64,000 bases of DNA from Ferrimonas kyonanensis DSM 18153 (GTDB lineage: Bacteria > Pseudomonadota > Gammaproteobacteria > Enterobacterales > Shewanellaceae), in the NCBI RefSeq assembly GCF_000425405.1, contig NZ_AUDJ01000016.1, positions 124,001 through 188,000 on the forward strand, in the 5' to 3' direction. Shown here one piece after another: positions 1 to 64,000 of the stretch (positions within the stretch are counted from its first letter, which is position 1; every line of letters starts with the position of its first letter). The notes beneath the pieces were generated by a model. The model made no database searches, was not told the DNA's origin, and was given only the letters and a program-made list of their open reading frames with translations. The position numbers and the translations under genes are program-made.

Positions 1-227
1 TCCAGAGTGCCCAGAAGGTGGATGGCAACCTGTCTAAAGATGAGATCTATCAGGGTGTGCTGCGGGTGTTGACCACCTTCCGCGGCTACATCTCTGAAAA
101 GGCGCGGCCGGAATTTGATCGCATCGAAGCCCAGTACCGGCAGTTGCTGAAGCAGGTGGAAAGCCGCTCCGAAGCGTCTATGGCCGACGAATCGCTGTTG
201 GATACGCTCAAGCCATCGGACCAGTAA
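1..227 (+). CDS. C-terminal part of an unidentified protein (5' end outside window)
   Basis: An open frame runs in from the left edge (first full codon at base 3) and stops at 227, leaving about 74 residues. There is no convincing start: the first GTG at 18 has no ribosome binding site and the frame stays open upstream, so this is read as a truncated gene. The visible part is hydrophilic and helical (residues such as FRGYISEKARPEFDRIEAQYRQ suggest an amphipathic or coiled-coil region) and ends in LKPSDQ. I do not recognise the family and give no function. It lies 234 bases upstream of kbl on the same strand. Confidence 0.5.
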   Translation, partial: QSAQKVDGNLSKDEIYQGVLRVLTTFRGYISEKARPEFDRIEAQYRQLLKQVESRSEASMADESLLDTLKPSDQ

Positions 228-357
228 ATCCCACTTTTGTTGCATTAAAGCGCAATTTGCTGCTGCGCTGATCGCGCTCCCTCGTTAGAATGTCGGCAAT
301 AAAAAAAAGATGGCCGACGCTCATCAACGACGCCACCTCCTCCGTCCCCAGACCGCT

Positions 358-379
358 GCGGCACAGAATCCTGTGCCGC
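358..379 (+). other. Perfect 9-bp hairpin in the kbl leader
   Basis: GCGGCACAG at 358-366 is exactly complementary to CTGTGCCGC at 371-379 with loop AATC. No T-run follows, so it is not a standard intrinsic terminator. It sits about 80 bases before the kbl start and could be an attenuator or operator-like structure. Function is inference only. Confidence 0.4.
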
Positions 380-460
380 CTGACACCGGCGTGACCACGG
401 AGAGGAGCGCTGCGGCGTCGACCATTGGTCCAATAATTCAGGATGCCAACGGGAGGCAGC

Positions 461-1660
461 ATGTCATCTTCTGCATTTTACGCTCAGATTCAGCAACAGC
501 TGGAGGGCGTAAAAGCCGATGGGCTTTACAAGCATGAGCGGGTGATCACTTCACCTCAACAAACCGCCATCGAAGTGAGCAGCGGCGAAACGGTCATCAA
601 CTTCTGCGCCAATAACTACCTGGGACTGGCCAATCACCCGACCCTGGTGTCGGCGGCGCAGCAAGGGCTCAGTGATCACGGTTTTGGTATGGCCTCGGTG
701 CGGTTTATCTGCGGCACTCAGAACATCCATAAGCAACTGGAAGCCAAGCTGTCCGAGTTCCTGGGAATGGAAGACACCATCCTGTACTCCTCCTGCTTTG
801 ACGCCAATGCCGGCCTGTTTGAAACCCTGCTGGGCCCCGAAGACGCCATCATCAGTGATGCCCTCAACCACGCCTCCATCATCGATGGCGTTCGTTTGTG
901 CAAAGCCAAGCGGTTCCGCTATGCCAACAACAACCTGGTCGAATTGGAGCAGTGCCTGCAGCAGGCGGCCGAAGCTGGCTGTCGCCATACGCTGATCGCC
1001 ACCGACGGCGTGTTTTCCATGGATGGTGTCATCGCCAACCTGGAAGGCATCTGCGATCTGGCGGACAAGTACGGTGCCCTGGTGATGGTGGATGATTCCC
1101 ATGCGGTCGGCTTTGTTGGTGAAAACGGCCGTGGCACCCACGAGCATTGTCAGGTGATGGAGCGGGTCGATATCATTACCGGCACCCTGGGCAAGGCTCT
1201 GGGCGGCGCCTCCGGTGGCTTTACCGCCGCCAAAAAAGAGGTGATCGATTGGTTGCGTCAGCGCAGCCGTCCCTACCTGTTCTCCAACTCCCTGGCCCCG
1301 GCCATCGTGTCGGCCTCCATTGAGGTGCTGGACATGATTGCCGACGGGCATGAACTGCGTGCTAAGCTTTGGGACAATGCGGCGCATTTCCGCGCCCGCA
1401 TGAGCGAAGCCGGTTTTACCCTGGCTGGTGCCGACCATGCCATCATTCCGGTGATGATCGGGGACGCGGCGTTGGCGGCGGAGTTTTCCGACCGACTGTT
1501 GGCCGAGGGGATCTACGTCATTGGCTTCTCCTTCCCGGTGGTACCGAAAGGGGCGGCGCGAATCCGTACTCAGATGTCGGCGGCGCACACCCGGGCTCAA
1601 CTCGACCAAGCCATTGATGCCTTTATCCGCATCGGCAAAGAGCTGGAGATCATTGCATGA
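461..1660 (+). CDS. kbl: 2-amino-3-ketobutyrate CoA ligase (glycine C-acetyltransferase)
   Basis: PLP-dependent enzyme that cleaves 2-amino-3-ketobutyrate with CoA to glycine and acetyl-CoA, the second step of threonine catabolism. The 399-residue product matches the usual length (398 in E. coli). It carries the alpha-oxoamine synthase signature: [15 protein letters not shown] near residue 50, DDSHAVGF, and [10 protein letters not shown], whose lysine (residue 245) is the PLP Schiff-base lysine. The ATG at 461 is chosen over the in-frame ATG at 443 because GGGAGG lies at 451-456 and the protein then begins MSSSAFYAQ like its relatives. Its stop overlaps the start of tdh (ATGA), indicating translational coupling. 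Confidence 0.97.
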
Positions 1661-2691
1661 CCACCATGAAAGCGTTATCGAAGCTTAAGCCGGAGATGGG
1701 CATCTGGATGGTGGAGGCGCCCAAGCCCAAGCTGGGTCACAATGATCTGCTGATTAAGATTAAGAAGACCGCCATCTGCGGTACCGACGTGCACATCTAC
1801 AACTGGGACGAGTGGTCGCAAAAGACCATTCCTGTCCCCATGGTGGTGGGCCACGAGTACGTGGGTGAAGTGGTGGACATGGGCCAGGAGGTGCGCGGGT
1901 TTGCCCTCGGCGATCGGGTCTCTGGCGAGGGTCACATCACCTGCGGTCACTGTCGTAACTGCCGAGGCGGCCGCACTCACCTGTGTCGCAATACCATTGG
2001 CGTGGGCGTGAACCGCGAGGGGGCATTTGCCGAGTATCTGGTGATTCCGGCCTTCAATGCGTTCAAGATTCCCGACGACATCAGTGACGATCTGGCGTCG
2101 ATCTTCGACCCCTTCGGCAACGCGGTGCACACCGCCCTGTCGTTCGATCTGGTGGGTGAAGATGTGCTGATCACCGGGGCCGGCCCCATTGGTATCATGG
2201 CGGCGGCGGTTGCCAAGCATGTGGGCGCTCGCCACGTGGTGATCACCGACGTCAACGATTACCGGCTGGAGTTAGCCGCCAAGATGGGCGCGACCCGGGC
2301 CGTCAACGTTGCCAAAGAGAAGCTGGAAGATGTCATGGCCGAACTGGGCATGACCGAAGGTTTCGACGTGGGGCTGGAGATGTCCGGTGTGCCCAGTGCC
2401 TTTAATTCGATGCTGGAAACCATGAATCACGGTGGCAAGATTGCCATGCTGGGCATTCCTCCCGGCAGCATGGGCATCGATTGGGGCAAGGTTATCTTTA
2501 AGGGGCTGGTGATCAAAGGGATCTACGGCCGCGAGATGTTTGAGACCTGGTACAAGATGGCCAGCCTGATTCAGTCTGGGTTGGACATCACTCCGATCAT
2601 TACCCACCACTACCCCATCGATGAGTTCCAACAGGGCTTCGATGTGATGCGCAGTGGTCAGTCGGGCAAGGTGATCCTGAACTGGGACTAA
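1657..2691 (+). CDS. tdh: L-threonine 3-dehydrogenase
   Basis: Zinc- and NAD-dependent medium-chain dehydrogenase that oxidises L-threonine to 2-amino-3-ketobutyrate, the substrate of the upstream kbl product. Visible features are the catalytic zinc site (ICGTDVH and GHEY), the structural zinc cysteines in [15 protein letters not shown], and the NAD-binding [11 protein letters not shown]. The frame opens at 1657 with an ATGA overlap with kbl; an in-frame ATG at 1666 gives exactly the E. coli N-terminus (MKALSKLKP), so either may be used. With the later start the catalytic cysteine is residue 38, as in E. coli. A terminator follows, so kbl-tdh forms a closed two-gene operon. Confidence 0.97.
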
Positions 2692-2719
2692 CGTCGTTGC
2701 CGGCGACGGTGCGTTCACA

Positions 2720-2745
2720 AGGTCGGCCATGCGCCGGCCTTTTTT
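2720..2745 (+). terminator. Intrinsic terminator of kbl-tdh
   Basis: GGTCGGC (2721-2727) pairs with GCCGGCC (2733-2739), with one G-U pair, and is followed by a run of six T. It begins about 30 bases after the tdh stop. Confidence 0.85.
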
Positions 2746-2801
2746 ATTCGGCGACGTTTTCGTTAAGATGGGGCAACGAGCGGAGCCCGCAGGAGGACAG
2801 T

Positions 2802-3122
2802 GTGGCCAAATACGACAATATCGACCTGACGCAGTTGCAGTCGTTGCAGCAGCAGGGAGAGGTGCAACTGGTGGACATCCGTGACCCGGAGGCGTTTGCC
2901 CGTGGCCACATCCCCGGCGCGCTCAGGTTGCATCAGGGCAATCTGGCTCAGTTTATGATGGAAGGGGAATACGACGACCCACTGGTGGTGATCTGTTATC
3001 ACGGCATCTCCAGCCAGAGCGCGGCCGAGTATCTGGCGGAACAGGGGTTTGAGCAGGTGTTCAGCCTCATCGGCGGCATGGAGGCCTGGTCGAAATCCGG
3101 TGCCGAGGTGGAGGCAGGATGA
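2802..3122 (+). CDS. glpE: Thiosulfate sulfurtransferase GlpE (single-domain rhodanese)
   Basis: Small cytoplasmic rhodanese that transfers sulfur from thiosulfate to cyanide or, more likely in vivo, to a thiol acceptor. The GTG at 2802 is chosen because AGGAGG (2791-2796) precedes it at good spacing and the 106-residue product then matches the E. coli length of 108. The active-site loop CYHGIS begins with the catalytic cysteine at residue 65, the same number as in E. coli. The VDIRDPEAFARGHIPGA segment is the rhodanese CH2A motif. Its stop overlaps glpG (ATGA). Neither glpD nor glpR is nearby, so the name does not imply glycerol regulation here. Confidence 0.93.
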   Translation: MAKYDNIDLTQLQSLQQQGEVQLVDIRDPEAFARGHIPGALRLHQGNLAQFMMEGEYDDPLVVICYHGISSQSAAEYLAEQGFEQVFSLIGGMEAWSKSGAEVEAG

Positions 3123-3946
3123 TCTCCCTGGGGGTATTGAATCAGCCAAGGGCGGCGCAGGCGTTTGTCGATTACCTGGCTAGTCGCGGCATTCAGGCTC
3201 AGCTGCAGCCGCTGGAGCAGGGGGTCGAGATCTGGGTGGCCGATGCCGATCACGACGCCGCCGATCAGGAGCTGCAGCGATTTTTGCAGGATCCGAATCA
3301 TCGGCGCTATCACGAAGCCAGTTGGCATACTGGCAGCACCAGTAATGGTCTGAACTATGGCAAGCCGCTGTCTCAGTCCCTGGCCGGCATACTGTCACAG
3401 GCTGGCCCGCTGACCCTGGTGGTGATGCTGGTGTGCATCGCCATCTACATCCCCTGGTTTCTGGGGTGGCAACGGCCCCTGTTTGATGCCCTGCACTTCT
3501 TTGGCAGCTGGCAGGCCTTCTCGGTGCAGGAGTTCTGGCGGGTATTTACCCCGACGCTGATCCACTTCGACCCCATGCACATTGTGTTCAATCTGCTGTG
3601 GTGGTGGTATCTGGGGGGCAAGCTGGAGCTGCGTCTGGGTAGCGGCAAGCTGATGGTGCTGCTGTTGGTCGGTGGGACGCTGCCGAATCTGGTGCAGTTT
3701 GCGCTCAGTGGTCCAAACTTCGGTGGCTTGTCCGGGGTGGTGTACGCCCTGGTCGGTTACAGCTGGATCAGCGGTCGATTACGGCCGCAGGCGGGCATCG
3801 GCCTGCCTTCCTCCTACATGGGGTTTCTGGTGATGTGGTTGCTGCTGGGGTTCATGGGGCTGTTTAATATGGCCAACTGGGCCCACCTGGGCGGGCTGTT
3901 GGTTGGTCTGGTTCAGGGAGCCTTAGACGCCAGGCGGCGCTACTGA
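3119..3946 (+). CDS. glpG: Rhomboid intramembrane serine protease GlpG
   Basis: Inner-membrane protease that cleaves transmembrane segments. The 275-residue protein has a soluble cytoplasmic N-terminal domain (about 1-70) and a six-helix membrane core. The catalytic dyad is visible as Ser205 in GGLSGVVYALVG and His256 in NWAHLGG; the oxyanion-side residues His154 and Asn158 lie in MHIVFNLLWWW. It is translationally coupled to glpE (4-base overlap). Its 3' end overlaps the convergent FliL-like gene by 7 bases, so the two genes share their stop region. Confidence 0.95.
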   Translation: MISLGVLNQPRAAQAFVDYLASRGIQAQLQPLEQGVEIWVADADHDAADQELQRFLQDPNHRRYHEASWHTGSTSNGLNYGKPLSQSLAGILSQAGPLTLVVMLVCIAIYIPWFLGWQRPLFDALHFFGSWQAFSVQEFWRVFTPTLIHFDPMHIVFNLLWWWYLGGKLELRLGSGKLMVLLLVGGTLPNLVQFALSGPNFGGLSGVVYALVGYSWISGRLRPQAGIGLPSSYMGFLVMWLLLGFMGLFNMANWAHLGGLLVGLVQGALDARRRY

Positions 3947-4356
3947 TACAGGAATTTGGTGAACAGCAGGTTGACCAACAGCGGTTCACCCACCTCTTTC
4001 TCCAGCATATTGTTGACCGTCTCAAAGCAGAGTCGGCGGATCTGTTCTCGGCCGGTGAGGGATTTAATTCTCTCTTCGGTCTGCTCGCCAAGAATCTCGA
4101 TGATGGTACTGCGGATCAGTGGTGCATGATGCTCGACAATGGCCACGTTGCTGGCATCTTCCAGCATCAACTCGATGTTGACGCGAATGTAGCCCAGGCG
4201 CGAGGATTCGGTAACGTAGTTGGTGACAATCTCCGGTTCCAGTCCGTAGTAGCCATAGCTGTCGGTGGCTTCGGCTTCTTCCGCCGGTGCTTGTTCGGCG
4301 TGCACTGAAGGACAAAGCACCAGGGCCAAGATAAACATAATGTTGGCAAATCGCAT
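3940..4356 (-). CDS. FliL-like secreted/anchored protein
   Basis: A 138-residue protein with an N-terminal signal-like segment (MRFANIMFILALVLCPSVHA) followed by a soluble domain. The segment YVTESSRLGYIRVNIELMLEDASNVAIVEHHAPLIRSTIIEIL resembles the periplasmic domain of FliL, the flagellar basal-body protein that binds the stator. No other flagellar gene is in the window, so it is probably a FliL paralogue rather than fliL itself. Similar genes next to glpG occur in Shewanella relatives (from memory). It is convergent with glpG and divergent from ubiC. Confidence 0.7.
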   Translation of the reverse strand: MRFANIMFILALVLCPSVHAEQAPAEEAEATDSYGYYGLEPEIVTNYVTESSRLGYIRVNIELMLEDASNVAIVEHHAPLIRSTIIEILGEQTEERIKSLTGREQIRRLCFETVNNMLEKEVGEPLLVNLLFTKFLYQ

Positions 4357-4420
4357 TCGGCTTGTTTCTCCAATCGCACGTGTAGGTAGTCAGCGAGTCA
4401 ACTCTAATACAGAGTGAGGC

Positions 4421-4448
4421 TTGGCTCCACAACTAGTTTTGATACTAT
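4421..4448 (+). promoter_or_regulatory. Candidate ubiC promoter
   Basis: TTGGCT (4421-4426) and TACTAT (4443-4448) are separated by 16 bases and lie about 100 bases upstream of the ubiC start. The match to consensus is moderate and untested. Confidence 0.3.
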
Positions 4449-4551
4449 GTGTGATGCCAATCGAATTCGCGGTCTGCCGAAGTGTGCGCAGGCGCCGCCG
4501 CAACCGGGCCGTGCCCGTCTGGCGAAAGCGGAACGACAAACAGGAGTTGTA

Positions 4552-5115
4552 ATGACGGCGACCACCCTTAACCCCCTGAGCCATGCGGACGTTTCGCCGG
4601 CCGTCAACCTTGAACAGCCGCCGAAAAAATTGCTGCCCTGGTTGCAGGACAAGGGATCGTTGACCCTGAAACTGAAGGCGTTGTGCCGCAACTTCGAGGT
4701 GGAATTGCTGCAGGAGGGGGTGTTGCCGGCGGCCCAGCCCGGACCGGGTTGGGCGTTGGGGCAGCCGATCTGGCAGCGGGAAGTGCTGCTGAAGTTGGAT
4801 GGTGTGGCCTGGGTGTACGCCAATACCGAGGTTCCGATGAGCACGCTGGATGCCTCGGAGATCGATTTCGCCTCCCTGGGGCGTCAGCCTCTGGGAGAGC
4901 GGCTGTTTGCGGCTTCAAACCTGGTTCGGGGGCCGCTCAAGGTCTGTCATTATGGCGATAACAGTACTGCGGTCTGGCAGGCCCGCAGGCTGGGTTTTCA
5001 GGCCCAAGAAGGGCTGTGGGGACGACAGCGGGAGTTTGAGTTGCAGCATCGCTGTCTGCGGATCAGTGAGGTATTTCTGCCTTCATCTTATTCGACGCTA
5101 CTTAAAACATGCTGA
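4552..5115 (+). CDS. ubiC: Chorismate--pyruvate lyase UbiC
   Basis: Converts chorismate to 4-hydroxybenzoate and pyruvate, the first committed step of ubiquinone synthesis. The ATG at 4552 is preceded by CAGGAG and gives 187 residues, slightly longer than the E. coli enzyme (165) because of an N-terminal extension. Recognisable family segments are LTLKLKALCRNFEVELLQEG, WVYANTEVP and REFELQHRCLRISEVFLP near the C-terminus. The frame also opens earlier, at 4414, but without a binding site. The usual partner ubiA does not follow; the next gene belongs to the copper island. Confidence 0.88.
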   Translation: MTATTLNPLSHADVSPAVNLEQPPKKLLPWLQDKGSLTLKLKALCRNFEVELLQEGVLPAAQPGPGWALGQPIWQREVLLKLDGVAWVYANTEVPMSTLDASEIDFASLGRQPLGERLFAASNLVRGPLKVCHYGDNSTAVWQARRLGFQAQEGLWGRQREFELQHRCLRISEVFLPSSYSTLLKTC

Positions 5116-5140
5116 TTTTTAATCCATTACAATCGGTTGA

Positions 5141-5156
5141 ACTGTGAAGTACGACT
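5141..5156 (+). promoter_or_regulatory. Shared 16-bp motif, copy 1 (upstream of 5216 gene)
   Basis: ACTGTGAAGTACGACT lies 60 bases upstream of the first copper-island gene. A near copy with 14 of 16 identical bases, ACTATGAAGTACGGCT, lies at 6943-6958 upstream of the cusB-like gene. A shared regulator is inferred; the regulator is unknown. Confidence 0.4.
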
Positions 5157-5171
5157 CATTCTCTTTGCCGC

Positions 5172-5183
5172 TGTTGCGCAACA
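5172..5183. promoter_or_regulatory. 12-bp perfect palindrome upstream of the 5216 gene
   Basis: TGTTGCGCAACA is self-complementary and is followed at once by a possible -10 element, TATAAC (5185-5190). It sits 33 bases upstream of the start codon at 5216, in position to be an operator. No regulator is assigned. Confidence 0.35.
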
Positions 5184-5215
5184 ATATAACCACTTTCTAA
5201 TGTAATGAGTGTCCG

Positions 5216-5575
5216 ATGCCCCGCCTGACTGTGGTTCTGATGGTGTTTCTGTCCTTGGCCCTGATGATTCAGGGCTCGGTGGCACAGATCCATCTGGCGC
5301 CCAAGACCGAGGCCATCAGTCACCACTCGGCCGTGCTCGGAGAGTCGGCGCCGTCCCAGTCTTCTTGCTGTCAGCCATCAACGCCTCCCTGTCATGATCA
5401 TAACCATCCCTGTCAGGGGGAGTGTGGTCAGTGCCAGATTCTGGTGGCCCCTTCCGGTATTCTGGGGTCGATGGTGAGTATGCTGTTGACCACCGTCGGC
5501 GGCACCCCGATGCATGTCCCGGCGCATTTTGCCTCTGTGGTTCAGGAGCAGGCCCTGCGTCCTCCCATTGGTTAG
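5216..5575 (+). CDS. Small secreted Cys/His-rich protein, DUF2946-like (copper island)
   Basis: A 119-residue protein with a clear signal peptide (MPRLTVVLMVFLSLALMIQGSVA) and a Cys/His-rich middle: SCCQPSTPPCHDHNHPCQGECGQCQ. It ends in RPPIG. The arrangement of signal peptide, short Cys-rich cluster, hydrophobic stretch and terminal PP resembles the DUF2946 family often found beside copper genes; this assignment is by pattern only. Three further proteins of the same plan lie at 6466, 12707 and 13598. It is likely periplasmic and metal-binding. The gene is the first of the plus-strand island. The ATG has only a weak binding site. Confidence 0.65.
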   Translation: MPRLTVVLMVFLSLALMIQGSVAQIHLAPKTEAISHHSAVLGESAPSQSSCCQPSTPPCHDHNHPCQGECGQCQILVAPSGILGSMVSMLLTTVGGTPMHVPAHFASVVQEQALRPPIG

Positions 5576-5638
5576 CTGCGGTTGATATCAAGGCCTTTGG
5601 CCATTTCACAATTTGCTGACTAATTTTGGAGAGTTAAA

Positions 5639-6352
5639 ATGAAAAATCTGTTTACTGCCCTGGCGCTGATGGCCGCGATGATGCTGTCTCCGCTGACTCT
5701 GGCCCATTCTGATGGTCATGGCCATGGTGCCATGACCCATAGCGCAGAGGCGGTGTATGCTTGCCCGATGCATCCCAAGGTGCAAGGCCAGCAGGGCGAC
5801 GAATGCCCCAAGTGCGGCATGAAGTTGCAGGCGATGGCACAGCACCACAAGGGTTGCGATAAGGCCAACTGCCCCAAGCACCAGGGGATGCAGCAGCACC
5901 ACAAGGATTGCGATAAGGCCAATTGCCCCAAGCACCAGGGGATGCAGCAGCACCACAAGGATTGCGACCAGGCCAACTGCCCCAAGCACCAGGGAATGCA
6001 GCAGCACCACAAGGGTTGCGATAAGGTCAACTGCCCTAAGCACCAAGGAATGCAGCAGCACCACAAGGATTGCGATAAGGCCAACTGTCCTAAGCACCAG
6101 GGAATGCAGCACCACCAGGGCCACTACACCCACGCCTGTCCGATGAACCCTAAGGTGGTCGGTATGGCCGGTGACAGTTGCCCGGTGTGTGGTATGGATC
6201 TGGAGCCTGTGGCCAAAGCCGATCGTAAGGCTTACACCCACGCCTGCCCGATGAATCCGGCCATTCGTGGCTTTGCAGGCGACAGTTGCCCGAAATGCGG
6301 CATGGATCTGGAGCCTATGGCCTCGGCGACTTCCGGCCATCAGCACCATTGA
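5639..6352 (+). CDS. Secreted multi-repeat heavy-metal-binding protein
   Basis: A 237-residue exported protein (signal peptide about 1-22). It carries three heavy-metal-binding-domain motifs of the form Y-x-CPMxP...CPxCGM at about residues 40-63, 161-187 and 195-221. Between the first and second lie five tandem 18-residue repeats (residues 68-157), each of the form HHKxCDxxNCPKHQGMQ. Each repeat offers two Cys, three His and one Met, so the protein could bind many soft metal ions; Cu(I) or Ag(I) is inferred from the cus genes downstream. The N-terminus is also His-rich (HSDGHGHG) and the C-terminus ends HQHH. GGAGAG precedes the ATG. I know no named protein with this repeat. Confidence 0.8.
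   Translation: MKNLFTALALMAAMMLSPLTLAHSDGHGHGAMTHSAEAVYACPMHPKVQGQQGDECPKCGMKLQAMAQHHKGCDKANCPKHQGMQQHHKDCDKANCPKHQGMQQHHKDCDQANCPKHQGMQQHHKGCDKVNCPKHQGMQQHHKDCDKANCPKHQGMQHHQGHYTHACPMNPKVVGMAGDSCPVCGMDLEPVAKADRKAYTHACPMNPAIRGFAGDSCPKCGMDLEPMASATSGHQHH
5840..6109 (+). repeat. Five tandem 54-bp repeats inside the metal-binding protein gene
   Basis: Copies begin at 5840, 5894, 5948, 6002 and 6056, all in frame and nearly identical in DNA. The few differences (GGT/GAT, AAC/AAT, CAG/AAG, GCC/GTC) are mostly single bases. The low divergence suggests recent expansion, possibly with length variation between strains. Confidence 0.95.
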
Positions 6353-6362
6353 TGAGGCCGTC

Positions 6363-6395
6363 TTATTGGCGCCTCGAGCTCGCTGGCGCCAATAA
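6363..6395. terminator. Strong 11-bp stem-loop between metal-binding protein genes
   Basis: TTATTGGCGCC (6363-6373) is exactly complementary to GGCGCCAATAA (6385-6395), with an 11-base loop that itself contains CGAGCTCG. There is no T-run, so termination is uncertain; an RNA-stabilising structure is equally possible. It begins 11 bases after the stop of the repeat protein and ends just before a candidate MerR-type promoter. Confidence 0.5.
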
Positions 6396-6397
6396 AG

Positions 6398-6428
6398 TTG
6401 AACTATTGGATGGGAAATCGTTCATAAT
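6398..6428 (+). promoter_or_regulatory. Candidate MerR/CueR-type promoter with 19-bp spacer
   Basis: TTGAAC (6398-6403) and CATAAT (6423-6428) are 19 bases apart, the over-long spacing typical of promoters activated by MerR-family regulators. The spacer region carries a dyad: GAACTATT (6400-6407) against AATCGTTC (6416-6423), 7 of 8 positions complementary. A CueR-like regulator is encoded at 11780. The sequence does not match the E. coli CueR operator. Confidence 0.5.
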
Positions 6429-6465
6429 GGTGATCCTGGCTGTGGCCTGTTAACTGGAATTCGAT

Positions 6466-6855
6466 GTGCACTCATTGCTGAGAATCTTGAGTATGGTGGT
6501 GTTGTCTCTGGCGCTTTTGAGCCAGGGGGCAGTGGCGCGCATGCCGATGATGCCGATGGTGGATGTCGATAACTCCGCCATGATGGCAGCCATGGATTGC
6601 CACGGCAGTGCCGAGATGACCCAGAAGCAGATGGCGGACGACGGTGATTGCTGCTGTGACCACGATGCAGAGCCGGGCAGCGTTATGAGCTGTCAGGGCG
6701 GTTGCAGCCAATGCCAGGATTGCTCACCCGGGTCTTCCTCTCTGATTGCGGCGCTGTGGACCAGTGCCGGCCCTCAGCCTCTGGAACCCCATTTCTACTT
6801 TGTCTCCTTTGACTCCGTCTACCTGGAGTCCGATGAACGACCTCCCATCGTTTAG
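6466..6855 (+). CDS. Small secreted Cys/Met-rich protein, DUF2946-like (copper island)
   Basis: A 129-residue protein with a signal peptide (HSLLRILSMVVLSLALLSQGAVA), then a Met-rich stretch (RMPMMPMVDVDNSAMMAAMDCHG) and a Cys cluster (DCCCDHDAEPG and SCQGGCSQCQDC). It ends in ERPPIV. It is paralogous in plan to the protein at 5216: both have CQG(E/G)C(G/S)QCQ. The start is GTG at 6466; an ATG two bases earlier is in another frame and stops after five codons. It lies downstream of the candidate MerR-type promoter and upstream of the cusB-like gene. A periplasmic copper-binding role is inferred. Confidence 0.65.
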   Translation: MHSLLRILSMVVLSLALLSQGAVARMPMMPMVDVDNSAMMAAMDCHGSAEMTQKQMADDGDCCCDHDAEPGSVMSCQGGCSQCQDCSPGSSSLIAALWTSAGPQPLEPHFYFVSFDSVYLESDERPPIV

Positions 6856-6888
6856 ATCTTCATAGCAATACGACGACTTTGACGTAGC

Positions 6889-6908
6889 GGGTGCCGTGAC
6901 TGGCACCC
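6889..6908. other. 7-bp stem-loop between 6466 gene and cusB-like gene
   Basis: GGGTGCC (6889-6895) pairs with GGCACCC (6902-6908) around a six-base loop. Only a short T-stretch follows (CATTTAAG), so it is at best a weak terminator. Together with the motif at 6943 it suggests the cusB-like gene may have its own promoter. Confidence 0.35.
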
Positions 6909-6942
6909 CATTTAAGCAGCTTCGATTGCATTCGATGTTGTG

Positions 6943-6958
6943 ACTATGAAGTACGGCT
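6943..6958 (+). promoter_or_regulatory. Shared 16-bp motif, copy 2 (upstream of cusB-like gene)
   Basis: ACTATGAAGTACGGCT matches the element at 5141-5156 in 14 of 16 bases and ends 36 bases before the cusB-like start. See the first copy for interpretation. Confidence 0.4.
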
Positions 6959-6994
6959 GACGGCCATGATCCGGCAGCCGAAGGAGAATCCACT

Positions 6995-8632
6995 ATGATT
7001 CGCACCCAATACCGCCACTGGGTCTACCCGGTGCTGGCCCTGTTTCTGCTGATGCCCGCCCTTACGGCTGTGGTGCACGCCGAGTCTCATGATCATGGGG
7101 CAGTGGCGGCGCAAGCCGGTGTCTATGCCTGCCCGATGCACCCGCAGGAGACCGGGCACAAGGGCGATCGCTGCCCCAAGTGCAACATGTTCCTGACCAA
7201 GGTAGAGGCAGAGTATGCCTGCCCGATGCACCCGCAGGAGACTGGGCACAAGGGCGATCGCTGCCCCAAGTGCAACATGTTCCTGACTAAAGAAGAGGCA
7301 GAGTATGCCTGCCCGATGCACCCGCAGGAGACTGGGCACAAGGGCGATCGTTGCCCCATCTGCAACATGTTTCTGGTCGCAGAAGAGGAGGAAGAGGCAA
7401 CCGAACATCAAGGCCATGACCACTCGGCCATGGATAAGGGCTCACAACCATTGGCCTCGCCGGCGACGGCTGCGCCAACGTTGATTCCCGTCGATTCCGG
7501 TCCACAAGGACAGGTGAAATACGTCTGCCCAATGCATCCGCACATAGTGTCCGATGAACCCGGTACCTGCCCCATCTGTGGCATGAACCTGGAGAAGGTG
7601 GACCTGGGTGGCAGTACCGAAGAGGTGGTGGTCGGGGTGCCCGGCGGCATGCAGCAGGCGCTGGGCATGCGGGTACAGACCATCGAGCAGGGGACCTTGT
7701 GGCGGTACATCAATACCATCGGCACGGTCGAATACGATCAAGACGCCATCAGCCACGTCCACGCCCGGGTGTCCGGCTGGATTGAGAAGCTGGGGGTGGC
7801 ATCCGCCGGAGATGAGGTGAAACAGGGGGAGTTGCTGTTTGAGCTGTACAGCCCGGATTTGGTCAGTGCCCAGGACGACTTTTTGCTGGCGCTGGATACC
7901 CTGAAGCGGGATAAGCGCCGCGGCGGTGAACTGATTCGAAAGGCCCGTTTGCGACTGGAGTTGCTCGGCATGGATTCGGCCCTGATTCAGGCGTTGGAGC
8001 GCAGTGGCCAGACCCTGTATCGGGTTCCCTTCTACGCCCAGCACGACGGGGTCATCAGCGAGCTTAACGTCCGCGATGGTATGTACATTCAGCCCTCAAC
8101 CGAGGTGCTCAAACTGGTGGACTTAAACCGGGTCTGGGTGATTGCCGAGGTGTTTGAAAACCAGCAGGGCTGGTTCCGTCAGGGGCAGGCGGCCGCAGTC
8201 ACGGCTTCGGCGCTGGGGCTGTTTGAGCTGGATGGCAACATCGACTACATCTATCCGGAATTGGATCCGGTGACTCGGGCCATGCAGGTACGGGTAGCGC
8301 TGGCCAATCCGGAAGGCAAGCTGAAGCCCGGCTCCTTGGTGGACGTGGAGCTGTATGGTACCGCCAAGCGGAATTTGACTCTGGTCCCCACCGAGGCGCT
8401 GATTCAGACGGGTCGCAATAACCGGGTCGTGGTGCAGCAGAGCGACACCGAGTTTGTGGTCAAAGAGGTGCAGCTGGGAATGATTGCCAAGGGAATGGCT
8501 GAGGTGTTGTCCGGTGTGACTCCCGGTAATCGGGTGGTGGTGTCCGGGCAGTTTTTGCTGGACTCAGAGGCCAGCCTTAAAGGCAGTCTGATGCGCATGA
8601 GCAACGGCGCATCTGCCGGCCACAATCACTAG
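6995..8632 (+). CDS. cusB: CusB-like RND efflux periplasmic adaptor with four N-terminal metal-binding domains
   Basis: Periplasmic membrane-fusion subunit that links the CusA pump to an outer-membrane channel. Of its 545 residues, about 1-29 form a signal peptide. Residues 44-133 are three near-identical 30-residue heavy-metal-binding units (YACPMHPQETGHKGDRCPKC and variant), followed by an acidic, His-containing linker. A fourth unit, YVCPMHPHIVSDEPGTCPICGM, starts near residue 176. The remainder is a typical CusB/HlyD body with HVHARVSGWIEKL and the two lipoyl halves. Many CusB proteins have one such N-terminal domain; four is unusual. GAAGGAGAA precedes the ATG. It heads the cusB-cusA-cueR transcription unit. 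Confidence 0.9.
   Translation: MIRTQYRHWVYPVLALFLLMPALTAVVHAESHDHGAVAAQAGVYACPMHPQETGHKGDRCPKCNMFLTKVEAEYACPMHPQETGHKGDRCPKCNMFLTKEEAEYACPMHPQETGHKGDRCPICNMFLVAEEEEEATEHQGHDHSAMDKGSQPLASPATAAPTLIPVDSGPQGQVKYVCPMHPHIVSDEPGTCPICGMNLEKVDLGGSTEEVVVGVPGGMQQALGMRVQTIEQGTLWRYINTIGTVEYDQDAISHVHARVSGWIEKLGVASAGDEVKQGELLFELYSPDLVSAQDDFLLALDTLKRDKRRGGELIRKARLRLELLGMDSALIQALERSGQTLYRVPFYAQHDGVISELNVRDGMYIQPSTEVLKLVDLNRVWVIAEVFENQQGWFRQGQAAAVTASALGLFELDGNIDYIYPELDPVTRAMQVRVALANPEGKLKPGSLVDVELYGTAKRNLTLVPTEALIQTGRNNRVVVQQSDTEFVVKEVQLGMIAKGMAEVLSGVTPGNRVVVSGQFLLDSEASLKGSLMRMSNGASAGHNH
7124..7393 (+). repeat. Three tandem 90-bp repeats in the cusB-like gene
   Basis: Copies start at 7124, 7214 and 7304 and each encodes one 30-residue metal-binding unit. 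The first two are almost identical in DNA; the third diverges at its end (CPIC instead of CPKC, then an acidic tail). They are in frame. Confidence 0.93.
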
Positions 8633-8640
8633 GGGGCGGC

Positions 8641-11600
8641 ATGTTAGAAAAAATCATTGAAGCCTCCATTCGCCAGCGGATTATGGTGCTGGTGATCATG
8701 GCGGTGATTGCCCTAGTGGGCTGGCAGGCGCTGCGCAGCACCCCGTTGGATGCCTTGCCAGACCTGTCTGATGTGCAGGTCATCGTCAAGACCTCCTATC
8801 CGGGGCAGGCACCGCAACTGGTCGAGGACCAGATCACCTACCCATTGTCGTCGGCCATGCTGGCGGTGCCCGGGGCCAAAACCGTCCGTGGCTATTCCTT
8901 TTTCGGCGACTCTTATGTGTACGTCATCTTCGAGGATGGCACCGACATCTACTGGGCCCGGTCACGGGTTTTGGAGTACCTGTCTCAGGTTCAGGGGCAG
9001 TTGCCGGCCAGTGCCAAGCCAGAGTTGGGGCCCGACGCGTCCGGTGTGGGCTGGGTGTTTGAGTATGCGCTGGTGGACCGCAGTGGCAAACACGATTTGG
9101 CCCAGCTCCGTAGCCTGCAGGACTGGTACCTGAAGCTGGAGCTGCAGAGTGTGGCCGGCGTGTCTGAAGTCGCCACCATTGGCGGCATGGAGCAGAGCTA
9201 CCAGGTGGTGGTGGATCCCCATAAACTGGCGCTGTACAAGCTGGATATTGGTCGAGTGAAGATGGCCATCGACAAGGCCAATGCCGAGGTGGGTGGCTCG
9301 GTGATCGAGATGGCCGAAGCCGAGTACATGATTCGTGCCAAAGGTTACCGCCAGAATCTGCAGGATTTTGCCGATATTCCGGTGGGCATTGTGTCGGAAT
9401 CCGGCAACCCGGTACTGCTCAAAGACGTGGCGGTATTGCGGGTTGGCCCCGCATCCCGGCGCGGTATTGCCGAGCTGGACGGCGAAGGCGAGGTGGTGGG
9501 CGGCATCATCGTGATGCGCTATGGGGAAAACGCCCTGGCCACCATTGAAGCGGTAAAACAGAAGCTTGAGCAACTCAAGCCCGGTTTGCCGGACGGCGTG
9601 GAGGTGGTGACCACCTATGATCGATCCCAGTTGATTCTGGGTTCCGTGCAGAACCTGACCCACAAGGTGATCGAAGAGATGCTGGTGGTGGGGCTGGTGT
9701 GTCTGTTGTTTCTGCTGCACGCCCGCTCGACGCTGGTGGCGGTGATCACTCTGCCGCTGTCGATCCTGATCAGCTTTATTGTGATGGGGTTCATGGGGGT
9801 GAATGCCAACATCATGAGCCTGGGCGGCATTGCCATTGCCATCGGGGCGGTGGTGGATGCGGCCATTGTGATGGTGGAGAATGCCCACAAACACCTGGAG
9901 CACTACCGTGCCGACCATGGCCATGAGCCGCAGGGCGAGACCCGTTGGCAACTGATGAAAGAGGCCTCGGTGGAGGTGGGACCGGCGTTGTTCTTTAGCC
10001 TGCTGATCATTACGTTGAGCTTTATGCCGGTGTTTGTGCTGGAGGCGCAGGAGGGGCGACTGTTCCATCCGCTGGCCTACACCAAGACCTTTGCCATGGC
10101 GGCCTCGGCACTGCTGGCCATTACCCTGATCCCGGTACTGATGGGGTATTTCATTCGCGGGCGCATCCCCGACGAGCGTAAAAATCCCATCAGCCGAGTG
10201 CTGATTGCCTTGTACCAGCCGGCGTTGAAGCTGGTGCTGCGTTTTCCGCGTCTGACTCTGGTGTTGGCGTTAGTGGCCCTGTTCAGTGCCTGGTATCCGC
10301 TGAGTCAGTTGGGCTCGGAGTTTATGCCTGAGCTGGAGGAGGGCGATCTGTTGTACATGCCGACCACCCTGCCCGGCGTCAGTGCCGGCAAGGCGGCGGA
10401 GTTGTTGCAGCAGACCGACCGGCTGATTAAGACCGTGCCCGAAGTGAAACGGGTGTTCGGCAAGGTTGGCCGCGCCGAGACGGCCACCGATCCGGCGCCG
10501 CTGACCATGCTGGAAACCACCATCATGCTGAACCCCAGAGAGGAGTGGCGCGACGGCATGACGCTGGAGGGGATCATCGATGAACTGCAGCGAACGGTGA
10601 AAGTACCCGGGGTGACCAATGCCTGGGTGCAACCCATCAAGACTCGCATCGACATGTTGTCCACCGGCATCAAAACCCCCATCGGCATTAAAATCTCCGG
10701 CGCCGATGTGGACGAACTGCAGCGAATAGGCGGTGAAGTTGAGGCGATGTTGAGTCAATTGCCTGGAACGGTATCGGCGTTTGCCGAGCGGGTTGGCGGT
10801 GGTCGTTACATCGACATTGAGCCCAAGCTGGCGGTGGCCGCCCGCTATGGCATTACCCTGGAGGACGTGCAGAACGTGGTCCGAATGGCCATTGGCGGCA
10901 TGCAGATTGGCGAATCGGTGCAGGGGGCCGAGCGTTACCCCATTAACCTGCGTTACCCCCGTGAGCTTCGTGACGACATCAACAAGCTCAGGGAGCTGCC
11001 GGTGGTGACCTCCAGCGGTCACTACATTCCGCTGTCAACGGTGGCCAGCATCAGCATCAGCGACGGCGCCCCGATGCTCAAGAGTGAAAACGGCCGCCTG
11101 ATCTCCTGGGTGTTTGTCGACATCAAGGGCACCTCCATCGGTGAATACATCGATGAAGCCCGCACTTTGCTGGACAGCCGTTTGCAGCTGCCTCCCCGCT
11201 ACAGCATCAGTTTTGCCGGTCAGTATGAGTACATGCAAAGGGTGGAAGCCAAGATGGTGCAAGTGGTGCCGATGACCCTGGCGGTGATCTTCCTGCTGCT
11301 GATGATGACCTTTGGTTCGACGCTTCAGGCCAGCATCATCATGCTCAGTCTGCCGTTTGCTCTGGTGGGCTCGGCCTGGTTGTTGTATCTGCTGGAGTTC
11401 AATCTGTCGGTGGCGGTGGCGGTGGGAATGATTGCCCTGGCCGGTGTGGCGGCAGAGTTTGGGGTGGTGATGCTGGTGTATCTGAACAACGCCATCAAGG
11501 CCCGGCAACGTGCGGATCGGTATCGACAGGAGTCGGACCTGAAGGCGGCGTTGCTGGAGGGGGCGGTGATGCGCATTCGTCCCAAGGCGATGACGGTGGC

Positions 11601-11775
11601 CACCATCTTCTTTGGTTTGCTGCCGATCATGTGGGGGGCCGGCTCTGGCAATGAAGTGATGCAGAAGATTGCCGCGCCTATGGTGGGGGGGATGGTCACG
11701 GCACCTTTGTTATCGCTGTTTGTGATTCCCGCCATCTATCTGCTGGTCTACCGTCGCCAACTGGACAGGGAGTAA
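8641..11775 (+). CDS. cusA: CusA-type Cu(I)/Ag(I) RND efflux pump
   Basis: Inner-membrane proton-driven pump of 1044 residues, the normal length for heavy-metal RND transporters. The three methionines that bind Cu(I)/Ag(I) in E. coli CusA are present at the same numbers: Met573 (DLLYMP), Met623 (APLTML) and Met672 (RIDMLSTG). Other family segments are DALPDLSDVQVIV at the N-terminus, GGIAIAIGAVVDAAIVMVENAHK in the membrane relay region and GVAAEFGVVMLVYL near the C-terminus. It starts 8 bases after the cusB-like gene. No cusC or cusF follows, so the outer-membrane channel must be encoded elsewhere. Confidence 0.95.
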   Translation: MLEKIIEASIRQRIMVLVIMAVIALVGWQALRSTPLDALPDLSDVQVIVKTSYPGQAPQLVEDQITYPLSSAMLAVPGAKTVRGYSFFGDSYVYVIFEDGTDIYWARSRVLEYLSQVQGQLPASAKPELGPDASGVGWVFEYALVDRSGKHDLAQLRSLQDWYLKLELQSVAGVSEVATIGGMEQSYQVVVDPHKLALYKLDIGRVKMAIDKANAEVGGSVIEMAEAEYMIRAKGYRQNLQDFADIPVGIVSESGNPVLLKDVAVLRVGPASRRGIAELDGEGEVVGGIIVMRYGENALATIEAVKQKLEQLKPGLPDGVEVVTTYDRSQLILGSVQNLTHKVIEEMLVVGLVCLLFLLHARSTLVAVITLPLSILISFIVMGFMGVNANIMSLGGIAIAIGAVVDAAIVMVENAHKHLEHYRADHGHEPQGETRWQLMKEASVEVGPALFFSLLIITLSFMPVFVLEAQEGRLFHPLAYTKTFAMAASALLAITLIPVLMGYFIRGRIPDERKNPISRVLIALYQPALKLVLRFPRLTLVLALVALFSAWYPLSQLGSEFMPELEEGDLLYMPTTLPGVSAGKAAELLQQTDRLIKTVPEVKRVFGKVGRAETATDPAPLTMLETTIMLNPREEWRDGMTLEGIIDELQRTVKVPGVTNAWVQPIKTRIDMLSTGIKTPIGIKISGADVDELQRIGGEVEAMLSQLPGTVSAFAERVGGGRYIDIEPKLAVAARYGITLEDVQNVVRMAIGGMQIGESVQGAERYPINLRYPRELRDDINKLRELPVVTSSGHYIPLSTVASISISDGAPMLKSENGRLISWVFVDIKGTSIGEYIDEARTLLDSRLQLPPRYSISFAGQYEYMQRVEAKMVQVVPMTLAVIFLLLMMTFGSTLQASIIMLSLPFALVGSAWLLYLLEFNLSVAVAVGMIALAGVAAEFGVVMLVYLNNAIKARQRADRYRQESDLKAALLEGAVMRIRPKAMTVATIFFGLLPIMWGAGSGNEVMQKIAAPMVGGMVTAPLLSLFVIPAIYLLVYRRQLDRE

Positions 11776-11779
11776 GAGG

Positions 11780-12169
11780 ATGAAGATTGGTCAGGTAGCC
11801 CGGGAAACCGGGCTCAGCGTAAAAACCATCCGTTACTATCACGACATTAAGTTGGTCGAAGCCCGTCGGGGTGATAATGGCTACCGTGAGTACCAACAGT
11901 CGCAGTTGGCTCAGTTACAGTTCGTGGCCCGTTGTAAGGCTCTGGGGTTCAGCCTGGAGCAATGCGCTCAGTTGTTGTCATTGAATGCCAGCGAGGATCG
12001 CACTGCGGCGGCGGTGAAATCCGTCGCCACCGAGCAGTTGCTGGTGGTGCAGGATAAGGTGCGCCAGTTGCAGCAACTGGAGCGGCAGCTATCGACCTTG
12101 GTCAATGCCTGCGACGGCAGTGACCGTCCTCAATGCGCCATTCTGGACTCCCTCAACGGCGGATCATAA
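11780..12169 (+). CDS. cueR: CueR-like MerR-family copper-responsive regulator
   Basis: A 129-residue MerR-family activator. The N-terminal helix-turn-helix (MKIGQVARETGLSVKTIRYYHDIKLVEARR) is followed by the dimerisation helix and a C-terminal metal loop, NACDGSDRPQC, with Cys111 and Cys119 in the CueR spacing (Cys-x7-Cys). Counting back from the first cysteine, the position equivalent to CueR Ser77 appears to be alanine (DRTAAAVK), an unusual change. It starts 4 bases after cusA with an AGAGG site and so is co-transcribed with the pump it probably regulates. Cu(I)/Ag(I) sensing is inferred. Confidence 0.85.
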   Translation: MKIGQVARETGLSVKTIRYYHDIKLVEARRGDNGYREYQQSQLAQLQFVARCKALGFSLEQCAQLLSLNASEDRTAAAVKSVATEQLLVVQDKVRQLQQLERQLSTLVNACDGSDRPQCAILDSLNGGS

Positions 12170-12182
12170 TCGGGTGAAATAG

Positions 12183-12211
12183 AAAAAAACCGGCCTCCTG
12201 GCCGGTTTTTT
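12183..12211. terminator. Bidirectional terminator between cueR and DUF2057 gene
   Basis: CCGGCC (12190-12195) and GGCCGG (12200-12205) form a stem flanked by an A-run on the left and six T on the right, so it can act for cueR on plus and for the DUF2057 gene on minus. Confidence 0.9.
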
Positions 12212-12242
12212 ATTGAGGGACAGCCACGTTCAGTGGCAGTGG

Positions 12243-12665
12243 TTATCCCTCGTCTTTCGCCAGGAGTCGGGCCATCTGCGCCATTAACTGGGTTTCAGTG
12301 AGCTGACGGGCAGGGTGTGGGGTCTTGCCCTCGAGCAGGGTAAACGTCGGTTCATCGATAAAGGCGCGAATCGCTTTGGAGTTGTTCAGCTCCGGTAACC
12401 GAACTCGGTAGTCGCCTTCCCCGGCAATGAAGCTGAGAAATACCGGGGTGGATCTGAGCAGTTCGTGCTCTTCTGGAGTGACCGTCAGCAGCTCGGTGTA
12501 GCTCAGCTGGATCACCTGCGTGCCCGGTTTCAGGGTTACTGGTTGGTCGTTGCGGGGGGCGGCGTTGCCGTTTATCGACAGCAGACTGACGCCGTCCGGC
12601 AGAGGCAGTGTCGCGGCCTCAAGACCAGGCGCGGACAGGATTAGGGCGAACAGAAGCGCTCTCAT
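12243..12665 (-). CDS. DUF2057 (YccT-like) exported protein, copy 1
   Basis: A 140-residue protein with a signal peptide (about 1-17, ending GLEA). The body is the DUF2057/UPF0319 fold by pattern: LPLPDGVSLLSINGNAAPRNDQPVTLKPGTQVIQLSY, then ...PVFLSFIAGEGDYRVRLPEL. In E. coli a member (YccT/CsgI) restrains curli formation, but the general function is not settled. A second copy lies at 13127-13552 on the same strand. It follows, on minus, the Cys-rich small gene 12707-13048, so the two DUF2057 genes alternate with two Cys-rich genes. Confidence 0.75.
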   Translation of the reverse strand: MRALLFALILSAPGLEAATLPLPDGVSLLSINGNAAPRNDQPVTLKPGTQVIQLSYTELLTVTPEEHELLRSTPVFLSFIAGEGDYRVRLPELNNSKAIRAFIDEPTFTLLEGKTPHPARQLTETQLMAQMARLLAKDEG

Positions 12666-12706
12666 AAATGGTACTCCTAAAGTCAGTGATTAATTTGGGG
12701 TGAGGG

Positions 12707-13048
12707 TCAGGAGTATGCTTTGGGAGGTTTGGTGGCCGGTGCCACACTGAGGCCGTTGATGAGCAACAATTGAGAAAAGGGACGGTGTTCGCTGGCGGTC
12801 AGCGTCAATGCGTAGCTGACTGGCAGGCTGATGCACAAGTGGGCGGAGAAACACTGACTGGCGCATTGCTGGCATTGAACTGGATCGGACGACAGATCTG
12901 GGTGATGCCGCTGCATCTCCAGTACCTGCATTACCACAGGGTCACTGTGGCTGACCTTGTCTATGGCCGGATTGATCTGTACCACCAACAGCAGCAGTAT
13001 CATCAGTACCGTTAGTCGGGGATGGCGTGGTGAGCGCATTGCATTCAT
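12707..13048 (-). CDS. Small secreted Cys-rich protein, DUF2946-like
   Basis: A 113-residue protein with an N-terminal hydrophobic export segment (LTVLMILLLLVVQINPA), a Cys cluster (QCQQCASQCFSAHLCISLP) and a tail ending KPPKAYS. It shares the plan of the proteins at 5216, 6466 and 13598 (export signal, short Cys cluster, terminal PP) though the sequence is divergent. Periplasmic metal binding is inferred from the plan and from the adjoining copper genes. It lies 41 bases upstream (on minus) of the DUF2057 gene 12243-12665, so the two are probably co-transcribed. Confidence 0.6.
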   Translation of the reverse strand: MNAMRSPRHPRLTVLMILLLLVVQINPAIDKVSHSDPVVMQVLEMQRHHPDLSSDPVQCQQCASQCFSAHLCISLPVSYALTLTASEHRPFSQLLLINGLSVAPATKPPKAYS

Positions 13049-13092
13049 GCCGTTAAGGCTAAACCCTGGAGCGACTCCAAGGTCAATGACTT

Positions 13093-13118
13093 TTAAAAAA
13101 AAGGCGGCCGAAGCCGCC
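13093..13118 (-). terminator. Intrinsic terminator of DUF2057 copy 2
   Basis: Read on minus, GGCGGC, loop TTCG, GCCGCC is followed by a run of eight to nine T (A-run at 13095-13102 on plus). It lies directly after the stop of the gene at 13127. Confidence 0.88.
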
Positions 13119-13126
13119 GAGTCTGG

Positions 13127-13552
13127 TTAGCGGTCCAGTGTGTGGCGGGCCATAAGTACCAACAGCTGGCTCTGGGTCAACAGTCGGTTTTCCACCGGTC
13201 CGGCATCACTGCGCAAGGTGACCTTGGGCTGGCGGGCAAACTGGCGTACGGCTTGCTCGTCTTCAAGAATCGGCAGCAACAACTGATAGCGTTCGCTGCC
13301 GTCGCCCTCGAAGCTGAGGTACAGCGGCGCCGAGGTAATCATCTCGTGATCCTCCGCATTCAGTTGCAACAGCTCACCGTACTTGAGTTCCACGACCTGG
13401 GGACCGTCGGTCAGTGATAGTTGGCTGGCAAACTGGGATACCGGTTTACCATTGAGGCTGACGGCCCATACCGACGAAGGCAGTGACAGGGTGGCGGCGG
13501 AAGTCGAAAAGGCACTGGCGGCGATGACGATCGCAGATAAAAACGTCTTCAT
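13127..13552 (-). CDS. DUF2057 (YccT-like) exported protein, copy 2
   Basis: A 141-residue paralogue of the protein at 12243, with signal peptide MKTFLSAIVIAASAFSTSA and the same order of motifs: LSLPSSVWAVSLNGKPV, GPQVVELKYGELLQLN, SAPLYLSFEGDGSERYQLLLP, and a C-terminal QSQLLVLMA. The two copies share clear pattern identity, so they arose by duplication. It lies 45 bases downstream on minus of the Cys-rich gene 13598-13942, repeating the Cys-rich/DUF2057 pair seen at 12243-13048. The gene ends in its own terminator. Function unknown. Confidence 0.75.
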   Translation of the reverse strand: MKTFLSAIVIAASAFSTSAATLSLPSSVWAVSLNGKPVSQFASQLSLTDGPQVVELKYGELLQLNAEDHEMITSAPLYLSFEGDGSERYQLLLPILEDEQAVRQFARQPKVTLRSDAGPVENRLLTQSQLLVLMARHTLDR

Positions 13553-13597
13553 AATGGGTTTCCTAAGTCTGAAAGTAAGTGAATAAAACTAAGCAGA

Positions 13598-13942
13598 TCA
13601 GTAAACCCGGGCCGGAGGTCGCAGGGGGTGGCTGAGTGGAACCCAATAGTCGCCGGGGGCAACCAAAAAGGGGTGAATGCTCCCCATCGCTGCAACTGCC
13701 TGAGGACCGACAGACACCACGGCCATCAGGGAATTCATTGGGCAAATGCCGACGCAGCACAGGCAGCGTTCGGGGCACTCGCTTTGATGAGGATTGGCGC
13801 AGTCCATCACCACGGATTCTCCGGCCATGGCAGGCATTCCATGGCCGGTAACCGGGGCGGCCGACATAGGCAGGCTGACGGTCAGGAGTAGCGCCAGTAC
13901 CCAGCCCAGTCGACGTAGCAGATGGGGAGCATTCGTTGTCAT
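13598..13942 (-). CDS. Small secreted Cys-rich protein, DUF2946-like
   Basis: A 114-residue protein with an export signal (LGWVLALLLTVSLPMSAAPV), a His/Met patch (GHGMPAMAGESVVMDC), a Cys cluster (SECPERCLCCVGICPMN) and a tail LRPPARVY. It is the fourth member of the small secreted Cys-rich set in the island. It is the first gene of a minus-strand unit with DUF2057 copy 2. Copper binding is inferred from context and ligands, not shown. Confidence 0.6.
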   Translation of the reverse strand: MTTNAPHLLRRLGWVLALLLTVSLPMSAAPVTGHGMPAMAGESVVMDCANPHQSECPERCLCCVGICPMNSLMAVVSVGPQAVAAMGSIHPFLVAPGDYWVPLSHPLRPPARVY

Positions 13943-14107
13943 AAGGGCAGCTTAAAGCCTCCCGTTGCAGGAGGGTCAAGCCCTGACCTGATCTTTTTTT
14001 CCGACCGTGCAGTTGTCGGATCTACTGAACAGTGCATTCATTCTCAGGCGTTTTTCGGTGCAGGCTCGCACTCCATACTGGTACCAAATCAACACGGAGA
14101 CTGCACC

Positions 14108-15298
14108 ATGACTCATACCGAATTGCTCGAATCCGGCCGCCAACGCATCGCCTGGGCGCGGGCCAACATGCCCATCGTCCGCGCCCTGGGGGAGCAGTTT
14201 GCTCATTCCCGCCCCTTTGCCGGCCTGACACTGGGGATCTGCCTGCACGTGGAGGCAAAAACCGGGGTCTGGCTGGAGGCGCTGACCCGGGGAGGAGCCC
14301 AGGTGGTGATCACCGGTAGCCCTGGCACCACCCAGGACGACACCGTGGTCGCCATCGAGCAGGACTATGGGGTACGGGTGCTGGGTCATCGCCATGAGAG
14401 CTTTGAAGACCACATCGAACAGTGCCGCGAGGTGTTGCGGGCCGGCCCGGACCTGATCTCCGACAACGGCGCCGATCTCCATAGCCTGCTGTTTACCGAG
14501 CCGGAGTTTGCCTCCCTGCGCAGCCAGTTGCGTGGTGCCACCGAGGAGACCACCACTGGCGCCAACCGGCTGCGGAAACTGGCGCCCAGCCAGAACTTCG
14601 CCACCCTGGTGATCAACGACACCCAGGCCAAGCGCATCGTCGAGAATCGCTATGGCGTCGGCAGTTCGGTGGTCGACGGCATCATGCGAGCCACCAACGT
14701 GATGCTGCATGGCAAGCGGGCCCTGGTCATCGGTTACGGCTACTGTGGCAGCGGCGTGGCGATGCGACTGCGGGGCATGGGGGCGCACGTGACCGTGGTG
14801 GAGCAGGATCCGCTGATTCGCCTCGAAGCCCATATGGAAGGGTTTCCGACTGCCGAACTGGAACAGGCCTTGCCTCAGGCGGAGTTGATCGTGACGGTGA
14901 CCGGGTGCGATGGCGTGCTCAACCGCCACCATTTTGACCAGTTGAGAGAGGGGGTCATCATCGCCAATGCCGGTCATTTTGCTCGGGAGATCGAGCTCGA
15001 TTACCTGCGCGCCGAGGCGGAGTCGGTGACGGTGATGCGGCAACAGGTGGAAGCGATCCGTTTTCGAGGCCGGGATCTGTATTTGCTGAGCCGGGGCAAT
15101 CTGATCAATCTGGCCGCCGGGGATGGCAATCCCATCGAGATCATGGATCTGGGGCTGGCATTACAGGCACTGAGTCTGGCGGCACAGGCACAGGGGACCT
15201 TTGATGGCCCCAAGGTGGTGCAGCCGGTGCCGTCGGCGATCGAACGTCAGGTGGCGCAGTTAGCGGTGGATCATTGGATTGGCAAAGGCCTGCTGTAA
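14108..15298 (+). CDS. Divergent S-adenosylhomocysteine hydrolase-like protein
   Basis: About 396 residues, at the short end for the family (often 430-470). It shows the family order: CLHVEAKTG with the conserved His47, EETTTG (146-151), NDTQAKRIVENRYG with Lys175 and Asn180, NAD-binding GYGYCGSG (210-217) and NAGHFAREIE. Several positions differ from canonical enzymes: DDG(G/A)DL is here DNGADL (Asn120), the Asp two before the helix Asn is Glu179, the GHP motif reads GNP, and the C-terminal K...Y tail that reaches the neighbour's NAD site is missing. Activity as an SAH hydrolase is therefore uncertain. The ATG at 14108 follows CGGAG; the frame opens earlier without support. Its 3' end overlaps the convergent LysR gene by 39 bases. 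Confidence 0.75.
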   Translation: MTHTELLESGRQRIAWARANMPIVRALGEQFAHSRPFAGLTLGICLHVEAKTGVWLEALTRGGAQVVITGSPGTTQDDTVVAIEQDYGVRVLGHRHESFEDHIEQCREVLRAGPDLISDNGADLHSLLFTEPEFASLRSQLRGATEETTTGANRLRKLAPSQNFATLVINDTQAKRIVENRYGVGSSVVDGIMRATNVMLHGKRALVIGYGYCGSGVAMRLRGMGAHVTVVEQDPLIRLEAHMEGFPTAELEQALPQAELIVTVTGCDGVLNRHHFDQLREGVIIANAGHFAREIELDYLRAEAESVTVMRQQVEAIRFRGRDLYLLSRGNLINLAAGDGNPIEIMDLGLALQALSLAAQAQGTFDGPKVVQPVPSAIERQVAQLAVDHWIGKGLL

Positions 15299-16162
15299 CC
15301 GCTGCAGCAGCGCCTCGGTCCGCGGCGGTTTATGCTGGCGGGCCGGGTAGATCACCGACAGGGACACCGGGTGGGTGCATTGACTCAGCTGGGCCTGCAG
15401 ACGGCCGTTGATCAGATCATCCCTGCACATGAAGTCTAGGGCGGTGGTGACGCCCAAACCGCGGCGTGCCAGGCTCAGGGCCATGGCTTCGCTGTCGGTG
15501 TGGGCCACAAACCTGGGTTTTACCAGCACCGGGTTGCCCTGCTCGTCAATGAAATCCCAGCGGCTGCCGGTGAGGCAGTGGCGATAGTGAATGCCTCGGT
15601 GCTGGCTCAGTTCGGCAACGGTGGTGGGCACGCCGGCCCGGGTCCAGTAGTCCGGGCTGGCGACCAGCATGGTGTGGATGTCGCACAGCGGCCGCCGCAC
15701 CAGGGAGCTGTCGTCGACACTGCCGATGTGCAGTGCCAAGTCGATACCACGACCGACCAGATTATCCAGAGATTCGCCCAGAATCACTTCCAGTTCTACT
15801 TTGGGGTGAGCTTGAAGATAGGTCGCCAGCACCTGGCGCAATTGTTCTGCATCCAGGACCGCCGGAATCTGCAATCTCACCAGGCCAACCACCTCGTCAC
15901 TGCGTTGTTGCATCGCCAGCTCCAGTGCCTGCGCCTGGGCCAGCAAGGGTGACAATTGTTGCATCAACGCCTGGCCCTCGTCGGTCAGAGACAGGGTTCG
16001 GGTGGTGCGGTTCAGCAGCCGGATGCCGTAGTGCTGTTCCAGCTGTTTGACGTGTCCGGACACCAGTGCCCGGGACAGATCCAAAGCCTCGGCGGCGGCG
16101 GAAAAGCTGCCGTGACTGACCACGGCGTGGAAGGTGTGCCACTGTACAAACCGGTTGCGCAT
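15260..16162 (-). CDS. LysR-family transcriptional regulator
   Basis: A 300-residue regulator with an N-terminal winged helix-turn-helix (FHAVVSHGSFSAAAEALDLSRALVSGHVKQLEQHYGIRLLNRTTRTLSLTDEG region, residues 10-65) and a LysR substrate-binding domain. The sequence is closest in feel to the CrgA/DsdC-like group (LVRLQIP, GIDLALHIG, DSEAMALSLARRGLGV). The target and inducer are unknown. Its gene is convergent with the SAH-hydrolase-like gene, overlapping it by 39 bases, and lies 9 bases from the end of tapT on the same strand, so it may be co-transcribed with tapT. Confidence 0.85.
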   Translation of the reverse strand: MRNRFVQWHTFHAVVSHGSFSAAAEALDLSRALVSGHVKQLEQHYGIRLLNRTTRTLSLTDEGQALMQQLSPLLAQAQALELAMQQRSDEVVGLVRLQIPAVLDAEQLRQVLATYLQAHPKVELEVILGESLDNLVGRGIDLALHIGSVDDSSLVRRPLCDIHTMLVASPDYWTRAGVPTTVAELSQHRGIHYRHCLTGSRWDFIDEQGNPVLVKPRFVAHTDSEAMALSLARRGLGVTTALDFMCRDDLINGRLQAQLSQCTHPVSLSVIYPARQHKPPRTEALLQRLQQAFANPMIHR

Positions 16163-16171
16163 ACAGGTTCC

Positions 16172-16894
16172 TTATTGAGGCTGATGGCGACTCAATCGTT
16201 GGAACGGGTCGCCGTCCACCGGGGCATCGAGTTGATGCTTGCCGGCGTAGTACCGTTGAGAGAATACCTGAAAGTAGGCGTCCAGCACATCGGCGGCGTC
16301 TGGCTCACCGGCCAGCTCCAGTACCATGGCGGCCACTTCGGCAGTCGCCAGTTGGTGCTGATGGGCCGCTTCCCGCAGACGGTAGTTGCTGAGCCGGTCC
16401 GGATCGATGCTCAATACCGGCAGGGTTTGCAGGTAGGGGCTCTTGAAATAGATCTTCCTGGCCTGGGCCCAGGTGGCGTCCAGCAGGACAAACAGGGGGC
16501 GTTTTCCCTCTGGCCAGGGGCGCGGTGCAGCCAGCACCTCACCCTGGTCGATGTACTCGCCGGGAAACACCAGATAGGGTTGTCGATTCGGATCCTGAAG
16601 CACCGCCAGCATGGCCGGATCCGGTTCGGTACGGTCCCAGATAAAGGCGCTGGTGTCCGGCAGGATGTCGGCGATGAGTCGACCGGTATTGGTGGGTTTC
16701 AGAGGTTCTTTGCGGTGCATGACCAGGCAAAAATCCACTTGGGTCTGCTGGGGCAGCTGGTAACGGCAGGAGCAGTGGCTGACCACGGTCAGACAGCCCT
16801 GACAGCGCTCACAGGTGGCGCCTCGAGCCCGATAGGGGCGCTGCGACTCGGCCATAAGCCGTTGTCGCAGCGCCAATACTGCATTGCGGGTCAT
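16172..16894 (-). CDS. tapT: tRNA-uridine aminocarboxypropyltransferase (DTW domain)
   Basis: A 240-residue DTW-domain protein, the family of E. coli YfiP/TapT, which installs acp3U47 in tRNA from S-adenosylmethionine. Visible are the N-terminal cysteines (CERCQGC and CSC) that probably bind zinc, LVMHRKEPLKPTNTGRL, and the signature LLDATWAQARKIY. The start at 16894 overlaps the end of the permease gene by 4 bases, so translation is probably coupled to it. Assignment to TapT rather than a paralogue is by motif and length. Confidence 0.85.
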   Translation of the reverse strand: MTRNAVLALRQRLMAESQRPYRARGATCERCQGCLTVVSHCSCRYQLPQQTQVDFCLVMHRKEPLKPTNTGRLIADILPDTSAFIWDRTEPDPAMLAVLQDPNRQPYLVFPGEYIDQGEVLAAPRPWPEGKRPLFVLLDATWAQARKIYFKSPYLQTLPVLSIDPDRLSNYRLREAAHQHQLATAEVAAMVLELAGEPDAADVLDAYFQVFSQRYYAGKHQLDAPVDGDPFQRLSRHQPQ

Positions 16895-18126
16895 TGACCG
16901 AACACCGGCAGCAGCTGCAGCTTGCTGGCAATTTCACACACCGCCACCAGCAGACCGAAGGCGATCACCACCATGATGCCCGCCTGGCCGCCGGGCGCCC
17001 GGTAGGGCGCATTGGGATAGCGGCGGCGAATGGTGCGCGCCATCAACGCCGGGACGATGGCGGCCCACAAGGTGGCCGCCAGGCCGGCAAAGCCGATGGC
17101 GTAGATGAAGCCATGGGGCCAGGCCAGCGCCAGAAGCAACGGCGGCAGGAAGGTGATGGCGGCGGTTTTGTTGCGTCCGCTGAGGGTGTTGTCGAAGCCA
17201 AACAGGTCGGCGATGAAGTCGAACAGGCCCAGCGTCACCCCGAGGAAGGAGCTGGCCACTGCCAGGTTGGCAAAGATCGACAGCACCGACCCTATGCTGC
17301 CCTGACTGTTGTGCTCCAATGCCGCCACCAGGTCGCCCATGTTGCCGCCCGCCTGAATCACCGGCAGCAGTTGTTGTTGGCTGAGGTTGCCGAAGGTCAG
17401 CGTCAGCCACAGTACGTAGATGACAAACGCCAGGCCGGTGCCCAGTAGCAGCGCCTTGGCGATGGTGGCGGGCCGCTTACCGTAGTACTTCACCAGGCTG
17501 GGGACGTTGCCGTGATAGCCAAAGGAGGCCAGCATGAACGGCAGTGCCGCCAGGCCGAAGATGGCGTACTCGGTATTGCCGCTGTCGTTCGGCCAAAGGT
17601 GCTGGGGTGAGACTCCGCTCATCAGGTCACTGCTGGCGGCGGCAAAGGTCAGAATCATGGCGCCGATCATCAGGGTGCTGATGCGGTCTACGGCGCCGGC
17701 GCCGATCCAGACGATCACCGCCAGCACGCCGGCAAAGCTCAGTGATGCCAGTCGGCTGTCCATTTCGATTCCGGCGGTGGCTTCCATCAAGTGGCTGACG
17801 ATGGAGCTGCCGCCGCTGATGTAGGCGTAGGTCAGGATGTAGAGGACGAAGGCGATGGAGATGCCGTTGGCGACTCGCCACGGACGGCCCAGGGTATCGC
17901 CGACCATGGAGTCAAAGCTGGCACCATCGGGGTAGTGCAGGTTGGTTTCCAGCACAAATAAGCCGGACAGCAGCATGCACAGCCAGGCGATGGCCAAGAC
18001 CAACAGGCTGTAATTGAACCACATGCCGGCGCTGGTGACCGGTAGGGAAAACATACCGGCACCGACGGTGGTGGCGGCGATGATCATGGCCCCGCCGAGC
18101 AGGGAGGGAGAGCGGTGTTTGTTCAT
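16891..18126 (-). CDS. Aromatic amino acid permease (HAAAP family; Mtr/TyrP-like)
   Basis: Inner-membrane proton symporter of about 411 residues with roughly eleven transmembrane helices. It begins LLGGAMIIAATTVGAGMFSLPVTSAGMWF, the family hallmark seen in Mtr, TnaB and TyrP; PFMLASFGYHGNVPSLVKYYG is a second conserved stretch. Substrate (tryptophan or tyrosine) cannot be told from sequence alone. The ATG at 18126 is preferred over the one at 18138 because the longer form would begin inside the plsB terminator and a GAGA site precedes the later ATG. It overlaps tapT by 4 bases. Confidence 0.88.
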   Translation of the reverse strand: MNKHRSPSLLGGAMIIAATTVGAGMFSLPVTSAGMWFNYSLLVLAIAWLCMLLSGLFVLETNLHYPDGASFDSMVGDTLGRPWRVANGISIAFVLYILTYAYISGGSSIVSHLMEATAGIEMDSRLASLSFAGVLAVIVWIGAGAVDRISTLMIGAMILTFAAASSDLMSGVSPQHLWPNDSGNTEYAIFGLAALPFMLASFGYHGNVPSLVKYYGKRPATIAKALLLGTGLAFVIYVLWLTLTFGNLSQQQLLPVIQAGGNMGDLVAALEHNSQGSIGSVLSIFANLAVASSFLGVTLGLFDFIADLFGFDNTLSGRNKTAAITFLPPLLLALAWPHGFIYAIGFAGLAATLWAAIVPALMARTIRRRYPNAPYRAPGGQAGIMVVIAFGLLVAVCEIASKLQLLPVFGQ

Positions 18127-18136
18127 TCTATGTCTC

Positions 18137-18160
18137 AAAAAAAGGGCCCCGTAGGGCCCT
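18137..18160 (-). terminator. Intrinsic terminator of plsB
   Basis: On minus, AGGGCCC, loop TACG, GGGCCCT is followed by seven T. It lies 20 bases after the plsB stop and just before the permease start, which separates the two units. Confidence 0.9.
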
Positions 18161-18180
18161 GATTGGCGCTGCGTTCGCTA

Positions 18181-20589
18181 TCAGCCTACCTGGCTGATGG
18201 AGGCGCGCATGCTTACCGGCAGTTGTTTTAGCACCAGTTGCGCCAGTGCTTTGATCTTGTCGGTATCGGGTTTGTCACCGATACAGCCCATCTCCTTGAG
18301 TCTCAGCGTCAGGGTGTTGAACACCTTCTTGTCGAAGAACTCGGGAGCACTGGTGCCGTGCAGTTTGCACAAACGTTCGGCCAGCTTGGTGCTTTCCTTC
18401 TCCAGCGCACCGCGCTCAATCTGGGGTTCCGCCTGCAGGCGGGACAGCAGAATGGCGTAGCGCTGCAGAGTCTCCTGACTGATGGCACCCAGTTGCATCA
18501 GGGCATTGCGGTGGCTTTCGACCACTCGCAGGTGATCACCGTGCTCTTCCAGGTGGCCGTTGTTGATCAGTTCGTTGATCACCGCCTGCAGGTATTCTTC
18601 CAACTCCCCATCCAGCCCCATAAACAGCTCGGCCTGTAGCAGAGGGTAGAGCTCGCTGGCCTGGTCGATCAGCTGGTTGCGGCTGAGGTGATCGGACTTC
18701 AGCGCCAGCGAAGCGATCAGGCTGGGCAGAATCATCAGATGCAGGATGTTGTTGCGGTAGTAAGTCATGGTGATCGCCTGGTTGTCGGCGATGCTGACGA
18801 TCTCACCCAGCTCATCCTGGCTGAGCTGGAATTTCTCCAGATCCAGCACGGTTTTCAGGATCGACTTGCCGTCCCCGTCGGTCAGGGTGGTGTAGGGGGT
18901 GTAGGGTACCGCCTGCAGCAACTTCAGGTAGAAATCCAGCTGCTTCTCCAGGGTGGCTCGGGCCATGGCATGCTGTGGTGTGGCCAGCAGCGTGGTGGCG
19001 GTCAGGGTCACGGCGCTGACGGCGGCGGCATCGTTGATGTTGCACATCAACTGGCCGGCCAACTCGTTGACCACCGGGGTCAGCCAGGGCTGACGCTGAT
19101 CCGGATCCGCCTGAGTGTCCTGGCGCCAGTTCGGCACTTTATCGTTGAGGAACTGATGGACAGTGATCGGCTGACCAAAGTTGACATAGCCTTCGCCATA
19201 GTTGCGCAGCTTTTTGATGGCGGACAATACCTGCAGCATGCCCTCCTTCTCTTTCTTCTTTCCTTTCAGCTCCTTGTGATAGGTCGCTACCTCCATCACA
19301 TGGTCATAGCCCAGGTAGATGGGCACCAGGGTGACGGGCCGTTCGATGCCGCGCAGGACGGTTTGAATGGTCATGGCGATCATGCCGGTCTTCGGCGGTA
19401 ACAGCCGGCCGGTGCGAGAGCGGCCGCCCTCGCAAAAGTACTCAATGGAGTAGCCACGGGCAAACAGCTGATGCAGATATTCCCGGAACACCTCGGCGTA
19501 CAGCTTGTTGCCTTTGAAGGAGCGCCGAATGAAGAAGGCGCCGCCATGACGGAAAATCGGACCGGCGGGCCAGAAGTTCAGGTTGACCCCGGCGGCGATG
19601 TGCGGCGGCACCATCCCCTGTTGATAGATGATGTAGGACAGCAGCAGGTAGTCCATGTGGCTGCGGTGGCAGGGCACAAACACAATCTCATGGCCGTCCT
19701 GAGACAGCTGGCGGACCTGTTCGGCGCCGCGGACATTGATGCCATTGTAGATTTTGTTCCAGATCCAGGACAACAGCCGCTCACCGATACGGATCAGGTT
19801 GCTGGAGTAATCGGCGGCGATCTCCTCCAGGTATTCCAGGGCGCGTTCGCGGGCTTTCTCTTCACTGATGTTCTTGCTTTTGGCCTCTTCCCGAATCGCC
19901 TCATCCAGCCCCTTGGAGGCCAGCAGGCTACGGAACAGGGCATCGCGATCCGGCAGTCGAGGTCCGGTGGCCACGGTGCGTTGACGACCGAAATGGACTC
20001 GGGCCACCCGAGCCAGTTTCTGGGCAATGCTGTCGTCGGTGCCGTGTTTGTCGGCCATATAGCGCAGAGACACCGGGCGGGAGAAGCGAATAAAGGTATC
20101 CCGTCCCAGCATCATCAGAATGAAAAACTTGCGCAGCCAGGTGGGTTGCTCTTTGTTGAGCAGGGTGGCGCTAACGCTTTCCTCTTTGCCTGGATCACGG
20201 CCCCACATCAGCGACACCGGCACCACTTGAACGTCCAGGTCGTCGTGTTGTTGATGCAGCGACAACAGTTTCTCGAACCGTGCCAGGAAGTCGGCCTTTT
20301 TCGCTTTACCAAACAGGGGGGTGGCGCCGTTGAGCCAGACTACACGGCTGACGGACTGACCTTTGATCTGCAGAGGTTTCAACGGGCTTGGCAGGTTGGC
20401 GTTGAGGCAGGCCTCATGCAATGCCAGCAGATCCGAATGTGACTCGTGGCTCATGACGTACACCAGGGGCCGGTCGGTATCGATGTCCAGCTCGGCAATG
20501 GGGTCTTCAGGCACCAACCGGCTGTTCACTACCGGCTTTTGCAGCCAGCGTGCGCCCTTCATCCAGGGCGATAAGAATTCTTGGGTCAC
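18181..20589 (-). CDS. plsB: Glycerol-3-phosphate 1-O-acyltransferase PlsB
   Basis: Membrane-associated enzyme that acylates sn-glycerol-3-phosphate at position 1, the first step of phospholipid synthesis. The 802-residue length matches E. coli (807). The acyltransferase blocks are clear: VPCHRSHMDYLLLSY (HX4D catalytic motif), GGAFFIRRSF, YFCEGGRSRTGRLL and a VPIYLGYDHVMEV block. ISEEKARERA and the large C-terminal regulatory region are also as expected. The start is GTG at 20589. The gene is divergent from lexA; 201 bases separate them and hold the lexA promoter. Confidence 0.97.
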   Translation of the reverse strand: MTQEFLSPWMKGARWLQKPVVNSRLVPEDPIAELDIDTDRPLVYVMSHESHSDLLALHEACLNANLPSPLKPLQIKGQSVSRVVWLNGATPLFGKAKKADFLARFEKLLSLHQQHDDLDVQVVPVSLMWGRDPGKEESVSATLLNKEQPTWLRKFFILMMLGRDTFIRFSRPVSLRYMADKHGTDDSIAQKLARVARVHFGRQRTVATGPRLPDRDALFRSLLASKGLDEAIREEAKSKNISEEKARERALEYLEEIAADYSSNLIRIGERLLSWIWNKIYNGINVRGAEQVRQLSQDGHEIVFVPCHRSHMDYLLLSYIIYQQGMVPPHIAAGVNLNFWPAGPIFRHGGAFFIRRSFKGNKLYAEVFREYLHQLFARGYSIEYFCEGGRSRTGRLLPPKTGMIAMTIQTVLRGIERPVTLVPIYLGYDHVMEVATYHKELKGKKKEKEGMLQVLSAIKKLRNYGEGYVNFGQPITVHQFLNDKVPNWRQDTQADPDQRQPWLTPVVNELAGQLMCNINDAAAVSAVTLTATTLLATPQHAMARATLEKQLDFYLKLLQAVPYTPYTTLTDGDGKSILKTVLDLEKFQLSQDELGEIVSIADNQAITMTYYRNNILHLMILPSLIASLALKSDHLSRNQLIDQASELYPLLQAELFMGLDGELEEYLQAVINELINNGHLEEHGDHLRVVESHRNALMQLGAISQETLQRYAILLSRLQAEPQIERGALEKESTKLAERLCKLHGTSAPEFFDKKVFNTLTLRLKEMGCIGDKPDTDKIKALAQLVLKQLPVSMRASISQVG

Positions 20590-20728
20590 CGTTCTATTCG
20601 CTTTTTGTTCGTTAACTGGTTGTGATTCTACACCGAAAGCGACTCAGGCGGCAGTCTGCTGTACCGGCCAATTGTCAGCGGGTGTTCCGGCTGTGGGGAT
20701 TTGGCCAGTCAAATTCAATAAATTACTG

Positions 20729-20756
20729 TTGAATTTATCGCCTACCTGTATATACT
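20729..20756 (+). promoter_or_regulatory. lexA-sulA promoter
   Basis: TTGAAT (20729-20734) and TATACT (20751-20756) are 16 bases apart. The -10 element lies inside the first SOS box. Confidence 0.65.
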
Positions 20757-20761
20757 CACAG
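20746..20761. promoter_or_regulatory. LexA (SOS) box 1
   Basis: CTGTATATACTCACAG fits CTG-N10-CAG and overlaps the -10 element of the lexA promoter. Confidence 0.93.
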
Positions 20762-20766
20762 TGGTA

Positions 20767-20782
20767 CTGTATAGATAAACAG
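20767..20782. promoter_or_regulatory. LexA (SOS) box 2
   Basis: CTGTATAGATAAACAG fits CTG-N10-CAG, ends 8 bases before the lexA ATG and is centred 21 bases from box 1, the two-site layout known from E. coli lexA autoregulation. Confidence 0.93.
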
Positions 20783-20790
20783 GTAGAGAT

Positions 20791-21411
20791 ATGAAGCCGT
20801 TAACCCCGAGACAGACCCAGGTGCTGGAACTGATCCGCAACCATATGCAGGAGACCGGCATGCCGCCGACTCGTGCGGAGATCGCCAAACGTCTGGGGTT
20901 TCGCAGTGCCAATGCCGCCGAAGAGCATCTGAAGGCGTTGGCGCGCAAGCAGGTGATCGAGATAGTCCCCGGTACCTCGCGCGGCATTCGCCTGTTGGAT
21001 ACCGGTCCGGAACCCGAGCAACTGGGGTTGCCGTTGATCGGTCAGGTGGCAGCGGGGGAGCCGATTCTGGCTCAGCAGCATATCGAACAGCATTGTCAGT
21101 TGGACCCCAGCATGTTCCGTCCCAATGCCGATTATCTGTTGCGGGTGCGTGGCGACTCCATGGTCGATATCGGCATTATGGATGGGGATCTGTTGGCGGT
21201 ACACAGTCAGCAGGAGGCTCACAACGGCCAGATTGTGGTGGCCAGGGTGGGCGAAGATGTGACCGTGAAGCGGTTTCAGCGTAAAGACAATCTGGTGTAC
21301 CTGCACGCCGAAAACAGTGAATACCAACCCATTGTGGTGGACCTGGAGCATGAGCCTCTGAGCATTGAAGGCCTGGCGGTGGGTGTGATTCGAAACGGAG
21401 GATTGCAATAA
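20791..21411 (+). CDS. lexA: LexA repressor, SOS regulator
   Basis: A 206-residue repressor with the N-terminal winged helix ([50 protein letters not shown]) and a C-terminal S24 self-cleavage domain. The cleavage site is VAAGEP (Ala-Gly), the catalytic serine lies in GDSMVDIGI and the lysine in DVTVKRF. It binds the two SOS boxes directly upstream, so it controls its own operon. Its stop and the sulA start share one base (TAATG). Confidence 0.98.
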
Positions 21412-21860
21412 TGAAGACTCGGCAAGGAACGCAGTTTCGTCATCCCGGCCTGTGGCAGGGCAATTGGTCCACCAACCCCAGATTGACCCGACTGGACAGC
21501 GGCGCGGCGGCCCTGACTGAATTGGCACCGAAGCTGGCGGAGTTGAGCCAGAAGCAGCGCTGGTTGGTGCTGGTAAACCCACCAAGGTTCGGTTGGAAAC
21601 AGATTCTGCAAAATGCCGGAGTGGCCATGGACCGCATTCTGATCGTTCGCTGTCAGGACGACGTCGAAGGCCAGTGGGCCGTCGAACAGGCGCTGTCCGG
21701 GCATACTTGTAGCGCGGTGGTGGCCTGGTTGCCTACCATTGCCGCCCGCGATTGGCGCCGGTTGGAGTTGGCCAGTCGCCGTGCCGAATGTTCCGGCTAT
21801 CTGTTTCAATCTCAAACCAGCCGCATTACCACTCAACTGGTGTCGAACTGGATTCACTAA
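21411..21860 (+). CDS. sulA: SOS cell-division inhibitor SulA
   Basis: A 149-residue protein that blocks FtsZ polymerisation during the SOS response. Recognisable family segments are LAELSQKQRWLVLVNPPRFGWKQILQNAGV and DRILIVRCQDDVEGQWAVEQAL. It is translated from an ATG that overlaps the lexA stop, so division arrest is tied to lexA transcription; the same lexA-sulA order is known in Pseudomonas and Shewanella-like bacteria. Confidence 0.88.
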   Translation: MKTRQGTQFRHPGLWQGNWSTNPRLTRLDSGAAALTELAPKLAELSQKQRWLVLVNPPRFGWKQILQNAGVAMDRILIVRCQDDVEGQWAVEQALSGHTCSAVVAWLPTIAARDWRRLELASRRAECSGYLFQSQTSRITTQLVSNWIH

Positions 21861-21990
21861 CCTCGGGGAATGCTGGCTTGAGCCGTGGATTCAGGCCTGT
21901 CCTTAATAATGAACCTTGTTCGCCTCCAGTTGCTGCTGTTTAATACACCTTTTCATACCCTTAGTGTTTTCTATTGCCAATCGACAAATT

Positions 21991-22010
21991 AAAGAGATTT
22001 CCTCTTTTTT
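21991..22010 (+). terminator. Weak terminator after lexA-sulA
   Basis: AAAGAG (21991-21996) pairs with CTCTTT (22002-22007) and further T follow. The stem is short and AT-rich, so efficiency is doubtful. Confidence 0.4.
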
Positions 22011-22014
22011 GCCC

Positions 22015-22041
22015 TTGCATACGTGGATTGAGTGCTATTCT
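22015..22041 (+). promoter_or_regulatory. Candidate promoter of the cytochrome oxidase operon
   Basis: TTGCAT (22015-22020) and TATTCT (22036-22041) with a short 15-base spacer. Transcription would begin near 22048, inside the FNR-type site. Confidence 0.35.
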
Positions 22042-22054
22042 TGATCTTGATCAA
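22041..22054. promoter_or_regulatory. Perfect FNR-type binding site
   Basis: TTGATCTTGATCAA matches TTGAT-N4-ATCAA exactly. It lies at and just past the candidate -10 of the coxB promoter, a position expected for repression. FNR (EtrA in Shewanella) repression of an oxygen-using oxidase under anaerobic conditions is inferred. Confidence 0.75.
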
Positions 22055-22202
22055 ATCGAAATATGTCATTAGGTTAGAAAAGACACAGTCGAAGAACTGT
22101 GTGAGGCAGAAGTAACGGTCACGCGGAACCGCGTCGGCTGTGTGCCCAAACCGATTAAGGGGAGGGGAGCTTCATAGGGCTGAGCATTACTGTGCTGCTC
22201 TT

Positions 22203-22233
22203 CTCTGGATATTGCGTCATGCAATACACAGAG
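22203..22233 (+). other. Hairpin over the coxB ribosome binding site
   Basis: TATTGC (22210-22215) pairs with GCAATA (22221-22226); an outer stem CTCTG (22203-22207) pairs with CAGAG (22229-22233) across a 2x2 internal loop. The outer right arm covers the start of the GAGGAG site (22231-22236). It could limit translation of coxB. Confidence 0.45.
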
Positions 22234-22244
22234 GAGTAGTTGAT

Positions 22245-23366
22245 GTGAGAAGGATTGCTTTACTGGCCATCATCGCCTTGATGCCAGTGTGGGCGGTCGC
22301 CGAGTCGGATTACAATCTGACCCCGGGCGTGACCGCCATCAGTGAGCAGGTGTATGGCCTGCACATGACCATTTTCTATATCTGCTGTGCCATTGCGGCG
22401 GTGGTGTTTGGAGTGATGCTCTACTCCCTGATTGCACACCGCAAGTCCAAAGGCGCGGTGCCCGCCAATTTTCATGAAAGTACCAAGATCGAAATTCTGT
22501 GGACGGTGATTCCGTTCATTATTTTGATCGTCATGGCGGTGCCTGCCACCAAAACTCTGGTGGCGATGGAAGATCCCAGTCAGTCCGACCTCACCATTCA
22601 GATCACCGGCTCCCAATGGAAGTGGCATTACAAGTATTTCGATCAGGGTGTGGAGTTTTTCAGTCTGATGTCCACCCCTCAAAGCCAAATCAATGACGCC
22701 GAAGCCAAAGGCGAAAACTACCTGCTGGAGGTGGATAAGCCGTTGGTGATTCCCGTCAACCGCAAAGTCCGTTTCCTGATGACCTCTGACGACGTTATCC
22801 ACTCCTGGTGGGTGCCGGCCTTTGCGGTGAAAAAGGACGCCAACCCGGGGTTCATCAACGAAGCCTGGACCCGGGTGGACAAGCCTGGCACCTACCGAGG
22901 TCAATGCGCCGAGTTATGTGGAAAAGACCACGGCTTCATGCCGGTGGTGGTGGAGGTGTTGCCAGAAGCGGAGTTTGATCTTTGGCTGGCCGAGCAGCAG
23001 GGGGCGGCGGCAGCGGCGGCCAAGGCGGAAACCGAAGCCCTGACCCAGACACTGACTATGGAGGAGAGCATGACCCTGGGAGAGCAGGTGTACCTGTCTC
23101 GATGCGCGGCCTGCCACATGCCGAACGGCGCGGGCCTGCAGGGGGTGTTCCCGGCATTGAAAGACAGCCCCATCGCCCTGGGTGAGGTGAAGGCGCACAT
23201 CGACATTGTGGTTCATGGCAAGGCCGGAACCGCCATGCAAGCGTTTGCGGCTCAGTTGAGTAACAAGGAGCTGGCGGCGGTGGTGACTTATGAACGAAAC
23301 GCCTGGGGCAATGACACCGGCGATGTGGTACAGACGGCGGATGTAGCCGCCTCTAAGGGACAATGA
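22245..23366 (+). CDS. coxB: Cytochrome c oxidase subunit II with fused cytochrome c domain
   Basis: A 373-residue subunit of an aa3-type oxidase, caa3-like because of a C-terminal c-type heme domain. After a signal peptide and two transmembrane helices comes the cupredoxin CuA domain: His186 plus Cys221, Cys225, His229 and Met232 in [12 protein letters not shown]. An Ala-rich linker leads to the heme site CAACH (Cys287, Cys290, His291). The GTG at 22245 is chosen because GAGGAG lies at 22231-22236; the upstream open frame has no site. It is the first gene of the oxidase operon. Confidence 0.95.
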
Positions 23367-23377
23367 GGGGCACAGTC

Positions 23378-24988
23378 ATGACCATAGCGACACGAGAAAA
23401 TCAGGCCGATGTCGGCCACATCGAAACGGAACACGACCATCACCACGCACCGCAGAAGGGCCTGAAACGATGGTTGCTGACCACCAACCACAAAGAGATC
23501 GGCACCCTGTATCTGTGGTTCAGCTTTACCATGTTTTTGGTCGGTGGGGCCATGGCGATGGTGATTCGGGCCGAGTTGTTCCAGCCGGGCCTGCAGTTGG
23601 TAGAGCCGAACTTCTTCAATCAGATGACCACGGTCCATGGACTGATTATGGTATTTGGGGCGGTGATGCCGGCGTTTACAGGGCTGGCTAACTGGATGAT
23701 CCCGATGATGATCGGCGCCCCGGATATGGCACTGCCACGGCTGAACAACTGGAGTTTCTGGATTCTGCCGTTTGCCTTTGCCCTGTTGATCGGCAGTTTG
23801 TTTATGGAAGGGGGCGGTCCGGCATTCGGCTGGACTTTCTATGCGCCGTTGTCGACCACCTTCAGCGGTGATTCCACCGCGCTGTTTGTGTTTTCGGTTC
23901 ACATCATGGGCATCAGCTCCATCATGGGCGCCATCAACGTCATTGTGACCATCGTCAACCTGCGTGCTCCGGGCATGACTTACATGAAGATGCCACTGTT
24001 TGTCTGGACCTGGTTGATCACCGCCTTTCTGTTGATCGCGGTGATGCCGGTACTGGCGGGGGCGGTGACCATGGTGTTGACCGATAAGTACTTCGGTACC
24101 GCGTTCTTCGATGCCGCCGGCGGTGGTGACCCGGTGATGTTCCAGCACATTTTCTGGTTCTTTGGTCATCCAGAGGTGTACATCATGATTTTGCCGGCGT
24201 TTGGCATCATCTCCGCCATTGTGCCCGCGTTTTCCCGCAAGAAGTTGTTTGGCTATGCCTCCATGGTATACGCCACCGCGTCTATTGCCCTGCTGTCCTT
24301 CATCGTCTGGGCCCACCACATGTTCACCACCGGCATGCCGGTGGCGGCGGAACTGTTTTTCATGTACTGCACCATGCTGATCTCGGTGCCCACCGGGGTC
24401 AAGGTGTTTAACTGGGTGGCCACCATGTGGCAGGGCGCCATCAGCTTTGAGGCGCCGATGATGTTTGCGCTGGCGTTCATCGTGCTGTTTACCATCGGCG
24501 GCCTGTCCGGGTTGATGCTGGCCATTACGCCGGTGGATTTCCAGTACCACGATACCTACTTTGTGGTGGCCCATTTCCATTACGTGCTGGTGACCGGGGC
24601 GGTGTTTTCCATCATGGCGGCGGCCTACTACTGGCTGCCGAAATGGACCGGCCACATGTACAGCGAACGCCTGGCCAAATGGCACTTCTGGTGCTCGGTG
24701 GTGTCGGTCAATGTGCTGTTTTTCCCCATGCACTTCCTGGGACTGGCGGGGATGCCGAGACGGATTCCCGATTATGCCCTGCAGTTTGCAGATATTAATC
24801 AGATCGTTTCCATTGGCGGCTTTGCCTTTGGCTTGTCGCAACTGATCTTCCTAGCCCTGGTGATCAAGTGCATTCGCGGCGGCCAGCAGGCGCCGGCCAA
24901 GCCCTGGGACGGTGCCGAAGGGCTGGAGTGGACGGTGGCCTCTCCGGCGCCACTGCATACCTTCGATACCCCTCCTAAGGTAGCGTGA
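23378..24988 (+). CDS. coxA: Cytochrome c oxidase subunit I
   Basis: Catalytic heme-copper subunit of 536 residues with twelve transmembrane helices, which reduces oxygen at heme a3-CuB and pumps protons. Diagnostic segments are [14 protein letters not shown] at the N-terminus, [25 protein letters not shown]-type sequence in helix III (the window has [20 protein letters not shown]), [18 protein letters not shown] with the CuB histidine and cross-linked tyrosine, and [13 protein letters not shown] near the C-terminus. The ATG at 23378 is preferred to the one at 23363 because GAGGGG precedes it at normal spacing. Confidence 0.97.
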
Positions 24989-24989
24989 G

Positions 24990-25529
24990 ATGACTGGCCC
25001 TAACGCCAATCGACGTCTGGTGACCCGGCTGCTGCTGGTCACGGTGGCCATGTTTGGCTTTGGCTTTGCCCTGGTGCCGCTGTACGACGTGTTCTGCGAC
25101 ATTACCGGCATCAATGGCAAGACTCGTCAGACCGCCGCGGCCGACAGCGAGCAGGTGGACAGCCAACGCCTGGTCACCGTGGAGTTCATCACCTCGGTAC
25201 ACAGCGACATGCCCTGGCAGTTTGAACCCGAGGTCAACCGCATTCAGGTACACCCTGGTGAGACCCGTCAGGTGGCCTTTCTGGCTCGCAACCTTTCCCA
25301 GCGGGACATTATTGGTCAGGCCGTGCCCTCGGTCACGCCGGGGCAGGGGGCACTCTATTTCTCCAAGATCGAGTGCTTTTGCTTTAACCACCAGCCCCTG
25401 GAAGCGGGGGCAGAAACCCAGATGCCGTTGCTGTTCTATCTGGATCCGGCCCTGCCGGAGGAGATTCAGACCCTGACCCTGTCATACACGCTCTACAACG
25501 TGACCGACCAGGCCAATGAGCGTGGCTAA
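24990..25529 (+). CDS. ctaG: Cytochrome c oxidase assembly protein CtaG/Cox11
   Basis: A 179-residue membrane-anchored copper chaperone that helps load CuB of subunit I. It has one N-terminal transmembrane helix, PLYDVFCDITGINGKT just after it, and the copper-binding ECFCFNHQPLEAG motif. It lies one base after coxA and overlaps the open frame that precedes coxC. Confidence 0.95.
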   Translation: MTGPNANRRLVTRLLLVTVAMFGFGFALVPLYDVFCDITGINGKTRQTAAADSEQVDSQRLVTVEFITSVHSDMPWQFEPEVNRIQVHPGETRQVAFLARNLSQRDIIGQAVPSVTPGQGALYFSKIECFCFNHQPLEAGAETQMPLLFYLDPALPEEIQTLTLSYTLYNVTDQANERG

Positions 25530-25542
25530 GGAGAGCAATTCG

Positions 25543-26415
25543 ATGAAACATGAAAAGTACTACGTTCCCGAGCAGAGCTACTGGCCCATTGTTGGTGCCA
25601 TCGGCCTGTTTCTTATCGCATTGGGAGCGGGAAACTACGTCGGCGGCCTCAAGAGCGGCGATACCGGCATCTTTGGTTACGTGCTGCTGTCCGGCATTGC
25701 GGTGATTGTGGTGATGGTGGTTGGTTGGTTTGGCACGGTGATCAACGAGTCCATGGCCGGCCTGTATTCCCGGCAGATGGACCGGTCGTTCCGACAGGGG
25801 ATGTCCTGGTTTATCTTCTCTGAAGTGATGTTTTTCGGCGCTTTTTTCGGGGCCCTGTTCTATGCCCGCATGGTGGCGGTGCCCTGGTTAGGAGGCGCCG
25901 GCAACAATGCCATGACTCATGAGGTATTGTGGCCGACGTTTGAGGCGATGTGGCCGCTGGTAACCACCCCGGGAGGCGAGACCACCCAGGCCATGGGCTG
26001 GCAGGGACTGCCACTGTACAACACCCTGATTCTGTTAACCTCGTCGGTGACTTTGCACTTCGCCCACGTGGCATTGGAGCAGGATCGGCGCCGGCCTCTG
26101 ACCGGCTGGTTGGCGGCCACGGTGTTGCTGGGAGTGTGCTTTCTGGCGCTGCAGGGCGAAGAGTACCTGCACGCCTATCAAGAGATGAACCTGACCCTGA
26201 GCTCCGGCGTGTATGGCAACACCTTCTTCCTGTTGACCGGGTTTCATGGCCTGCATGTGACCCTGGGAACCATCATGCTGCTGACGATGTTGGTGCGGGT
26301 GGTGAAGGGGCACTTTACGCCGCAGAAGCATTTCGCCTTTCAGGCCAGTGCCTGGTACTGGCATTTTGTGGATGTGGTGTGGTTGTTGCTGTTTGTGTTC
26401 GTCTACATCCTTTAA
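25543..26415 (+). CDS. coxC: Cytochrome c oxidase subunit III
   Basis: A 290-residue integral membrane subunit with about seven helices. Family segments are RQGMSWFIFSEVMFFGAFFGALFYAR, LTSSVTLHFAHVAL and TFFLLTGFHGLHVTLGTIML, ending HFVDVVWLLLFVFVYIL. The ATG at 25543 follows GGAGAG at 25530-25535 and gives MKHEKYYVPEQSYWP; the open frame extends upstream to 25516 inside ctaG. The 3' end overlaps the convergent DUF2909 gene by 4 bases. Confidence 0.96.
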   Translation: MKHEKYYVPEQSYWPIVGAIGLFLIALGAGNYVGGLKSGDTGIFGYVLLSGIAVIVVMVVGWFGTVINESMAGLYSRQMDRSFRQGMSWFIFSEVMFFGAFFGALFYARMVAVPWLGGAGNNAMTHEVLWPTFEAMWPLVTTPGGETTQAMGWQGLPLYNTLILLTSSVTLHFAHVALEQDRRRPLTGWLAATVLLGVCFLALQGEEYLHAYQEMNLTLSSGVYGNTFFLLTGFHGLHVTLGTIMLLTMLVRVVKGHFTPQKHFAFQASAWYWHFVDVVWLLLFVFVYIL

Positions 26416-26627
26416 TAGGGGCGGGGGTTAGGCTGCAGCCAGCCTCCCATTAGCACCAGGATCAGCAGGACCACCACAAAGGCGGACAAGGCCACACGCC
26501 GCCCCAGGTACTGACTCATGTTGTGACTGCCGCTGTTGTCCTTGAGCATCAACAGCAAGGCTCGGCCCAGATTAAACACAATGAACAGCAGCAGCGCCAC
26601 AAGCAGCAGTTTTAACGCAATTTGCAT
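26412..26627 (-). CDS. DUF2909 twin-helix membrane protein
   Basis: A 71-residue protein with two transmembrane helices (residues 5-27 and 47-65) separated by a short polar loop containing NMSQYLGRR. This matches DUF2909, a small family usually found inside oxidase assembly clusters between coxC and surf1. Here it is on the opposite strand to its neighbours, overlapping coxC at the 3' end; its start lies 24 bases before that of surf1. Function unknown; a role in oxidase assembly is guessed from location. Confidence 0.8.
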   Translation of the reverse strand: MQIALKLLLVALLLFIVFNLGRALLLMLKDNSGSHNMSQYLGRRVALSAFVVVLLILVLMGGWLQPNPRPY

Positions 26628-26651
26628 GGACCTTCCTTAGTCGGGATTTGT

Positions 26652-27362
26652 ATGAAGTATTGGTGGTTCCCTCTGATTACTCTGGCGGTATTTTGTGCAC
26701 TGGTCAAGTTAGGCTGGTGGCAGCTGCAGCGGGCTGACACCAAGCAGCGACTGCAACAACAACTGCAGCAACGGGGGCAACAGACGCTGAGCTGGAATCA
26801 GCTTCAGGAGGGGGGCGATGTGAGCGGATTTGGTCTGGCGGTATCGGTGCAGCCGCGGGCACTGCCGCCGCTGCTGCTGGACAACCGTACCCTCAATGGT
26901 CAGGTCGGTTACCAGTGGCTTCAGCCGGTGGTGGTGGCGGATGAGCAGCCTCTGCTGTTGCTGGATCTGGGGTTTGTGGCTGCGGGTTCTCGCCGGGATA
27001 CGTTGCCGATGCTGCCGACGTTGCCGGACTCGCTGTCGGTATCGGGACGCTTGTATCGGCCTGGGCACAACCCGCTGTCCCGTCATAGTTATGGCGAACC
27101 CGGAGACAAGATCCGCATTCAGGCGGTGAATTTCGAGGAAATTGGGCAGATGTTGGAACAAGCGACGTTGCCCTATCTGCTGTTTGTCGACCAGCCGGTC
27201 GAGATTGGATTTATTCGCCAGTGGCGGCCGATTTCCATGAGCCCGGATAAGCACAAAGGCTACGCGGTGCAGTGGTTTGGCCTGGCAACGGCGTGGTTGG
27301 TAATCGTTTATCTGCTGTGGCGCCGGCAACGGCCTCTTGCGCCGCTGCCCCAAGCCAGATAG
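26652..27362 (+). CDS. SURF1-family oxidase assembly protein
   Basis: A 236-residue inner-membrane protein with helices at both ends (WFPLITLAVFCALVKLGWWQLQRA and FGLATAWLVIVYLLW) and a periplasmic middle. LGWWQLQRADTK, LLLDNRTLNGQVGYQWLQPV and HKGYAVQWFGLA are typical of SURF1/Shy1, which helps place heme a in subunit I. The ATG at 26652 gives the standard N-terminus MKYWW; the frame also opens 30 bases earlier. Confidence 0.9.
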   Translation: MKYWWFPLITLAVFCALVKLGWWQLQRADTKQRLQQQLQQRGQQTLSWNQLQEGGDVSGFGLAVSVQPRALPPLLLDNRTLNGQVGYQWLQPVVVADEQPLLLLDLGFVAAGSRRDTLPMLPTLPDSLSVSGRLYRPGHNPLSRHSYGEPGDKIRIQAVNFEEIGQMLEQATLPYLLFVDQPVEIGFIRQWRPISMSPDKHKGYAVQWFGLATAWLVIVYLLWRRQRPLAPLPQAR

Positions 27363-27378
27363 TGTGATCTGTGTCACT
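27363..27378. promoter_or_regulatory. Candidate CRP-type site
   Basis: TGTGATCTGTGTCACT matches TGTGA-N6-TCACA in nine of ten positions. It starts immediately after the surf1 stop and lies 94 bases upstream of the next gene, so an internal promoter could start there. Confidence 0.45.
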
Positions 27379-27471
27379 GTTGTTTCCCCCTAGCGGTACT
27401 GGGAGGAGCGTCTTGAATTGTCTGTAACCGGCGGCCGGCCTTGCCGAGCCCTGATGATGAGAGGAGCAATC

Positions 27472-28008
27472 ATGAACTCCCGGAACCGCAAACCATTAAT
27501 GCTGCTGGTGGTGTTTCTGGCGCCATTCTTAACCGCCCTGCTGGTGCTGCAGCTGGGTTGGTATCAAGGGGGCGCCACCAACAAAGGCCAGTTACTGGCT
27601 GGCCTGCATTACCGCTCGCTGGCCCAACCCAACCCCGCCGAACGGCAGTGGCAGTTGTTGTACCTGCTGCCCTCCCAATGCGACGCCAGCTGTGAAGACC
27701 GCCTTACCGCGATGCAGAAAGTACTGCAAGCCCTCGGTCGAGAACGGGAGCGGGTGAATGCGGTGGTCTTCTATTACCAGCAGCGGCCGGAGCTGGCCGA
27801 GATCCTGACTGAGAAAGGCTTCCTTATGGCTCGGGCCAATGACGCGGTGAAATCGGCGTTGACTGAACAGACTCTGGTCATTGTCGACCCTTTGGGGCAG
27901 TGGGTGATGGGCTATGGTGATGTGCAGGGCCAGGACGCTCAGATCCTGCAGGGCAAACATCTGTTGGCGGACATGCGAAAGCTGCTGAAGCTGTCTCGAG
28001 TGGGCTAA
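27472..28008 (+). CDS. Membrane-anchored CxxxC protein of the oxidase cluster
   Basis: A 178-residue protein with one N-terminal transmembrane helix (LMLLVVFLAPFLTALLVLQLGWYQ). Its domain carries LLPSQCDASC, a Cys70-x3-Cys74 motif after a hydrophobic strand, as in Sco proteins (CPDVC), and later strands like VNAVVFYYQQRP and TLVIVDPLGQWVMGY. A thioredoxin-like fold related to Sco is inferred; the Sco copper-ligand histidine is not obvious. Homologues sit at this place in Shewanella-type oxidase clusters as unnamed genes (from memory). The ATG at 27472 follows GAGGAG; the frame opens earlier without support. It lies 9 bases before ctaA. Confidence 0.75.
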   Translation: MNSRNRKPLMLLVVFLAPFLTALLVLQLGWYQGGATNKGQLLAGLHYRSLAQPNPAERQWQLLYLLPSQCDASCEDRLTAMQKVLQALGRERERVNAVVFYYQQRPELAEILTEKGFLMARANDAVKSALTEQTLVIVDPLGQWVMGYGDVQGQDAQILQGKHLLADMRKLLKLSRVG

Positions 28009-28017
28009 GGGGGACCG

Positions 28018-29001
28018 ATGAATCGATTGATCCTGGCCACGGCGGCGCTGGCCTTTGTGGTGATTGTGGTTGGGGCCTTTACCCGCCTGACTGACGCCGG
28101 CCTCGGTTGCCCGGATTGGCCCGGCTGCTATGGGTTCTTAACGCCGGTCGAGGCCAAGGCTAACGAAGCCTTGGCCCTGAGCCGCTTCCCGGATCGACCG
28201 CTGGAGATGGCCAAGGCCTGGGCCGAGATGGGGCATCGTTACATCGCCAGCCTGTTGGGACTGATGATTTTGACCATTGCGCTGCTGAGTTGGCGCACGC
28301 CGCAGCGGGGCCACGGCCTGGCGTTACTGGGGCTGGTGCTGTTTCAGGGCGCGTTGGGAATGTGGACGGTTACCCTGAACCTGATGCCGGTGGTGGTGAT
28401 GGGCCATCTGCTGGGGGGACTGACGGTGTTGTCGCTGCTGGCGTTGTTATGGATGCGACGCCAACCTGAACGGTTGGAACTGCAGCAGCCCAGCTTGGTG
28501 CTGCTGGCGGCGGTGGCCTTGGTGGCCCTGGTACTTCAGGTTGCGTTGGGGGGCTGGACCTCGGCCAACTACGCGGCAGTGGTGTGCACCACGCTGCCGA
28601 TATGCGAAGGCAACTGGTGGCAGCAGTGGGACCCGGCCACCGCGTTTCGGCTGATACAGCCTGCGGCCAACAGCTATGAATTTGGCACCCTGGATTATGC
28701 CGCCCGCATGACCATCCATGTCAGCCACCGACTGTGGGCGGTGGTGACGGCGTTGCTGTTGTTGTGGTTGGCACTGCGTCTGATGCGCCATCCGCAGTTG
28801 AACCGTTGGGGCATCGCAATGGTGGTGCTGACCCTGATCCAAGTGGGGTTGGGCGTGGCCAATGTGGTGTGGCAGTTGCCATTGGCGGTCGCGGTGGGCC
28901 ACAACGGCGGTGCCGCACTGTTGGTGATGACCCTGGTGTGCATCAATTATCGAGTCCAAAGCCGGCAGCCGGCGGCCCTAAGGGAGAGAGTGCCATGTTG
29001 A
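28018..29001 (+). CDS. ctaA: Heme A synthase (CtaA/Cox15)
   Basis: A 327-residue inner-membrane enzyme that oxidises the C8 methyl of heme O to give heme A. It has about eight transmembrane helices in two halves. Family marks are [21 protein letters not shown] at the N-terminus, [12 protein letters not shown] with a heme-ligand histidine, [26 protein letters not shown] and [12 protein letters not shown] with a second histidine. Its last 7 bases overlap cyoE. Confidence 0.95.
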
Positions 29002-29900
29002 AAGCCATAGGTTGGAGTAAGCGGAACCCGGCGTTGGCCTGGCGCGACTATCTGGAGATGACCAAACCCAAGGTGGTGTTACTGATGCTGGTGACCGCGC
29101 TGGTGGGGATGGCTCTGGCTTCTCCCGGGTGGGTGGCGTTGCCGACCCTGGTCAGTGGCTTGTCCGGGATCGGCCTGATGGCCGGTGCGGCGGCGGCGGT
29201 CAACCACCTGTTGGATCGCCGTATTGATACCATCATGGCCCGGACTCACAACCGGCCAGTGGCCACAGGCCGGGTCTCTCCCTTCCATGGTGGGGTGTTC
29301 GCCGCCGTTATCGGCAGCCTGGGTTTTGTCATTCTGTATGGGTTTGTCAATCCCCTTACCGCCTGGCTGACTCTGGCAAGCTTGGTGGGCTATGCCCTGA
29401 TTTACACCGGCTTTCTCAAACGGGCGACACCGCAGAACATTGTTATCGGTGGCCTGGCGGGGGCGATGCCGCCGTTATTGGGCTGGACCAGTGTGACAGG
29501 CGATTTCCATGGCCATGGCTTGTTGTTGGTGATCATCATTTTCACCTGGACGCCGCCCCATTTCTGGGCCTTGGCTGTGCACCGCCGGGATGAATACGCC
29601 AAGGCCGACATTCCGATGTTGCCGGTTACCCATGGCATCGAATACACCAAAACCTCCATCTTGTTGTACAGCTTCCTGTTGGTGATCGCTTGCATGCTAC
29701 CGGTGTTGGTGGGGATGAGTGGCGGCATCTACCTGCTGGGTTCAACGGTACTGAGCCTGTGGTTTCTGGTGAAAGCCTGGCAGCTGAAGTACAGCCCCAA
29801 GCCAGACTCCGCCATCAAGTTGTTCCTGTTCTCCATCTGGCAGCTACTGGCGCTGTTTGTGCTGTTGTTGGTGGATCACTACTTGCCGGTGGGGTTGTAA
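28995..29900 (+). CDS. cyoE: Protoheme IX farnesyltransferase (heme O synthase)
   Basis: A 301-residue membrane prenyltransferase that adds farnesyl to heme B to make heme O, the substrate of the upstream ctaA product. The UbiA-family motif [19 protein letters not shown] (Asp-rich, metal and diphosphate binding) and [14 protein letters not shown] are clear. The ATG at 28995 is chosen for the site AGGGAGAG (28981-28988) and the expected N-terminus ([20 protein letters not shown] follows); a longer open frame lies inside ctaA. It overlaps the sco start (TAATG). Confidence 0.95.
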
Positions 29901-30520
29901 TGCGCTGGGTGTATGGCGGGGTAGCCGCAGCGGCATTGCTGGCCGGAGTGTTGTTGGCCTGGAGCGGCCAGCAACCGCCAAAGGTGTCGGCGCTGTGGTT
30001 GCCGCAACCGCGGGAGTTGGTGGACTTTGAACTGATCGATGATCTGGGCCAGCCCTATGGCAATGACAGTCTGCGTGGTCACTGGACCTTGCTGTTTATG
30101 GGGTTCACCTCCTGCCCTGATGTCTGCCCCAGCACCATGGCGAGGCTGGCGTCGGCCTATCCGCCATTGGCGCAGCAGTTGGATCTGCAGGTGGTATTGA
30201 TGTCGGTGGATCCGCAGCGGGACAGCAGTGAGCGGCTGCATCAGTACGTCGGCTATTTCAATCCATCATTTCGGGCCGTGACCGGTGAGCACAGTCAACT
30301 GTTTGCCTTAAGCCGCAGCCTGGGGTTGATGTACGCCATGGTCGACAGCGACGGCGCCGATGGCTACTCGGTGGACCACAGTGCCGACATCGTACTGATC
30401 AATCCCAGCGGTCAACTGGAGGCGATTTTTCGGCCTCAGGGAGGCGTCGGCGAACTCAGGCTGGTGTCGATGACCCAGCTGAAGACAGACCTGCCGGCGA
30501 TCGCCCGGTTCCGCAGTTAA
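29900..30520 (+). CDS. Sco1/SenC-family copper chaperone
   Basis: A 206-residue membrane-anchored thioredoxin-like protein that delivers copper to the CuA site of subunit II. It has an N-terminal helix, the metal motif FTSCPDVCPSTM with Cys72 and Cys76, and the third ligand in VDHSADIVLINP. SVDPQRDSSERLHQYV is another family segment. The ATG at 29900 shares a base with the cyoE stop. It is the last gene of the oxidase cluster. Confidence 0.93.
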   Translation: MRWVYGGVAAAALLAGVLLAWSGQQPPKVSALWLPQPRELVDFELIDDLGQPYGNDSLRGHWTLLFMGFTSCPDVCPSTMARLASAYPPLAQQLDLQVVLMSVDPQRDSSERLHQYVGYFNPSFRAVTGEHSQLFALSRSLGLMYAMVDSDGADGYSVDHSADIVLINPSGQLEAIFRPQGGVGELRLVSMTQLKTDLPAIARFRS

Positions 30521-30582
30521 GGCTTACGCCAGAGTGCCGCTTTTGAGCCACTGCTGACTTTGATGATGGAAAGGGAACGCCA

Positions 30583-31536
30583 ATGCGTCAGTGGTGTGTG
30601 GGGGTGCTGTTGGGGCTGCTGTGTGGCTGCAGCACCATGGTGGCCAAACGAATTACCGACTTTGACTCGGTTACTTTGGCGCCGTCCCAGCGGCAGGAAT
30701 TGGCCCAACAGGGGTTCAACGACGGCCGCTTCTGTCTTCAGGGGCGTTGTCTTCATTACCTGACAGGAAAGCCGTTGCACTCGACTCGGCTGCGATCGTC
30801 GCTGCAGATCGATGGCCATGAGAGCCAGTTGCTGCTGAGTCGTGACCAGTTACCCCGCCGCGTCGGCACCGTGGTGTTGCTGCACGGGTTTCGCATGACC
30901 AAGGAGCTGATGTCGGCCAACGGCCTGTACTGGCGATTTCTTGGTTATCGGGTGTTGATTCCGGACCTGCCTGGTCACGGCGGTTCTCATTCCGACTTCA
31001 GTTTTGGCACTCAGGATGGCCGTTTGCTCAGCGCCTGGCTTGATGACCAGTCCCAATTAACCTATCCCCTGTACCTGTTTGGAAACTCCATGGGGGCGGT
31101 GGCTGCCGCCCACCTTGCGGCGGCCCGAAACGACGTTTCCGGACTGATTCTGCAGGCGCCGATGCTGGGGTTGGAACAATCGGTGCTGAACTTTCCCCGC
31201 CCCTGGTACCTGGGCTGGATTCCGGATGACAGTATGCGGCAAGGTGCCCGTCAGGCACTGACGACGCTGTCGCTGCAGGAGTCACAGTTGGACATTCGGC
31301 AGTTGTTGCCCGAGTTAGCCTTGCCGACGTTGATTTTTGCTTCGGATGGCGATGCGGTGTCGCCCTATGCTGAGCTGCAACCGCTGCGCTCGAACCGAAT
31401 CAAGGTGGTGAATGTGCCCAATCTGACTCATCCGCAACTGGCGCTGATTGGCAATGCCGAACACCGGCAGATACAGGCCTGGCTGCAACAGCGGCAGCAT
31501 GAGAACCGCCGCCCCCCGGGCAGGGGGGCGGGTTAA
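30583..31536 (+). CDS. Alpha/beta-hydrolase lipoprotein
   Basis: A 317-residue lipoprotein: the signal GVLLGLLCGC places the lipidated cysteine at residue 16. The rest is an alpha/beta hydrolase with VVLLHGFRMTKE (oxyanion region), DLPGHGGSHSDFSFG and the nucleophile elbow GNSMGA (Ser169). The likely acid and histidine lie in FASDGDAV and PNLTHPQLA. Substrate unknown; a lysophospholipase- or esterase-like role at the envelope is possible. The C-terminus (RRPPGRGAG) is encoded by the GC-rich hairpin that follows. It is convergent with the polysaccharide deacetylase gene. Confidence 0.8.
   Translation: MRQWCVGVLLGLLCGCSTMVAKRITDFDSVTLAPSQRQELAQQGFNDGRFCLQGRCLHYLTGKPLHSTRLRSSLQIDGHESQLLLSRDQLPRRVGTVVLLHGFRMTKELMSANGLYWRFLGYRVLIPDLPGHGGSHSDFSFGTQDGRLLSAWLDDQSQLTYPLYLFGNSMGAVAAAHLAAARNDVSGLILQAPMLGLEQSVLNFPRPWYLGWIPDDSMRQGARQALTTLSLQESQLDIRQLLPELALPTLIFASDGDAVSPYAELQPLRSNRIKVVNVPNLTHPQLALIGNAEHRQIQAWLQQRQHENRRPPGRGAG
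31509..31531. terminator. GC-rich hairpin between convergent genes
   Basis: CCGCCCCCC (31509-31517) and GGGGGGCGG (31523-31531) form a 9-bp stem overlapping the end of the lipoprotein gene. No T-run follows in either direction, so termination is not certain. Confidence 0.45.
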
Positions 31537-31541
31537 TCGGA

Positions 31542-32594
31542 TTACTCTTCGGGCCAACTGCCGTCGGCACGGGCCTGCACCCAAGGCTGGGAGAACCAGT
31601 AGTAGCCGCCGCTGGTTTTGCTGGGCGCGGTGCAGTTGTAGCGGGATCGGCCCGCCGGTAACGGCAGATCGGCCTGAATGCTGAAGCTGTGATCATCGAG
31701 CCAGATGGGCGCCTTGCCCCCCTGTCCCTGGATGTAGCACATCAGCGCATCGGTGCGGACATCGTCACCGGCCAGGGTGACGGTCAGGGTTGGCCGGTCC
31801 CGATCCACCAGTTGGGATTCCTCTCCCTCCAATTTGGTGACCGGCATATTGAGGCTGTGCAGCTTCACCTTCAGGGCCGACATATCCGCATAGGGACCGG
31901 CCACCGGATAGCGAGGGATGGCGGTTAAGCTGCTGTAAGGGCCGGTGGCACCGGAGTGCTGGCCGATGCCGACGTAATCCATATTGGCCAGCCGGGTTCT
32001 CAGGGCCTGATTGAATTCGCCGTAGGGGTAGGCCAATTGGCGAACGCTGTAGCCGATTTCCCGTTCGATGATCGCTTCGGTTTGACGAATGTCGGCTTCG
32101 ATGCGATCCAGCCAGGCGACCTGGGTTTCACCGTCGAGGCGACGAATCAGATGATCATGGGCGTAGCTGTGATTGGCGATAGTGGCCCCCTCTCTGGACA
32201 GGGCTCGCAGCGCGTCCCAATCCAGCATCTCGCCATAATTCTGCTCAATGGGAGCGATACTGACAAACAGGGTGTAGGGAAACTGATGGCGGCGCAGAAT
32301 GGGATGGGCGTTGTCGGCCACGTTTTGATAGCCGTCATCAAAAGTGATGGCTACGGTTTTCGGGGGCAGGGCCTGGCGTTGGCGCACGGCATCGATGACG
32401 TCGTTCAGGGGGACCACGTTAAAGTCGTTGTCCGCCAGGTACGCCATCTGTTCAGCAAACTGTGCCGGGGTGACGCTGGTGCTGGCGGGGGTATCTTCGC
32501 TAACATGGTGATACTGCAGTATTACGCTGGCCAGACTTGGCCAAGCACAGAAAAGACCTGCCACGATAGCCAGTCTTACTACATTGCGATTCAT
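31542..32594 (-). CDS. Polysaccharide deacetylase family protein
   Basis: A 350-residue exported protein (signal about 1-22, ending SLA). It has a NodB-homology domain: VAITFDDGYQN with the metal-binding/catalytic aspartates 86-87, and the zinc histidines 142 and 146 in NHSYAHD. YPYGEFN is a further motif. About 120 residues after the catalytic domain form a C-terminal region of unknown role. It probably removes acetyl groups from an envelope polysaccharide or peptidoglycan. The gene is divergent from the MATE transporter, with 19 bases between the starts. Confidence 0.85.
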   Translation of the reverse strand: MNRNVVRLAIVAGLFCAWPSLASVILQYHHVSEDTPASTSVTPAQFAEQMAYLADNDFNVVPLNDVIDAVRQRQALPPKTVAITFDDGYQNVADNAHPILRRHQFPYTLFVSIAPIEQNYGEMLDWDALRALSREGATIANHSYAHDHLIRRLDGETQVAWLDRIEADIRQTEAIIEREIGYSVRQLAYPYGEFNQALRTRLANMDYVGIGQHSGATGPYSSLTAIPRYPVAGPYADMSALKVKLHSLNMPVTKLEGEESQLVDRDRPTLTVTLAGDDVRTDALMCYIQGQGGKAPIWLDDHSFSIQADLPLPAGRSRYNCTAPSKTSGGYYWFSQPWVQARADGSWPEE

Positions 32595-32613
32595 ATTAAG
32601 GTTCCAAGTTTCG

Positions 32614-33951
32614 ATGACGATTCCAGCCGTACTGACTCAGCGTCAGGCTCACAGGCGCACCTTTGCGCTGGCCTGGCCGATGATTTTATCCAATGTCACT
32701 ATCCCGTTGCTGGGGCTGGTGGATACGGCGGTTATCGGTCACCTCGATGAGGCCTACTACCTTGGGGGTGTGGCCGTCGGGTCCATGATTATAACCTTTC
32801 TGATGTGGATGCTGGGATTTTTACGCATGGGCACCACCGCCTTGGTGGCTCAGGGCCATGGGGCCGACGACATTCAGGCACAACTGCGGGTGTTGGCACA
32901 GGGGTTGATTCTGGCGCTGGGCCTGGCCTCAATGCTGTTGGTGTTGCAGTGGCCGATCCTGCATTGGGGGCTGCCGTTGGCGGGGGGCAGCGATCAGGTT
33001 CAGCTGTACGCCAGTCAGTATTTTCAGATTCGAATCTGGGGGGCTCCGGCCGCCTTGATCAACCTGGTATTGCTCGGGTTTCTGTTGGGGCGAGGCCAGC
33101 CTAAGGTGGCGATGTGGCAACTGATCCTGGGCAACAGCCTCAACATTGGCCTGGATCTGTTGTTCGTGGTGGGCTTTGGTTGGGGGGTGTCTGGCGCGGC
33201 CTGGGCCAGCCTGTGTGCCGAGTACGGCACCATGGCGCTGGCGGCGTACCTGGTGTGGCGGGTGTTGGTGGCCAACCGGGTCGGGCGCCTGCCTTGGTCG
33301 TTGCATGGCCTCAGTCGCCTGGTGCGCCTGAACCGGGATATTTTCCTGCGCACCTTGTGTCTGCAGCTGTGTTTGAGTTTTGTCACCATCATGGGCGCCC
33401 GCCTGGGGGATGTGGTGGTGGCTGGCAACGCGGTGCTGATGAATTTCATGTTGGTGATGGCGTACGCCCTGGACGGCTTTGCTTACAGCGCCGAGGTGGA
33501 AGTGGGACGGGCCTGGGGGCGGAATGATCGGCAGCGGTTTGTGGATGCGGTGATCCTGGGCTGGTTCTGGTCGGCCCTGACGGCAGTGGGGTTTGCGATG
33601 GTGTTTGCACTCGGCGGAGAGGCGCTGATCGGGATGTTGACGGATCTGGCGCCGGTGCAGGCCCACGCCCAAACCTACCTCCCCTGGGTCGTGGTATTGC
33701 CACTGATGGCATTCAGCTGTTTTCTGTTTGATGGGGTCTACATCGGTGCGGCACAGGGAGCCCAGATGCGCAATGCCATGCTGCTGTCGGCATTGGGGTT
33801 TTTCTTGCTGTGGTGGCTGAGCCTAGGCTGGGGCAATCATGGTTTATGGCTGGCATTGAACGGCTTTATGGCGCTGCGGGGCATCACGTTAGCCTGGCAC
33901 TACTTCCGCTACCTTAAACCCGTCGCCTTGCGGCCTGAATCGGTGGTCTAG
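32614..33951 (+). CDS. MATE-family efflux transporter (DinF-like)
   Basis: A 445-residue inner-membrane antiporter with twelve predicted helices. RRTFALAWPMILSNVTIPLLGLVDTAVIGHL at the N-terminus and the internal repeat are typical of the DinF branch of the MATE family. Substrate unknown. In E. coli dinF follows lexA; here it is 11 kb away and no SOS box was found upstream, so it is not called dinF. The ATG at 32614 avoids a divergent overlap with the deacetylase gene; the frame opens at 32584. Confidence 0.85.
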   Translation: MTIPAVLTQRQAHRRTFALAWPMILSNVTIPLLGLVDTAVIGHLDEAYYLGGVAVGSMIITFLMWMLGFLRMGTTALVAQGHGADDIQAQLRVLAQGLILALGLASMLLVLQWPILHWGLPLAGGSDQVQLYASQYFQIRIWGAPAALINLVLLGFLLGRGQPKVAMWQLILGNSLNIGLDLLFVVGFGWGVSGAAWASLCAEYGTMALAAYLVWRVLVANRVGRLPWSLHGLSRLVRLNRDIFLRTLCLQLCLSFVTIMGARLGDVVVAGNAVLMNFMLVMAYALDGFAYSAEVEVGRAWGRNDRQRFVDAVILGWFWSALTAVGFAMVFALGGEALIGMLTDLAPVQAHAQTYLPWVVVLPLMAFSCFLFDGVYIGAAQGAQMRNAMLLSALGFFLLWWLSLGWGNHGLWLALNGFMALRGITLAWHYFRYLKPVALRPESVV

Positions 33952-33965
33952 GCCTTCAGAAACGA

Positions 33966-33990
33966 CCACGCCCGGCCAGGCCGGGCGTGG
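33966..33990. terminator. 10-bp hairpin between MATE gene and nfuA
   Basis: CCACGCCCGG (33966-33975) pairs with CCGGGCGTGG (33981-33990). It lies between convergent genes, where a terminator is expected, but no T-run follows on either strand. Confidence 0.45.
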
Positions 33991-34006
33991 AGGATGGCAT
34001 CGACTC

Positions 34007-34585
34007 TTAGTAGAAAGAGTGATCGCCATGCTGGTGTTCGGTGACGTCTTTAACGGCCGTCAGCTCGTTGGCAAAGGCTTCCAACAGCTGCTTTTCGATG
34101 CCGTCTTTCAGAGTGACGTCTACCATGGAGCAGCCGTTACAGCCGCCGCCGAACTGAATCACGGCCACGCCGTCGTCGGTCAACTCCACCAGGGTGATGT
34201 AACCACCGTGGCTGGCCAGTTGCGGATTTACCTGTGACTGAATTACGTAGTCCAGGCGCTCCTTCAGCGGCGCGTCGTCGGCCACTTTGCGCATCTTGGC
34301 GTTGGGGGCTTTCAGAGTCAGCTGCGAGCCCAGTTGATCGGTAACGTAGTCGATCAGTGCTTCTTCCAGAAATGGAATGCTTTTGGCGTCAACCAGGGCG
34401 TCGAAGCCATTGAATGGCAGAGTGGTGTCATCCTCTTCCACCGCATCGGATGGACAGTAAGATACGCCGCACTCCGCCTGTGGGGTGCCGGGGTTGATGA
34501 CGAAAACTCGAATATTGGTGCCTTCCGGCTGCTGCTCGAGCAACTTTGAAAAGTGGCTCTGGGCGGCTTCGGTAATGGTGATCAT
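34007..34585 (-). CDS. nfuA: Fe-S biogenesis protein NfuA
   Basis: A 192-residue iron-sulfur carrier that passes [4Fe-4S] clusters to target enzymes. The N-terminal half is a degenerate A-type domain. The C-terminal Nfu domain has GGGCNGCSM with Cys149 and Cys152, which bind the cluster at a dimer interface and match the E. coli numbering. In relatives nfuA sits near bioH and gntX, as here (about 3.4 kb away). Confidence 0.96.
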
Positions 34586-34760
34586 AACTGCTCTCTACTG
34601 CGGTTAATGCCTGACTAATAAAGTCGGTTATCTGCATCATAACCCGACGGGGGAGCGGATTATAGCCCCTAATGGCGATCCGGGTCACGCTTTGGCTGGA
34701 TTGCGCCGAGTGTGACTGATAGCATGTTTTTACTAAATAACAACAATAAGTTCACGGAAG

Positions 34761-37253
34761 ATGCGCATTTTTCTTTTAGCTTTCAGCCTGATATCCGCAA
34801 TGGCCCTGGCCAGGGTCGATCCGCTGCTGCCGCAGCAGGACCGCTATCTGCCGACCCTGCCGACGCCGACTCAGCAATTTGGCCACCCCATTGGCGAACG
34901 GCATTTGCGCTACGATCAGGTGTTGGCCTATTTTCAGACCCTGGCCCGGCAGTCGCCCCGTGTCAGCCTGGAGTCTGCCGGTGTCAGTCATCAGGGGCGG
35001 CAGCAGATTGCCGCGGTGATCACTTCCGAGGCCAACCAACAGCGACTGGATCAGATACTGGCCGATCGGGCTCGGGTCAGTGAGAGGGACCGGGTCGGAG
35101 GCCCCACTGTGGTGTGGCTGGCTTACAGCATTCACGGTGATGAGGCCAGTGGCCTGCACGCCGGCACCCTGTTTGCCTATTACCTGGCGGCGTCGCAATC
35201 GCCCCAGGTCCAGCGTTGGTTACAGGAGATGGTGATTCTGATCACCCCCAGCCAGAACCCGGACGGCAACGATCGCTTTGCCAACTGGGTTAACGGCTAT
35301 ACCGGCAGCCAACTCAACGGCAGTAACTGGCACCGCGAGCATTTTCAGGCCTGGCCCAGTGGCCGGGTGAACCACTTCCTGGCGGACCTGAATCGCGACT
35401 GGCTGTATCTGCGCCACCCGGAGAGTCGGGGCCGGGTGGCGGTGTATCAGCGCTGGCAGCCCCATGTGGTTGGTGATTATCACGAAATGGGCCACAACAG
35501 CAGCTACTTCTTTCAGCCCGGAGTACCCAGCCGCACCCATCCGTTGACTCCGGCGCAGAACCAGTCGCTGACCTCGGCGCTGGGGCGCTACCACGCCGAA
35601 GCCCTGGACGCACTGGGCCAACCCTATTTCTCCCGTGAGTCCTTTGATGATTTTTATTACGGTAAGGGCTCCACCTATCCGGACATCAATGGCGGCGTCG
35701 GCATCCTGTTTGAGCAGGCATCGGTTCGCGGGCATCTGCGGGACACCGAGTATGGCCAGCGCAGCTTTCGGGACGCCATTCGCAACCAGTTGGCCACCTC
35801 ATTCTCCACCGTGCGGGGCAGTTTCGAGCAAGGGAAGGCACTGCAGCAGTATCAACATGAGTTCTTTGTGCACTCCCTCGAGCAGGGGCAGGATCGAAAC
35901 GACGCCGGGTTGCTGGTGAGCAGTGGTGGCGATCGGGGCCGGCTTCAGGCCCTGGCAGAGATTCTGTCTGCCCATCAGGTAGAGTTTCAGTATCTGGCTA
36001 ATTCGGTGACCAGTAAGGGGGGGAGCTACCCCAAGGGCAGTGTGTACATTCCGTTTGCCCAGTCCCGATATGCCTTGGTGGCGGCGTTGTTTGACCGACG
36101 GACTCAGTTTGCCGACAACACTTTCTACGATGTGTCGGCCTTCGGAGTCGATTTGGCGTTCAACCTGGAGGTGGTCACCCTGAAGCGCCGCCCCAAGGTG
36201 GTCAGCCAGTTGCCGCAACCGGCGGCCGAGGCAACCGGGCCGGCACTGGCTTGGACCCTGGATTGGAATCAACGCCAGGCGCCGGCGGCACTGGCCTATC
36301 TGTTGTCGCGGCAGATCCAGGTTCGTTTTGCCGAATTGCCCGGGCGGCTGCAGGGCCACGACGGTGAGATTGAGGTGCATCCCGGCACCCTGCTGATGGC
36401 TGGCAATCAACCCGGCATTGCGTCGGCGCTGTCCACGCTGAGGACTACTTATGAGCTGTCACCCCAGGCAGTGGTTCGAGGACAGGCGCTGAATGGTCCG
36501 GATCTGGGCAGCCGCAAGTTCCGGCCCGCCACCGCGGCCAGGCCGTTGATTCTGGTGGGGCGCAATGTCAGCCAGTATGAGGTGGGGCAATTGTGGAGCT
36601 ATCTGGATCAGCAAGTGGGTGTGGCGGCCACCCTGATCGACGCTGAGTACGCCGAGCGGGTGCCCATGGAGGAGTTCACTCACCTGTTTCTGGTGGATGG
36701 CCGCTACCGGCAGATGACTGCGGCCATTGAGGCCAGGATTCAGCGCTTTGTGCGTCAGGGTGGGGTGCTGGTGGCCTGGCAGGGCGGCGCCCGTGAGGTG
36801 GCCGACTGGAATTTGGTGGACGTCAGCATCGTGGGGCGACGGCAACTGGAGAATGAGTTTGAGGACCATCCGATTCAGTTTGCCGAGCGTTACCAAGAGG
36901 ATGCCAGGCGGACCATTGGCGGGGCGATTGTCGATTGGCGGCTGGATACCAGTCACCCCCTTGGCTTCGGGCTAACCGCGAGCTTACCGATGATGAAGGA
37001 TCGGGAGATGGTGCTGCAGCTGGATGGTGGTCAGGCTCATCAGGTGGCTCGGTACGCCGAGCGGCCGTTGCTGTCTGGTTTTATGGCGCCGGAGTACCAG
37101 TCATCCGTTGGCGGCCAGGCCAGTGCGGTAGTGGCGCGCAAGGATAAGGGAGCGGTCGTGTTGCTGGCGGACAACCCCTTGTTTAGGAACTTCTGGTTGG
37201 GGTCCGAGCGGTTGGTGGCCAACAGCCTGTATCTGGTGCCGGCACTGAACTGA
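34761..37253 (+). CDS. Secreted M14-family zinc carboxypeptidase
   Basis: A large 830-residue protein with a signal peptide (MRIFLLAFSLISAMALA). The M14 zinc site begins with HGDEAS (His125, Glu128), preceded by TVVWLAYSI and followed by ITPSQNPDGNDRFANW and LNRDW. GDYHEMGHNSSYFFQPG probably holds the third ligand. The C-terminal half (about 420-830) looks like a glutamine-amidotransferase-type fold often attached to such peptidases. It is probably periplasmic or secreted; the type II system in this window could export it, but nothing in the sequence shows that. CGGAAG precedes the ATG. Confidence 0.85.
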   Translation: MRIFLLAFSLISAMALARVDPLLPQQDRYLPTLPTPTQQFGHPIGERHLRYDQVLAYFQTLARQSPRVSLESAGVSHQGRQQIAAVITSEANQQRLDQILADRARVSERDRVGGPTVVWLAYSIHGDEASGLHAGTLFAYYLAASQSPQVQRWLQEMVILITPSQNPDGNDRFANWVNGYTGSQLNGSNWHREHFQAWPSGRVNHFLADLNRDWLYLRHPESRGRVAVYQRWQPHVVGDYHEMGHNSSYFFQPGVPSRTHPLTPAQNQSLTSALGRYHAEALDALGQPYFSRESFDDFYYGKGSTYPDINGGVGILFEQASVRGHLRDTEYGQRSFRDAIRNQLATSFSTVRGSFEQGKALQQYQHEFFVHSLEQGQDRNDAGLLVSSGGDRGRLQALAEILSAHQVEFQYLANSVTSKGGSYPKGSVYIPFAQSRYALVAALFDRRTQFADNTFYDVSAFGVDLAFNLEVVTLKRRPKVVSQLPQPAAEATGPALAWTLDWNQRQAPAALAYLLSRQIQVRFAELPGRLQGHDGEIEVHPGTLLMAGNQPGIASALSTLRTTYELSPQAVVRGQALNGPDLGSRKFRPATAARPLILVGRNVSQYEVGQLWSYLDQQVGVAATLIDAEYAERVPMEEFTHLFLVDGRYRQMTAAIEARIQRFVRQGGVLVAWQGGAREVADWNLVDVSIVGRRQLENEFEDHPIQFAERYQEDARRTIGGAIVDWRLDTSHPLGFGLTASLPMMKDREMVLQLDGGQAHQVARYAERPLLSGFMAPEYQSSVGGQASAVVARKDKGAVVLLADNPLFRNFWLGSERLVANSLYLVPALN

Positions 37254-37273
37254 GCCCGGTAGGTAGAGGCTGG

Positions 37274-38002
37274 CTAGCGGCTGACGCGTTGAATGGCACT
37301 GGCCAGGGTCCAGTACTGGCTGACGGCGATGCCCTGTTTTCCCAGACTGGCAGCCAGCATGGCCAGGGTGGTGCCAGTGGTGATGATGTCGTCCACCAGC
37401 GCCACCTGACTCATGCCCGAGTTGGCTTCAATGCCATAGGCCCCGCAGAGGTTCTGGCGGCGCTCGCGGCCACTGAGGCGATGCTGGGGTCGGGTGGCCT
37501 TTACCTTGGTAGCCAGGGTAAAGGCGTGAGGCACTCCCAGTCGCTGCGACAGTGCCTGGGCAATCAGGTGGGCGTGGTTGAAGCCCTGTTGCTGCAGGCG
37601 TCTTCGGTGCATGGGGACCGATACCAGCGCCTGAGGCCAGCCGATCACCCCCTGAGCGTGATAAAACAGAATTCGCTGTTGCAGCCGATCCACCATCGGG
37701 GCAATCAGTCCCCATTGGTGTTGAGTCTTGATCAAGGCGGCACAGCGCCCCGCTGGCTGGTGGTAGTCAAAGGCGCTGATTACTGGTCGCCAGCGTTTGC
37801 GACTCAAGCAGTGACCACAGCGATGAGGAGGGGTCTGGGCGAGGGGTTTGTGGCAGTGCAGACACACGGCGCCCAGCTGCCCATCGGTGCAGCAGGTTTC
37901 GCACAATCCCTGCCCCTGATGCAGCGGTTGCTGGCACAGGTAGCAGCGGTTGGGTAGACTGACGGCCACCAGCCGATCCAGAGTCTGATAGAGAATTGAC
38001 AT
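37274..38002 (-). CDS. gntX: ComF/GntX-family phosphoribosyltransferase-like protein
   Basis: A 242-residue protein with two N-terminal CxxC zinc knuckles (CYLCQQPL...CETC and CLHCHKPL...CGHC) and a C-terminal phosphoribosyltransferase fold with the PRPP loop VALVDDIITTGTTLA. Members are needed for natural transformation (ComF) or use of DNA as nutrient; in E. coli the gene is called gntX/yhgH. The start is set at 38002 because MSILYQTLDRLVAVSLPNRCYLC is the family N-terminus; the frame opens 300 bases further without support. Its start codon interlocks with that of bioH on the other strand. Confidence 0.88.
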   Translation of the reverse strand: MSILYQTLDRLVAVSLPNRCYLCQQPLHQGQGLCETCCTDGQLGAVCLHCHKPLAQTPPHRCGHCLSRKRWRPVISAFDYHQPAGRCAALIKTQHQWGLIAPMVDRLQQRILFYHAQGVIGWPQALVSVPMHRRRLQQQGFNHAHLIAQALSQRLGVPHAFTLATKVKATRPQHRLSGRERRQNLCGAYGIEANSGMSQVALVDDIITTGTTLAMLAASLGKQGIAVSQYWTLASAIQRVSR

Positions 38003-38801
38003 GCCATTAAGCCTAGCCGACCCCACACCATTAAGCCTGACTTGGCAGGGACAGGGCCACCCCATCGTGTTGCTGCATGGGTGGGGCATGAATGCGGCGG
38101 TGTTCGCGCCGTTTGCCGACCTGCTGGCTGAGCAGGGGTTTCGAGTGGGGTTGCTGGATCTGCCTGGCTTTGGTCTCAGCCCGCCTCTGAGTGATGGCCT
38201 GACGGTGGCCGGCTTGGCGGCGGCGGTGATCCAGACCCTCGATGACCAGTTGTCTGCGCCCTGCACCCTGCTGGGGTGGTCCATGGGGGGGCTGGTGGCC
38301 ACCGAGGTGGCCCGGCATCAGCCGGCGCAGGTATCGCAGCTGGTGACGGTGGCCAGCAGCCCCTGTTTCGAGCAACGGCCGCAGTGGCCCGGGATTAAGC
38401 CAGAGGTGCTGGCGGGCTTTGCCGCCGCCTTGGAACTGGATTTTGATGGCACCTTAGATCGCTTCGTGGCCTTGCAGGCCATGGGCAGCCGCAGTGCCCG
38501 TCAGGATACCCGTTTGATTCGCGAGGCGTTGTCAAAGGCGCAGCGCCCCCATGAGGCGGCGTTAAGACAGGGGCTGGCGGTGTTGCAACAGGTGGATCAA
38601 CGGGCGTCGCTGCCTCAGGTGTGCCTTCCCTGGTTGCGTCTCTATGGTCGCCTGGATGCGTTGGTGCCGGCCTCTGGAGTGCCACTGGTGGATGCTCTGG
38701 CGCCGCAGTCGGTGTCTGTGGTGCTGCCAAAAGCCGCCCATGCGCCGTTTATCTCCCATCCGCAAGAGACCCTGGCGGCATTGAAGCAGTTTCATTGTTA
38801 A
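38001..38801 (+). CDS. bioH: Pimeloyl-ACP methyl ester carboxylesterase BioH
   Basis: A 266-residue alpha/beta hydrolase that removes the methyl group from pimeloyl-ACP methyl ester, ending the first stage of biotin synthesis. VLLHGWGMNAAVF, LDLPGFGLS and the nucleophile elbow LGWSMGG (Ser94) match BioH, and the histidine is in AAHAPFISHP. It is about ten residues longer at the N-terminus than E. coli BioH. It is divergent from gntX, an order also seen in E. coli. Confidence 0.9.
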   Translation: MPLSLADPTPLSLTWQGQGHPIVLLHGWGMNAAVFAPFADLLAEQGFRVGLLDLPGFGLSPPLSDGLTVAGLAAAVIQTLDDQLSAPCTLLGWSMGGLVATEVARHQPAQVSQLVTVASSPCFEQRPQWPGIKPEVLAGFAAALELDFDGTLDRFVALQAMGSRSARQDTRLIREALSKAQRPHEAALRQGLAVLQQVDQRASLPQVCLPWLRLYGRLDALVPASGVPLVDALAPQSVSVVLPKAAHAPFISHPQETLAALKQFHC

Positions 38802-38861
38802 TAGCGGATTTTTTTACTTTTTAGTGGGATTGGAGAATAATTAACCAGGAGAGGAGAAGCG

Positions 38862-39323
38862 ATGTTCCTGGTATCCAATTACCCACAAGTGCCGATAGTG
38901 ACCACCAACCCTGCCACCGACGACGTTCGGCAGCAGGAGTTGGCCCGTGCGCCTGTGGTTCCGCCACGGGAGGCGGACAAGTCGGCATCCGAGCGGGCTC
39001 TGGACCCGGAACACGATCGCATCAATCATCAGAAAAGCGGCAAACTGAAACGGCGCCAGTCGGACGAGGAGTCCTCCGGGGAGGAGGGGCAGCAACAGCA
39101 TTCGTCTCAGTCCCCACCTCAGTTTGAGATCTGGCGTCCCCCCACTTTTGCCCGTCCTGGCGTCAGCCGCCAGGACAGTGACGGTCGAGGCCCCAGGGTT
39201 GATGCCCACCCGGGGGCTCACTTAAATGACACGGATTACCAGCGATTTACCCGCATCATTAAGCGCTTTTACACCCAGGTGGCACAGCCCGCCGAGCCGC
39301 CCGCTTTTCAGGTTAACGCTTAG
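38862..39323 (+). CDS. Hypothetical hydrophilic protein
   Basis: A 153-residue protein with a strong ribosome binding site (GGAGAGGAGAAG before the ATG). It is highly polar and probably disordered: [29 protein letters not shown] in the middle, then a more ordered C-terminus ([19 protein letters not shown]). It has no signal peptide, transmembrane segment or motif I recognise. Its 3' end overlaps tex (convergent) by 11 bases. Codon use looks like that of neighbours, so it is judged real; function unknown. Confidence 0.65.
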
Positions 39324-41640
39324 CCTTGGCAAAGGCATCGGCAAAGGCGTTACCCATGGCGCCAGCCGGAGACGACGACGGGCGCGATTTGGCGTTGCCA
39401 CGTGCAGACGGCGCTGACGGCTTGCGCTTGTCCTGAGGACGGCCCTTGGCTTTGCTGGCTTGCCCGGGTTCGTCATCCAGGCGCATGGACAGGCCGATAC
39501 GCTTGCGTTCGATGTCCACTTCCATCACCTTCACCCGCACCACATCGCCGGTTTTTACCACCTTGCGCGGGTCATCCACAAACTGGTGCGACAGGGCCGA
39601 GATGTGTACCAGGCCGTCCTGATGGACACCGATGTCCACAAAGGCGCCGAAGTGGGTCACGTTGGTGACCACGCCCTGCAGCACCATCGCCGGCTGCAGA
39701 TCTTTCAGTGTCTCGACGCCATCGGCAAATTGCGCGGTTTCAAACTGGCCACGGGGATCCCGTCCTGGCTTGTCCAGTTCGGCCAATACGTCGGTGACGG
39801 TGGGGATGCCAAATTGCTCGTCGGCAAACTGAGACGCCGACAGGGTCTTGAGAACCTGACTGTTGCCCAGCAGGGCGTCCAGAGGTTTGCCGCACTGGCG
39901 GCTGATGCGCTCAACCAGAGGGTAGGCTTCCGGGTGCACGCCGGAGCTGTCCAATGGGTTGCGGCCCTGATTGATGCGCAGGAAGCCGGCGCTTTGCTCA
40001 AACGCTTTGGGGCCCAGTCTTGGCACCTTGAGTAACTGTTTTCGCTCGGCAAAGGTACCGTGCTGATCCCGGTAACTGACCAGATTGTGGGCCAGAGTCT
40101 GGCTTAATCCGGCGACCCGGGTCAGCAGTGCGGCCGAGGCGGTATTGACGTCGACGCCGACGGCGTTGACGCAGTCTTCCACCACCGCATCCAGAGAGCG
40201 GGCCAGCTGAGTCTGACTGACGTCATGCTGATATTGCCCGACGCCGATGGATTGAGGGTCAATTTTCACCAGTTCTGCCAGGGGATCCTGCAGTCGGCGG
40301 GCGATGGAGACGGCGCCGCGCAGGGACACATCCAGATCCGGGAACTCTTTGGCGGCGGTTTCGGAGGCGGAATAGACCGAGGCGCCGGCCTCGCTGACCA
40401 TCACTTTCTCCAGCTTCAGTTCCGGGTGGCGCTGTTTCAGTTCCGCCGTCAGCTTGTCGGTCTCCCGTGAGGCGGTGCCGTTGCCGATGGCCACCAGCTC
40501 AACCCCATGGGTTCTGGCCAGCTTGGCCAGGGTCTGAATCGAGGCGTCCCATTGATTGCGGGGCGCGTGGGGATAGATGGTGTCGGTGGCCAGCAGTTTG
40601 CCGGTGTGATCCACCACCACCACTTTGACACCGGTGCGCAGGCCGGGATCCAGCCCCAGGGTGGTGCGGGGGCCAGCCGGGGCGGCCATCAGCAGGTCCC
40701 CCAGGTTGTCGGCGAACACCTTGATGGCGTCGGCTTCGGCCCGCTCCCGCATCTGCCCTAACAACTCGGTTTCCATCTGCAGGCTGAGTTTAACCTTCCA
40801 GGTCCACTGCACCACGCTCTTGAGCCAGGCATCGGCGGGCTGGTTGCCCAGCTTCAAGTTGAGGCGCTCGGCGATGATGGCTTCGCATTGGCTGTGTTTG
40901 CTACCGGGTTCCGCTTGCGGGTCGGCATTCAGCGTCAGGGTCAGCACGCCTTCGTTGCGGCCGCGCAACATTGCCAGCGCCCGGTGTGACGGGATGCGTT
41001 TCAAGGCCTCGTCGTGTTCAAAGTAATCGCGGAATTTGGCGCCCGCCTGCTCCTGTCCCGGGCTGACTCTCACTTCCATCTGTGCCCGCTGATTCATGTG
41101 CTCACGTACGGCGGCGATCACCTCGGCCTGTTCGGCAAACCGCTCCATTAAAATGGCGCGGGCGCCGTCCAGGGCGGCCTTGCTGGTGTCGATGCCAGCG
41201 TCGGCATTGAGGTAGTCGTTGGCGGTCTGTTGCGGATCCAGCTGGCGCTGGTTCAGCAGTGCATCCGCCAGCGGTTCCAGCCCGGCTTCCTTGGCGATCT
41301 GGCCCTTGGTGCGCCGCTTGGGCTTGTAGGGCAGATACAGATCTTCCAGCTCGGTCTTGCTGTCGGCGGCGCGGATCTTTGTAACCAGAGTTGTATCCAG
41401 CTTGCCTTGTTGGTCGATGCTTTGCAGAATCGTTTCACGGCGGGCATCCAGCTCCCGCAAGTAGTTCAGACGGCTATGCAGTTGCCGCAGCTGGGTATCA
41501 TCCAGGCCGCCGGTCACTTCTTTACGGTAACGGGCGACGAAGGGCACGGTAGCACCGTCGTCCAGAAGGGCGATGGTGGCGTCCACCTGTTGAGTACGAA
41601 CCTGGAGTTCCTGGGCGAGTCGTTGAGCGATGGTCTGCAT
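39313..41640 (-). CDS. tex: RNA-binding transcription accessory protein Tex
   Basis: A 775-residue protein related to eukaryotic Spt6. It has the N-terminal helical region ([21 protein letters not shown]), a YqgF/RNase-H-like domain ([19 protein letters not shown]), helix-hairpin-helix repeats ([23 protein letters not shown]) and a C-terminal S1 RNA-binding domain ([27 protein letters not shown]). The tail is basic and low-complexity ([21 protein letters not shown]). It is divergent from greB, as in Shewanella and E. coli relatives. Confidence 0.97.
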
Positions 41641-41799
41641 AGCGAGTCAAATGGCCTTTGTCTGGTGTAGGTTGGAAATAAAAACCGACTGGCACCATAG
41701 CACACCCGGCAGGAATGTTGTGTCAGATTGAGGCGCAAAGGCTCAGGGGTTGATATCATTACAGTTCCTCGGATTGACCCGTTAAGAAATTGAAGCCAA

Positions 41800-42282
41800 A
41801 TGAAAAAAGCCAATTTGATTACCCGTGAAGGCTGGAATCTTCTGGAGCAGGAGCTGAAGTACCTGTGGAAAGAGGAGCGCCCCAGGGTGACTCAGGCCGT
41901 ACAGGAAGCGGCGGCACTGGGGGACCGATCTGAAAATGCCGAGTACATCTACGGCAAAAAGCGTCTGCGGGAGATCGACCGACGGGTGCGGTTTCTGTCC
42001 AAGCGGATGGAGGTGTTGCGCATAGTCGAGCCCGATGTCCGCCAGGAGGGCAAGGTGTTTTTCGGAGCCTGGGTGGAGTTGGAGTCCGAGGCCGGTGAGC
42101 ACAGCCGATATCAGCTGGTGGGACCGGACGAATTTAATGTCAGCGAGGGTAAGGTGAGTATCGACTCGCCGCTGGCCAGAGCCTTGTTGGGCAAGCAGGT
42201 GGATGACGAGGTGATCGTTGCCACACCTGAAGGCGAACAGGTGTACTATATCAACGAAATACGCTATCGAGCAGCGGATTAA
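41800..42282 (+). CDS. greB: Transcript cleavage factor GreB
   Basis: A 160-residue factor that enters the RNA polymerase secondary channel and rescues backtracked complexes. The coiled-coil N-terminus holds the acidic tip and GreB signature, AALGDRSENAEYIYGKKRLREID, where GreA would have NAEYHAA. The C-terminal FKBP-like domain follows. It sits 11 bases before ompR, so it could be co-transcribed with ompR-envZ. Confidence 0.96.
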   Translation: MKKANLITREGWNLLEQELKYLWKEERPRVTQAVQEAAALGDRSENAEYIYGKKRLREIDRRVRFLSKRMEVLRIVEPDVRQEGKVFFGAWVELESEAGEHSRYQLVGPDEFNVSEGKVSIDSPLARALLGKQVDDEVIVATPEGEQVYYINEIRYRAAD

Positions 42283-42293
42283 GGGAGAGGCGA

Positions 42294-43019
42294 ATGAATC
42301 AGGAAACCTCCAAGGTACTGGTGGTGGACGATGACCTGCGGTTGCGTGGGTTGATCGAACGTTATCTGGGTGAGCAGGGCTATCAGGTGCGTGCGGCGGC
42401 CAACGCCGAACAGATGGATCGCCTGCTGGAGCGGGAGAATTTCCACCTGCTGGTGCTGGACCTGATGTTGCCTGGTGAAGATGGCCTCAGTATCTGCCGT
42501 CGTCTGCGCCAGTCCAACAATGAGATTCCCATCGTGATGTTGACCGCCAAAGGCGATGAAGTGGACCGCATCATTGGCCTGGAACTGGGGGCCGATGACT
42601 ATCTGCCCAAGCCCTTTAATCCCCGTGAATTGCTGGCACGGATTAAGGCGGTACTGCGCCGTCGCCCCGGCGAACTGCCCGGTGCCCCGTCTCAGCAGGA
42701 GCAGGAGGTGGTGTTTGGTGATTACCGTCTCAACCTGGCGACCCGGGAGATGTTTAAAGGCGATGAAGTGATTCCGCTGACCTCCGGTGAATTTGCGGTG
42801 CTCAAGGTGCTGGTGTCTCATCCCAGAGAGCCGATGAGTCGGGACAAACTGATGAACCAGGCCAGGGGCCGGGACTACAGTGCCCTGGAGCGATCCATTG
42901 ATGTGCAGGTGTCGCGCCTGCGCCGGTTGATCGAAGATGACCCCAGTAACCCAAGATACATTCAGACCGTCTGGGGCCTGGGCTATGTCTTTGTTCCCGA
43001 CGGCAGTTCGGCTAAGTAG
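42294..43019 (+). CDS. ompR: Osmoregulatory response regulator OmpR
   Basis: A 241-residue response regulator with a receiver domain (VLVVDDDLRLR, phosphorylated Asp56 in LLVLDLMLPGEDG, MLTAKGDEVDR) and a C-terminal winged-helix DNA-binding domain (EPMSRDKLMNQARGRDYSALERSIDVQVSRLRRLIE). It is close to E. coli OmpR over its whole length. GGGAGAGG precedes the ATG. Its partner kinase starts 9 bases later. Confidence 0.96.
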   Translation: MNQETSKVLVVDDDLRLRGLIERYLGEQGYQVRAAANAEQMDRLLERENFHLLVLDLMLPGEDGLSICRRLRQSNNEIPIVMLTAKGDEVDRIIGLELGADDYLPKPFNPRELLARIKAVLRRRPGELPGAPSQQEQEVVFGDYRLNLATREMFKGDEVIPLTSGEFAVLKVLVSHPREPMSRDKLMNQARGRDYSALERSIDVQVSRLRRLIEDDPSNPRYIQTVWGLGYVFVPDGSSAK

Positions 43020-43028
43020 CGCCAGCGG

Positions 43029-44330
43029 ATGTTGACGCGACTGCTGCCCCGCAGCAATTTTGGTCAGACGGTGTTGCTGATTGGCTGCCTGCTGCTGATC
43101 AACCAACTGGTGTCCTATGTGTCGATGTCGATCTACGTGATTCGGCCATCGACGCAGCAGATCAACCAATTGCTGGCGCGTCAGGTGGAGCTGCTGTTTC
43201 GCGATCTGGAGCTGGATCGTACTCGGCTGACGGTGGTCGATGCGCTGCGGGACAAGCTGGAAGACGACGATTACATGGAGGTGTTCACCCAACCTGAGGC
43301 GCGCAAGAACGGCCTGAGCATGGCCCGGCGTTACTACGTGCTGTCGGATCAGATGTCCCAGTACCTGGGGGGCGATGCCGAAGTCCGCATCTCCGCCGGT
43401 GAGCAGTTCCTGATCTGGATTCGCCCGCCTCAGGCCCCGTCGGTGTGGCTGCGGGTCCCCCTGACCGGCTTCGATGAGTCGAAAATCTCTCCTCTGACTA
43501 TTTACCTGATGGTGATCGGTGCCCTGTCGGTGGCCGGCGGTTGGTGGTTCGCCCGTCAACAGAGTCGCCCCCTGAGGCGGTTGCAACGGGCGGCGCTGGC
43601 GGTGTCGCGGGGGAAATTCCCGGATCCGCTGCCACTAAAGGGGCCGGCGGAAGTGGTGGCGGTGATCCAGGCATTCAACCAGATGTCCCGTTCCATGAAG
43701 CAGTTGGAAACCGACCGCCAGTTGCTGTTGGCCGGGGTGTCTCATGACCTGAGAACCCCACTGACCCGCATTCGTCTGGCCAGTGAGATGATGGGAGACC
43801 AGGACAGCTTCCTGAAAGAGGGCATCGAGCACGACATCGATGACATGAACCAGATCATCGATCAGTTCATCGAATTTGTGCGCGGCAATCCGGCGGAAGA
43901 GTTGACCGAACACAGTTTGGATCAGCTGCTGCAGGAGGCGGCACAGCAGGAGAGTCTGCGTCACACCGAGGTGAAGCTGGAATTGGGGCAGGTGCCGGCG
44001 ATTTCGCTGCCGCTGGTGGCAATGAAACGGGTGCTGGCCAACCTGATTGAGAACGGCATTCGTTATGGTGGCGGCGACCTGAAATTGAGTTCTGGCTTTG
44101 ATGACCAGTGGGTGTGGTTTTCGGTGGCCGACAACGGCCCAGGCATTCCACCCCAGAAAATAGAGGCGTTGTTTGAGCCCTTTACTCAGGGGGATACGGC
44201 GCGAGGGTCGGTGGGGTCAGGATTGGGTCTGGCGATCGTAAAACGCGTGGTGGATAGCGAAGGGGGCCGGGTGGAACTGGCCAATCGCAGCCATGGAGGA
44301 CTGAAAGCGACAGTATGGTTACCTCGTTAA
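43029..44330 (+). CDS. envZ: Osmosensor histidine kinase EnvZ
   Basis: A 433-residue inner-membrane kinase with two transmembrane helices (about residues 12-35 and 160-180), a periplasmic loop between them, a HAMP linker ([18 protein letters not shown]), the dimerisation/phosphoacceptor helix with His239 in [15 protein letters not shown], and an ATP-binding domain ([29 protein letters not shown]). It phosphorylates and dephosphorylates OmpR. Its 3' end overlaps the next gene by 16 bases. Confidence 0.95.
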
Positions 44331-45142
44331 TGCTGGCGGCCGCCCTGGCGGCGCCGAAACCACCCCAACTGCTGCCGCTACCGTCGGCGCTGGATGAGAT
44401 CTCCGGCATCGCCTGGGACGGCCAACAGTTGTGGGCGCACAATGACAGTGGCGACAGTGCCCGACTGTTTCGTTTCTCTGCTGCGGGAGAGCCTCTGGGT
44501 CAGGTGCGCTTCAGTGGCGTTCGAGCCCGGGACTGGGAGGATGTGGCCAGCGATGGTGAGCACCTGTTTGTGGCGGACTGTGGCAACAATCGCGGCAACC
44601 GTGAGGATTTGACCATCTATCGGACGCCGATTCCCGAGGGCGATGGCCCGGTGAGTGCGGTGCCGATCCATTTCAGCTTTGCCGAGCAGACCGACTTTAG
44701 CCGCAAGGGCTACACCCATAACTTTGACTGCGAAGCCCTGGTGGCCACCAGGGAGTCGCTGTGGGTGTTCTCTAAAAACTGGGGTAACGGTCGCTCGCGG
44801 GTGTATAAGTTGCCAAAAACCCCCGGCAGTTATCGAGTCGAGGCGCAGCAGTCTTTGCCGGTGTGGGGGTACATCAGCGCCGCCGACTGGCAGCCTCAGA
44901 CGGGAAAGCTGGCCCTGTTGGGCTATCGTGGTGGCTTGGATTTCAATGCCTTCGTGTGGATTGCCGATCTGAACGAGCAGGGGGTCGACTGGGAGCACGC
45001 CAAGGAGTACCGGCCGGTCGCGGATGGCCAATGGGAAGCCCTGACCTGGGTTTCGCCGACGACCCTGTTATTGGGTAAGGAGTCCAGCGACGTCAGTGAT
45101 GCCGGTTGGCAACTGTGGCAGCCACCGCAAGGGGCAGAGTGA
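44315..45142 (+). CDS. Secreted beta-propeller-like protein of unknown function
   Basis: A 275-residue protein with a short export signal ([13 protein letters not shown]). The repeated pattern of short strands ([90 protein letters not shown]) suggests a beta-propeller, similar to esterase-like phytase-family or NHL-type proteins. No catalytic residues can be named. It overlaps envZ by 16 bases and ends the ompR-envZ unit before a terminator, so it may be expressed with this two-component system. Confidence 0.7.
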
Positions 45143-45160
45143 GCTTAGCAGCACAAAAAC

Positions 45161-45184
45161 AGGGCACCAAGGGGTGCCCTTTTT
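45161..45184. terminator. Terminator of the ompR-envZ unit (bidirectional)
   Basis: AGGGCACC (45161-45168) pairs with GGTGCCCT (45173-45180), followed by T-run on plus; an A-run before the left arm (45155-45159) gives a T-run on minus, so it also serves the convergent protease gene. Confidence 0.9.
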
Positions 45185-45202
45185 AATGGCTGCGAATCGA
45201 GA

Positions 45203-46990
45203 TTATTCGTAGCTGATGGTGACCGTCAGGCCGGAGAAGGCGCGATAGGCGCGAATGCCGACGTGCCAGGTACCTGCAGACGGGTTGGAAGCCACGCAGG
45301 TTTCGTCATTGCCGTAGTCGTACGGGCGGCACTCGTAGTCACGGGTCGTCGGCTGGCTGCCAAAGCGGGTGTAGAGATCCGCATCGCCGCTGCCGCCGCT
45401 GGTGGTGACGGTCAAGGTGGTGGTGCCGGCAGGCACATCGACGCTGTAGAAGACCCAGTCCCGGCGGTCGGCAGAGACGTTCTCATGGATGATGGTGTCG
45501 CCATCACCGTTACCGCCACCGGTGTCGCCCCCGGCCGCTGCTGCGACGGCGGCAGCGGAATCCACCAGGCCGACACCGCAGTTGGAACAGCCATCCGCCC
45601 GTGAGGTTGACTTAAGCAGGCTTTCTGCTTTGTCCGGAGTCATGCTGGGATCCGCTTCGTACATCAGCGCGACCAGGCCTGCCACGTGAGGGGCGGCCAT
45701 GGAGGTGCCCTGAATGTAGTCGTAGTTGTCGGCACCCGGATTCAGGCTGCCGGCGTTGTAGGTGGACAGAACGCCGTTAGGGTCGCCAGCAAAGCTCATG
45801 GCGCCGCCGGGAGCGGACACATCCACCACGTTGCCGTAGTTGGAGTAGTAGGCGCGGTTGCCGTCACGGCCGAGGGCAGAGACGGTAATCACGCCGTCAC
45901 AGTTCGCCGGGTTGTGGGCACTGGCGTTTTCATTGGAGTTACCGGCGGCTACCACCACGGTGGCGCCGTTGGCTCGGGCGGTGTTGATGGCGGCTTGTGA
46001 GGTGGCGCTACAGGCTCCGCCGCCTCCCAGGCTCATGTTGATGACGTCAGCAGGGTTGGCGTTGGCCGGAACTCCGGACACCGAGCCGCCAGATGCCCAG
46101 ATGATGCCATCGGCGATGTCAGAGGTATAGCCGCCGCATTTACCCAGTACCCGTACCGGTACCACTTTGGCGCCGTAGGCGACACCGGTGACACCTTGAT
46201 TGTTATTGCCGACGGCGGCGACGGTACCGGCGACGTGAGTGCCGTGCCAGCTGCTGCCTTGATCGGAGGGCGGGTAGTTGTTGCCGCACTCGCCGGCCAG
46301 AACGTGGTCACCGGGATCCTGGGCGTCGCTGTCACGGCCGTCGCCGTCCACGGACACGAAGGTGTCGTTGATCATGTCGTAACCAGGCAGGATGTTGCCC
46401 ACCAGATCGGCATGGGGGCGGTAACCGGTGTCCAGTACGGCAACCACGGTGCCGGCACCGGTAACGCTGTCCCAGGCGGCGGGCAGGTTCATGCCGGCCG
46501 CCGCCTCATAATAGTGCCACTGATCGCTGTAGCGCGGATCGTTGGGCGTGGCCAGCGGCCGCAGGATCTGGTCAATCTCGATGGATTGGATGTTGTCATC
46601 GGCGCGCAGCATGGAATCCATCAGCTGACGAGCCTGGGTCTGATCCAGGCTCTCTTTGACGGCGAAGACGTGACGCTGGGCCAGTGCCATGCTGCGGACG
46701 AAGCGGATGTTGCTGCTCAGTTGGCTGCTAAGGACGTCGGCCTTCTGCTGCATCACCTTACCGCGTTCGGCGCTGCTCATGTTGGACATCAGCATGGGGC
46801 CGTTCAGATCCTGCTTATAGTGGACGATGAAGCGGGTTTGAGGGCCGGTGCCGGCGCGCTTGGCCAGCGCGTTGCTGGTGATGGTCAGTCCTGGCCCGGT
46901 AGCGGGTTCCCAGGCCAGAGCTGGAGTGCTCAGGGCTGCGGTCAGCGCGGCACTGAGGGCCAGCTTGGTAAAGGTCGTAGCTTGAGTCAT
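45203..46990 (-). CDS. Secreted S8 (subtilisin-family) serine protease with PPC domain
   Basis: A 595-residue protease: signal peptide about 1-26, an I9-like propeptide (TRFIVHYKQDLNGPM... to about residue 145), the peptidase S8 domain with Asp187 (VVAVLDTGY), His249 (SSWHGTHVAG) and Ser430 (GTSMAAPHVAG), a Gly-rich linker (GGDTGGGNGDGD) and a C-terminal pre-peptidase domain (about 505-595) with GSGDADLYTRFGSQPTT. Such PPC domains are common in proteases exported by type II systems, and a full gsp operon lies 3.7 kb away. The ATG at 46990 is preferred to 46996 because AAGGGA is then six bases upstream. Confidence 0.93.
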   Translation of the reverse strand: MTQATTFTKLALSAALTAALSTPALAWEPATGPGLTITSNALAKRAGTGPQTRFIVHYKQDLNGPMLMSNMSSAERGKVMQQKADVLSSQLSSNIRFVRSMALAQRHVFAVKESLDQTQARQLMDSMLRADDNIQSIEIDQILRPLATPNDPRYSDQWHYYEAAAGMNLPAAWDSVTGAGTVVAVLDTGYRPHADLVGNILPGYDMINDTFVSVDGDGRDSDAQDPGDHVLAGECGNNYPPSDQGSSWHGTHVAGTVAAVGNNNQGVTGVAYGAKVVPVRVLGKCGGYTSDIADGIIWASGGSVSGVPANANPADVINMSLGGGGACSATSQAAINTARANGATVVVAAGNSNENASAHNPANCDGVITVSALGRDGNRAYYSNYGNVVDVSAPGGAMSFAGDPNGVLSTYNAGSLNPGADNYDYIQGTSMAAPHVAGLVALMYEADPSMTPDKAESLLKSTSRADGCSNCGVGLVDSAAAVAAAAGGDTGGGNGDGDTIIHENVSADRRDWVFYSVDVPAGTTTLTVTTSGGSGDADLYTRFGSQPTTRDYECRPYDYGNDETCVASNPSAGTWHVGIRAYRAFSGLTVTISYE

Positions 46991-47229
46991 GTTCATTCCC
47001 TTGATTGAAATAGTTGCGATCGTCAATGTTCGTCCTTCCCCATCGACTGCTCGAAAATTATCACCTGTGCATCTTTTGCTCAAACTGGCGTTTTGCCGAT
47101 ATCGAGGGTGCTGTAATCTCTGCTTTCCACTTGAATAGCCACTTAAAACAGAGGTTTAAACTGAGGTGGTGAGTCAGTGATCCGCAGCCGAAGGCGCTGC
47201 ATCAAGGGCTGGCGATGATGGGATAAAAT

Positions 47230-47319
47230 ATTCAATTAAGCGGCTTTCCGTTGCTGATGTAAGCCAATGGCCATTGCCGTTGTAGTCAGCGGATCGGCCC
47301 AGCAGGCCGATTTTTTTTT
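47230..47319 (+). ncRNA. Candidate small RNA ending in an orphan terminator
   Basis: The region from just after TAAAAT (47224-47229) to the T-run at 47319 would give a transcript of about 80 to 90 bases that includes the palindrome CAATGGCCATTG. No convincing -35 element is seen. The proposal rests mainly on the strong orphan terminator. Confidence 0.3.
47293..47319 (+). terminator. Orphan intrinsic terminator on plus strand
   Basis: ATCGGCC (47293-47299), loop CAGCA, GGCCGAT (47305-47311), followed by nine T. The genes on both sides are on minus, so it does not belong to any called gene. Confidence 0.85.
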
Positions 47320-47338
47320 ACGGTGACACACAAAATGT

Positions 47339-47365
47339 AAAAAAGCCGCCCTCTATGGGGCGGCT
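47339..47365 (-). terminator. Intrinsic terminator of pckA
   Basis: On minus, AGCCGCCC (47365-47358) pairs with GGGCGGCT (47351-47344) and is followed by a T-run. It starts 22 bases after the pckA stop. Confidence 0.88.
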
Positions 47366-47386
47366 CGGTGACGATATCTAAAGGTG

Positions 47387-48928
47387 TCAGCGTTTCGGAC
47401 CGGCATCGATGATGGCTTGAGGCACGTCGTATTTGACAAAGTTCTCGCTAAACTCGGCCGCCAGCTTAGCGGCATAGCGATCGTATTCGTCCTGATCGGC
47501 CCAGGTGTTTCGGGGGTTCAGTAGGCTGCTGTCGACGCCGCTGACCGCGACCGGTACCGACAGGTTCAACTGCGGCAGGTGCTCGGTCTTGGTGTCGGCC
47601 AGTTCCCCGGAGACAATGGCGTCGATGATGGCGCGGGTGGTGGGGATGTCAAACCGTTGCCCCTGACCGTAAGGCCCTCCGGTCCAGCCGGTATTCACCA
47701 GATACACCTTAGTATCGAAACTCTCAATCCGCTTCATCAGCAGCTGGGCGTACACGCCGGCGGCCCTGGGGAAGAATGGCGCGCCGAAGCAGGTGGAGAA
47801 GGTGGACTCGATGCCAGCGGAGGAACCCATCTCGGTTGAACCCACTTTGGCGGTGTATCCAGACAGGAAATGGTAGGCGGCGGCTTCTTTGCTGAGGCAG
47901 GAAACCGGCGGCAGAACGCCGGAAACGTCACAGGTGAGGAACACCACCGCGTTGGGCTCGGCGCCGCGGTTGGCGGCGATTCGGCGCTCGATGTGCTCCA
48001 GTGGGTAGGCCGCACGGCTGTTCTGGGTGAGGCGGTCATCGCCATAATCCGGGGTCCGCTGTGGTGTCAGCACCACGTTTTCCAGCACGGTACCGAAATG
48101 GATGGCGTCCCAGATGACCGGCTCATTCTTGGCCGACAGATCGATGCACTTGGCGTAACAGCCGCCCTCAATGTTGAACACCCCCCCCGGGGCCCAGCCG
48201 TGTTCATCATCGCCGATCAGAGCGCGCTTGGGGTCCGCCGACAGGGTGGTCTTTCCGGTGCCGGACAGACCGAAGAACAGGGTGGTGTCGCCGGTCTCGC
48301 CGACGTTGGCCGAGCAATGCATCGGCAGCACACCTTTGGCGGGCAGCAGGAAGTTCTGCACCGAAAACATCGACTTTTTCATCTCGCCGGCGTAGCGCAT
48401 GCCGGCCAGCAGCACTTTGCGCTGAGCAAAGTTGATGATCACACAGCCGTCGGAATGGGTGCCGTCTCGTTGCGGTTGGCATTGAAAGCCCGGGGCGTTG
48501 TAGATCTGCCATTCCGGCTTATCAGACTGATTGTACTTCTTGGGCACAATGAACAGGTTGCGGGCAAACAGTTGTTGCCAGGCGGTTTCGGTAGTCACCC
48601 GTACCGGCAGGTAGTGTTCGGGGTCGGCGCCGACTTCCAGTTCAGACTGAAAACACTCCTTTTCGGCCAGATAGGCCTCCACCTGCAGCCACAAGGCATC
48701 GAATTTGTCGCTGTCGAACGGGCGGTTGACCTTGCCCCAGTCGATGTCGGCGTCGGTACTGGGTTCTCGAACGATGAAGCGGTCGTTGGGTGAGCGGCCG
48801 GTCCTGGTACCGGTTTCGACACAGAGGGCACCGTTGTCGGCGAGGACGCCCTCGCCACGTGCCAGTGCTTGCTCAACCAGTTCGCTGGTGGAGAGGTTGG
48901 GCAATACACGCATCCTGCATGTGGTCAT
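47387..48928 (-). CDS. pckA: Phosphoenolpyruvate carboxykinase (ATP)
   Basis: A 513-residue enzyme that converts oxaloacetate and ATP to phosphoenolpyruvate, the entry to gluconeogenesis. The kinase P-loop [13 protein letters not shown], the [16 protein letters not shown] substrate loop, [16 protein letters not shown] (metal-ligand lysine region) and [13 protein letters not shown] are all present. The ATG at 48928 is chosen because AAGGAG lies ten bases upstream and the length then fits Shewanella-type enzymes; the frame opens at 49039. An inverted repeat lies in its upstream region. Confidence 0.96.
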
Positions 48929-48993
48929 ACTGTTTTGACTCCTTGGCGCGATGGTCAGGCCATCAGCCTTATTCAATTTTTTTGGGGACTGGG

Positions 48994-49012
48994 TTGAACA
49001 TTTACTGTTCAA
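48994..49012. promoter_or_regulatory. Inverted repeat upstream of pckA
   Basis: TTGAAC (48994-48999) and GTTCAA (49007-49012) are exact complements with a 7-base spacer, about 66 bases before the pckA start. It is a candidate operator; no regulator is assigned. Confidence 0.4.
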
Positions 49013-49110
49013 TGAGGAGTGTAGCGAGGATGGGCGCAAAGATCGATGTTCGTGAGCGGGGTCACAGGGCGACCTGATGGTCGCCCTTATTCATTGATAG
49101 CGGGAATCTA

Positions 49111-49974
49111 TCAGTGTTGTTGGTCAGACTGGGGGGCGCTGCCGGACCACAGCGCTTCCAGATCGATGCGATCGAAGCGGTAATTTTCGCCACAGTAGTC
49201 GCAATGGATGTTGATCTGACCCTGTTCCTCGACGATCTCCAGCAGCTCATCCTTGTGCAGGCTGGCCAGGGCGTTGAGGCTGCGCTGCTTGGAGCAGCCG
49301 CACTTGAAGCTGACGTCGGTGGCGTCAAACAGGCGCACCTGCTCCTGGTGGTAGAGGCGATGCAGTACCTGTTCTGCCTCCAGGCCAAACAGCTCGTCGG
49401 CTTTGACCGTGTCGGTCAGGGACTCCAGGTGCTCGAACTCCACATCCTGCTCTTTGTCGCTCTGAGGCAGGACCTGCAGCAGCATGCCGGCGGCGTTAAC
49501 GCCATCGGCGTGCAGCCACAGTCGGGTCTTCAACTGCTCCGACTGGGCGAAGTACTGCTCCAGGCAGCCGGCGACGCTGTCTTCGCTGAGGCCAACGATG
49601 CCCTGATAGCGTTCGCCGTCGGTGGGGGTGATGGTGATCACCAGCTGGCCGGTGCCAATCAGCTCACGCAAGTCCTGCTGCTGCGGCTCCCCTTCCCAGC
49701 GAGCGATGGCGCGCAGTTGCTGGTTGTGATTGCCATTGACGGCCACCAGGCTGATGGGGCCGTTGCCCTGCAGTTGAACCGCAATTTCGCCTTCGAACTT
49801 CAGGATGGCGGTCAGTAGAGAGGTCGCGGCCAGCATTTCACCCATCAGGGTGGCGACCTGCTTGGGGTAGGGTTTGCCGGCCAGCATTTGCTGGTAGCTG
49901 TCTTGCAGCTGCACGATCTCACCACGGACGTCGGCTTGCTCGAACAGGTAGCGGTGTAATTTGTCTTGGCTCAT
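49111..49974 (-). CDS. hslO: Redox-regulated chaperone Hsp33
   Basis: A 287-residue cytoplasmic chaperone that is switched on by oxidation and heat. The C-terminal redox switch binds zinc through four cysteines in FKCGCSKQRS and CDYCGENYRF. The N-terminal domain shows GEMLAATSLLTAILKFEGEIAVQLQGNGPISLVAVNG. It lies 13 bases after hslR on minus, so the two heat-shock genes form an operon. Confidence 0.96.
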   Translation of the reverse strand: MSQDKLHRYLFEQADVRGEIVQLQDSYQQMLAGKPYPKQVATLMGEMLAATSLLTAILKFEGEIAVQLQGNGPISLVAVNGNHNQQLRAIARWEGEPQQQDLRELIGTGQLVITITPTDGERYQGIVGLSEDSVAGCLEQYFAQSEQLKTRLWLHADGVNAAGMLLQVLPQSDKEQDVEFEHLESLTDTVKADELFGLEAEQVLHRLYHQEQVRLFDATDVSFKCGCSKQRSLNALASLHKDELLEIVEEQGQINIHCDYCGENYRFDRIDLEALWSGSAPQSDQQH

Positions 49975-49987
49975 GATGGTCTCTCGT

Positions 49988-50392
49988 TTACTGCTGTTTC
50001 AGCTTCATGATTTGGCGGCGTTGTTTTTTGTCGGGGCGAACCGAGGGGTTGGCCATTCCGGCTGCCAGGATGTGTCGAGATGTGGAGGCGGCCTGGCGTT
50101 TTTTCAAGCTTTGTTCGGTCTCAAGATACATTTCTTGAGCCAAAGGGGCGGATAACCGCTTCTCGGACAGGCCCTTTATTTCCACTTCTTTTTCATCATG
50201 CCCTTGCCATAGTTTTATCATTCCGCCGATAGAAACCTGACGACTGGGCTTGCATCTTTGGCCGTTATAGTGGACTTTTCCTCCACTGACCATTTCCTGA
50301 GCCAGAGCCCGGGTTTTGTAAAAACGTGCGGCCCACAGCCATTTATCCAGGCGGACAGCAGTAATTTCTGTATTGGTACGTTTTTTGGTCAT
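49988..50392 (-). CDS. hslR: Heat-shock ribosome-associated protein Hsp15
   Basis: A 134-residue RNA-binding protein that frees 50S subunits carrying stalled nascent chains. The S4 domain is clear: VRLDKWLWAARFYKTRALAQEMVSGGKVHYNGQRCKPSRQVSIGGMI. The C-terminus is basic (RPDKKQRRQIMKLKQQ). It is the first gene of hslR-hslO and is divergent from the gsp operon. Confidence 0.93.
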   Translation of the reverse strand: MTKKRTNTEITAVRLDKWLWAARFYKTRALAQEMVSGGKVHYNGQRCKPSRQVSIGGMIKLWQGHDEKEVEIKGLSEKRLSAPLAQEMYLETEQSLKKRQAASTSRHILAAGMANPSVRPDKKQRRQIMKLKQQ

Positions 50393-50428
50393 GGTCAGTG
50401 TCAGATTATGAAAAGAGTGACATAACGG

Positions 50429-50450
50429 CAGTTTTTAAGATCAAAAACTG
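50429..50450. other. Stem-loop between hslR and gspC
   Basis: CAGTTTTT (50429-50436) pairs with AAAAACTG (50443-50450). It lies 37 bases upstream of the hslR start on minus. Role unknown. Confidence 0.35.
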
Positions 50451-50493
50451 GGGAGGCCTCACAGCGTGATGCGGTCGCCAAAGGTAGCATAAT

Positions 50494-50509
50494 TGGTCAA
50501 ATTTGACCA
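50494..50509. promoter_or_regulatory. 16-bp perfect palindrome over the gspC promoter
   Basis: TGGTCAAATTTGACCA is fully self-complementary and overlaps the -35 element of the candidate gsp promoter. A repressor site is the simplest reading. The regulator is not known. Confidence 0.6.
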
Positions 50510-50531
50510 TTATTCGCCTATCTACTTTTAT
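50503..50531 (+). promoter_or_regulatory. Candidate promoter of the gsp operon
   Basis: TTGACC (50503-50508) and TTTTAT (50526-50531) are 17 bases apart and lie about 120 bases upstream of gspC. Confidence 0.5.
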
Positions 50532-50650
50532 TGTCCAAGTATTATGCTTGTTCGTACGGCAGACCGTGGGTTAGCATGAATATTTGTGAAATTTCTTTCT
50601 AAATGAACTCGATAATGCTGCTGGCTGGATGAGTAAAGAGCACTAATAAT

Positions 50651-51577
50651 ATGGATTATCTGCAGCAAGGGCTTCACGGTCTTGCAAAACTGCCACAAGC
50701 GGCCATTGCCCGCGTTCTTACCCTGTTGTTGGCTGTCTATGCCATCTATATCGCGTCTCAGTTGACCTGGATGTTGGTGCCTGAGACTCAGGAACAGGCG
50801 GCGGTATGGCGACCGTCGGTGCAACAGTCCGGCCAGAGCGGGGCGTTGGACTTGACCCCGGTGCAACGGTTGTCGCTGTTCGGCGATGTTGATAAGAGTA
50901 AAGAATCCAGCAAACCTAAGCCGGTGGACACCAGCCTGATCACCGATGCTCCTAAAACCACCCTGCGCATTTTGTTGACCGGCCTGGTGGCCAGTTCCGA
51001 GCAGGAGCGTGGCATCGCGGTGATCGAAAGTGCCGGCAGCCAGGAAACCTATGGCATCGGTGACAAGATTAAGAGCACTTCGGCCAGCCTGCACGAAGTG
51101 TATGCCGATCGCGCCATTATTGTGAATCGCGGTCGCTACGAAACCCTGATGCTGGACGGCATCGAATACAGCAAAACCATCTCCGAAGAGACCAAGAGGC
51201 TGAAGACCCGTTCTTCCGAGCCGCGGACTCAGGATATGCGCAATAATAATAAGGTGTCGGCGCAACTGGACGCCGCCCGCACGGATCTGCTGACCGATCC
51301 CGGTAAGCTGACCGACTACATCTCAATCAGTCCGGTGAAAGCGGACGGTGGCCTGAAAGGTTATCGCCTGAATCCCGGTAAAGACCGCGCCCTGTTTACC
51401 GATGCCGGATTGAAATCCGGTGATCTGGCGGTGGCCATCAATGGATATGATCTCACCCAGATGTCGGAGGCGATGCAGTTACTGGCGGAGTTGCCGGAGC
51501 TGACGGAAATGGCCGTGATGGTGGAGCGTGAAGGTCAACTTACTGAAATTATGTTTAGCCTGCCCAACCAAAAATGA
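50651..51577 (+). CDS. gspC: Type II secretion protein GspC (inner-membrane clamp)
   Basis: A 308-residue bitopic protein that links the inner-membrane platform to the secretin. It has one transmembrane helix near residues 20-40 (IARVLTLLLAVYAIYIASQL), a Pro-poor linker, the HR domain (LTPVQRLSLFGDV...TLRILLTGLVASSEQERGIAVIES) that contacts GspD, and a C-terminal PDZ domain (KGYRLNPGKDRALFTDAGLKSGDLAVAINGYDLTQ). First gene of a twelve-gene operon. Confidence 0.93.
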   Translation: MDYLQQGLHGLAKLPQAAIARVLTLLLAVYAIYIASQLTWMLVPETQEQAAVWRPSVQQSGQSGALDLTPVQRLSLFGDVDKSKESSKPKPVDTSLITDAPKTTLRILLTGLVASSEQERGIAVIESAGSQETYGIGDKIKSTSASLHEVYADRAIIVNRGRYETLMLDGIEYSKTISEETKRLKTRSSEPRTQDMRNNNKVSAQLDAARTDLLTDPGKLTDYISISPVKADGGLKGYRLNPGKDRALFTDAGLKSGDLAVAINGYDLTQMSEAMQLLAELPELTEMAVMVEREGQLTEIMFSLPNQK

Positions 51578-51597
51578 TCGAGGCTATGGGGAATACA

Positions 51598-53766
51598 ATG
51601 AAGACACACACACGCCGAACGCCTTGGATTCGCAATCGCATTGCTGCGGGTCTGATTGCCGGAGCTTCGATTTTTGCCATGGGTACGCCGGTGATGGCGG
51701 CTCAGTATGCGGCCAATTTTAAAGGGACAGACATTCAGGAATTTATCAATATTGTTGGTAAAAACCTGCAAAAAACCATCATCGTCGATCCGACGGTGCG
51801 CGGTAAAATCAATGTCCGCAGTTACGACCTGCTTAACGACGATCAGTATTACCAGTTCTTCCTCAGTGTGCTGCAGGTGTATGGCTACGCCGTGGTCGAA
51901 ATGGACGGCGACATCATCAAGGTAATCAAGGGCAAAGACGCCAAGAACGCCAACATTCGCGTCGCGGACGAAGAACGCCCCGGTGCCGGCGACGAAATGG
52001 TGACCCGCATCGTGCCGCTGTACAACGTCGAAGCCAAACAGTTGGCACCGCTGCTGCGCCAGCTCAATGACAACAGCGGCGGCGGTAACGTCGTTAACTA
52101 CGATCCTTCTAACGTACTGATGATCACCGGCCGTGCCGCGGTGGTGAACAAGCTGGTGGAGATCGTCAAGCGGGTCGATCTTCAGGGCGACACCAAGGTT
52201 CAGGTGGTGAAGCTGCAGTACGCCTCGGCGGCGGAGATGGTTCGCATCATCGATGCCTTGTACCGCAGTGGCGGCCAGCAAGGCAATGCCAGTGGCAGCA
52301 TTCCCAAGGTGGTGGCCGATGAGCGCACCAACTCAGTGGTGGTCAGTGGCGACGAGAAGGCCCGCAAGCGGGCGGTGCAGTTGGTGCACTCACTGGATCA
52401 GGATATGCGCAACTCAGGGAACACCCAGGTGTTCTACCTCAAGTACGCCCAGGCGGAGGAGTTGCAAGAGGTGTTGTCCGGCTTTGCCGACAGCCTGGAG
52501 AAGGCCGACGAGGCCTCTAAGGGCAGCAGCCGTTCCGGCAGCAAGAGCCAAGGCATCACCATCATGGCCCACGCCGATTCCAATGCCCTGGTGATCAACG
52601 CCCAACCGGATCAGATGCAGGAGCTGTCGAGCGTGATTCGTCAGCTGGACATTCGCCGCGCCCAGGTGCTGGTGGAAGCGATCATCGTCGAGATCGCCGA
52701 AGGCGACGACATCGCCTTTGGGGTGCAGATGTACTCCGAGGCCGGTGGCCTGACGCAGTTTAACAATGGTACCGGCGTCACCATCGGTGAGATCGGTGCC
52801 GGCCTGTGGGATGCGCGCGATCAGCCAGGTAGCACGGTATGTACCGGTGTCGATGGCCAGAACTGTACCACCAACCCGGATACCGATGGCGATATCTCCA
52901 CCCTGGCTGCGGCATTGGCCAAGGTCAACGGCATGGCCTGGGGTGTGCAGTTTGGTGACTTTGGGGCCTTGCTGCAGGCGGTGGCATCGGACACCAACTC
53001 CAACGTCCTGGCGACCCCGAGCATCACCACCCTGGACAACCAGGAAGCCAGCTTTATTGTCGGCGATGAGGTGCCGGTGATCACCGGTTCCGCTGCCAGC
53101 TCCGGCAACGACAACCCGTTCCAGACTGTAGAGCGCAAAGAGGTGGGCATCAAGCTGACCGTGCGGCCTCAGATCAACGAGGGTGACGCGGTGCAGATGG
53201 AGATCGTTCAGGAGACCTCCAACGTCAATGGCCGCACCTCGGTGGACGTGACCTTCGGTAAGCGTGAGCTGAAAACCACGGTTCTGGCGGATTCCGGCGA
53301 GACCATCGTCCTCGGTGGCTTGCTGAACGAAGACGTGCAGGAGAGTGTTTCCAAGGTGCCTTGGCTCGGTGACATCCCGTATCTGGGGGCGCTGTTTACC
53401 TCCACCAGCTCCAAGAAGACCAAGCGCAACCTGATGATCTTCATCAAGCCGACCATCATCCGTGATGGGGTCACCATGAATGGCCTGTCCGGTCGCAAGT
53501 ACAACTACATCCGCGCCGAGCAGTTGGCTCAGGATGAAGAGGGCGTGGCACTGATGCCGTACACTCAGGTACCGGTATTGCCAGAATGGGTCCAGCCTCA
53601 GAACCTGACCCCGGAAGCCAAGGCGATTCTGGACAACTACCAGAACGGCAATGACATGAATACGCCGATTCGTGATGACAGTGGCTGGATGAACGAGCAA
53701 CTGGATAGCCTCAAGAAAGACAAGACCAATGGCCTGGGCACCGACGTGCCGCCGGTCAAGGAGTAA
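51598..53766 (+). CDS. gspD: Type II secretion secretin GspD
   Basis: The outer-membrane channel subunit, 722 residues with signal peptide (about 1-38, ending VMAAQ). Domains in order are N0 (NFKGTDIQEFINIVGKNLQKTIIVDP), N1-N3 (including VVNYDPSNVLMITGRAAVVNKLVEIVKRVD and a Ser/Gly loop SKGSSRSGSKSQG), and the secretin domain with VPWLGDIPYLGALF and MIFIKPTIIRDG. The ATG at 51598 is chosen because GGGGAA precedes it; the frame opens at 51574 inside gspC. Confidence 0.95.
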   Translation: MKTHTRRTPWIRNRIAAGLIAGASIFAMGTPVMAAQYAANFKGTDIQEFINIVGKNLQKTIIVDPTVRGKINVRSYDLLNDDQYYQFFLSVLQVYGYAVVEMDGDIIKVIKGKDAKNANIRVADEERPGAGDEMVTRIVPLYNVEAKQLAPLLRQLNDNSGGGNVVNYDPSNVLMITGRAAVVNKLVEIVKRVDLQGDTKVQVVKLQYASAAEMVRIIDALYRSGGQQGNASGSIPKVVADERTNSVVVSGDEKARKRAVQLVHSLDQDMRNSGNTQVFYLKYAQAEELQEVLSGFADSLEKADEASKGSSRSGSKSQGITIMAHADSNALVINAQPDQMQELSSVIRQLDIRRAQVLVEAIIVEIAEGDDIAFGVQMYSEAGGLTQFNNGTGVTIGEIGAGLWDARDQPGSTVCTGVDGQNCTTNPDTDGDISTLAAALAKVNGMAWGVQFGDFGALLQAVASDTNSNVLATPSITTLDNQEASFIVGDEVPVITGSAASSGNDNPFQTVERKEVGIKLTVRPQINEGDAVQMEIVQETSNVNGRTSVDVTFGKRELKTTVLADSGETIVLGGLLNEDVQESVSKVPWLGDIPYLGALFTSTSSKKTKRNLMIFIKPTIIRDGVTMNGLSGRKYNYIRAEQLAQDEEGVALMPYTQVPVLPEWVQPQNLTPEAKAILDNYQNGNDMNTPIRDDSGWMNEQLDSLKKDKTNGLGTDVPPVKE

Positions 53767-53769
53767 TTC

Positions 53770-55341
53770 ATGAGTGAGTCGACCCACAATGACGCACTCG
53801 AGCAGGCTTTAGAGCAGGCGGAACTGGACACCGAAGCGGTGGCGGCAGATGTCGACACCGACGACGAGTTGGACGCGGGTGGTCAGCGCCTGCCGTTTGC
53901 CTTTGCCCGCCGTTTCAGCCTGGTGCTGGATGAGCTGGAGTCCGGCGAGCTGGTGCTCAGCTATGGACCGGATTGCACGCCCAAGGCGATGCTGGAGGCC
54001 CGCCGCATTGCCGGTGGCGTCATCAAGCTGCAACCCTTGGATCAGACCGCCTTCGAGCTGAAGCTGACCGAGGTGTACCAGCAGGACAGCTCCGAAGCCC
54101 AGCAGCTGATGGAAGACATCGGCAAGGACGATGATCTGACCTCGTTGGCGGATGAGTTGCCGGAAACCGAAGACCTGTTGGATGCCGAGGACGATGCGCC
54201 GATAATTCGGTTGATCAACGCCCTGCTGTCGGAAGCGATCAAGGTTGGTGCGTCGGACATTCACGTCGAAACCTACGAGAAAGAGTTGGTGGTGCGGTTC
54301 CGCGTCGACGGCGTACTGCGTGAAGTGCTGAAACAACAGCGCAAGATCAGCTCGTTGCTGGTGTCGCGAATCAAGGTAATGGCCCGTCTCGACATCGCCG
54401 AGAAGCGGGTGCCTCAGGATGGTCGTATCTCGTTGCGCATTGGCGGCCGGGCCGTGGATGTGCGAGTGTCTACCATGCCTGGATCTCGCGGTGAGCGGGT
54501 GGTGCTGCGTCTGTTGGATAAAAACCAGGCGATGCTGAACCTCAAACAACTGGGGATGAGCAAGCCGATTCGGGACCAGTTCGATGAATTGATCCGCAAG
54601 CCTCACGGCATTTTGCTGGTCACCGGCCCCACCGGCTCTGGTAAGTCCACCACCCTGTATGCCGGTCTGACCGAAATCAACAGCCGCGACCGCAACATCC
54701 TGACCGTCGAAGATCCCATCGAATACGAAATCGAGGGCATCGGCCAGACTCAGGTGAATACCAAAGTTGACATGACCTTTGCCCGCGGCCTGCGGGCGAT
54801 TCTGCGTCAGGATCCGGACGTGGTGATGGTGGGTGAGATTCGGGACTTGGAAACGGGTTCCATTGCGGTTCAGGCGTCTCTGACCGGTCACCTGGTGATG
54901 TCGACGCTGCACACCAATACCGCCGCCGGTGCCATTACCCGATTGCAGGACATGGGGGTGGAGCCGTTCCTGGTGTCCTCTTCGTTGCTGGGCGTATTGG
55001 CGCAGCGATTGATCCGGACTCTGTGCAAAGAGTGTAAGCAGCCCCATGAAACCAATGCCCGTGAGATGGATCTGCTGGGGCTGTCTCAGCCAGCCACCAT
55101 CTATCGAGCCTGTGGCTGTGACGCCTGTAACCAGACCGGTTACCGTGGTCGGACCGGTATCCATGAATTGCTGGTGGTGGACGACGCCATCCGCGAATTG
55201 ATTCATGGTGGCCGCGGTGAACTGGCCATCGAGAAATACGTTCGCCAGTCGGTGCCGTCCATTCGCGCCGACGGTTGCTTTAAAGTGCTTGAGGGCCAGA
55301 CCACCTTGGAAGAGGTGCTTCGGGTCACTCGGGAGGAGTAA
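53770..55341 (+). CDS. gspE: Type II secretion ATPase GspE
   Basis: A 523-residue cytoplasmic AAA-type ATPase that powers pseudopilus assembly. The first 40 residues are unusually acidic. The N1E/N2E domain is followed by Walker [11 protein letters not shown] (about residue 285), the Asp box [15 protein letters not shown], Walker [16 protein letters not shown] and a zinc module with CKEC and CGCDAC. It starts 3 bases after the gspD stop codon. Confidence 0.96.
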
Positions 55342-55344
55342 AGC

Positions 55345-56562
55345 ATGGCGGCGTTTGAATATAAGGCCATGGACAGCCGTGGCCGGCAGGTGAAAGGGGT
55401 AATCGAAGCCGATACCGCCCGCCAGGCCCGCAGTCAGCTGCGTGAAAAGCAGTTGGTGCCACTGGACATTCAGGTGGCCGCGGCTCGGGAAAAGAGCAAG
55501 CAGACGGCTTCCTTCACCTTGTTTAAACACAAGCTGTCCACGTCGGACCTGGCGATGCTGACGCGGCAACTGTCGACGCTGGTGGCCGGTGGCCTGCCTA
55601 TCGAAGAAGCGCTGAAGGCGGTTGCCGAACAGAGTGAGCAGCCGAAAACCAAAAGCATGGTGATGTCGGTGCGCTCCAAGGTGGTGGAAGGTTACTCGCT
55701 GGCCGAGTCGATGCGCGAATTCCCCCACATCTTCGACGAGTTGTATGTGGCCATGGTGGCCTCCGGTGAGAAATCCGGCCACCTGGAAGTGGTGCTGGAG
55801 CGGTTGGCCGACTACAAGGAGCGCCAGCAGGAACTCAATTCCAAACTGATTCAGGCCATGGTCTACCCCATCATCCTGACTCTGGTGGCCATCGGCGTGG
55901 TGTCTTTCCTGTTGGTGGCGGTGGTGCCTCAGGTGGTAGAGCAGTTCAGCTCCATGGGCCAGTCGCTGCCGTGGACCACCCAGCTGTTGATCGATTCCTC
56001 GGAATTTTTACAGAACTGGGGCCTCTATATACTAGGGGTGATCCTGGTGGCGGTGATCGGCTTTAAGCAGTCGCTGCGCAATCGGGACCTGAAGGTGAAA
56101 TGGCATACTACGGTGTTGAAATTGCCGGTGGTAGGCCGGGTCGCCCGCGGCCTGAATACCGCCCGCTTCGCCCGGACCCTGAGCACCCTGTCGGCGTCGG
56201 GGGTGCCGTTGCTGGAAGCGATGAGCATCGCTTCGGACGTGTTGCTGAACCTTAGGGTGCGCGACGCCGTTGCCGAAGCCACCACCAAGGTTCGTGAAGG
56301 GGCCAGCCTGCGCGCCTCCCTGCAGCACACCAAGCTGTTTCCGCCGATGATGTTGCATATGATTGCCTCCGGTGAGAAATCCGGTGAGCTGGACAACATG
56401 CTGGCTCGGGCCGCCGACAACCAGGACCGGGAGTTTGAAACCCTGGTCAGTGTGGCTCTGGCGGTGTTGCAGCCGTTGATCGTGGTGACCATGGCCGGCG
56501 TGGTGCTGTTTATTGTGGTGTCCATCATGCAACCGATGATGGCAATGAATACCCTAATTTAA
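55345..56562 (+). CDS. gspF: Type II secretion inner-membrane platform protein GspF
   Basis: A 405-residue polytopic protein with two cytoplasmic repeats and three transmembrane helices. The repeats are visible as MVASGEKSGHLEVVLERLADY and MIASGEKSGELDNMLARAADN. It probably rotates or positions pseudopilins during assembly. It starts 3 bases after gspE. Confidence 0.96.
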   Translation: MAAFEYKAMDSRGRQVKGVIEADTARQARSQLREKQLVPLDIQVAAAREKSKQTASFTLFKHKLSTSDLAMLTRQLSTLVAGGLPIEEALKAVAEQSEQPKTKSMVMSVRSKVVEGYSLAESMREFPHIFDELYVAMVASGEKSGHLEVVLERLADYKERQQELNSKLIQAMVYPIILTLVAIGVVSFLLVAVVPQVVEQFSSMGQSLPWTTQLLIDSSEFLQNWGLYILGVILVAVIGFKQSLRNRDLKVKWHTTVLKLPVVGRVARGLNTARFARTLSTLSASGVPLLEAMSIASDVLLNLRVRDAVAEATTKVREGASLRASLQHTKLFPPMMLHMIASGEKSGELDNMLARAADNQDREFETLVSVALAVLQPLIVVTMAGVVLFIVVSIMQPMMAMNTLI

Positions 56563-56583
56563 TTACGTCTTTAGAGGTCAGAA

Positions 56584-57021
56584 ATGAGAAACAAACATAA
56601 CCGTCAACGCGGTTTTACCCTGCTGGAAGTGATGGTGGTACTGGTGATCATCGGCATTATGGCGTCGATGATTGCCCCCAACCTGATGGGCTCCAAGGAC
56701 AAGGCTGACATTCAGAAGGCGGTGGCGGACATCGTGTCGCTGGAAAACGCCATGGACATGTACCGCCTGGACAACAACATCTACCCCACCACCGAGCAGG
56801 GGGTGACTGCGTTGGTGAACCGCCCCAACTTCTCCCCGGAGCCACGCAGCTACCGTGAAGGTGGTTACATCAAGCGCCTGCCTAAGGATCCCTGGGGCAA
56901 CGATTACGTGTTGCTGAGTCCAGGCGAGAAAGGTCGCTTTGACCTGTGCTCTGCCGGTCCGGACTTCCAGCTCGGTTCTGAAGATGACATCTGCAACTGG
57001 AACCTGACGGACTACCAGTAA
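56584..57021 (+). CDS. gspG: Major pseudopilin GspG
   Basis: A 145-residue prepilin. The leader ends in RQRG and the processed protein begins FTLLEVMVVLVIIGIMASMIAPNLMG, with Glu5 that guides assembly. The C-terminal domain has the calcium-binding loop region DPWGNDYVLLSPGEKGRFDLCSAGPDFQLGSEDDICNW. Main subunit of the pseudopilus. The prepilin peptidase gene (gspO/pilD) is not in this window. Confidence 0.97.
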   Translation: MRNKHNRQRGFTLLEVMVVLVIIGIMASMIAPNLMGSKDKADIQKAVADIVSLENAMDMYRLDNNIYPTTEQGVTALVNRPNFSPEPRSYREGGYIKRLPKDPWGNDYVLLSPGEKGRFDLCSAGPDFQLGSEDDICNWNLTDYQ

Positions 57022-57605
57022 TGCGGATCTCGCCTCGGCACCAGTCGGGATTTACCCTGCTGGAGATCATGTTAGTGCTGGTGCTGATTGGGGTGGCCGC
57101 CATGTCGGTGACCCTGACGGTGGGCGGCGATCCACGCCAGGAGGCGTTGGATAAGGCCGCCAATGAGTTTGCTTCTGTGGTGTCCATGGCTCTGGAGGAG
57201 TCGGTGCTGTCCGGTCAGGAAGTGGGCGTGGTGGTGGAAGAGGATCACTATTTCTTTGCCCGCTTCAATGTCGATAAGGACGACTGGGAACCGCTGCAGG
57301 CGGAACGCCTGTACCGGGAGCGGCAGATGCCGGAAGGGGTGCTATTGAGCCTGTCTATTGAAGGCATGCCGCTGGCACAGTCCGATGAAGAGGATGAGAG
57401 CGAGTTCGGCTTGGATGAATCGCTGTTTGAAAAATCGGACGAGGAGAGGAAAAACAATCCTGAGCCGCAACTGTTGATCCTGCCCTCCGGGGAGATCACC
57501 CCATTCTCCCTCCAGTTTGAAGACGACACGGTGCGTCCCACCCTGATGATTGAACTGGAAGGCAATGCCATCGGTGACATCGTACGCCTGGAGGAGGAGC
57601 AGTGA
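57021..57605 (+). CDS. gspH: Minor pseudopilin GspH
   Basis: A 194-residue prepilin with the cleavage motif QSGFTLLEIMLVLVLIGVAAMS and Glu5. The C-terminal domain has a highly acidic stretch (QSDEEDESEFGLDESLFEKSDEERKNN) that looks flexible. Its ATG overlaps the last base of gspG (TAATG) and its end overlaps gspI by 4 bases. Confidence 0.9.
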   Translation: MRISPRHQSGFTLLEIMLVLVLIGVAAMSVTLTVGGDPRQEALDKAANEFASVVSMALEESVLSGQEVGVVVEEDHYFFARFNVDKDDWEPLQAERLYRERQMPEGVLLSLSIEGMPLAQSDEEDESEFGLDESLFEKSDEERKNNPEPQLLILPSGEITPFSLQFEDDTVRPTLMIELEGNAIGDIVRLEEEQ

Positions 57606-57970
57606 AGCACCGCGGCTTTACCCTGTTGGAGGTGATGGTGGCCCTGGCGGTATTTGCCATGGCCGCGATTGCGGTGGTCAAGAGCGCCGGTGAGCAACTG
57701 GCGGCGGTGCCGATACTGCGAGAGAAAACGTTTGCCACCTTTGTGGCTCACAACCGCATGGTGGATGCGCGGTTGGAATCGGCGTTCCCCGAGCTGGGTA
57801 ACAGTAAAAAGGGCCGGGTAGAACTGGCAGACCAGCAGTGGTACTGGCGCCAGGAAGTGATCAAGACCGGTGACGAGGAGTTCCGGGCCATTCGAATTAA
57901 AGTCAGCCTGGATCCTGGTTTTGACCCCATCATCAGCGAGGTGACCACCTATGTGGCCAAACCGGACTAA
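57602..57970 (+). CDS. gspI: Minor pseudopilin GspI
   Basis: A 122-residue prepilin (HRGFTLLEVMVALAVFAMAAIAV) that forms the pseudopilus tip with GspJ and GspK. The start is GTG at 57602, overlapping the gspH stop. Its 3' end overlaps gspJ by 20 bases. Confidence 0.92.
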   Translation: MKHRGFTLLEVMVALAVFAMAAIAVVKSAGEQLAAVPILREKTFATFVAHNRMVDARLESAFPELGNSKKGRVELADQQWYWRQEVIKTGDEEFRAIRIKVSLDPGFDPIISEVTTYVAKPD

Positions 57971-58676
57971 GGTCTCCGGCTTTACCCTGCTGGAGATGCT
58001 GTTGGCGATGGCGATCTTTGCCCTGCTTGGGGTGGCCACGGCCGGGGTGTTGACCAATGTGCTGTCGGTGAATGAGACCAGCGAGACTCACCATCTGCGG
58101 CTAAAGCAGGTTCAGCGGGCCATGTCGCTGATGCAAAGGGATTTTGAGCAGATGGTCATGCGTCCGGTCCGCGGCGAAGGCGCCGAGCCCAGCGATTCTA
58201 ACTATCAGTTTGGCGATGGCTGGATCGACTCCGATGCCGACGGCATCAGTTTTTACCGATTGGGGTGGCTTAACCCCAGAGGCCAGCTGCCACGAGGCAC
58301 CTTGCAGCAAGTGGGCTACCGGTTGCAGGAGAATCAACTGCAGCGGTTGCATCACATCTATCCGGATCCCATAGAGGGAGACGATCCCCAGGAACTGGTG
58401 TTGCTGGACAAGGTGGTGGATCTGAAATTTGCCTTCTATGTGGACGACAAATGGCAGACCAAACTCAATGGCAGCCCGCTGGCCCGGGCGGTGTCGGTAA
58501 AGATGGAGTTGGAAGATTTTGGCGAAGTGGAGCGTCGTTTCCTGCTGCCGGATGGCGTCGGCAGTGCGCAGAATGACGACAGTAACGGCGGCAATAATAA
58601 CGGTGGCAACAACGGCGGCAGTAATGGCGGCGATAATGGTGATAACAACTCCGGCGGCAACGAGGAGGGCAACTGA
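57951..58676 (+). CDS. gspJ: Minor pseudopilin GspJ with Asn/Gly-rich tail
   Basis: A 241-residue prepilin (VSGFTLLEMLLAMAIFALLGVAT) of the tip complex. After a normal GspJ body (QRAMSLMQRDFEQMVMRPVR, DGISFYRLGWLNPRGQLPRGTLQQVGYRL) it ends in a low-complexity tail of about 35 residues made almost only of Asn, Gly, Asp and Ser (positions 58575-58673). The tail is unusual for this family. The gene starts inside gspI. Confidence 0.9.
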   Translation: MWPNRTKVSGFTLLEMLLAMAIFALLGVATAGVLTNVLSVNETSETHHLRLKQVQRAMSLMQRDFEQMVMRPVRGEGAEPSDSNYQFGDGWIDSDADGISFYRLGWLNPRGQLPRGTLQQVGYRLQENQLQRLHHIYPDPIEGDDPQELVLLDKVVDLKFAFYVDDKWQTKLNGSPLARAVSVKMELEDFGEVERRFLLPDGVGSAQNDDSNGGNNNGGNNGGSNGGDNGDNNSGGNEEGN

Positions 58677-58678
58677 GG

Positions 58679-59671
58679 GTGAAACGACAACAGGGCATCG
58701 CCCTTCTCACCGTGTTGCTGGTGTTGGCCGTGATGACCACCATCGCCGCTTCGTTCAGCGAACGCAGCCGATTGGCGGTGCGACGCACGGTCAACCATAA
58801 CCAGTATGAGCAGGCCTATTGGTTTGCCCTGTCGGCGGAGGAGTTGGCCAAGCGAGCGCTGAAGCAGGATATGGAAGACGCCGACGGCACCGTCCACCTG
58901 CAGCAGTATTGGGCCACCGCCGATGTGATCTACCCGGTCGAGGGCGGTCAGATCATCGGTCATCTGGATGACATGCGCAGCTGTTTTAACATCAATGCGT
59001 TGTCTCAGGGGTTAACCGACGACGAGAAAAAGGCCAATCCGAACCAGAAGCCGATGGTGCAGAAGCAGTTTCAGGCGATGTTGGAAGACATCGGGTTTGA
59101 TCTCTACATGGCGGAGATGGCGGCGGAGCGACTGCACGATTACCTGGATGCGGATGACCGTACTCAGGGCAGCTATGGTGCCGAAGACGCGGACTACGAA
59201 GCGAGGGAAGTGCCCTACCGTGCCGCCAACCAGCCAATGTGGCACCACAGCGAGATGCGGGCGGTACTGGGGATCAGCCAGCCGATGTACAAAGCGCTCA
59301 AGGATTACGTGTGCGTGATCCCCGGGGATTCGACTCAGATCGTGAACGTTAACACCGTGCCGGTAGAACGGGCGTCGTTGCTGGTGGGCATGTTCAATGG
59401 TGAGCTGAGTCGTTCACAAGTGGAAGATTTGATTGGCAACCGTCCCCAGGACGGTTGGGAAAGCATTGACAAGTTTTGGGAAGAATCGGCGGTGCAGGGT
59501 GTCAAGCTGGATGACAAAGCCAAGAGCAGCTTTGTGGTCGACAGCAGTCATTTTCGATTCCGTGGCGCCGCCAAGGTGGATAACACCATCTTCCGGCTTG
59601 AGAGTATTTTACAGCGGTCGGGAGGCACCCAATTTGTGGTGTTGACCCGACAGTATGGAGGCCAACAGTGA
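58679..59671 (+). CDS. gspK: Minor pseudopilin GspK
   Basis: A 330-residue tip pseudopilin. Its leader site QQGIALLTVLLVLAVMTTIA lacks Glu5, as expected for GspK, which caps the pseudopilus. The large helical insertion domain follows (NHNQYEQAYWFALSAEELAKRALKQDM, SCFNINALSQ). The start is GTG at 58679, three bases after the gspJ stop begins to be followed by GGGT. Its end overlaps gspL by 4 bases. Confidence 0.93.
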   Translation: MKRQQGIALLTVLLVLAVMTTIAASFSERSRLAVRRTVNHNQYEQAYWFALSAEELAKRALKQDMEDADGTVHLQQYWATADVIYPVEGGQIIGHLDDMRSCFNINALSQGLTDDEKKANPNQKPMVQKQFQAMLEDIGFDLYMAEMAAERLHDYLDADDRTQGSYGAEDADYEAREVPYRAANQPMWHHSEMRAVLGISQPMYKALKDYVCVIPGDSTQIVNVNTVPVERASLLVGMFNGELSRSQVEDLIGNRPQDGWESIDKFWEESAVQGVKLDDKAKSSFVVDSSHFRFRGAAKVDNTIFRLESILQRSGGTQFVVLTRQYGGQQ

Positions 59672-60867
59672 GCGAACGATTAGTGGTGCGTCTGGGCGAG
59701 CGTGCCGATGCGCCCATTAGCTGGATAACCTGGTCAGAGGAGCAGCAGGCGGTCATTGGATCCGGGGTGTTGCGCAATGCCTCGGCTCTGTCCAGCCTGA
59801 CTGAGCGAGCCGGCGGTCGGCCGGTGGATGTATTGGTGGACTCCAGTGCCTTGACCCTGACTCAGGTGACCCTGCCCGCCAAGATGGCCCGTCAGGCCAT
59901 TAAGGGCCTGCCGTTTATGCTGGAGGATGAGCTGGCCGAAGACGTGGATAAGCTCCATTTTGTCACCGGCGAGCGTGACGGTGACGAGTTGGCGGTCAGC
60001 GTGGTCAGTCATCAGCAGATGGCGACCTGGTTAAACTGGCTCGGCGATGCCGAACTGGTGCCGAATCGCATCGTGCCGGACGTGCTGGCCCTGCCGTGTC
60101 CCTCTGCCTGCAGCGGTGCAGTGATGCAGTTGGAACAGCAATGGCTGTGCCGATTTGGCCTGGGGGGCAGTTGCATCGATCTGGACTGGTTGCCGATGGT
60201 GGCCGCCGAACATGCAGATACCGAGCAGCCGACGGCCATCGCCACCTTTACCCCGGCACCGGCGGCCATCGACGGCATCGACTGGCAATATCAGCAGTTG
60301 GAACTGCCGATGCAGGTATTGGCTCAGGGTATGGCCCAGTCGCGTTGCAACCTGCTCAGCGGTGAGTATGCCCCCAAGCGTGAATATGGCCGGGTCTGGC
60401 AGATCTGGGGCAAGGTGGCGGCGGTGGCGGTGGTGACCCTGTTATTGTCCATTGCCTATCAGGGCATGCAGTGGTATCAGCTCGACAGTAAGCGGGCGGC
60501 GGTCCGGGCCGAGTCCGATGCCATCTACAAGCGACTGTTCCCCAACGAGCGGGTGAACGCGGCGCTGCATCCAAGTCAGCTGATGGCGTCTAAGGTGCGC
60601 TCCCTGGGCGGTGGCAGTCAAAAGGGGCAGTTGCTGACCATGTTTGTGCAGTTGCAACCGGCCTTTGCCGCCATTCCCGATCTGAAGCCGGTGTCGCTGC
60701 GCTACAACGCCGATCGTGGCGAGATCAGATTGCAGGTTAATGCCAAGAGTTTCGCTCAGTTTGAACAGTTTCAGCAGCACGCCGGTGGCCAGTTTGTGGT
60801 GGAAACCGGGGCGATGAACAATGAGGAGCAGGGGGTCAGTGGCGCCCTGACGGTGAGGACACGATGA
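59668..60867 (+). CDS. gspL: Type II secretion protein GspL
   Basis: A 399-residue bitopic protein that recruits GspE to the membrane. The N-terminal two-thirds is an actin-like cytoplasmic domain (VDVLVDSSALTLTQVTLPAKMARQAIKGLPFMLEDELAEDVDKLHFV). One transmembrane helix (VAAVAVVTLLLSIAYQGMQWYQL) leads to a ferredoxin-like periplasmic domain. The start is GTG at 59668, overlapping the gspK stop. Its end overlaps gspM (ATGATG) by 4 bases. Confidence 0.92.
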   Translation: MSERLVVRLGERADAPISWITWSEEQQAVIGSGVLRNASALSSLTERAGGRPVDVLVDSSALTLTQVTLPAKMARQAIKGLPFMLEDELAEDVDKLHFVTGERDGDELAVSVVSHQQMATWLNWLGDAELVPNRIVPDVLALPCPSACSGAVMQLEQQWLCRFGLGGSCIDLDWLPMVAAEHADTEQPTAIATFTPAPAAIDGIDWQYQQLELPMQVLAQGMAQSRCNLLSGEYAPKREYGRVWQIWGKVAAVAVVTLLLSIAYQGMQWYQLDSKRAAVRAESDAIYKRLFPNERVNAALHPSQLMASKVRSLGGGSQKGQLLTMFVQLQPAFAAIPDLKPVSLRYNADRGEIRLQVNAKSFAQFEQFQQHAGGQFVVETGAMNNEEQGVSGALTVRTR

Positions 60868-61340
60868 TGGCAGCAGTGAAACTCTGGTGGAGTAAATTGA
60901 ATCCCCGTGAGCGGCAGATGCTGACTCTGGCGGCGCCGTTTCTGGTGGTCGGGCTGTTCTATTGGATGGTCTGGCAACCTCTGGGCAGCGCGGTGACTCA
61001 GGCCGAGCGCGGTCTCAAATCGGAGCAGGCCAAACTGGCCAGCCTGAAGGCCGATGCCAGTCGTTACCTGAATCAAAAGTCCGGCAGTGGCACCCAGGCG
61101 CGAGGCAGCCTGAGTCAGTTGGCTACCGAGAGTGCCAGACAGTTTGCCCTGTCCATCGATCGCATGCAGCCCCAGGGCGACAAGTTGCAGGTGTGGCTGG
61201 ATGAGAGCAGTTTTGATGGTTTGTTGAATTGGTTGTCCTTCCTGTCTGAGCAAGGGGTACGGGTGGAAGCGCTGGATCTGTCCAGAGCCGATACCAATGG
61301 CAAGGTAGAAGTTCGGCGCTTACAGCTGGTGAAGGGGTAA
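60864..61340 (+). CDS. gspM: Type II secretion protein GspM
   Basis: A 158-residue bitopic inner-membrane protein that partners GspL. It has a short cytoplasmic head (KLWWSKLNPRERQM), one transmembrane helix (LTLAAPFLVVGLFYWMVW) and a periplasmic ferredoxin-like domain (FDGLLNWLSFLSEQGVRVEALDLSRAD). Two adjacent ATG codons (60864, 60867) could serve as start. Confidence 0.9.
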   Translation: MMAAVKLWWSKLNPRERQMLTLAAPFLVVGLFYWMVWQPLGSAVTQAERGLKSEQAKLASLKADASRYLNQKSGSGTQARGSLSQLATESARQFALSIDRMQPQGDKLQVWLDESSFDGLLNWLSFLSEQGVRVEALDLSRADTNGKVEVRRLQLVKG

Positions 61341-61341
61341 C

Positions 61342-62094
61342 ATGCGTTTTGTAAAATATGGCGTCGCCGCACTGGCGTTGTACATTGTGTTCCTGGTGAT
61401 TACGGTGCCGGTCTCTGTGGTCTGGCAGTGGGCGCCCAAACCCAAAGGGGTGCAGGTGCAGGGGCTGGACGGCAGCCTGTGGCAGGGCCGGGCTGCAACC
61501 CTGACGGTGTCGGGACGAACCCTGGAAAACCTCAGTTGGAACGTGGCTCCCTGGTCACTGCTGCAAGGGAAAGTGGAAGCGGCGGTGTCGGTGAATGGCG
61601 CAATCAGTGGTCGCGGTACCGTGGCTTATGGCCTGTCTGGGCTGGAGGTACAAGGCCTGCGTTTGGACAGTCCGGTTTCGGTGCTGGTGGGCAAACGACG
61701 GTTGCCGTTTCGAACCCAGGTGGCGGGTGACATCAACCTCAACCTGGCCGATGCTGCCCAGGGGCAGCCTTGGTGTGAGCGCCTCGATGGTCGCTTGATG
61801 GTCCAGCAGTTGGATGTGAATAATCAGTTCGGCCAGTTTCCTCTGGGCAACCTCAGCAGTAAGCTTAGCTGTCAGCAGGGCAATCTGATGTTGACCATGA
61901 CCGAGCAGGACAATCGCATTGGCGTCTCCGGAACCGCCATGTTGAAAGCCAACATGCAGGTCGAGCTGGATGCTCGAATTCGGGCAACCGACAGTCAACC
62001 GGAAGCACTGACCAAGTCTCTGGGTTTTCTGGGTCAGGCGGATGCCAGTGGCGCTTATCCGCTGCAGTACTCGGGTCGCATCCCCGGGTTTTAG
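61342..62094 (+). CDS. gspN: Type II secretion protein GspN
   Basis: A 250-residue protein with one N-terminal transmembrane helix and a periplasmic body (VQGLDGSLWQGRAATLTVSGRTLENLSWNVAPWSLLQGKVEAAVSVN). GspN is present only in some type II systems; its role is poorly known. It starts one base after the gspM stop codon and ends the operon before a strong terminator. Confidence 0.9.
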   Translation: MRFVKYGVAALALYIVFLVITVPVSVVWQWAPKPKGVQVQGLDGSLWQGRAATLTVSGRTLENLSWNVAPWSLLQGKVEAAVSVNGAISGRGTVAYGLSGLEVQGLRLDSPVSVLVGKRRLPFRTQVAGDINLNLADAAQGQPWCERLDGRLMVQQLDVNNQFGQFPLGNLSSKLSCQQGNLMLTMTEQDNRIGVSGTAMLKANMQVELDARIRATDSQPEALTKSLGFLGQADASGAYPLQYSGRIPGF

Positions 62095-62111
62095 GTCGGG
62101 TTTGTCACTAC

Positions 62112-62135
62112 AGGGTCGCTTCGGCGGCCCTTTTT
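62112..62135 (+). terminator. Intrinsic terminator of the gsp operon
   Basis: AGGGTCGC (62112-62119), tetraloop TTCG and GCGGCCCT (62124-62131), with one G-U pair, followed by five T. Confidence 0.93.
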
Positions 62136-62209
62136 ATTATGTGACCAATATCAAATCGGCAGGCGAATGTGTATGCTAATCCCATACGCAACCCTGAATC
62201 CTGGAATCC

Positions 62210-62761
62210 ATGAGTTCGCAACAAAAACCGCAGATTATCCACACCGAACTGGTGGCCAAGAGCCGATTGTTTCGGGTCGAGCAGGTCCATCTCAAATTCA
62301 GTAATGGCGTCGAGCGCGTGTATGAGCGGATGCAGGGCGGATCCCGTGGCGCGGTAATGGTGGTGCCGATGCTGGATGAGCACACCGTGTTGCTGGTCAA
62401 GGAGTACGCCGTTGGCACCGAGACCTATGAACTGGGTTTTGTGAAGGGGCTGATTGATCCTGGCGAAGATGCGCTGCAGGCCGCCAACCGTGAACTGCAG
62501 GAGGAGGCCGGTTTTCAAGCCGAACGGCTGACGCCACTGATGGAAGTGGCCTTAGCGCCTGGTTACTTTTCAAGCAAAATGAATATCTTGCTCGCTCAAG
62601 GACTGACGCCCAGCAAGTTAGAAGGGGATGAGCCTGAACCGCTGGAACTGGTGCCCTGGCCCATTGCCGATCTGGACGGGTTGTTGGCGCGCGCGGATTT
62701 CTCCGAATCCCGAGCGATCAGCGCCTTGTTTTTAGCGAGAAAAGCGCTGAAACTTAGTTAG
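62210..62761 (+). CDS. nudE: ADP compounds hydrolase NudE
   Basis: A 183-residue Nudix hydrolase that cleaves ADP-ribose, Ap3A and NADH-type compounds. The Nudix box GLIDPGEDALQAANRELQEEAGF is complete. The segment MNILLAQGLTPSKLEGDEPEPLELVPWP is characteristic of NudE. It lies 25 bases upstream of cysQ, probably in one operon, as in E. coli relatives. Confidence 0.93.
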   Translation: MSSQQKPQIIHTELVAKSRLFRVEQVHLKFSNGVERVYERMQGGSRGAVMVVPMLDEHTVLLVKEYAVGTETYELGFVKGLIDPGEDALQAANRELQEEAGFQAERLTPLMEVALAPGYFSSKMNILLAQGLTPSKLEGDEPEPLELVPWPIADLDGLLARADFSESRAISALFLARKALKLS

Positions 62762-62786
62762 AGATTTGCCGCGGTAGGTAGAGGTT

Positions 62787-63599
62787 GTGGAAAGAGATAA
62801 CACGCTGTTAGAACCCGTCATTGAGATTGCGCGTCAGGCTGGCGAGCAGATTCGAACGATTTACGAACACGGTCATTATCAAGAGATCACCAAATCCGAC
62901 AACACCCCGGTGACCAGCGCCGACCTTGCCGCCCATGAGCTGATCGTGGCGGCCCTGACCAAACTGGCGCCGGAGATTCCGATCCTGTCGGAGGAAGACG
63001 CCGACATTCCATTGAGTGACCGCCAAGGCTGGGGGCGTTACTGGTTGATCGATCCTCTCGATGGCACTCAGGAGTTTATCGCTGGCAGTGGCGACTTCGC
63101 GGTAAACATCGCCCTGATTGACAATCACGTGCCGGTGATGGGGGTGGTGTACGCACCTATCTCTCAGGTGTGCTACTTTGCCGTGCAAGGTATGGGAGCG
63201 TTTAAGCGCGCCAATGGCGTTAACAGCGCCATTCACAGTCGTGAGGCCTCTCAGGTTGATAAGGAGATGGTGATCGCCGTCAGTCGCCGTCAGCGTCTGG
63301 AAGCGGTAACCGATCTGCTGGAGCCCGGACGCAATTACCGCTTTGTGCCCTTTGGCAGCGCATCGCTGAAGAGTTGTATGGTGGCCGAAGGGGAAGCGGA
63401 CGTGTATTTGCGCCTGGGGCCGACCGGCGAGTGGGACACCGGGGCATCGCAGTGCATTGTCGAGCAGGCCGGCGGCCGGATTCTGGATATCGATCTGCAG
63501 CCATTGTCCTACAATGAGCGCGAGAGCCTGGAAAATCCCAACTATCTGGTTATGGGGGCACCAACGCTACCCTGGCGAGAGATACTGCAGCACGGATAA
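62787..63599 (+). CDS. cysQ: 3'(2'),5'-bisphosphate nucleotidase CysQ
   Basis: A 270-residue magnesium-dependent phosphatase that removes the 3'-phosphate of PAP made during sulfate assimilation. Metal-binding motifs are LSEEDAD, WLIDPLDGTQEF and the C-terminal GEWDTGASQCIVEQAGG. The start is GTG at 62787, preceded by GGTAGAGG. It ends before a bidirectional terminator. Confidence 0.95.
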   Translation: MERDNTLLEPVIEIARQAGEQIRTIYEHGHYQEITKSDNTPVTSADLAAHELIVAALTKLAPEIPILSEEDADIPLSDRQGWGRYWLIDPLDGTQEFIAGSGDFAVNIALIDNHVPVMGVVYAPISQVCYFAVQGMGAFKRANGVNSAIHSREASQVDKEMVIAVSRRQRLEAVTDLLEPGRNYRFVPFGSASLKSCMVAEGEADVYLRLGPTGEWDTGASQCIVEQAGGRILDIDLQPLSYNERESLENPNYLVMGAPTLPWREILQHG

Positions 63600-63625
63600 A
63601 AAAACGGCCCTCGGGGCCGTTTTTT
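63598..63625. terminator. Bidirectional terminator between cysQ and mnmH
   Basis: ACGGCCC (63604-63610) pairs with GGGCCGT (63614-63620); A-run on the left and T-run on the right allow use from both sides. Confidence 0.93.
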
Positions 63626-63626
63626 G

Positions 63627-64000
63627 TTACTGGTGCCTGGCCTTGTGATCCAGCCATTGGTGGACAGCTTGATGGTCTCCCTGGAAGACCACCCGTTGCC
63701 GTCGTTTCTCCAGTTGATGACGGTACATGGGGTCGTAGTAATCCTGCAGCAGAGAGTCGATCCATTGTCGGTGACCGTCCATATCGCCACTGGGCTGACG
63801 CTGCAGCGCCAACTCCATGACGCCGCGAAGTTGGCGGTATTTTTGATCGCCCAGACGTTTTTGTATTCGGTCCAGTGCGCCCAGCAGATGGTTCTGGAAG
63901 TTGGCGTAACCAAGCTCCTGGCCGTCCCTGTCGATGAAGGCAGTGGCCATGTCGGTGACATAATCACGCAAAATTCGTTCGATGCGGTCGTGGTGTGACA
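63627..64000 (-). CDS. mnmH: tRNA 2-selenouridine synthase MnmH, C-terminal part (5' end outside window)
   Basis: About 124 residues open at the right edge. The visible end, RIERILRDYVTDMATAFIDRDGQELGYANFQNHLLGALDRIQKRLGDQKYRQL followed by DGHRQWIDSLLQDYYDPMYRHQLEKRRQRVVFQGD, resembles the C-terminus of MnmH (SelU/YbbB), which replaces sulfur by selenium at the wobble uridine of some tRNAs. The rhodanese domain and its cysteine lie beyond the window, so the call rests on this tail. The frame stays open through 64000, so the TTG at 63971 is not taken as a start. Confidence 0.7.
   Translation of the reverse strand, partial: SHHDRIERILRDYVTDMATAFIDRDGQELGYANFQNHLLGALDRIQKRLGDQKYRQLRGVMELALQRQPSGDMDGHRQWIDSLLQDYYDPMYRHQLEKRRQRVVFQGDHQAVHQWLDHKARHQ

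Follow-up and report, generated by a model that had tools for sequence, protein, structure and literature searches.

Close counterparts of the protein studied here belong to the SilE/PcoE group, i.e., ligand-rich periplasmic proteins that are tied to Cus/Sil-type efflux and for which a hand-over of metal to the pump has been proposed (PMC5008109). A second point of reference is the heavy-metal-binding domain (HMBD) of LpCopA (8OVL), in whose NMR structure Ag+ is held by M44, C59 and M61; its authors describe a resemblance to the N-terminal domain of SilB, and the domain is reported to bind Hg and perhaps Zn as well (PMC11970713). CusF (PF11604) serves as periplasmic Cu(I) donor to CusB. Bacterial metallothioneins such as SmtA and MymT are small, cytosolic and far richer in Cys than the protein described below, with cysteines making up about 20–30% of a metallothionein. 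On the regulatory side, CutF of R. capsulatus is an exported peptide that has a CxxxC motif and, at its C-terminus, a proline motif. When copper is present, it permits translation of cutO by opening a stem over the cutO Shine-Dalgarno (SD) sequence; CopL and CruR are treated alongside it, and such open reading frames (ORFs) have been reported upstream of Cus genes (PMC9973294).

The locus described here lies in the genome of a marine Ferrimonas bacterium, within a 64-kb stretch of DNA analyzed as a whole (the window), and its parts resemble these known ones. Its central gene encodes what is likely a periplasmic Cu/Ag buffer composed of HMBDs and an expandable Cys/His cassette, hereafter called the repeat protein. 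While SilE carries His/Met motifs, the repeat protein has Cys-x4-Cys repeats and three HMBDs. The latter share the conserved Met-Cys-Met ligands with LpCopA and the SilB N-terminus, but here they form a separate small protein in which they are spaced by a fast-changing Cys/His cassette. A role as periplasmic Cu(I) donor to CusB may be shared with CusF, although PF11604 is absent from the Pfam matches of the repeat protein up to E = 1. The original prediction had called the protein a bacterial analogue of metallothionein, which holds loosely as a description of function, given Cys/His sites apparently meant for soft metals, but not as family membership: The mature protein, of about 215 residues, contains 19 Cys, and no metallothionein family is found among the Pfam/NCBIfam matches. 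These matches include no SilE/PcoE family either, the presence of such a profile in the libraries being unconfirmed. A literature search covering few subscription papers returned no account of the repeat protein or its combination of parts, and the sole paper found that joins Ferrimonas, copper and CusA makes no mention of the protein in its available part (PMC3548706).

The repeat gene and its operon

The repeat gene is part of an array of genes on the forward strand that runs from a chorismate lyase gene (4414) over leader ORF 1, the repeat gene itself, leader ORF 2, cusB and cusA to a CueR-like gene (Table 1).

Table 1. Features of the repeat gene and its operon in the window.
Feature	Position	Strand	Details
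Leader ORF 1, CutF/CopL-like	5216..5575	+	119 aa; Sec-like N-terminus (by eye), CQGEC, C-terminal RPPIG
Predicted anti-Shine-Dalgarno CTCC	5562..5565	+	within the Pro-Pro codons of leader ORF 1; computed folding
Shine-Dalgarno GGAG of repeat gene	5628..5631	+	predicted paired, P unpaired 0.04
Repeat protein gene	5639..6352	+	237 aa + stop
Sec-like N-terminus of repeat protein	residues 1 to about 22		judged by eye
HMBD 1 core, CPMHP..CPKCGM	5762..5821	+	residues 42-61
Tandem array in repeat gene	5840..6117	+	period 54 bp, 5.1 copies
HMBD 2 core, CPMNP..CPVCGM	6137..6196	+	residues 167-186
HMBD 3 core, CPMNP..CPKCGM	6245..6304	+	residues 203-222
Leader ORF 2, CutF/CopL-like, before cusB	6466..6855	+	129 aa; CQGGC, C-terminal RPPIV
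CusB-like RND adaptor	6995..8632	+	4 N-terminal HMBD
Tandem array of HMBD units in cusB	7124..7375	+	90-bp units; covers first three HMBD
CusA-like Cu/Ag RND pump	8641..11775	+	Met triad M573/M623/M672 conserved
CueR-like MerR regulator	11780..12169	+	CX7C metal loop

Five in-frame 54-bp repeats with two Cys, three His and one Met each had been predicted, and Tandem Repeats Finder, translation and codon shuffling all confirm them. The array (92% matches, score 465) is one of two reported in the window, the other being located in cusB. Its units start at 5840, 5894, 5948, 6002 and 6056 and translate as QHHK[DG]CD[KQ][AV]NCPKHQGMQ with the full set of ligands in 5/5 cases, and self-identity at period 54 is 0.93 over 216 bp, compared with a maximum of 0.44 in 1000 codon shuffles. 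The three CPMxP...CGM motifs between which the repeats were said to lie are indeed HMBDs (PF19335, 73.9 bits against a curated cut-off of 23.6, in three stretches), but one of them precedes the array and two follow it. The N-terminus, a Lys followed by a hydrophobic stretch, reads as a Sec signal, so that the protein would be exported to the periplasm via Sec, and the C-terminal tail is His-rich. An antisense ORF over the same stretch (5606..6349 on the reverse strand, 247 aa) was rejected as coding on account of the Pfam domains and low dN/dS on the forward strand and is probably a by-product of codon usage.

The copper setting of the gene, also part of the original prediction, is supported by the genes downstream. 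The pump falls in the CusA/CzcA subfamily, and its residues 1–1038 match E. coli CusA structures, with the Met triad kept in 14/14 Ferrimonas genomes. The CueR-like protein scores 135.6 bits, below the NCBIfam CueR cut-off of 147.4, and keeps its CX7C loop; a cueR-like match lies within the fetched stretch around the locus in 9/14 genomes. The number of HMBDs in CusB ranges from 2 to 5 across Ferrimonas, and no cusC-like outer-membrane gene was seen among the operon genes. What did not stand was the notion of a copper island or mobile element: The GC content of the operon equals that of the whole window (0.590 vs 0.591) and chorismate lyase is found upstream of the locus in 13/14 Ferrimonas genomes, and the locus therefore appears inherited rather than acquired.

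A regex and dyad scan revealed no CueR-type box upstream of leader ORF 1 in the window. Across the 13/14 loci covered by the dyad scan (G010 was left out), dyads are present upstream of leader ORF 1 in G002, G003, G004, G007, G011 and G013, and those of G002, G003, G004 and G011 look like terminators. The scan for promoter-like sites was uninformative, since 2 were observed as compared with 3.6 in shuffles, and Rfam gave no match above the gathering score over 4900..12400. Separately, a TGTGAA..CTCATTCTC block upstream of leader ORF 1 (5143–5163) is common to G000, G009, G005, G012 and G008, which are five close relatives.

Metal ligands and the route to the pump

The three ligand positions known from LpCopA are kept without exception: Met-Cys-Met is found in 42/42 HMBDs of the 14 Ferrimonas orthologues and in 50/50 HMBDs of CusB proteins, in a search that required CP and the leading Cys of CxxC but imposed no residue at the ligand positions, and from which matches to repeat units were excluded. 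The DPM..FMDM stretch of E. coli CusB aligns with the fourth and last HMBD of the window CusB, and we take its three Met to be M21, M36 and M38 by allowing for a 28-residue precursor offset. These are the residues reported as ligands of E. coli CusB (PMC6235853), and the Met triad of CusA binds Cu(I) (PMC8092243). Judged from its ligands, the repeat protein would thus bind metal, and its cysteines might form disulfides in the oxidizing periplasm.

An AlphaFold2 (AF2) model built from 14 sequences is of moderate confidence (mean pLDDT 70, pTM 0.31). It places the HMBD blocks at pLDDT 79–95 and renders the repeats as short helices at 52–76, and the top PDB match of the model in Foldseek is the HMBD structure 8OVL, albeit with an E value of 0.57 that is not significant (probability 0.87).

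The original prediction of a Cu(I)/Ag(I) sponge in the periplasm remains the best-supported reading, and a likely one, by inference from operon context, HMBD ligands, the Met triad of CusA and selection on the repeat units (see below). We would go further and, with some confidence, regard the repeat protein as a buffer-chaperone that handles Cu(I)/Ag(I) in the periplasm for the CusBA pump and whose synthesis is probably gated by copper in translation. Each of its three HMBDs would hold a single soft metal ion by way of its Met-Cys-Met ligands, while the tandem Cys-x4-Cys/His/Met units would contribute thiolate and imidazole sites, so that we propose the number of repeats to set the capacity. 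Metal would then pass to the four like HMBDs at the CusB N-terminus and on to the CusA Met triad. The protein may thereby replace CusF, which has no match (PF11604) in 13/14 Ferrimonas genomes, the single match lying on a separate contig of G009. However, the absence of CusF need not be filled by the repeat protein, since CueP, another periplasmic copper protein, has been reported in Ferrimonas (PMC3548706). If the proposal is correct, the repeat protein is a possible CusF substitute made from the pump's own acceptor domain.

The strongest rival is a pure storage and detoxification sponge that takes up periplasmic metal without any hand-over to CusB. Such a protein would have the high ligand density and freely varying repeat number observed here, and SilE provides a precedent (PMC5008109), but the gene lies directly upstream of cusB in 14/14 genomes, the HMBD is common to both proteins and CusF goes unmatched in nearly all of these genomes, though CueP may be present, which makes this explanation unlikely in our view. 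Even less probable is a broad thiol scavenger of heavy metals (Hg, Cd, Zn) instead of a Cu/Ag protein, because it fits poorly with a CusA/CzcA-subfamily pump that has kept the Met triad of CusA, with a CueR-like regulator and with flanking ORFs of the CopL/CutF kind, even if Cys-x4-Cys units and an HMBD of rubredoxin-knuckle type could bind divalent metals (PMC11970713).

Turnover of the Cys/His cassette

A match to the repeat protein at E <= 1e-10 was found in 14/14 Ferrimonas genomes including that of the window, and the orthologue is directly upstream of cusB-cusA in all of them, with leader ORF 2 intervening in 6/14; these and all other counts across the genus are non-independent in that relatives share ancestry. 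Three HMBDs are present in 12/14 orthologues, two in G001 and four in G013. The cassette in between is far more variable. QHHK-DCDKANCPKHQGM units number five in the window and three in F. sediminum, whereas three relatives, among them F. futtsuensis and F. sediminicola, have two or three HAKHDCDKANCPNK units and one shorter KHDCANCPK. A different unit, CPHxGK..GCCGQAKG..CPHA, is present as a single copy in four genomes but as four copies in F. marina. In G001, G006 and G010, the cassette is replaced by short Cys stretches without repetition, and the orthologue of G013 has zero Cys outside its HMBDs, so that the repeats are dispensable. Despite this turnover, C+H+M account for 24–29% of the mature protein in 14/14 orthologues. 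The CusA tree separates the clade of the window from F. marina, so two independent expansions of units are likely. Copy number of the repeat, for which the original prediction had proposed variation between strains, thus differs between species (5, 3 or 0), and orthologues with 0, 3 or 5 units or with a different unit would, if our reading is correct, form a series for testing buffer capacity against repeat number.

In the genomes searched, matches to the repeat itself stayed within the genus. In the family, 4/152 genomes matched, all of them Ferrimonas, with the other 10 Ferrimonas genomes remaining without a match. In 295 genomes of the order and 398 of the phylum, the repeat profile A1 matched that of the window alone; two Ferrimonas members are among the genomes listed, and the other one, G006, has no A1 match. 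A search of plasmids for the repeat gave no match. A search for homologues returned 26 loci (7 Ferrimonas, 19 others), the others being related through the HMBD as far as inspected. With a whole-protein profile (A3) and E <= 1e-15, 18/295 order genomes gave a match, among them two Ferrimonas genomes, and several of these matches are CusB proteins themselves. Related proteins are nevertheless present in a sister genus: Of the ten A3 loci from outside Ferrimonas, 7 encode a small HMBD protein positioned between CusB and a CutF-like ORF, and in the other three (L086, L091 and L092) a CutF-like ORF immediately precedes CusB.

Within genomes, the units have evolved under constraint: Their dN/dS is 0.07 in the window, 0.13 in G009, 0.09 in G005 and 0.06 in G012, i.e., 0.06–0.13 in 4/5 genomes, where numbers are small and where the search pattern required C...NC, making these residues invariant by construction and leaving only Pro free. 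The fifth value, 0.42 in G008, comes from a single pair. Synonymous divergence (pS) among units is lower within the window (0.37) and within G009 (0.51) than between the two (0.84), so that the copies arose or were homogenized after their split; for G005 and G012, the values within (0.53 and 0.30) and between (0.47) give no clear signal of homogenization. That the repeats are merely linkers produced by neutral slippage, with the HMBDs alone being functional, is suggested by the repeat-free orthologue of G013 and by the different repeat types of different clades, but seems highly doubtful given the low dN/dS in four genomes, the expansion of a different Cys/His unit in F. marina and the Cys-containing linkers or tails (NCDxCP and similar) in 5/7 small HMBD proteins of the sister genus.

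Leader ORFs and translation of the repeat gene

The repeat gene is flanked by two ORFs that the original prediction did not include. Like CutF, CopL and CruR, they combine CxxxC with a terminal Pro-Pro, and their start looks Sec-like by eye. Both have CxxxC plus Pro-Pro at most 15 residues from the C-terminus, the features by which we define CutF-like ORFs after the literature (PMC9973294). Their scores against the CopL family NF033807 (19.7 bits for leader ORF 1, 27.1 for leader ORF 2) are both under its cut-off of 40. A mechanical rule (60–150 aa, CxxxC, Pro-Pro within 15 residues of the end) is passed by 11/233 ORFs of the window, so this rule alone is weak and conservation carries the case; several of the leader ORFs exceed 150 aa when counted from the first in-frame start. 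A CutF-like ORF precedes the repeat gene in 14/14 Ferrimonas genomes at a gap of 55–129 nt, and a second one precedes cusB in 6/14. The leader ORFs flanking the repeat gene probably control it.

Pairing of the SD with the leader end, through which a stem might hide the SD as it does for cutO, was computed for 18/20 leaders (the two of G001, in which no SD was recognized, were excluded), and the statistics are mixed. Upon shuffling of the upstream sequence, the mean probability that the SD pairs with the leader end was 0.68 as compared with 0.10 in shuffles over the 18 leaders. For the 13 repeat-gene leaders it was 0.35–1.00 compared with 0.08–0.15 in shuffles, and the pairing test reached p <= 0.05 in 10/13 of these and in 0/5 cusB leaders, with a zone (-15..+8) that was picked after the stricter accessibility test had been seen. 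When the Pro-Pro codons were kept fixed, computed SD accessibility was below shuffles in 14/18 leaders (p <= 0.05 in 4/13 repeat-gene leaders and 0/5 cusB leaders); in G002, G003, G007 and G011 the SD is no less accessible than in shuffles. The predicted anti-SD is formed by the Pro-Pro codons themselves in some leaders and immediately follows the leader stop codon in G004, G005, G008 and G012.

Since the predicted partner of the GGAG lies at the leader end, a stalled ribosome could free the SD. The nascent CutF-like chain would bind copper via CxxxC and slow the ribosome at the terminal Pro-Pro codons, which would uncover the SD of the repeat gene that is otherwise paired with the end of the leader ORF. 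Synthesis of the repeat protein would then probably be gated by copper in translation via the leader peptide. Compared with CutF, CopL and CruR, this arrangement differs in having two leaders per operon, each before its own cistron, and in the anti-SD that in some leaders is predicted to coincide with the Pro-Pro codons. As a tentative synthesis, the system could be a thiol-based metal store in the periplasm. Its capacity would change as tandem Cys/His units are gained or lost on an HMBD frame, and its translation would start in response to a copper-sensing nascent leader peptide, the Pro-Pro stall codons of which would double as anti-SD. If this is true, nascent peptides would sense copper here in a compact setting that comprises two leader ORFs within the operon and two more adjacent to it. 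Of all parts of the proposal, translational gating by CutF-like leaders most merits a test.

Some minor observations concern the same region. An element GACGACTTTGAC (6872–6883) follows the stop codon of the CutF-like ORF before cusB and is found in the cusB or the repeat-gene leader in 10/14 genomes, often with an adjoining hairpin; the genome of the window has one copy of it, compared with 14 for a reversed control pattern. Two more CutF-like ORFs with CxxxC and Pro-Pro near the C-terminus lie on the reverse strand at 13598..13942 and 12707..13048, and each directly precedes a DUF2057 ORF (13127..13552 and 12243..12665, respectively). DUF2057 may have a link to copper. For the second DUF2057 gene, the SD (AGGAGTA) has its complement, TACTCCT, where the preceding ORF ends, and similar CutF-like ORFs are located beyond cueR in G005, G008, G009 and G012, where relatives of DUF2057 are present, too.
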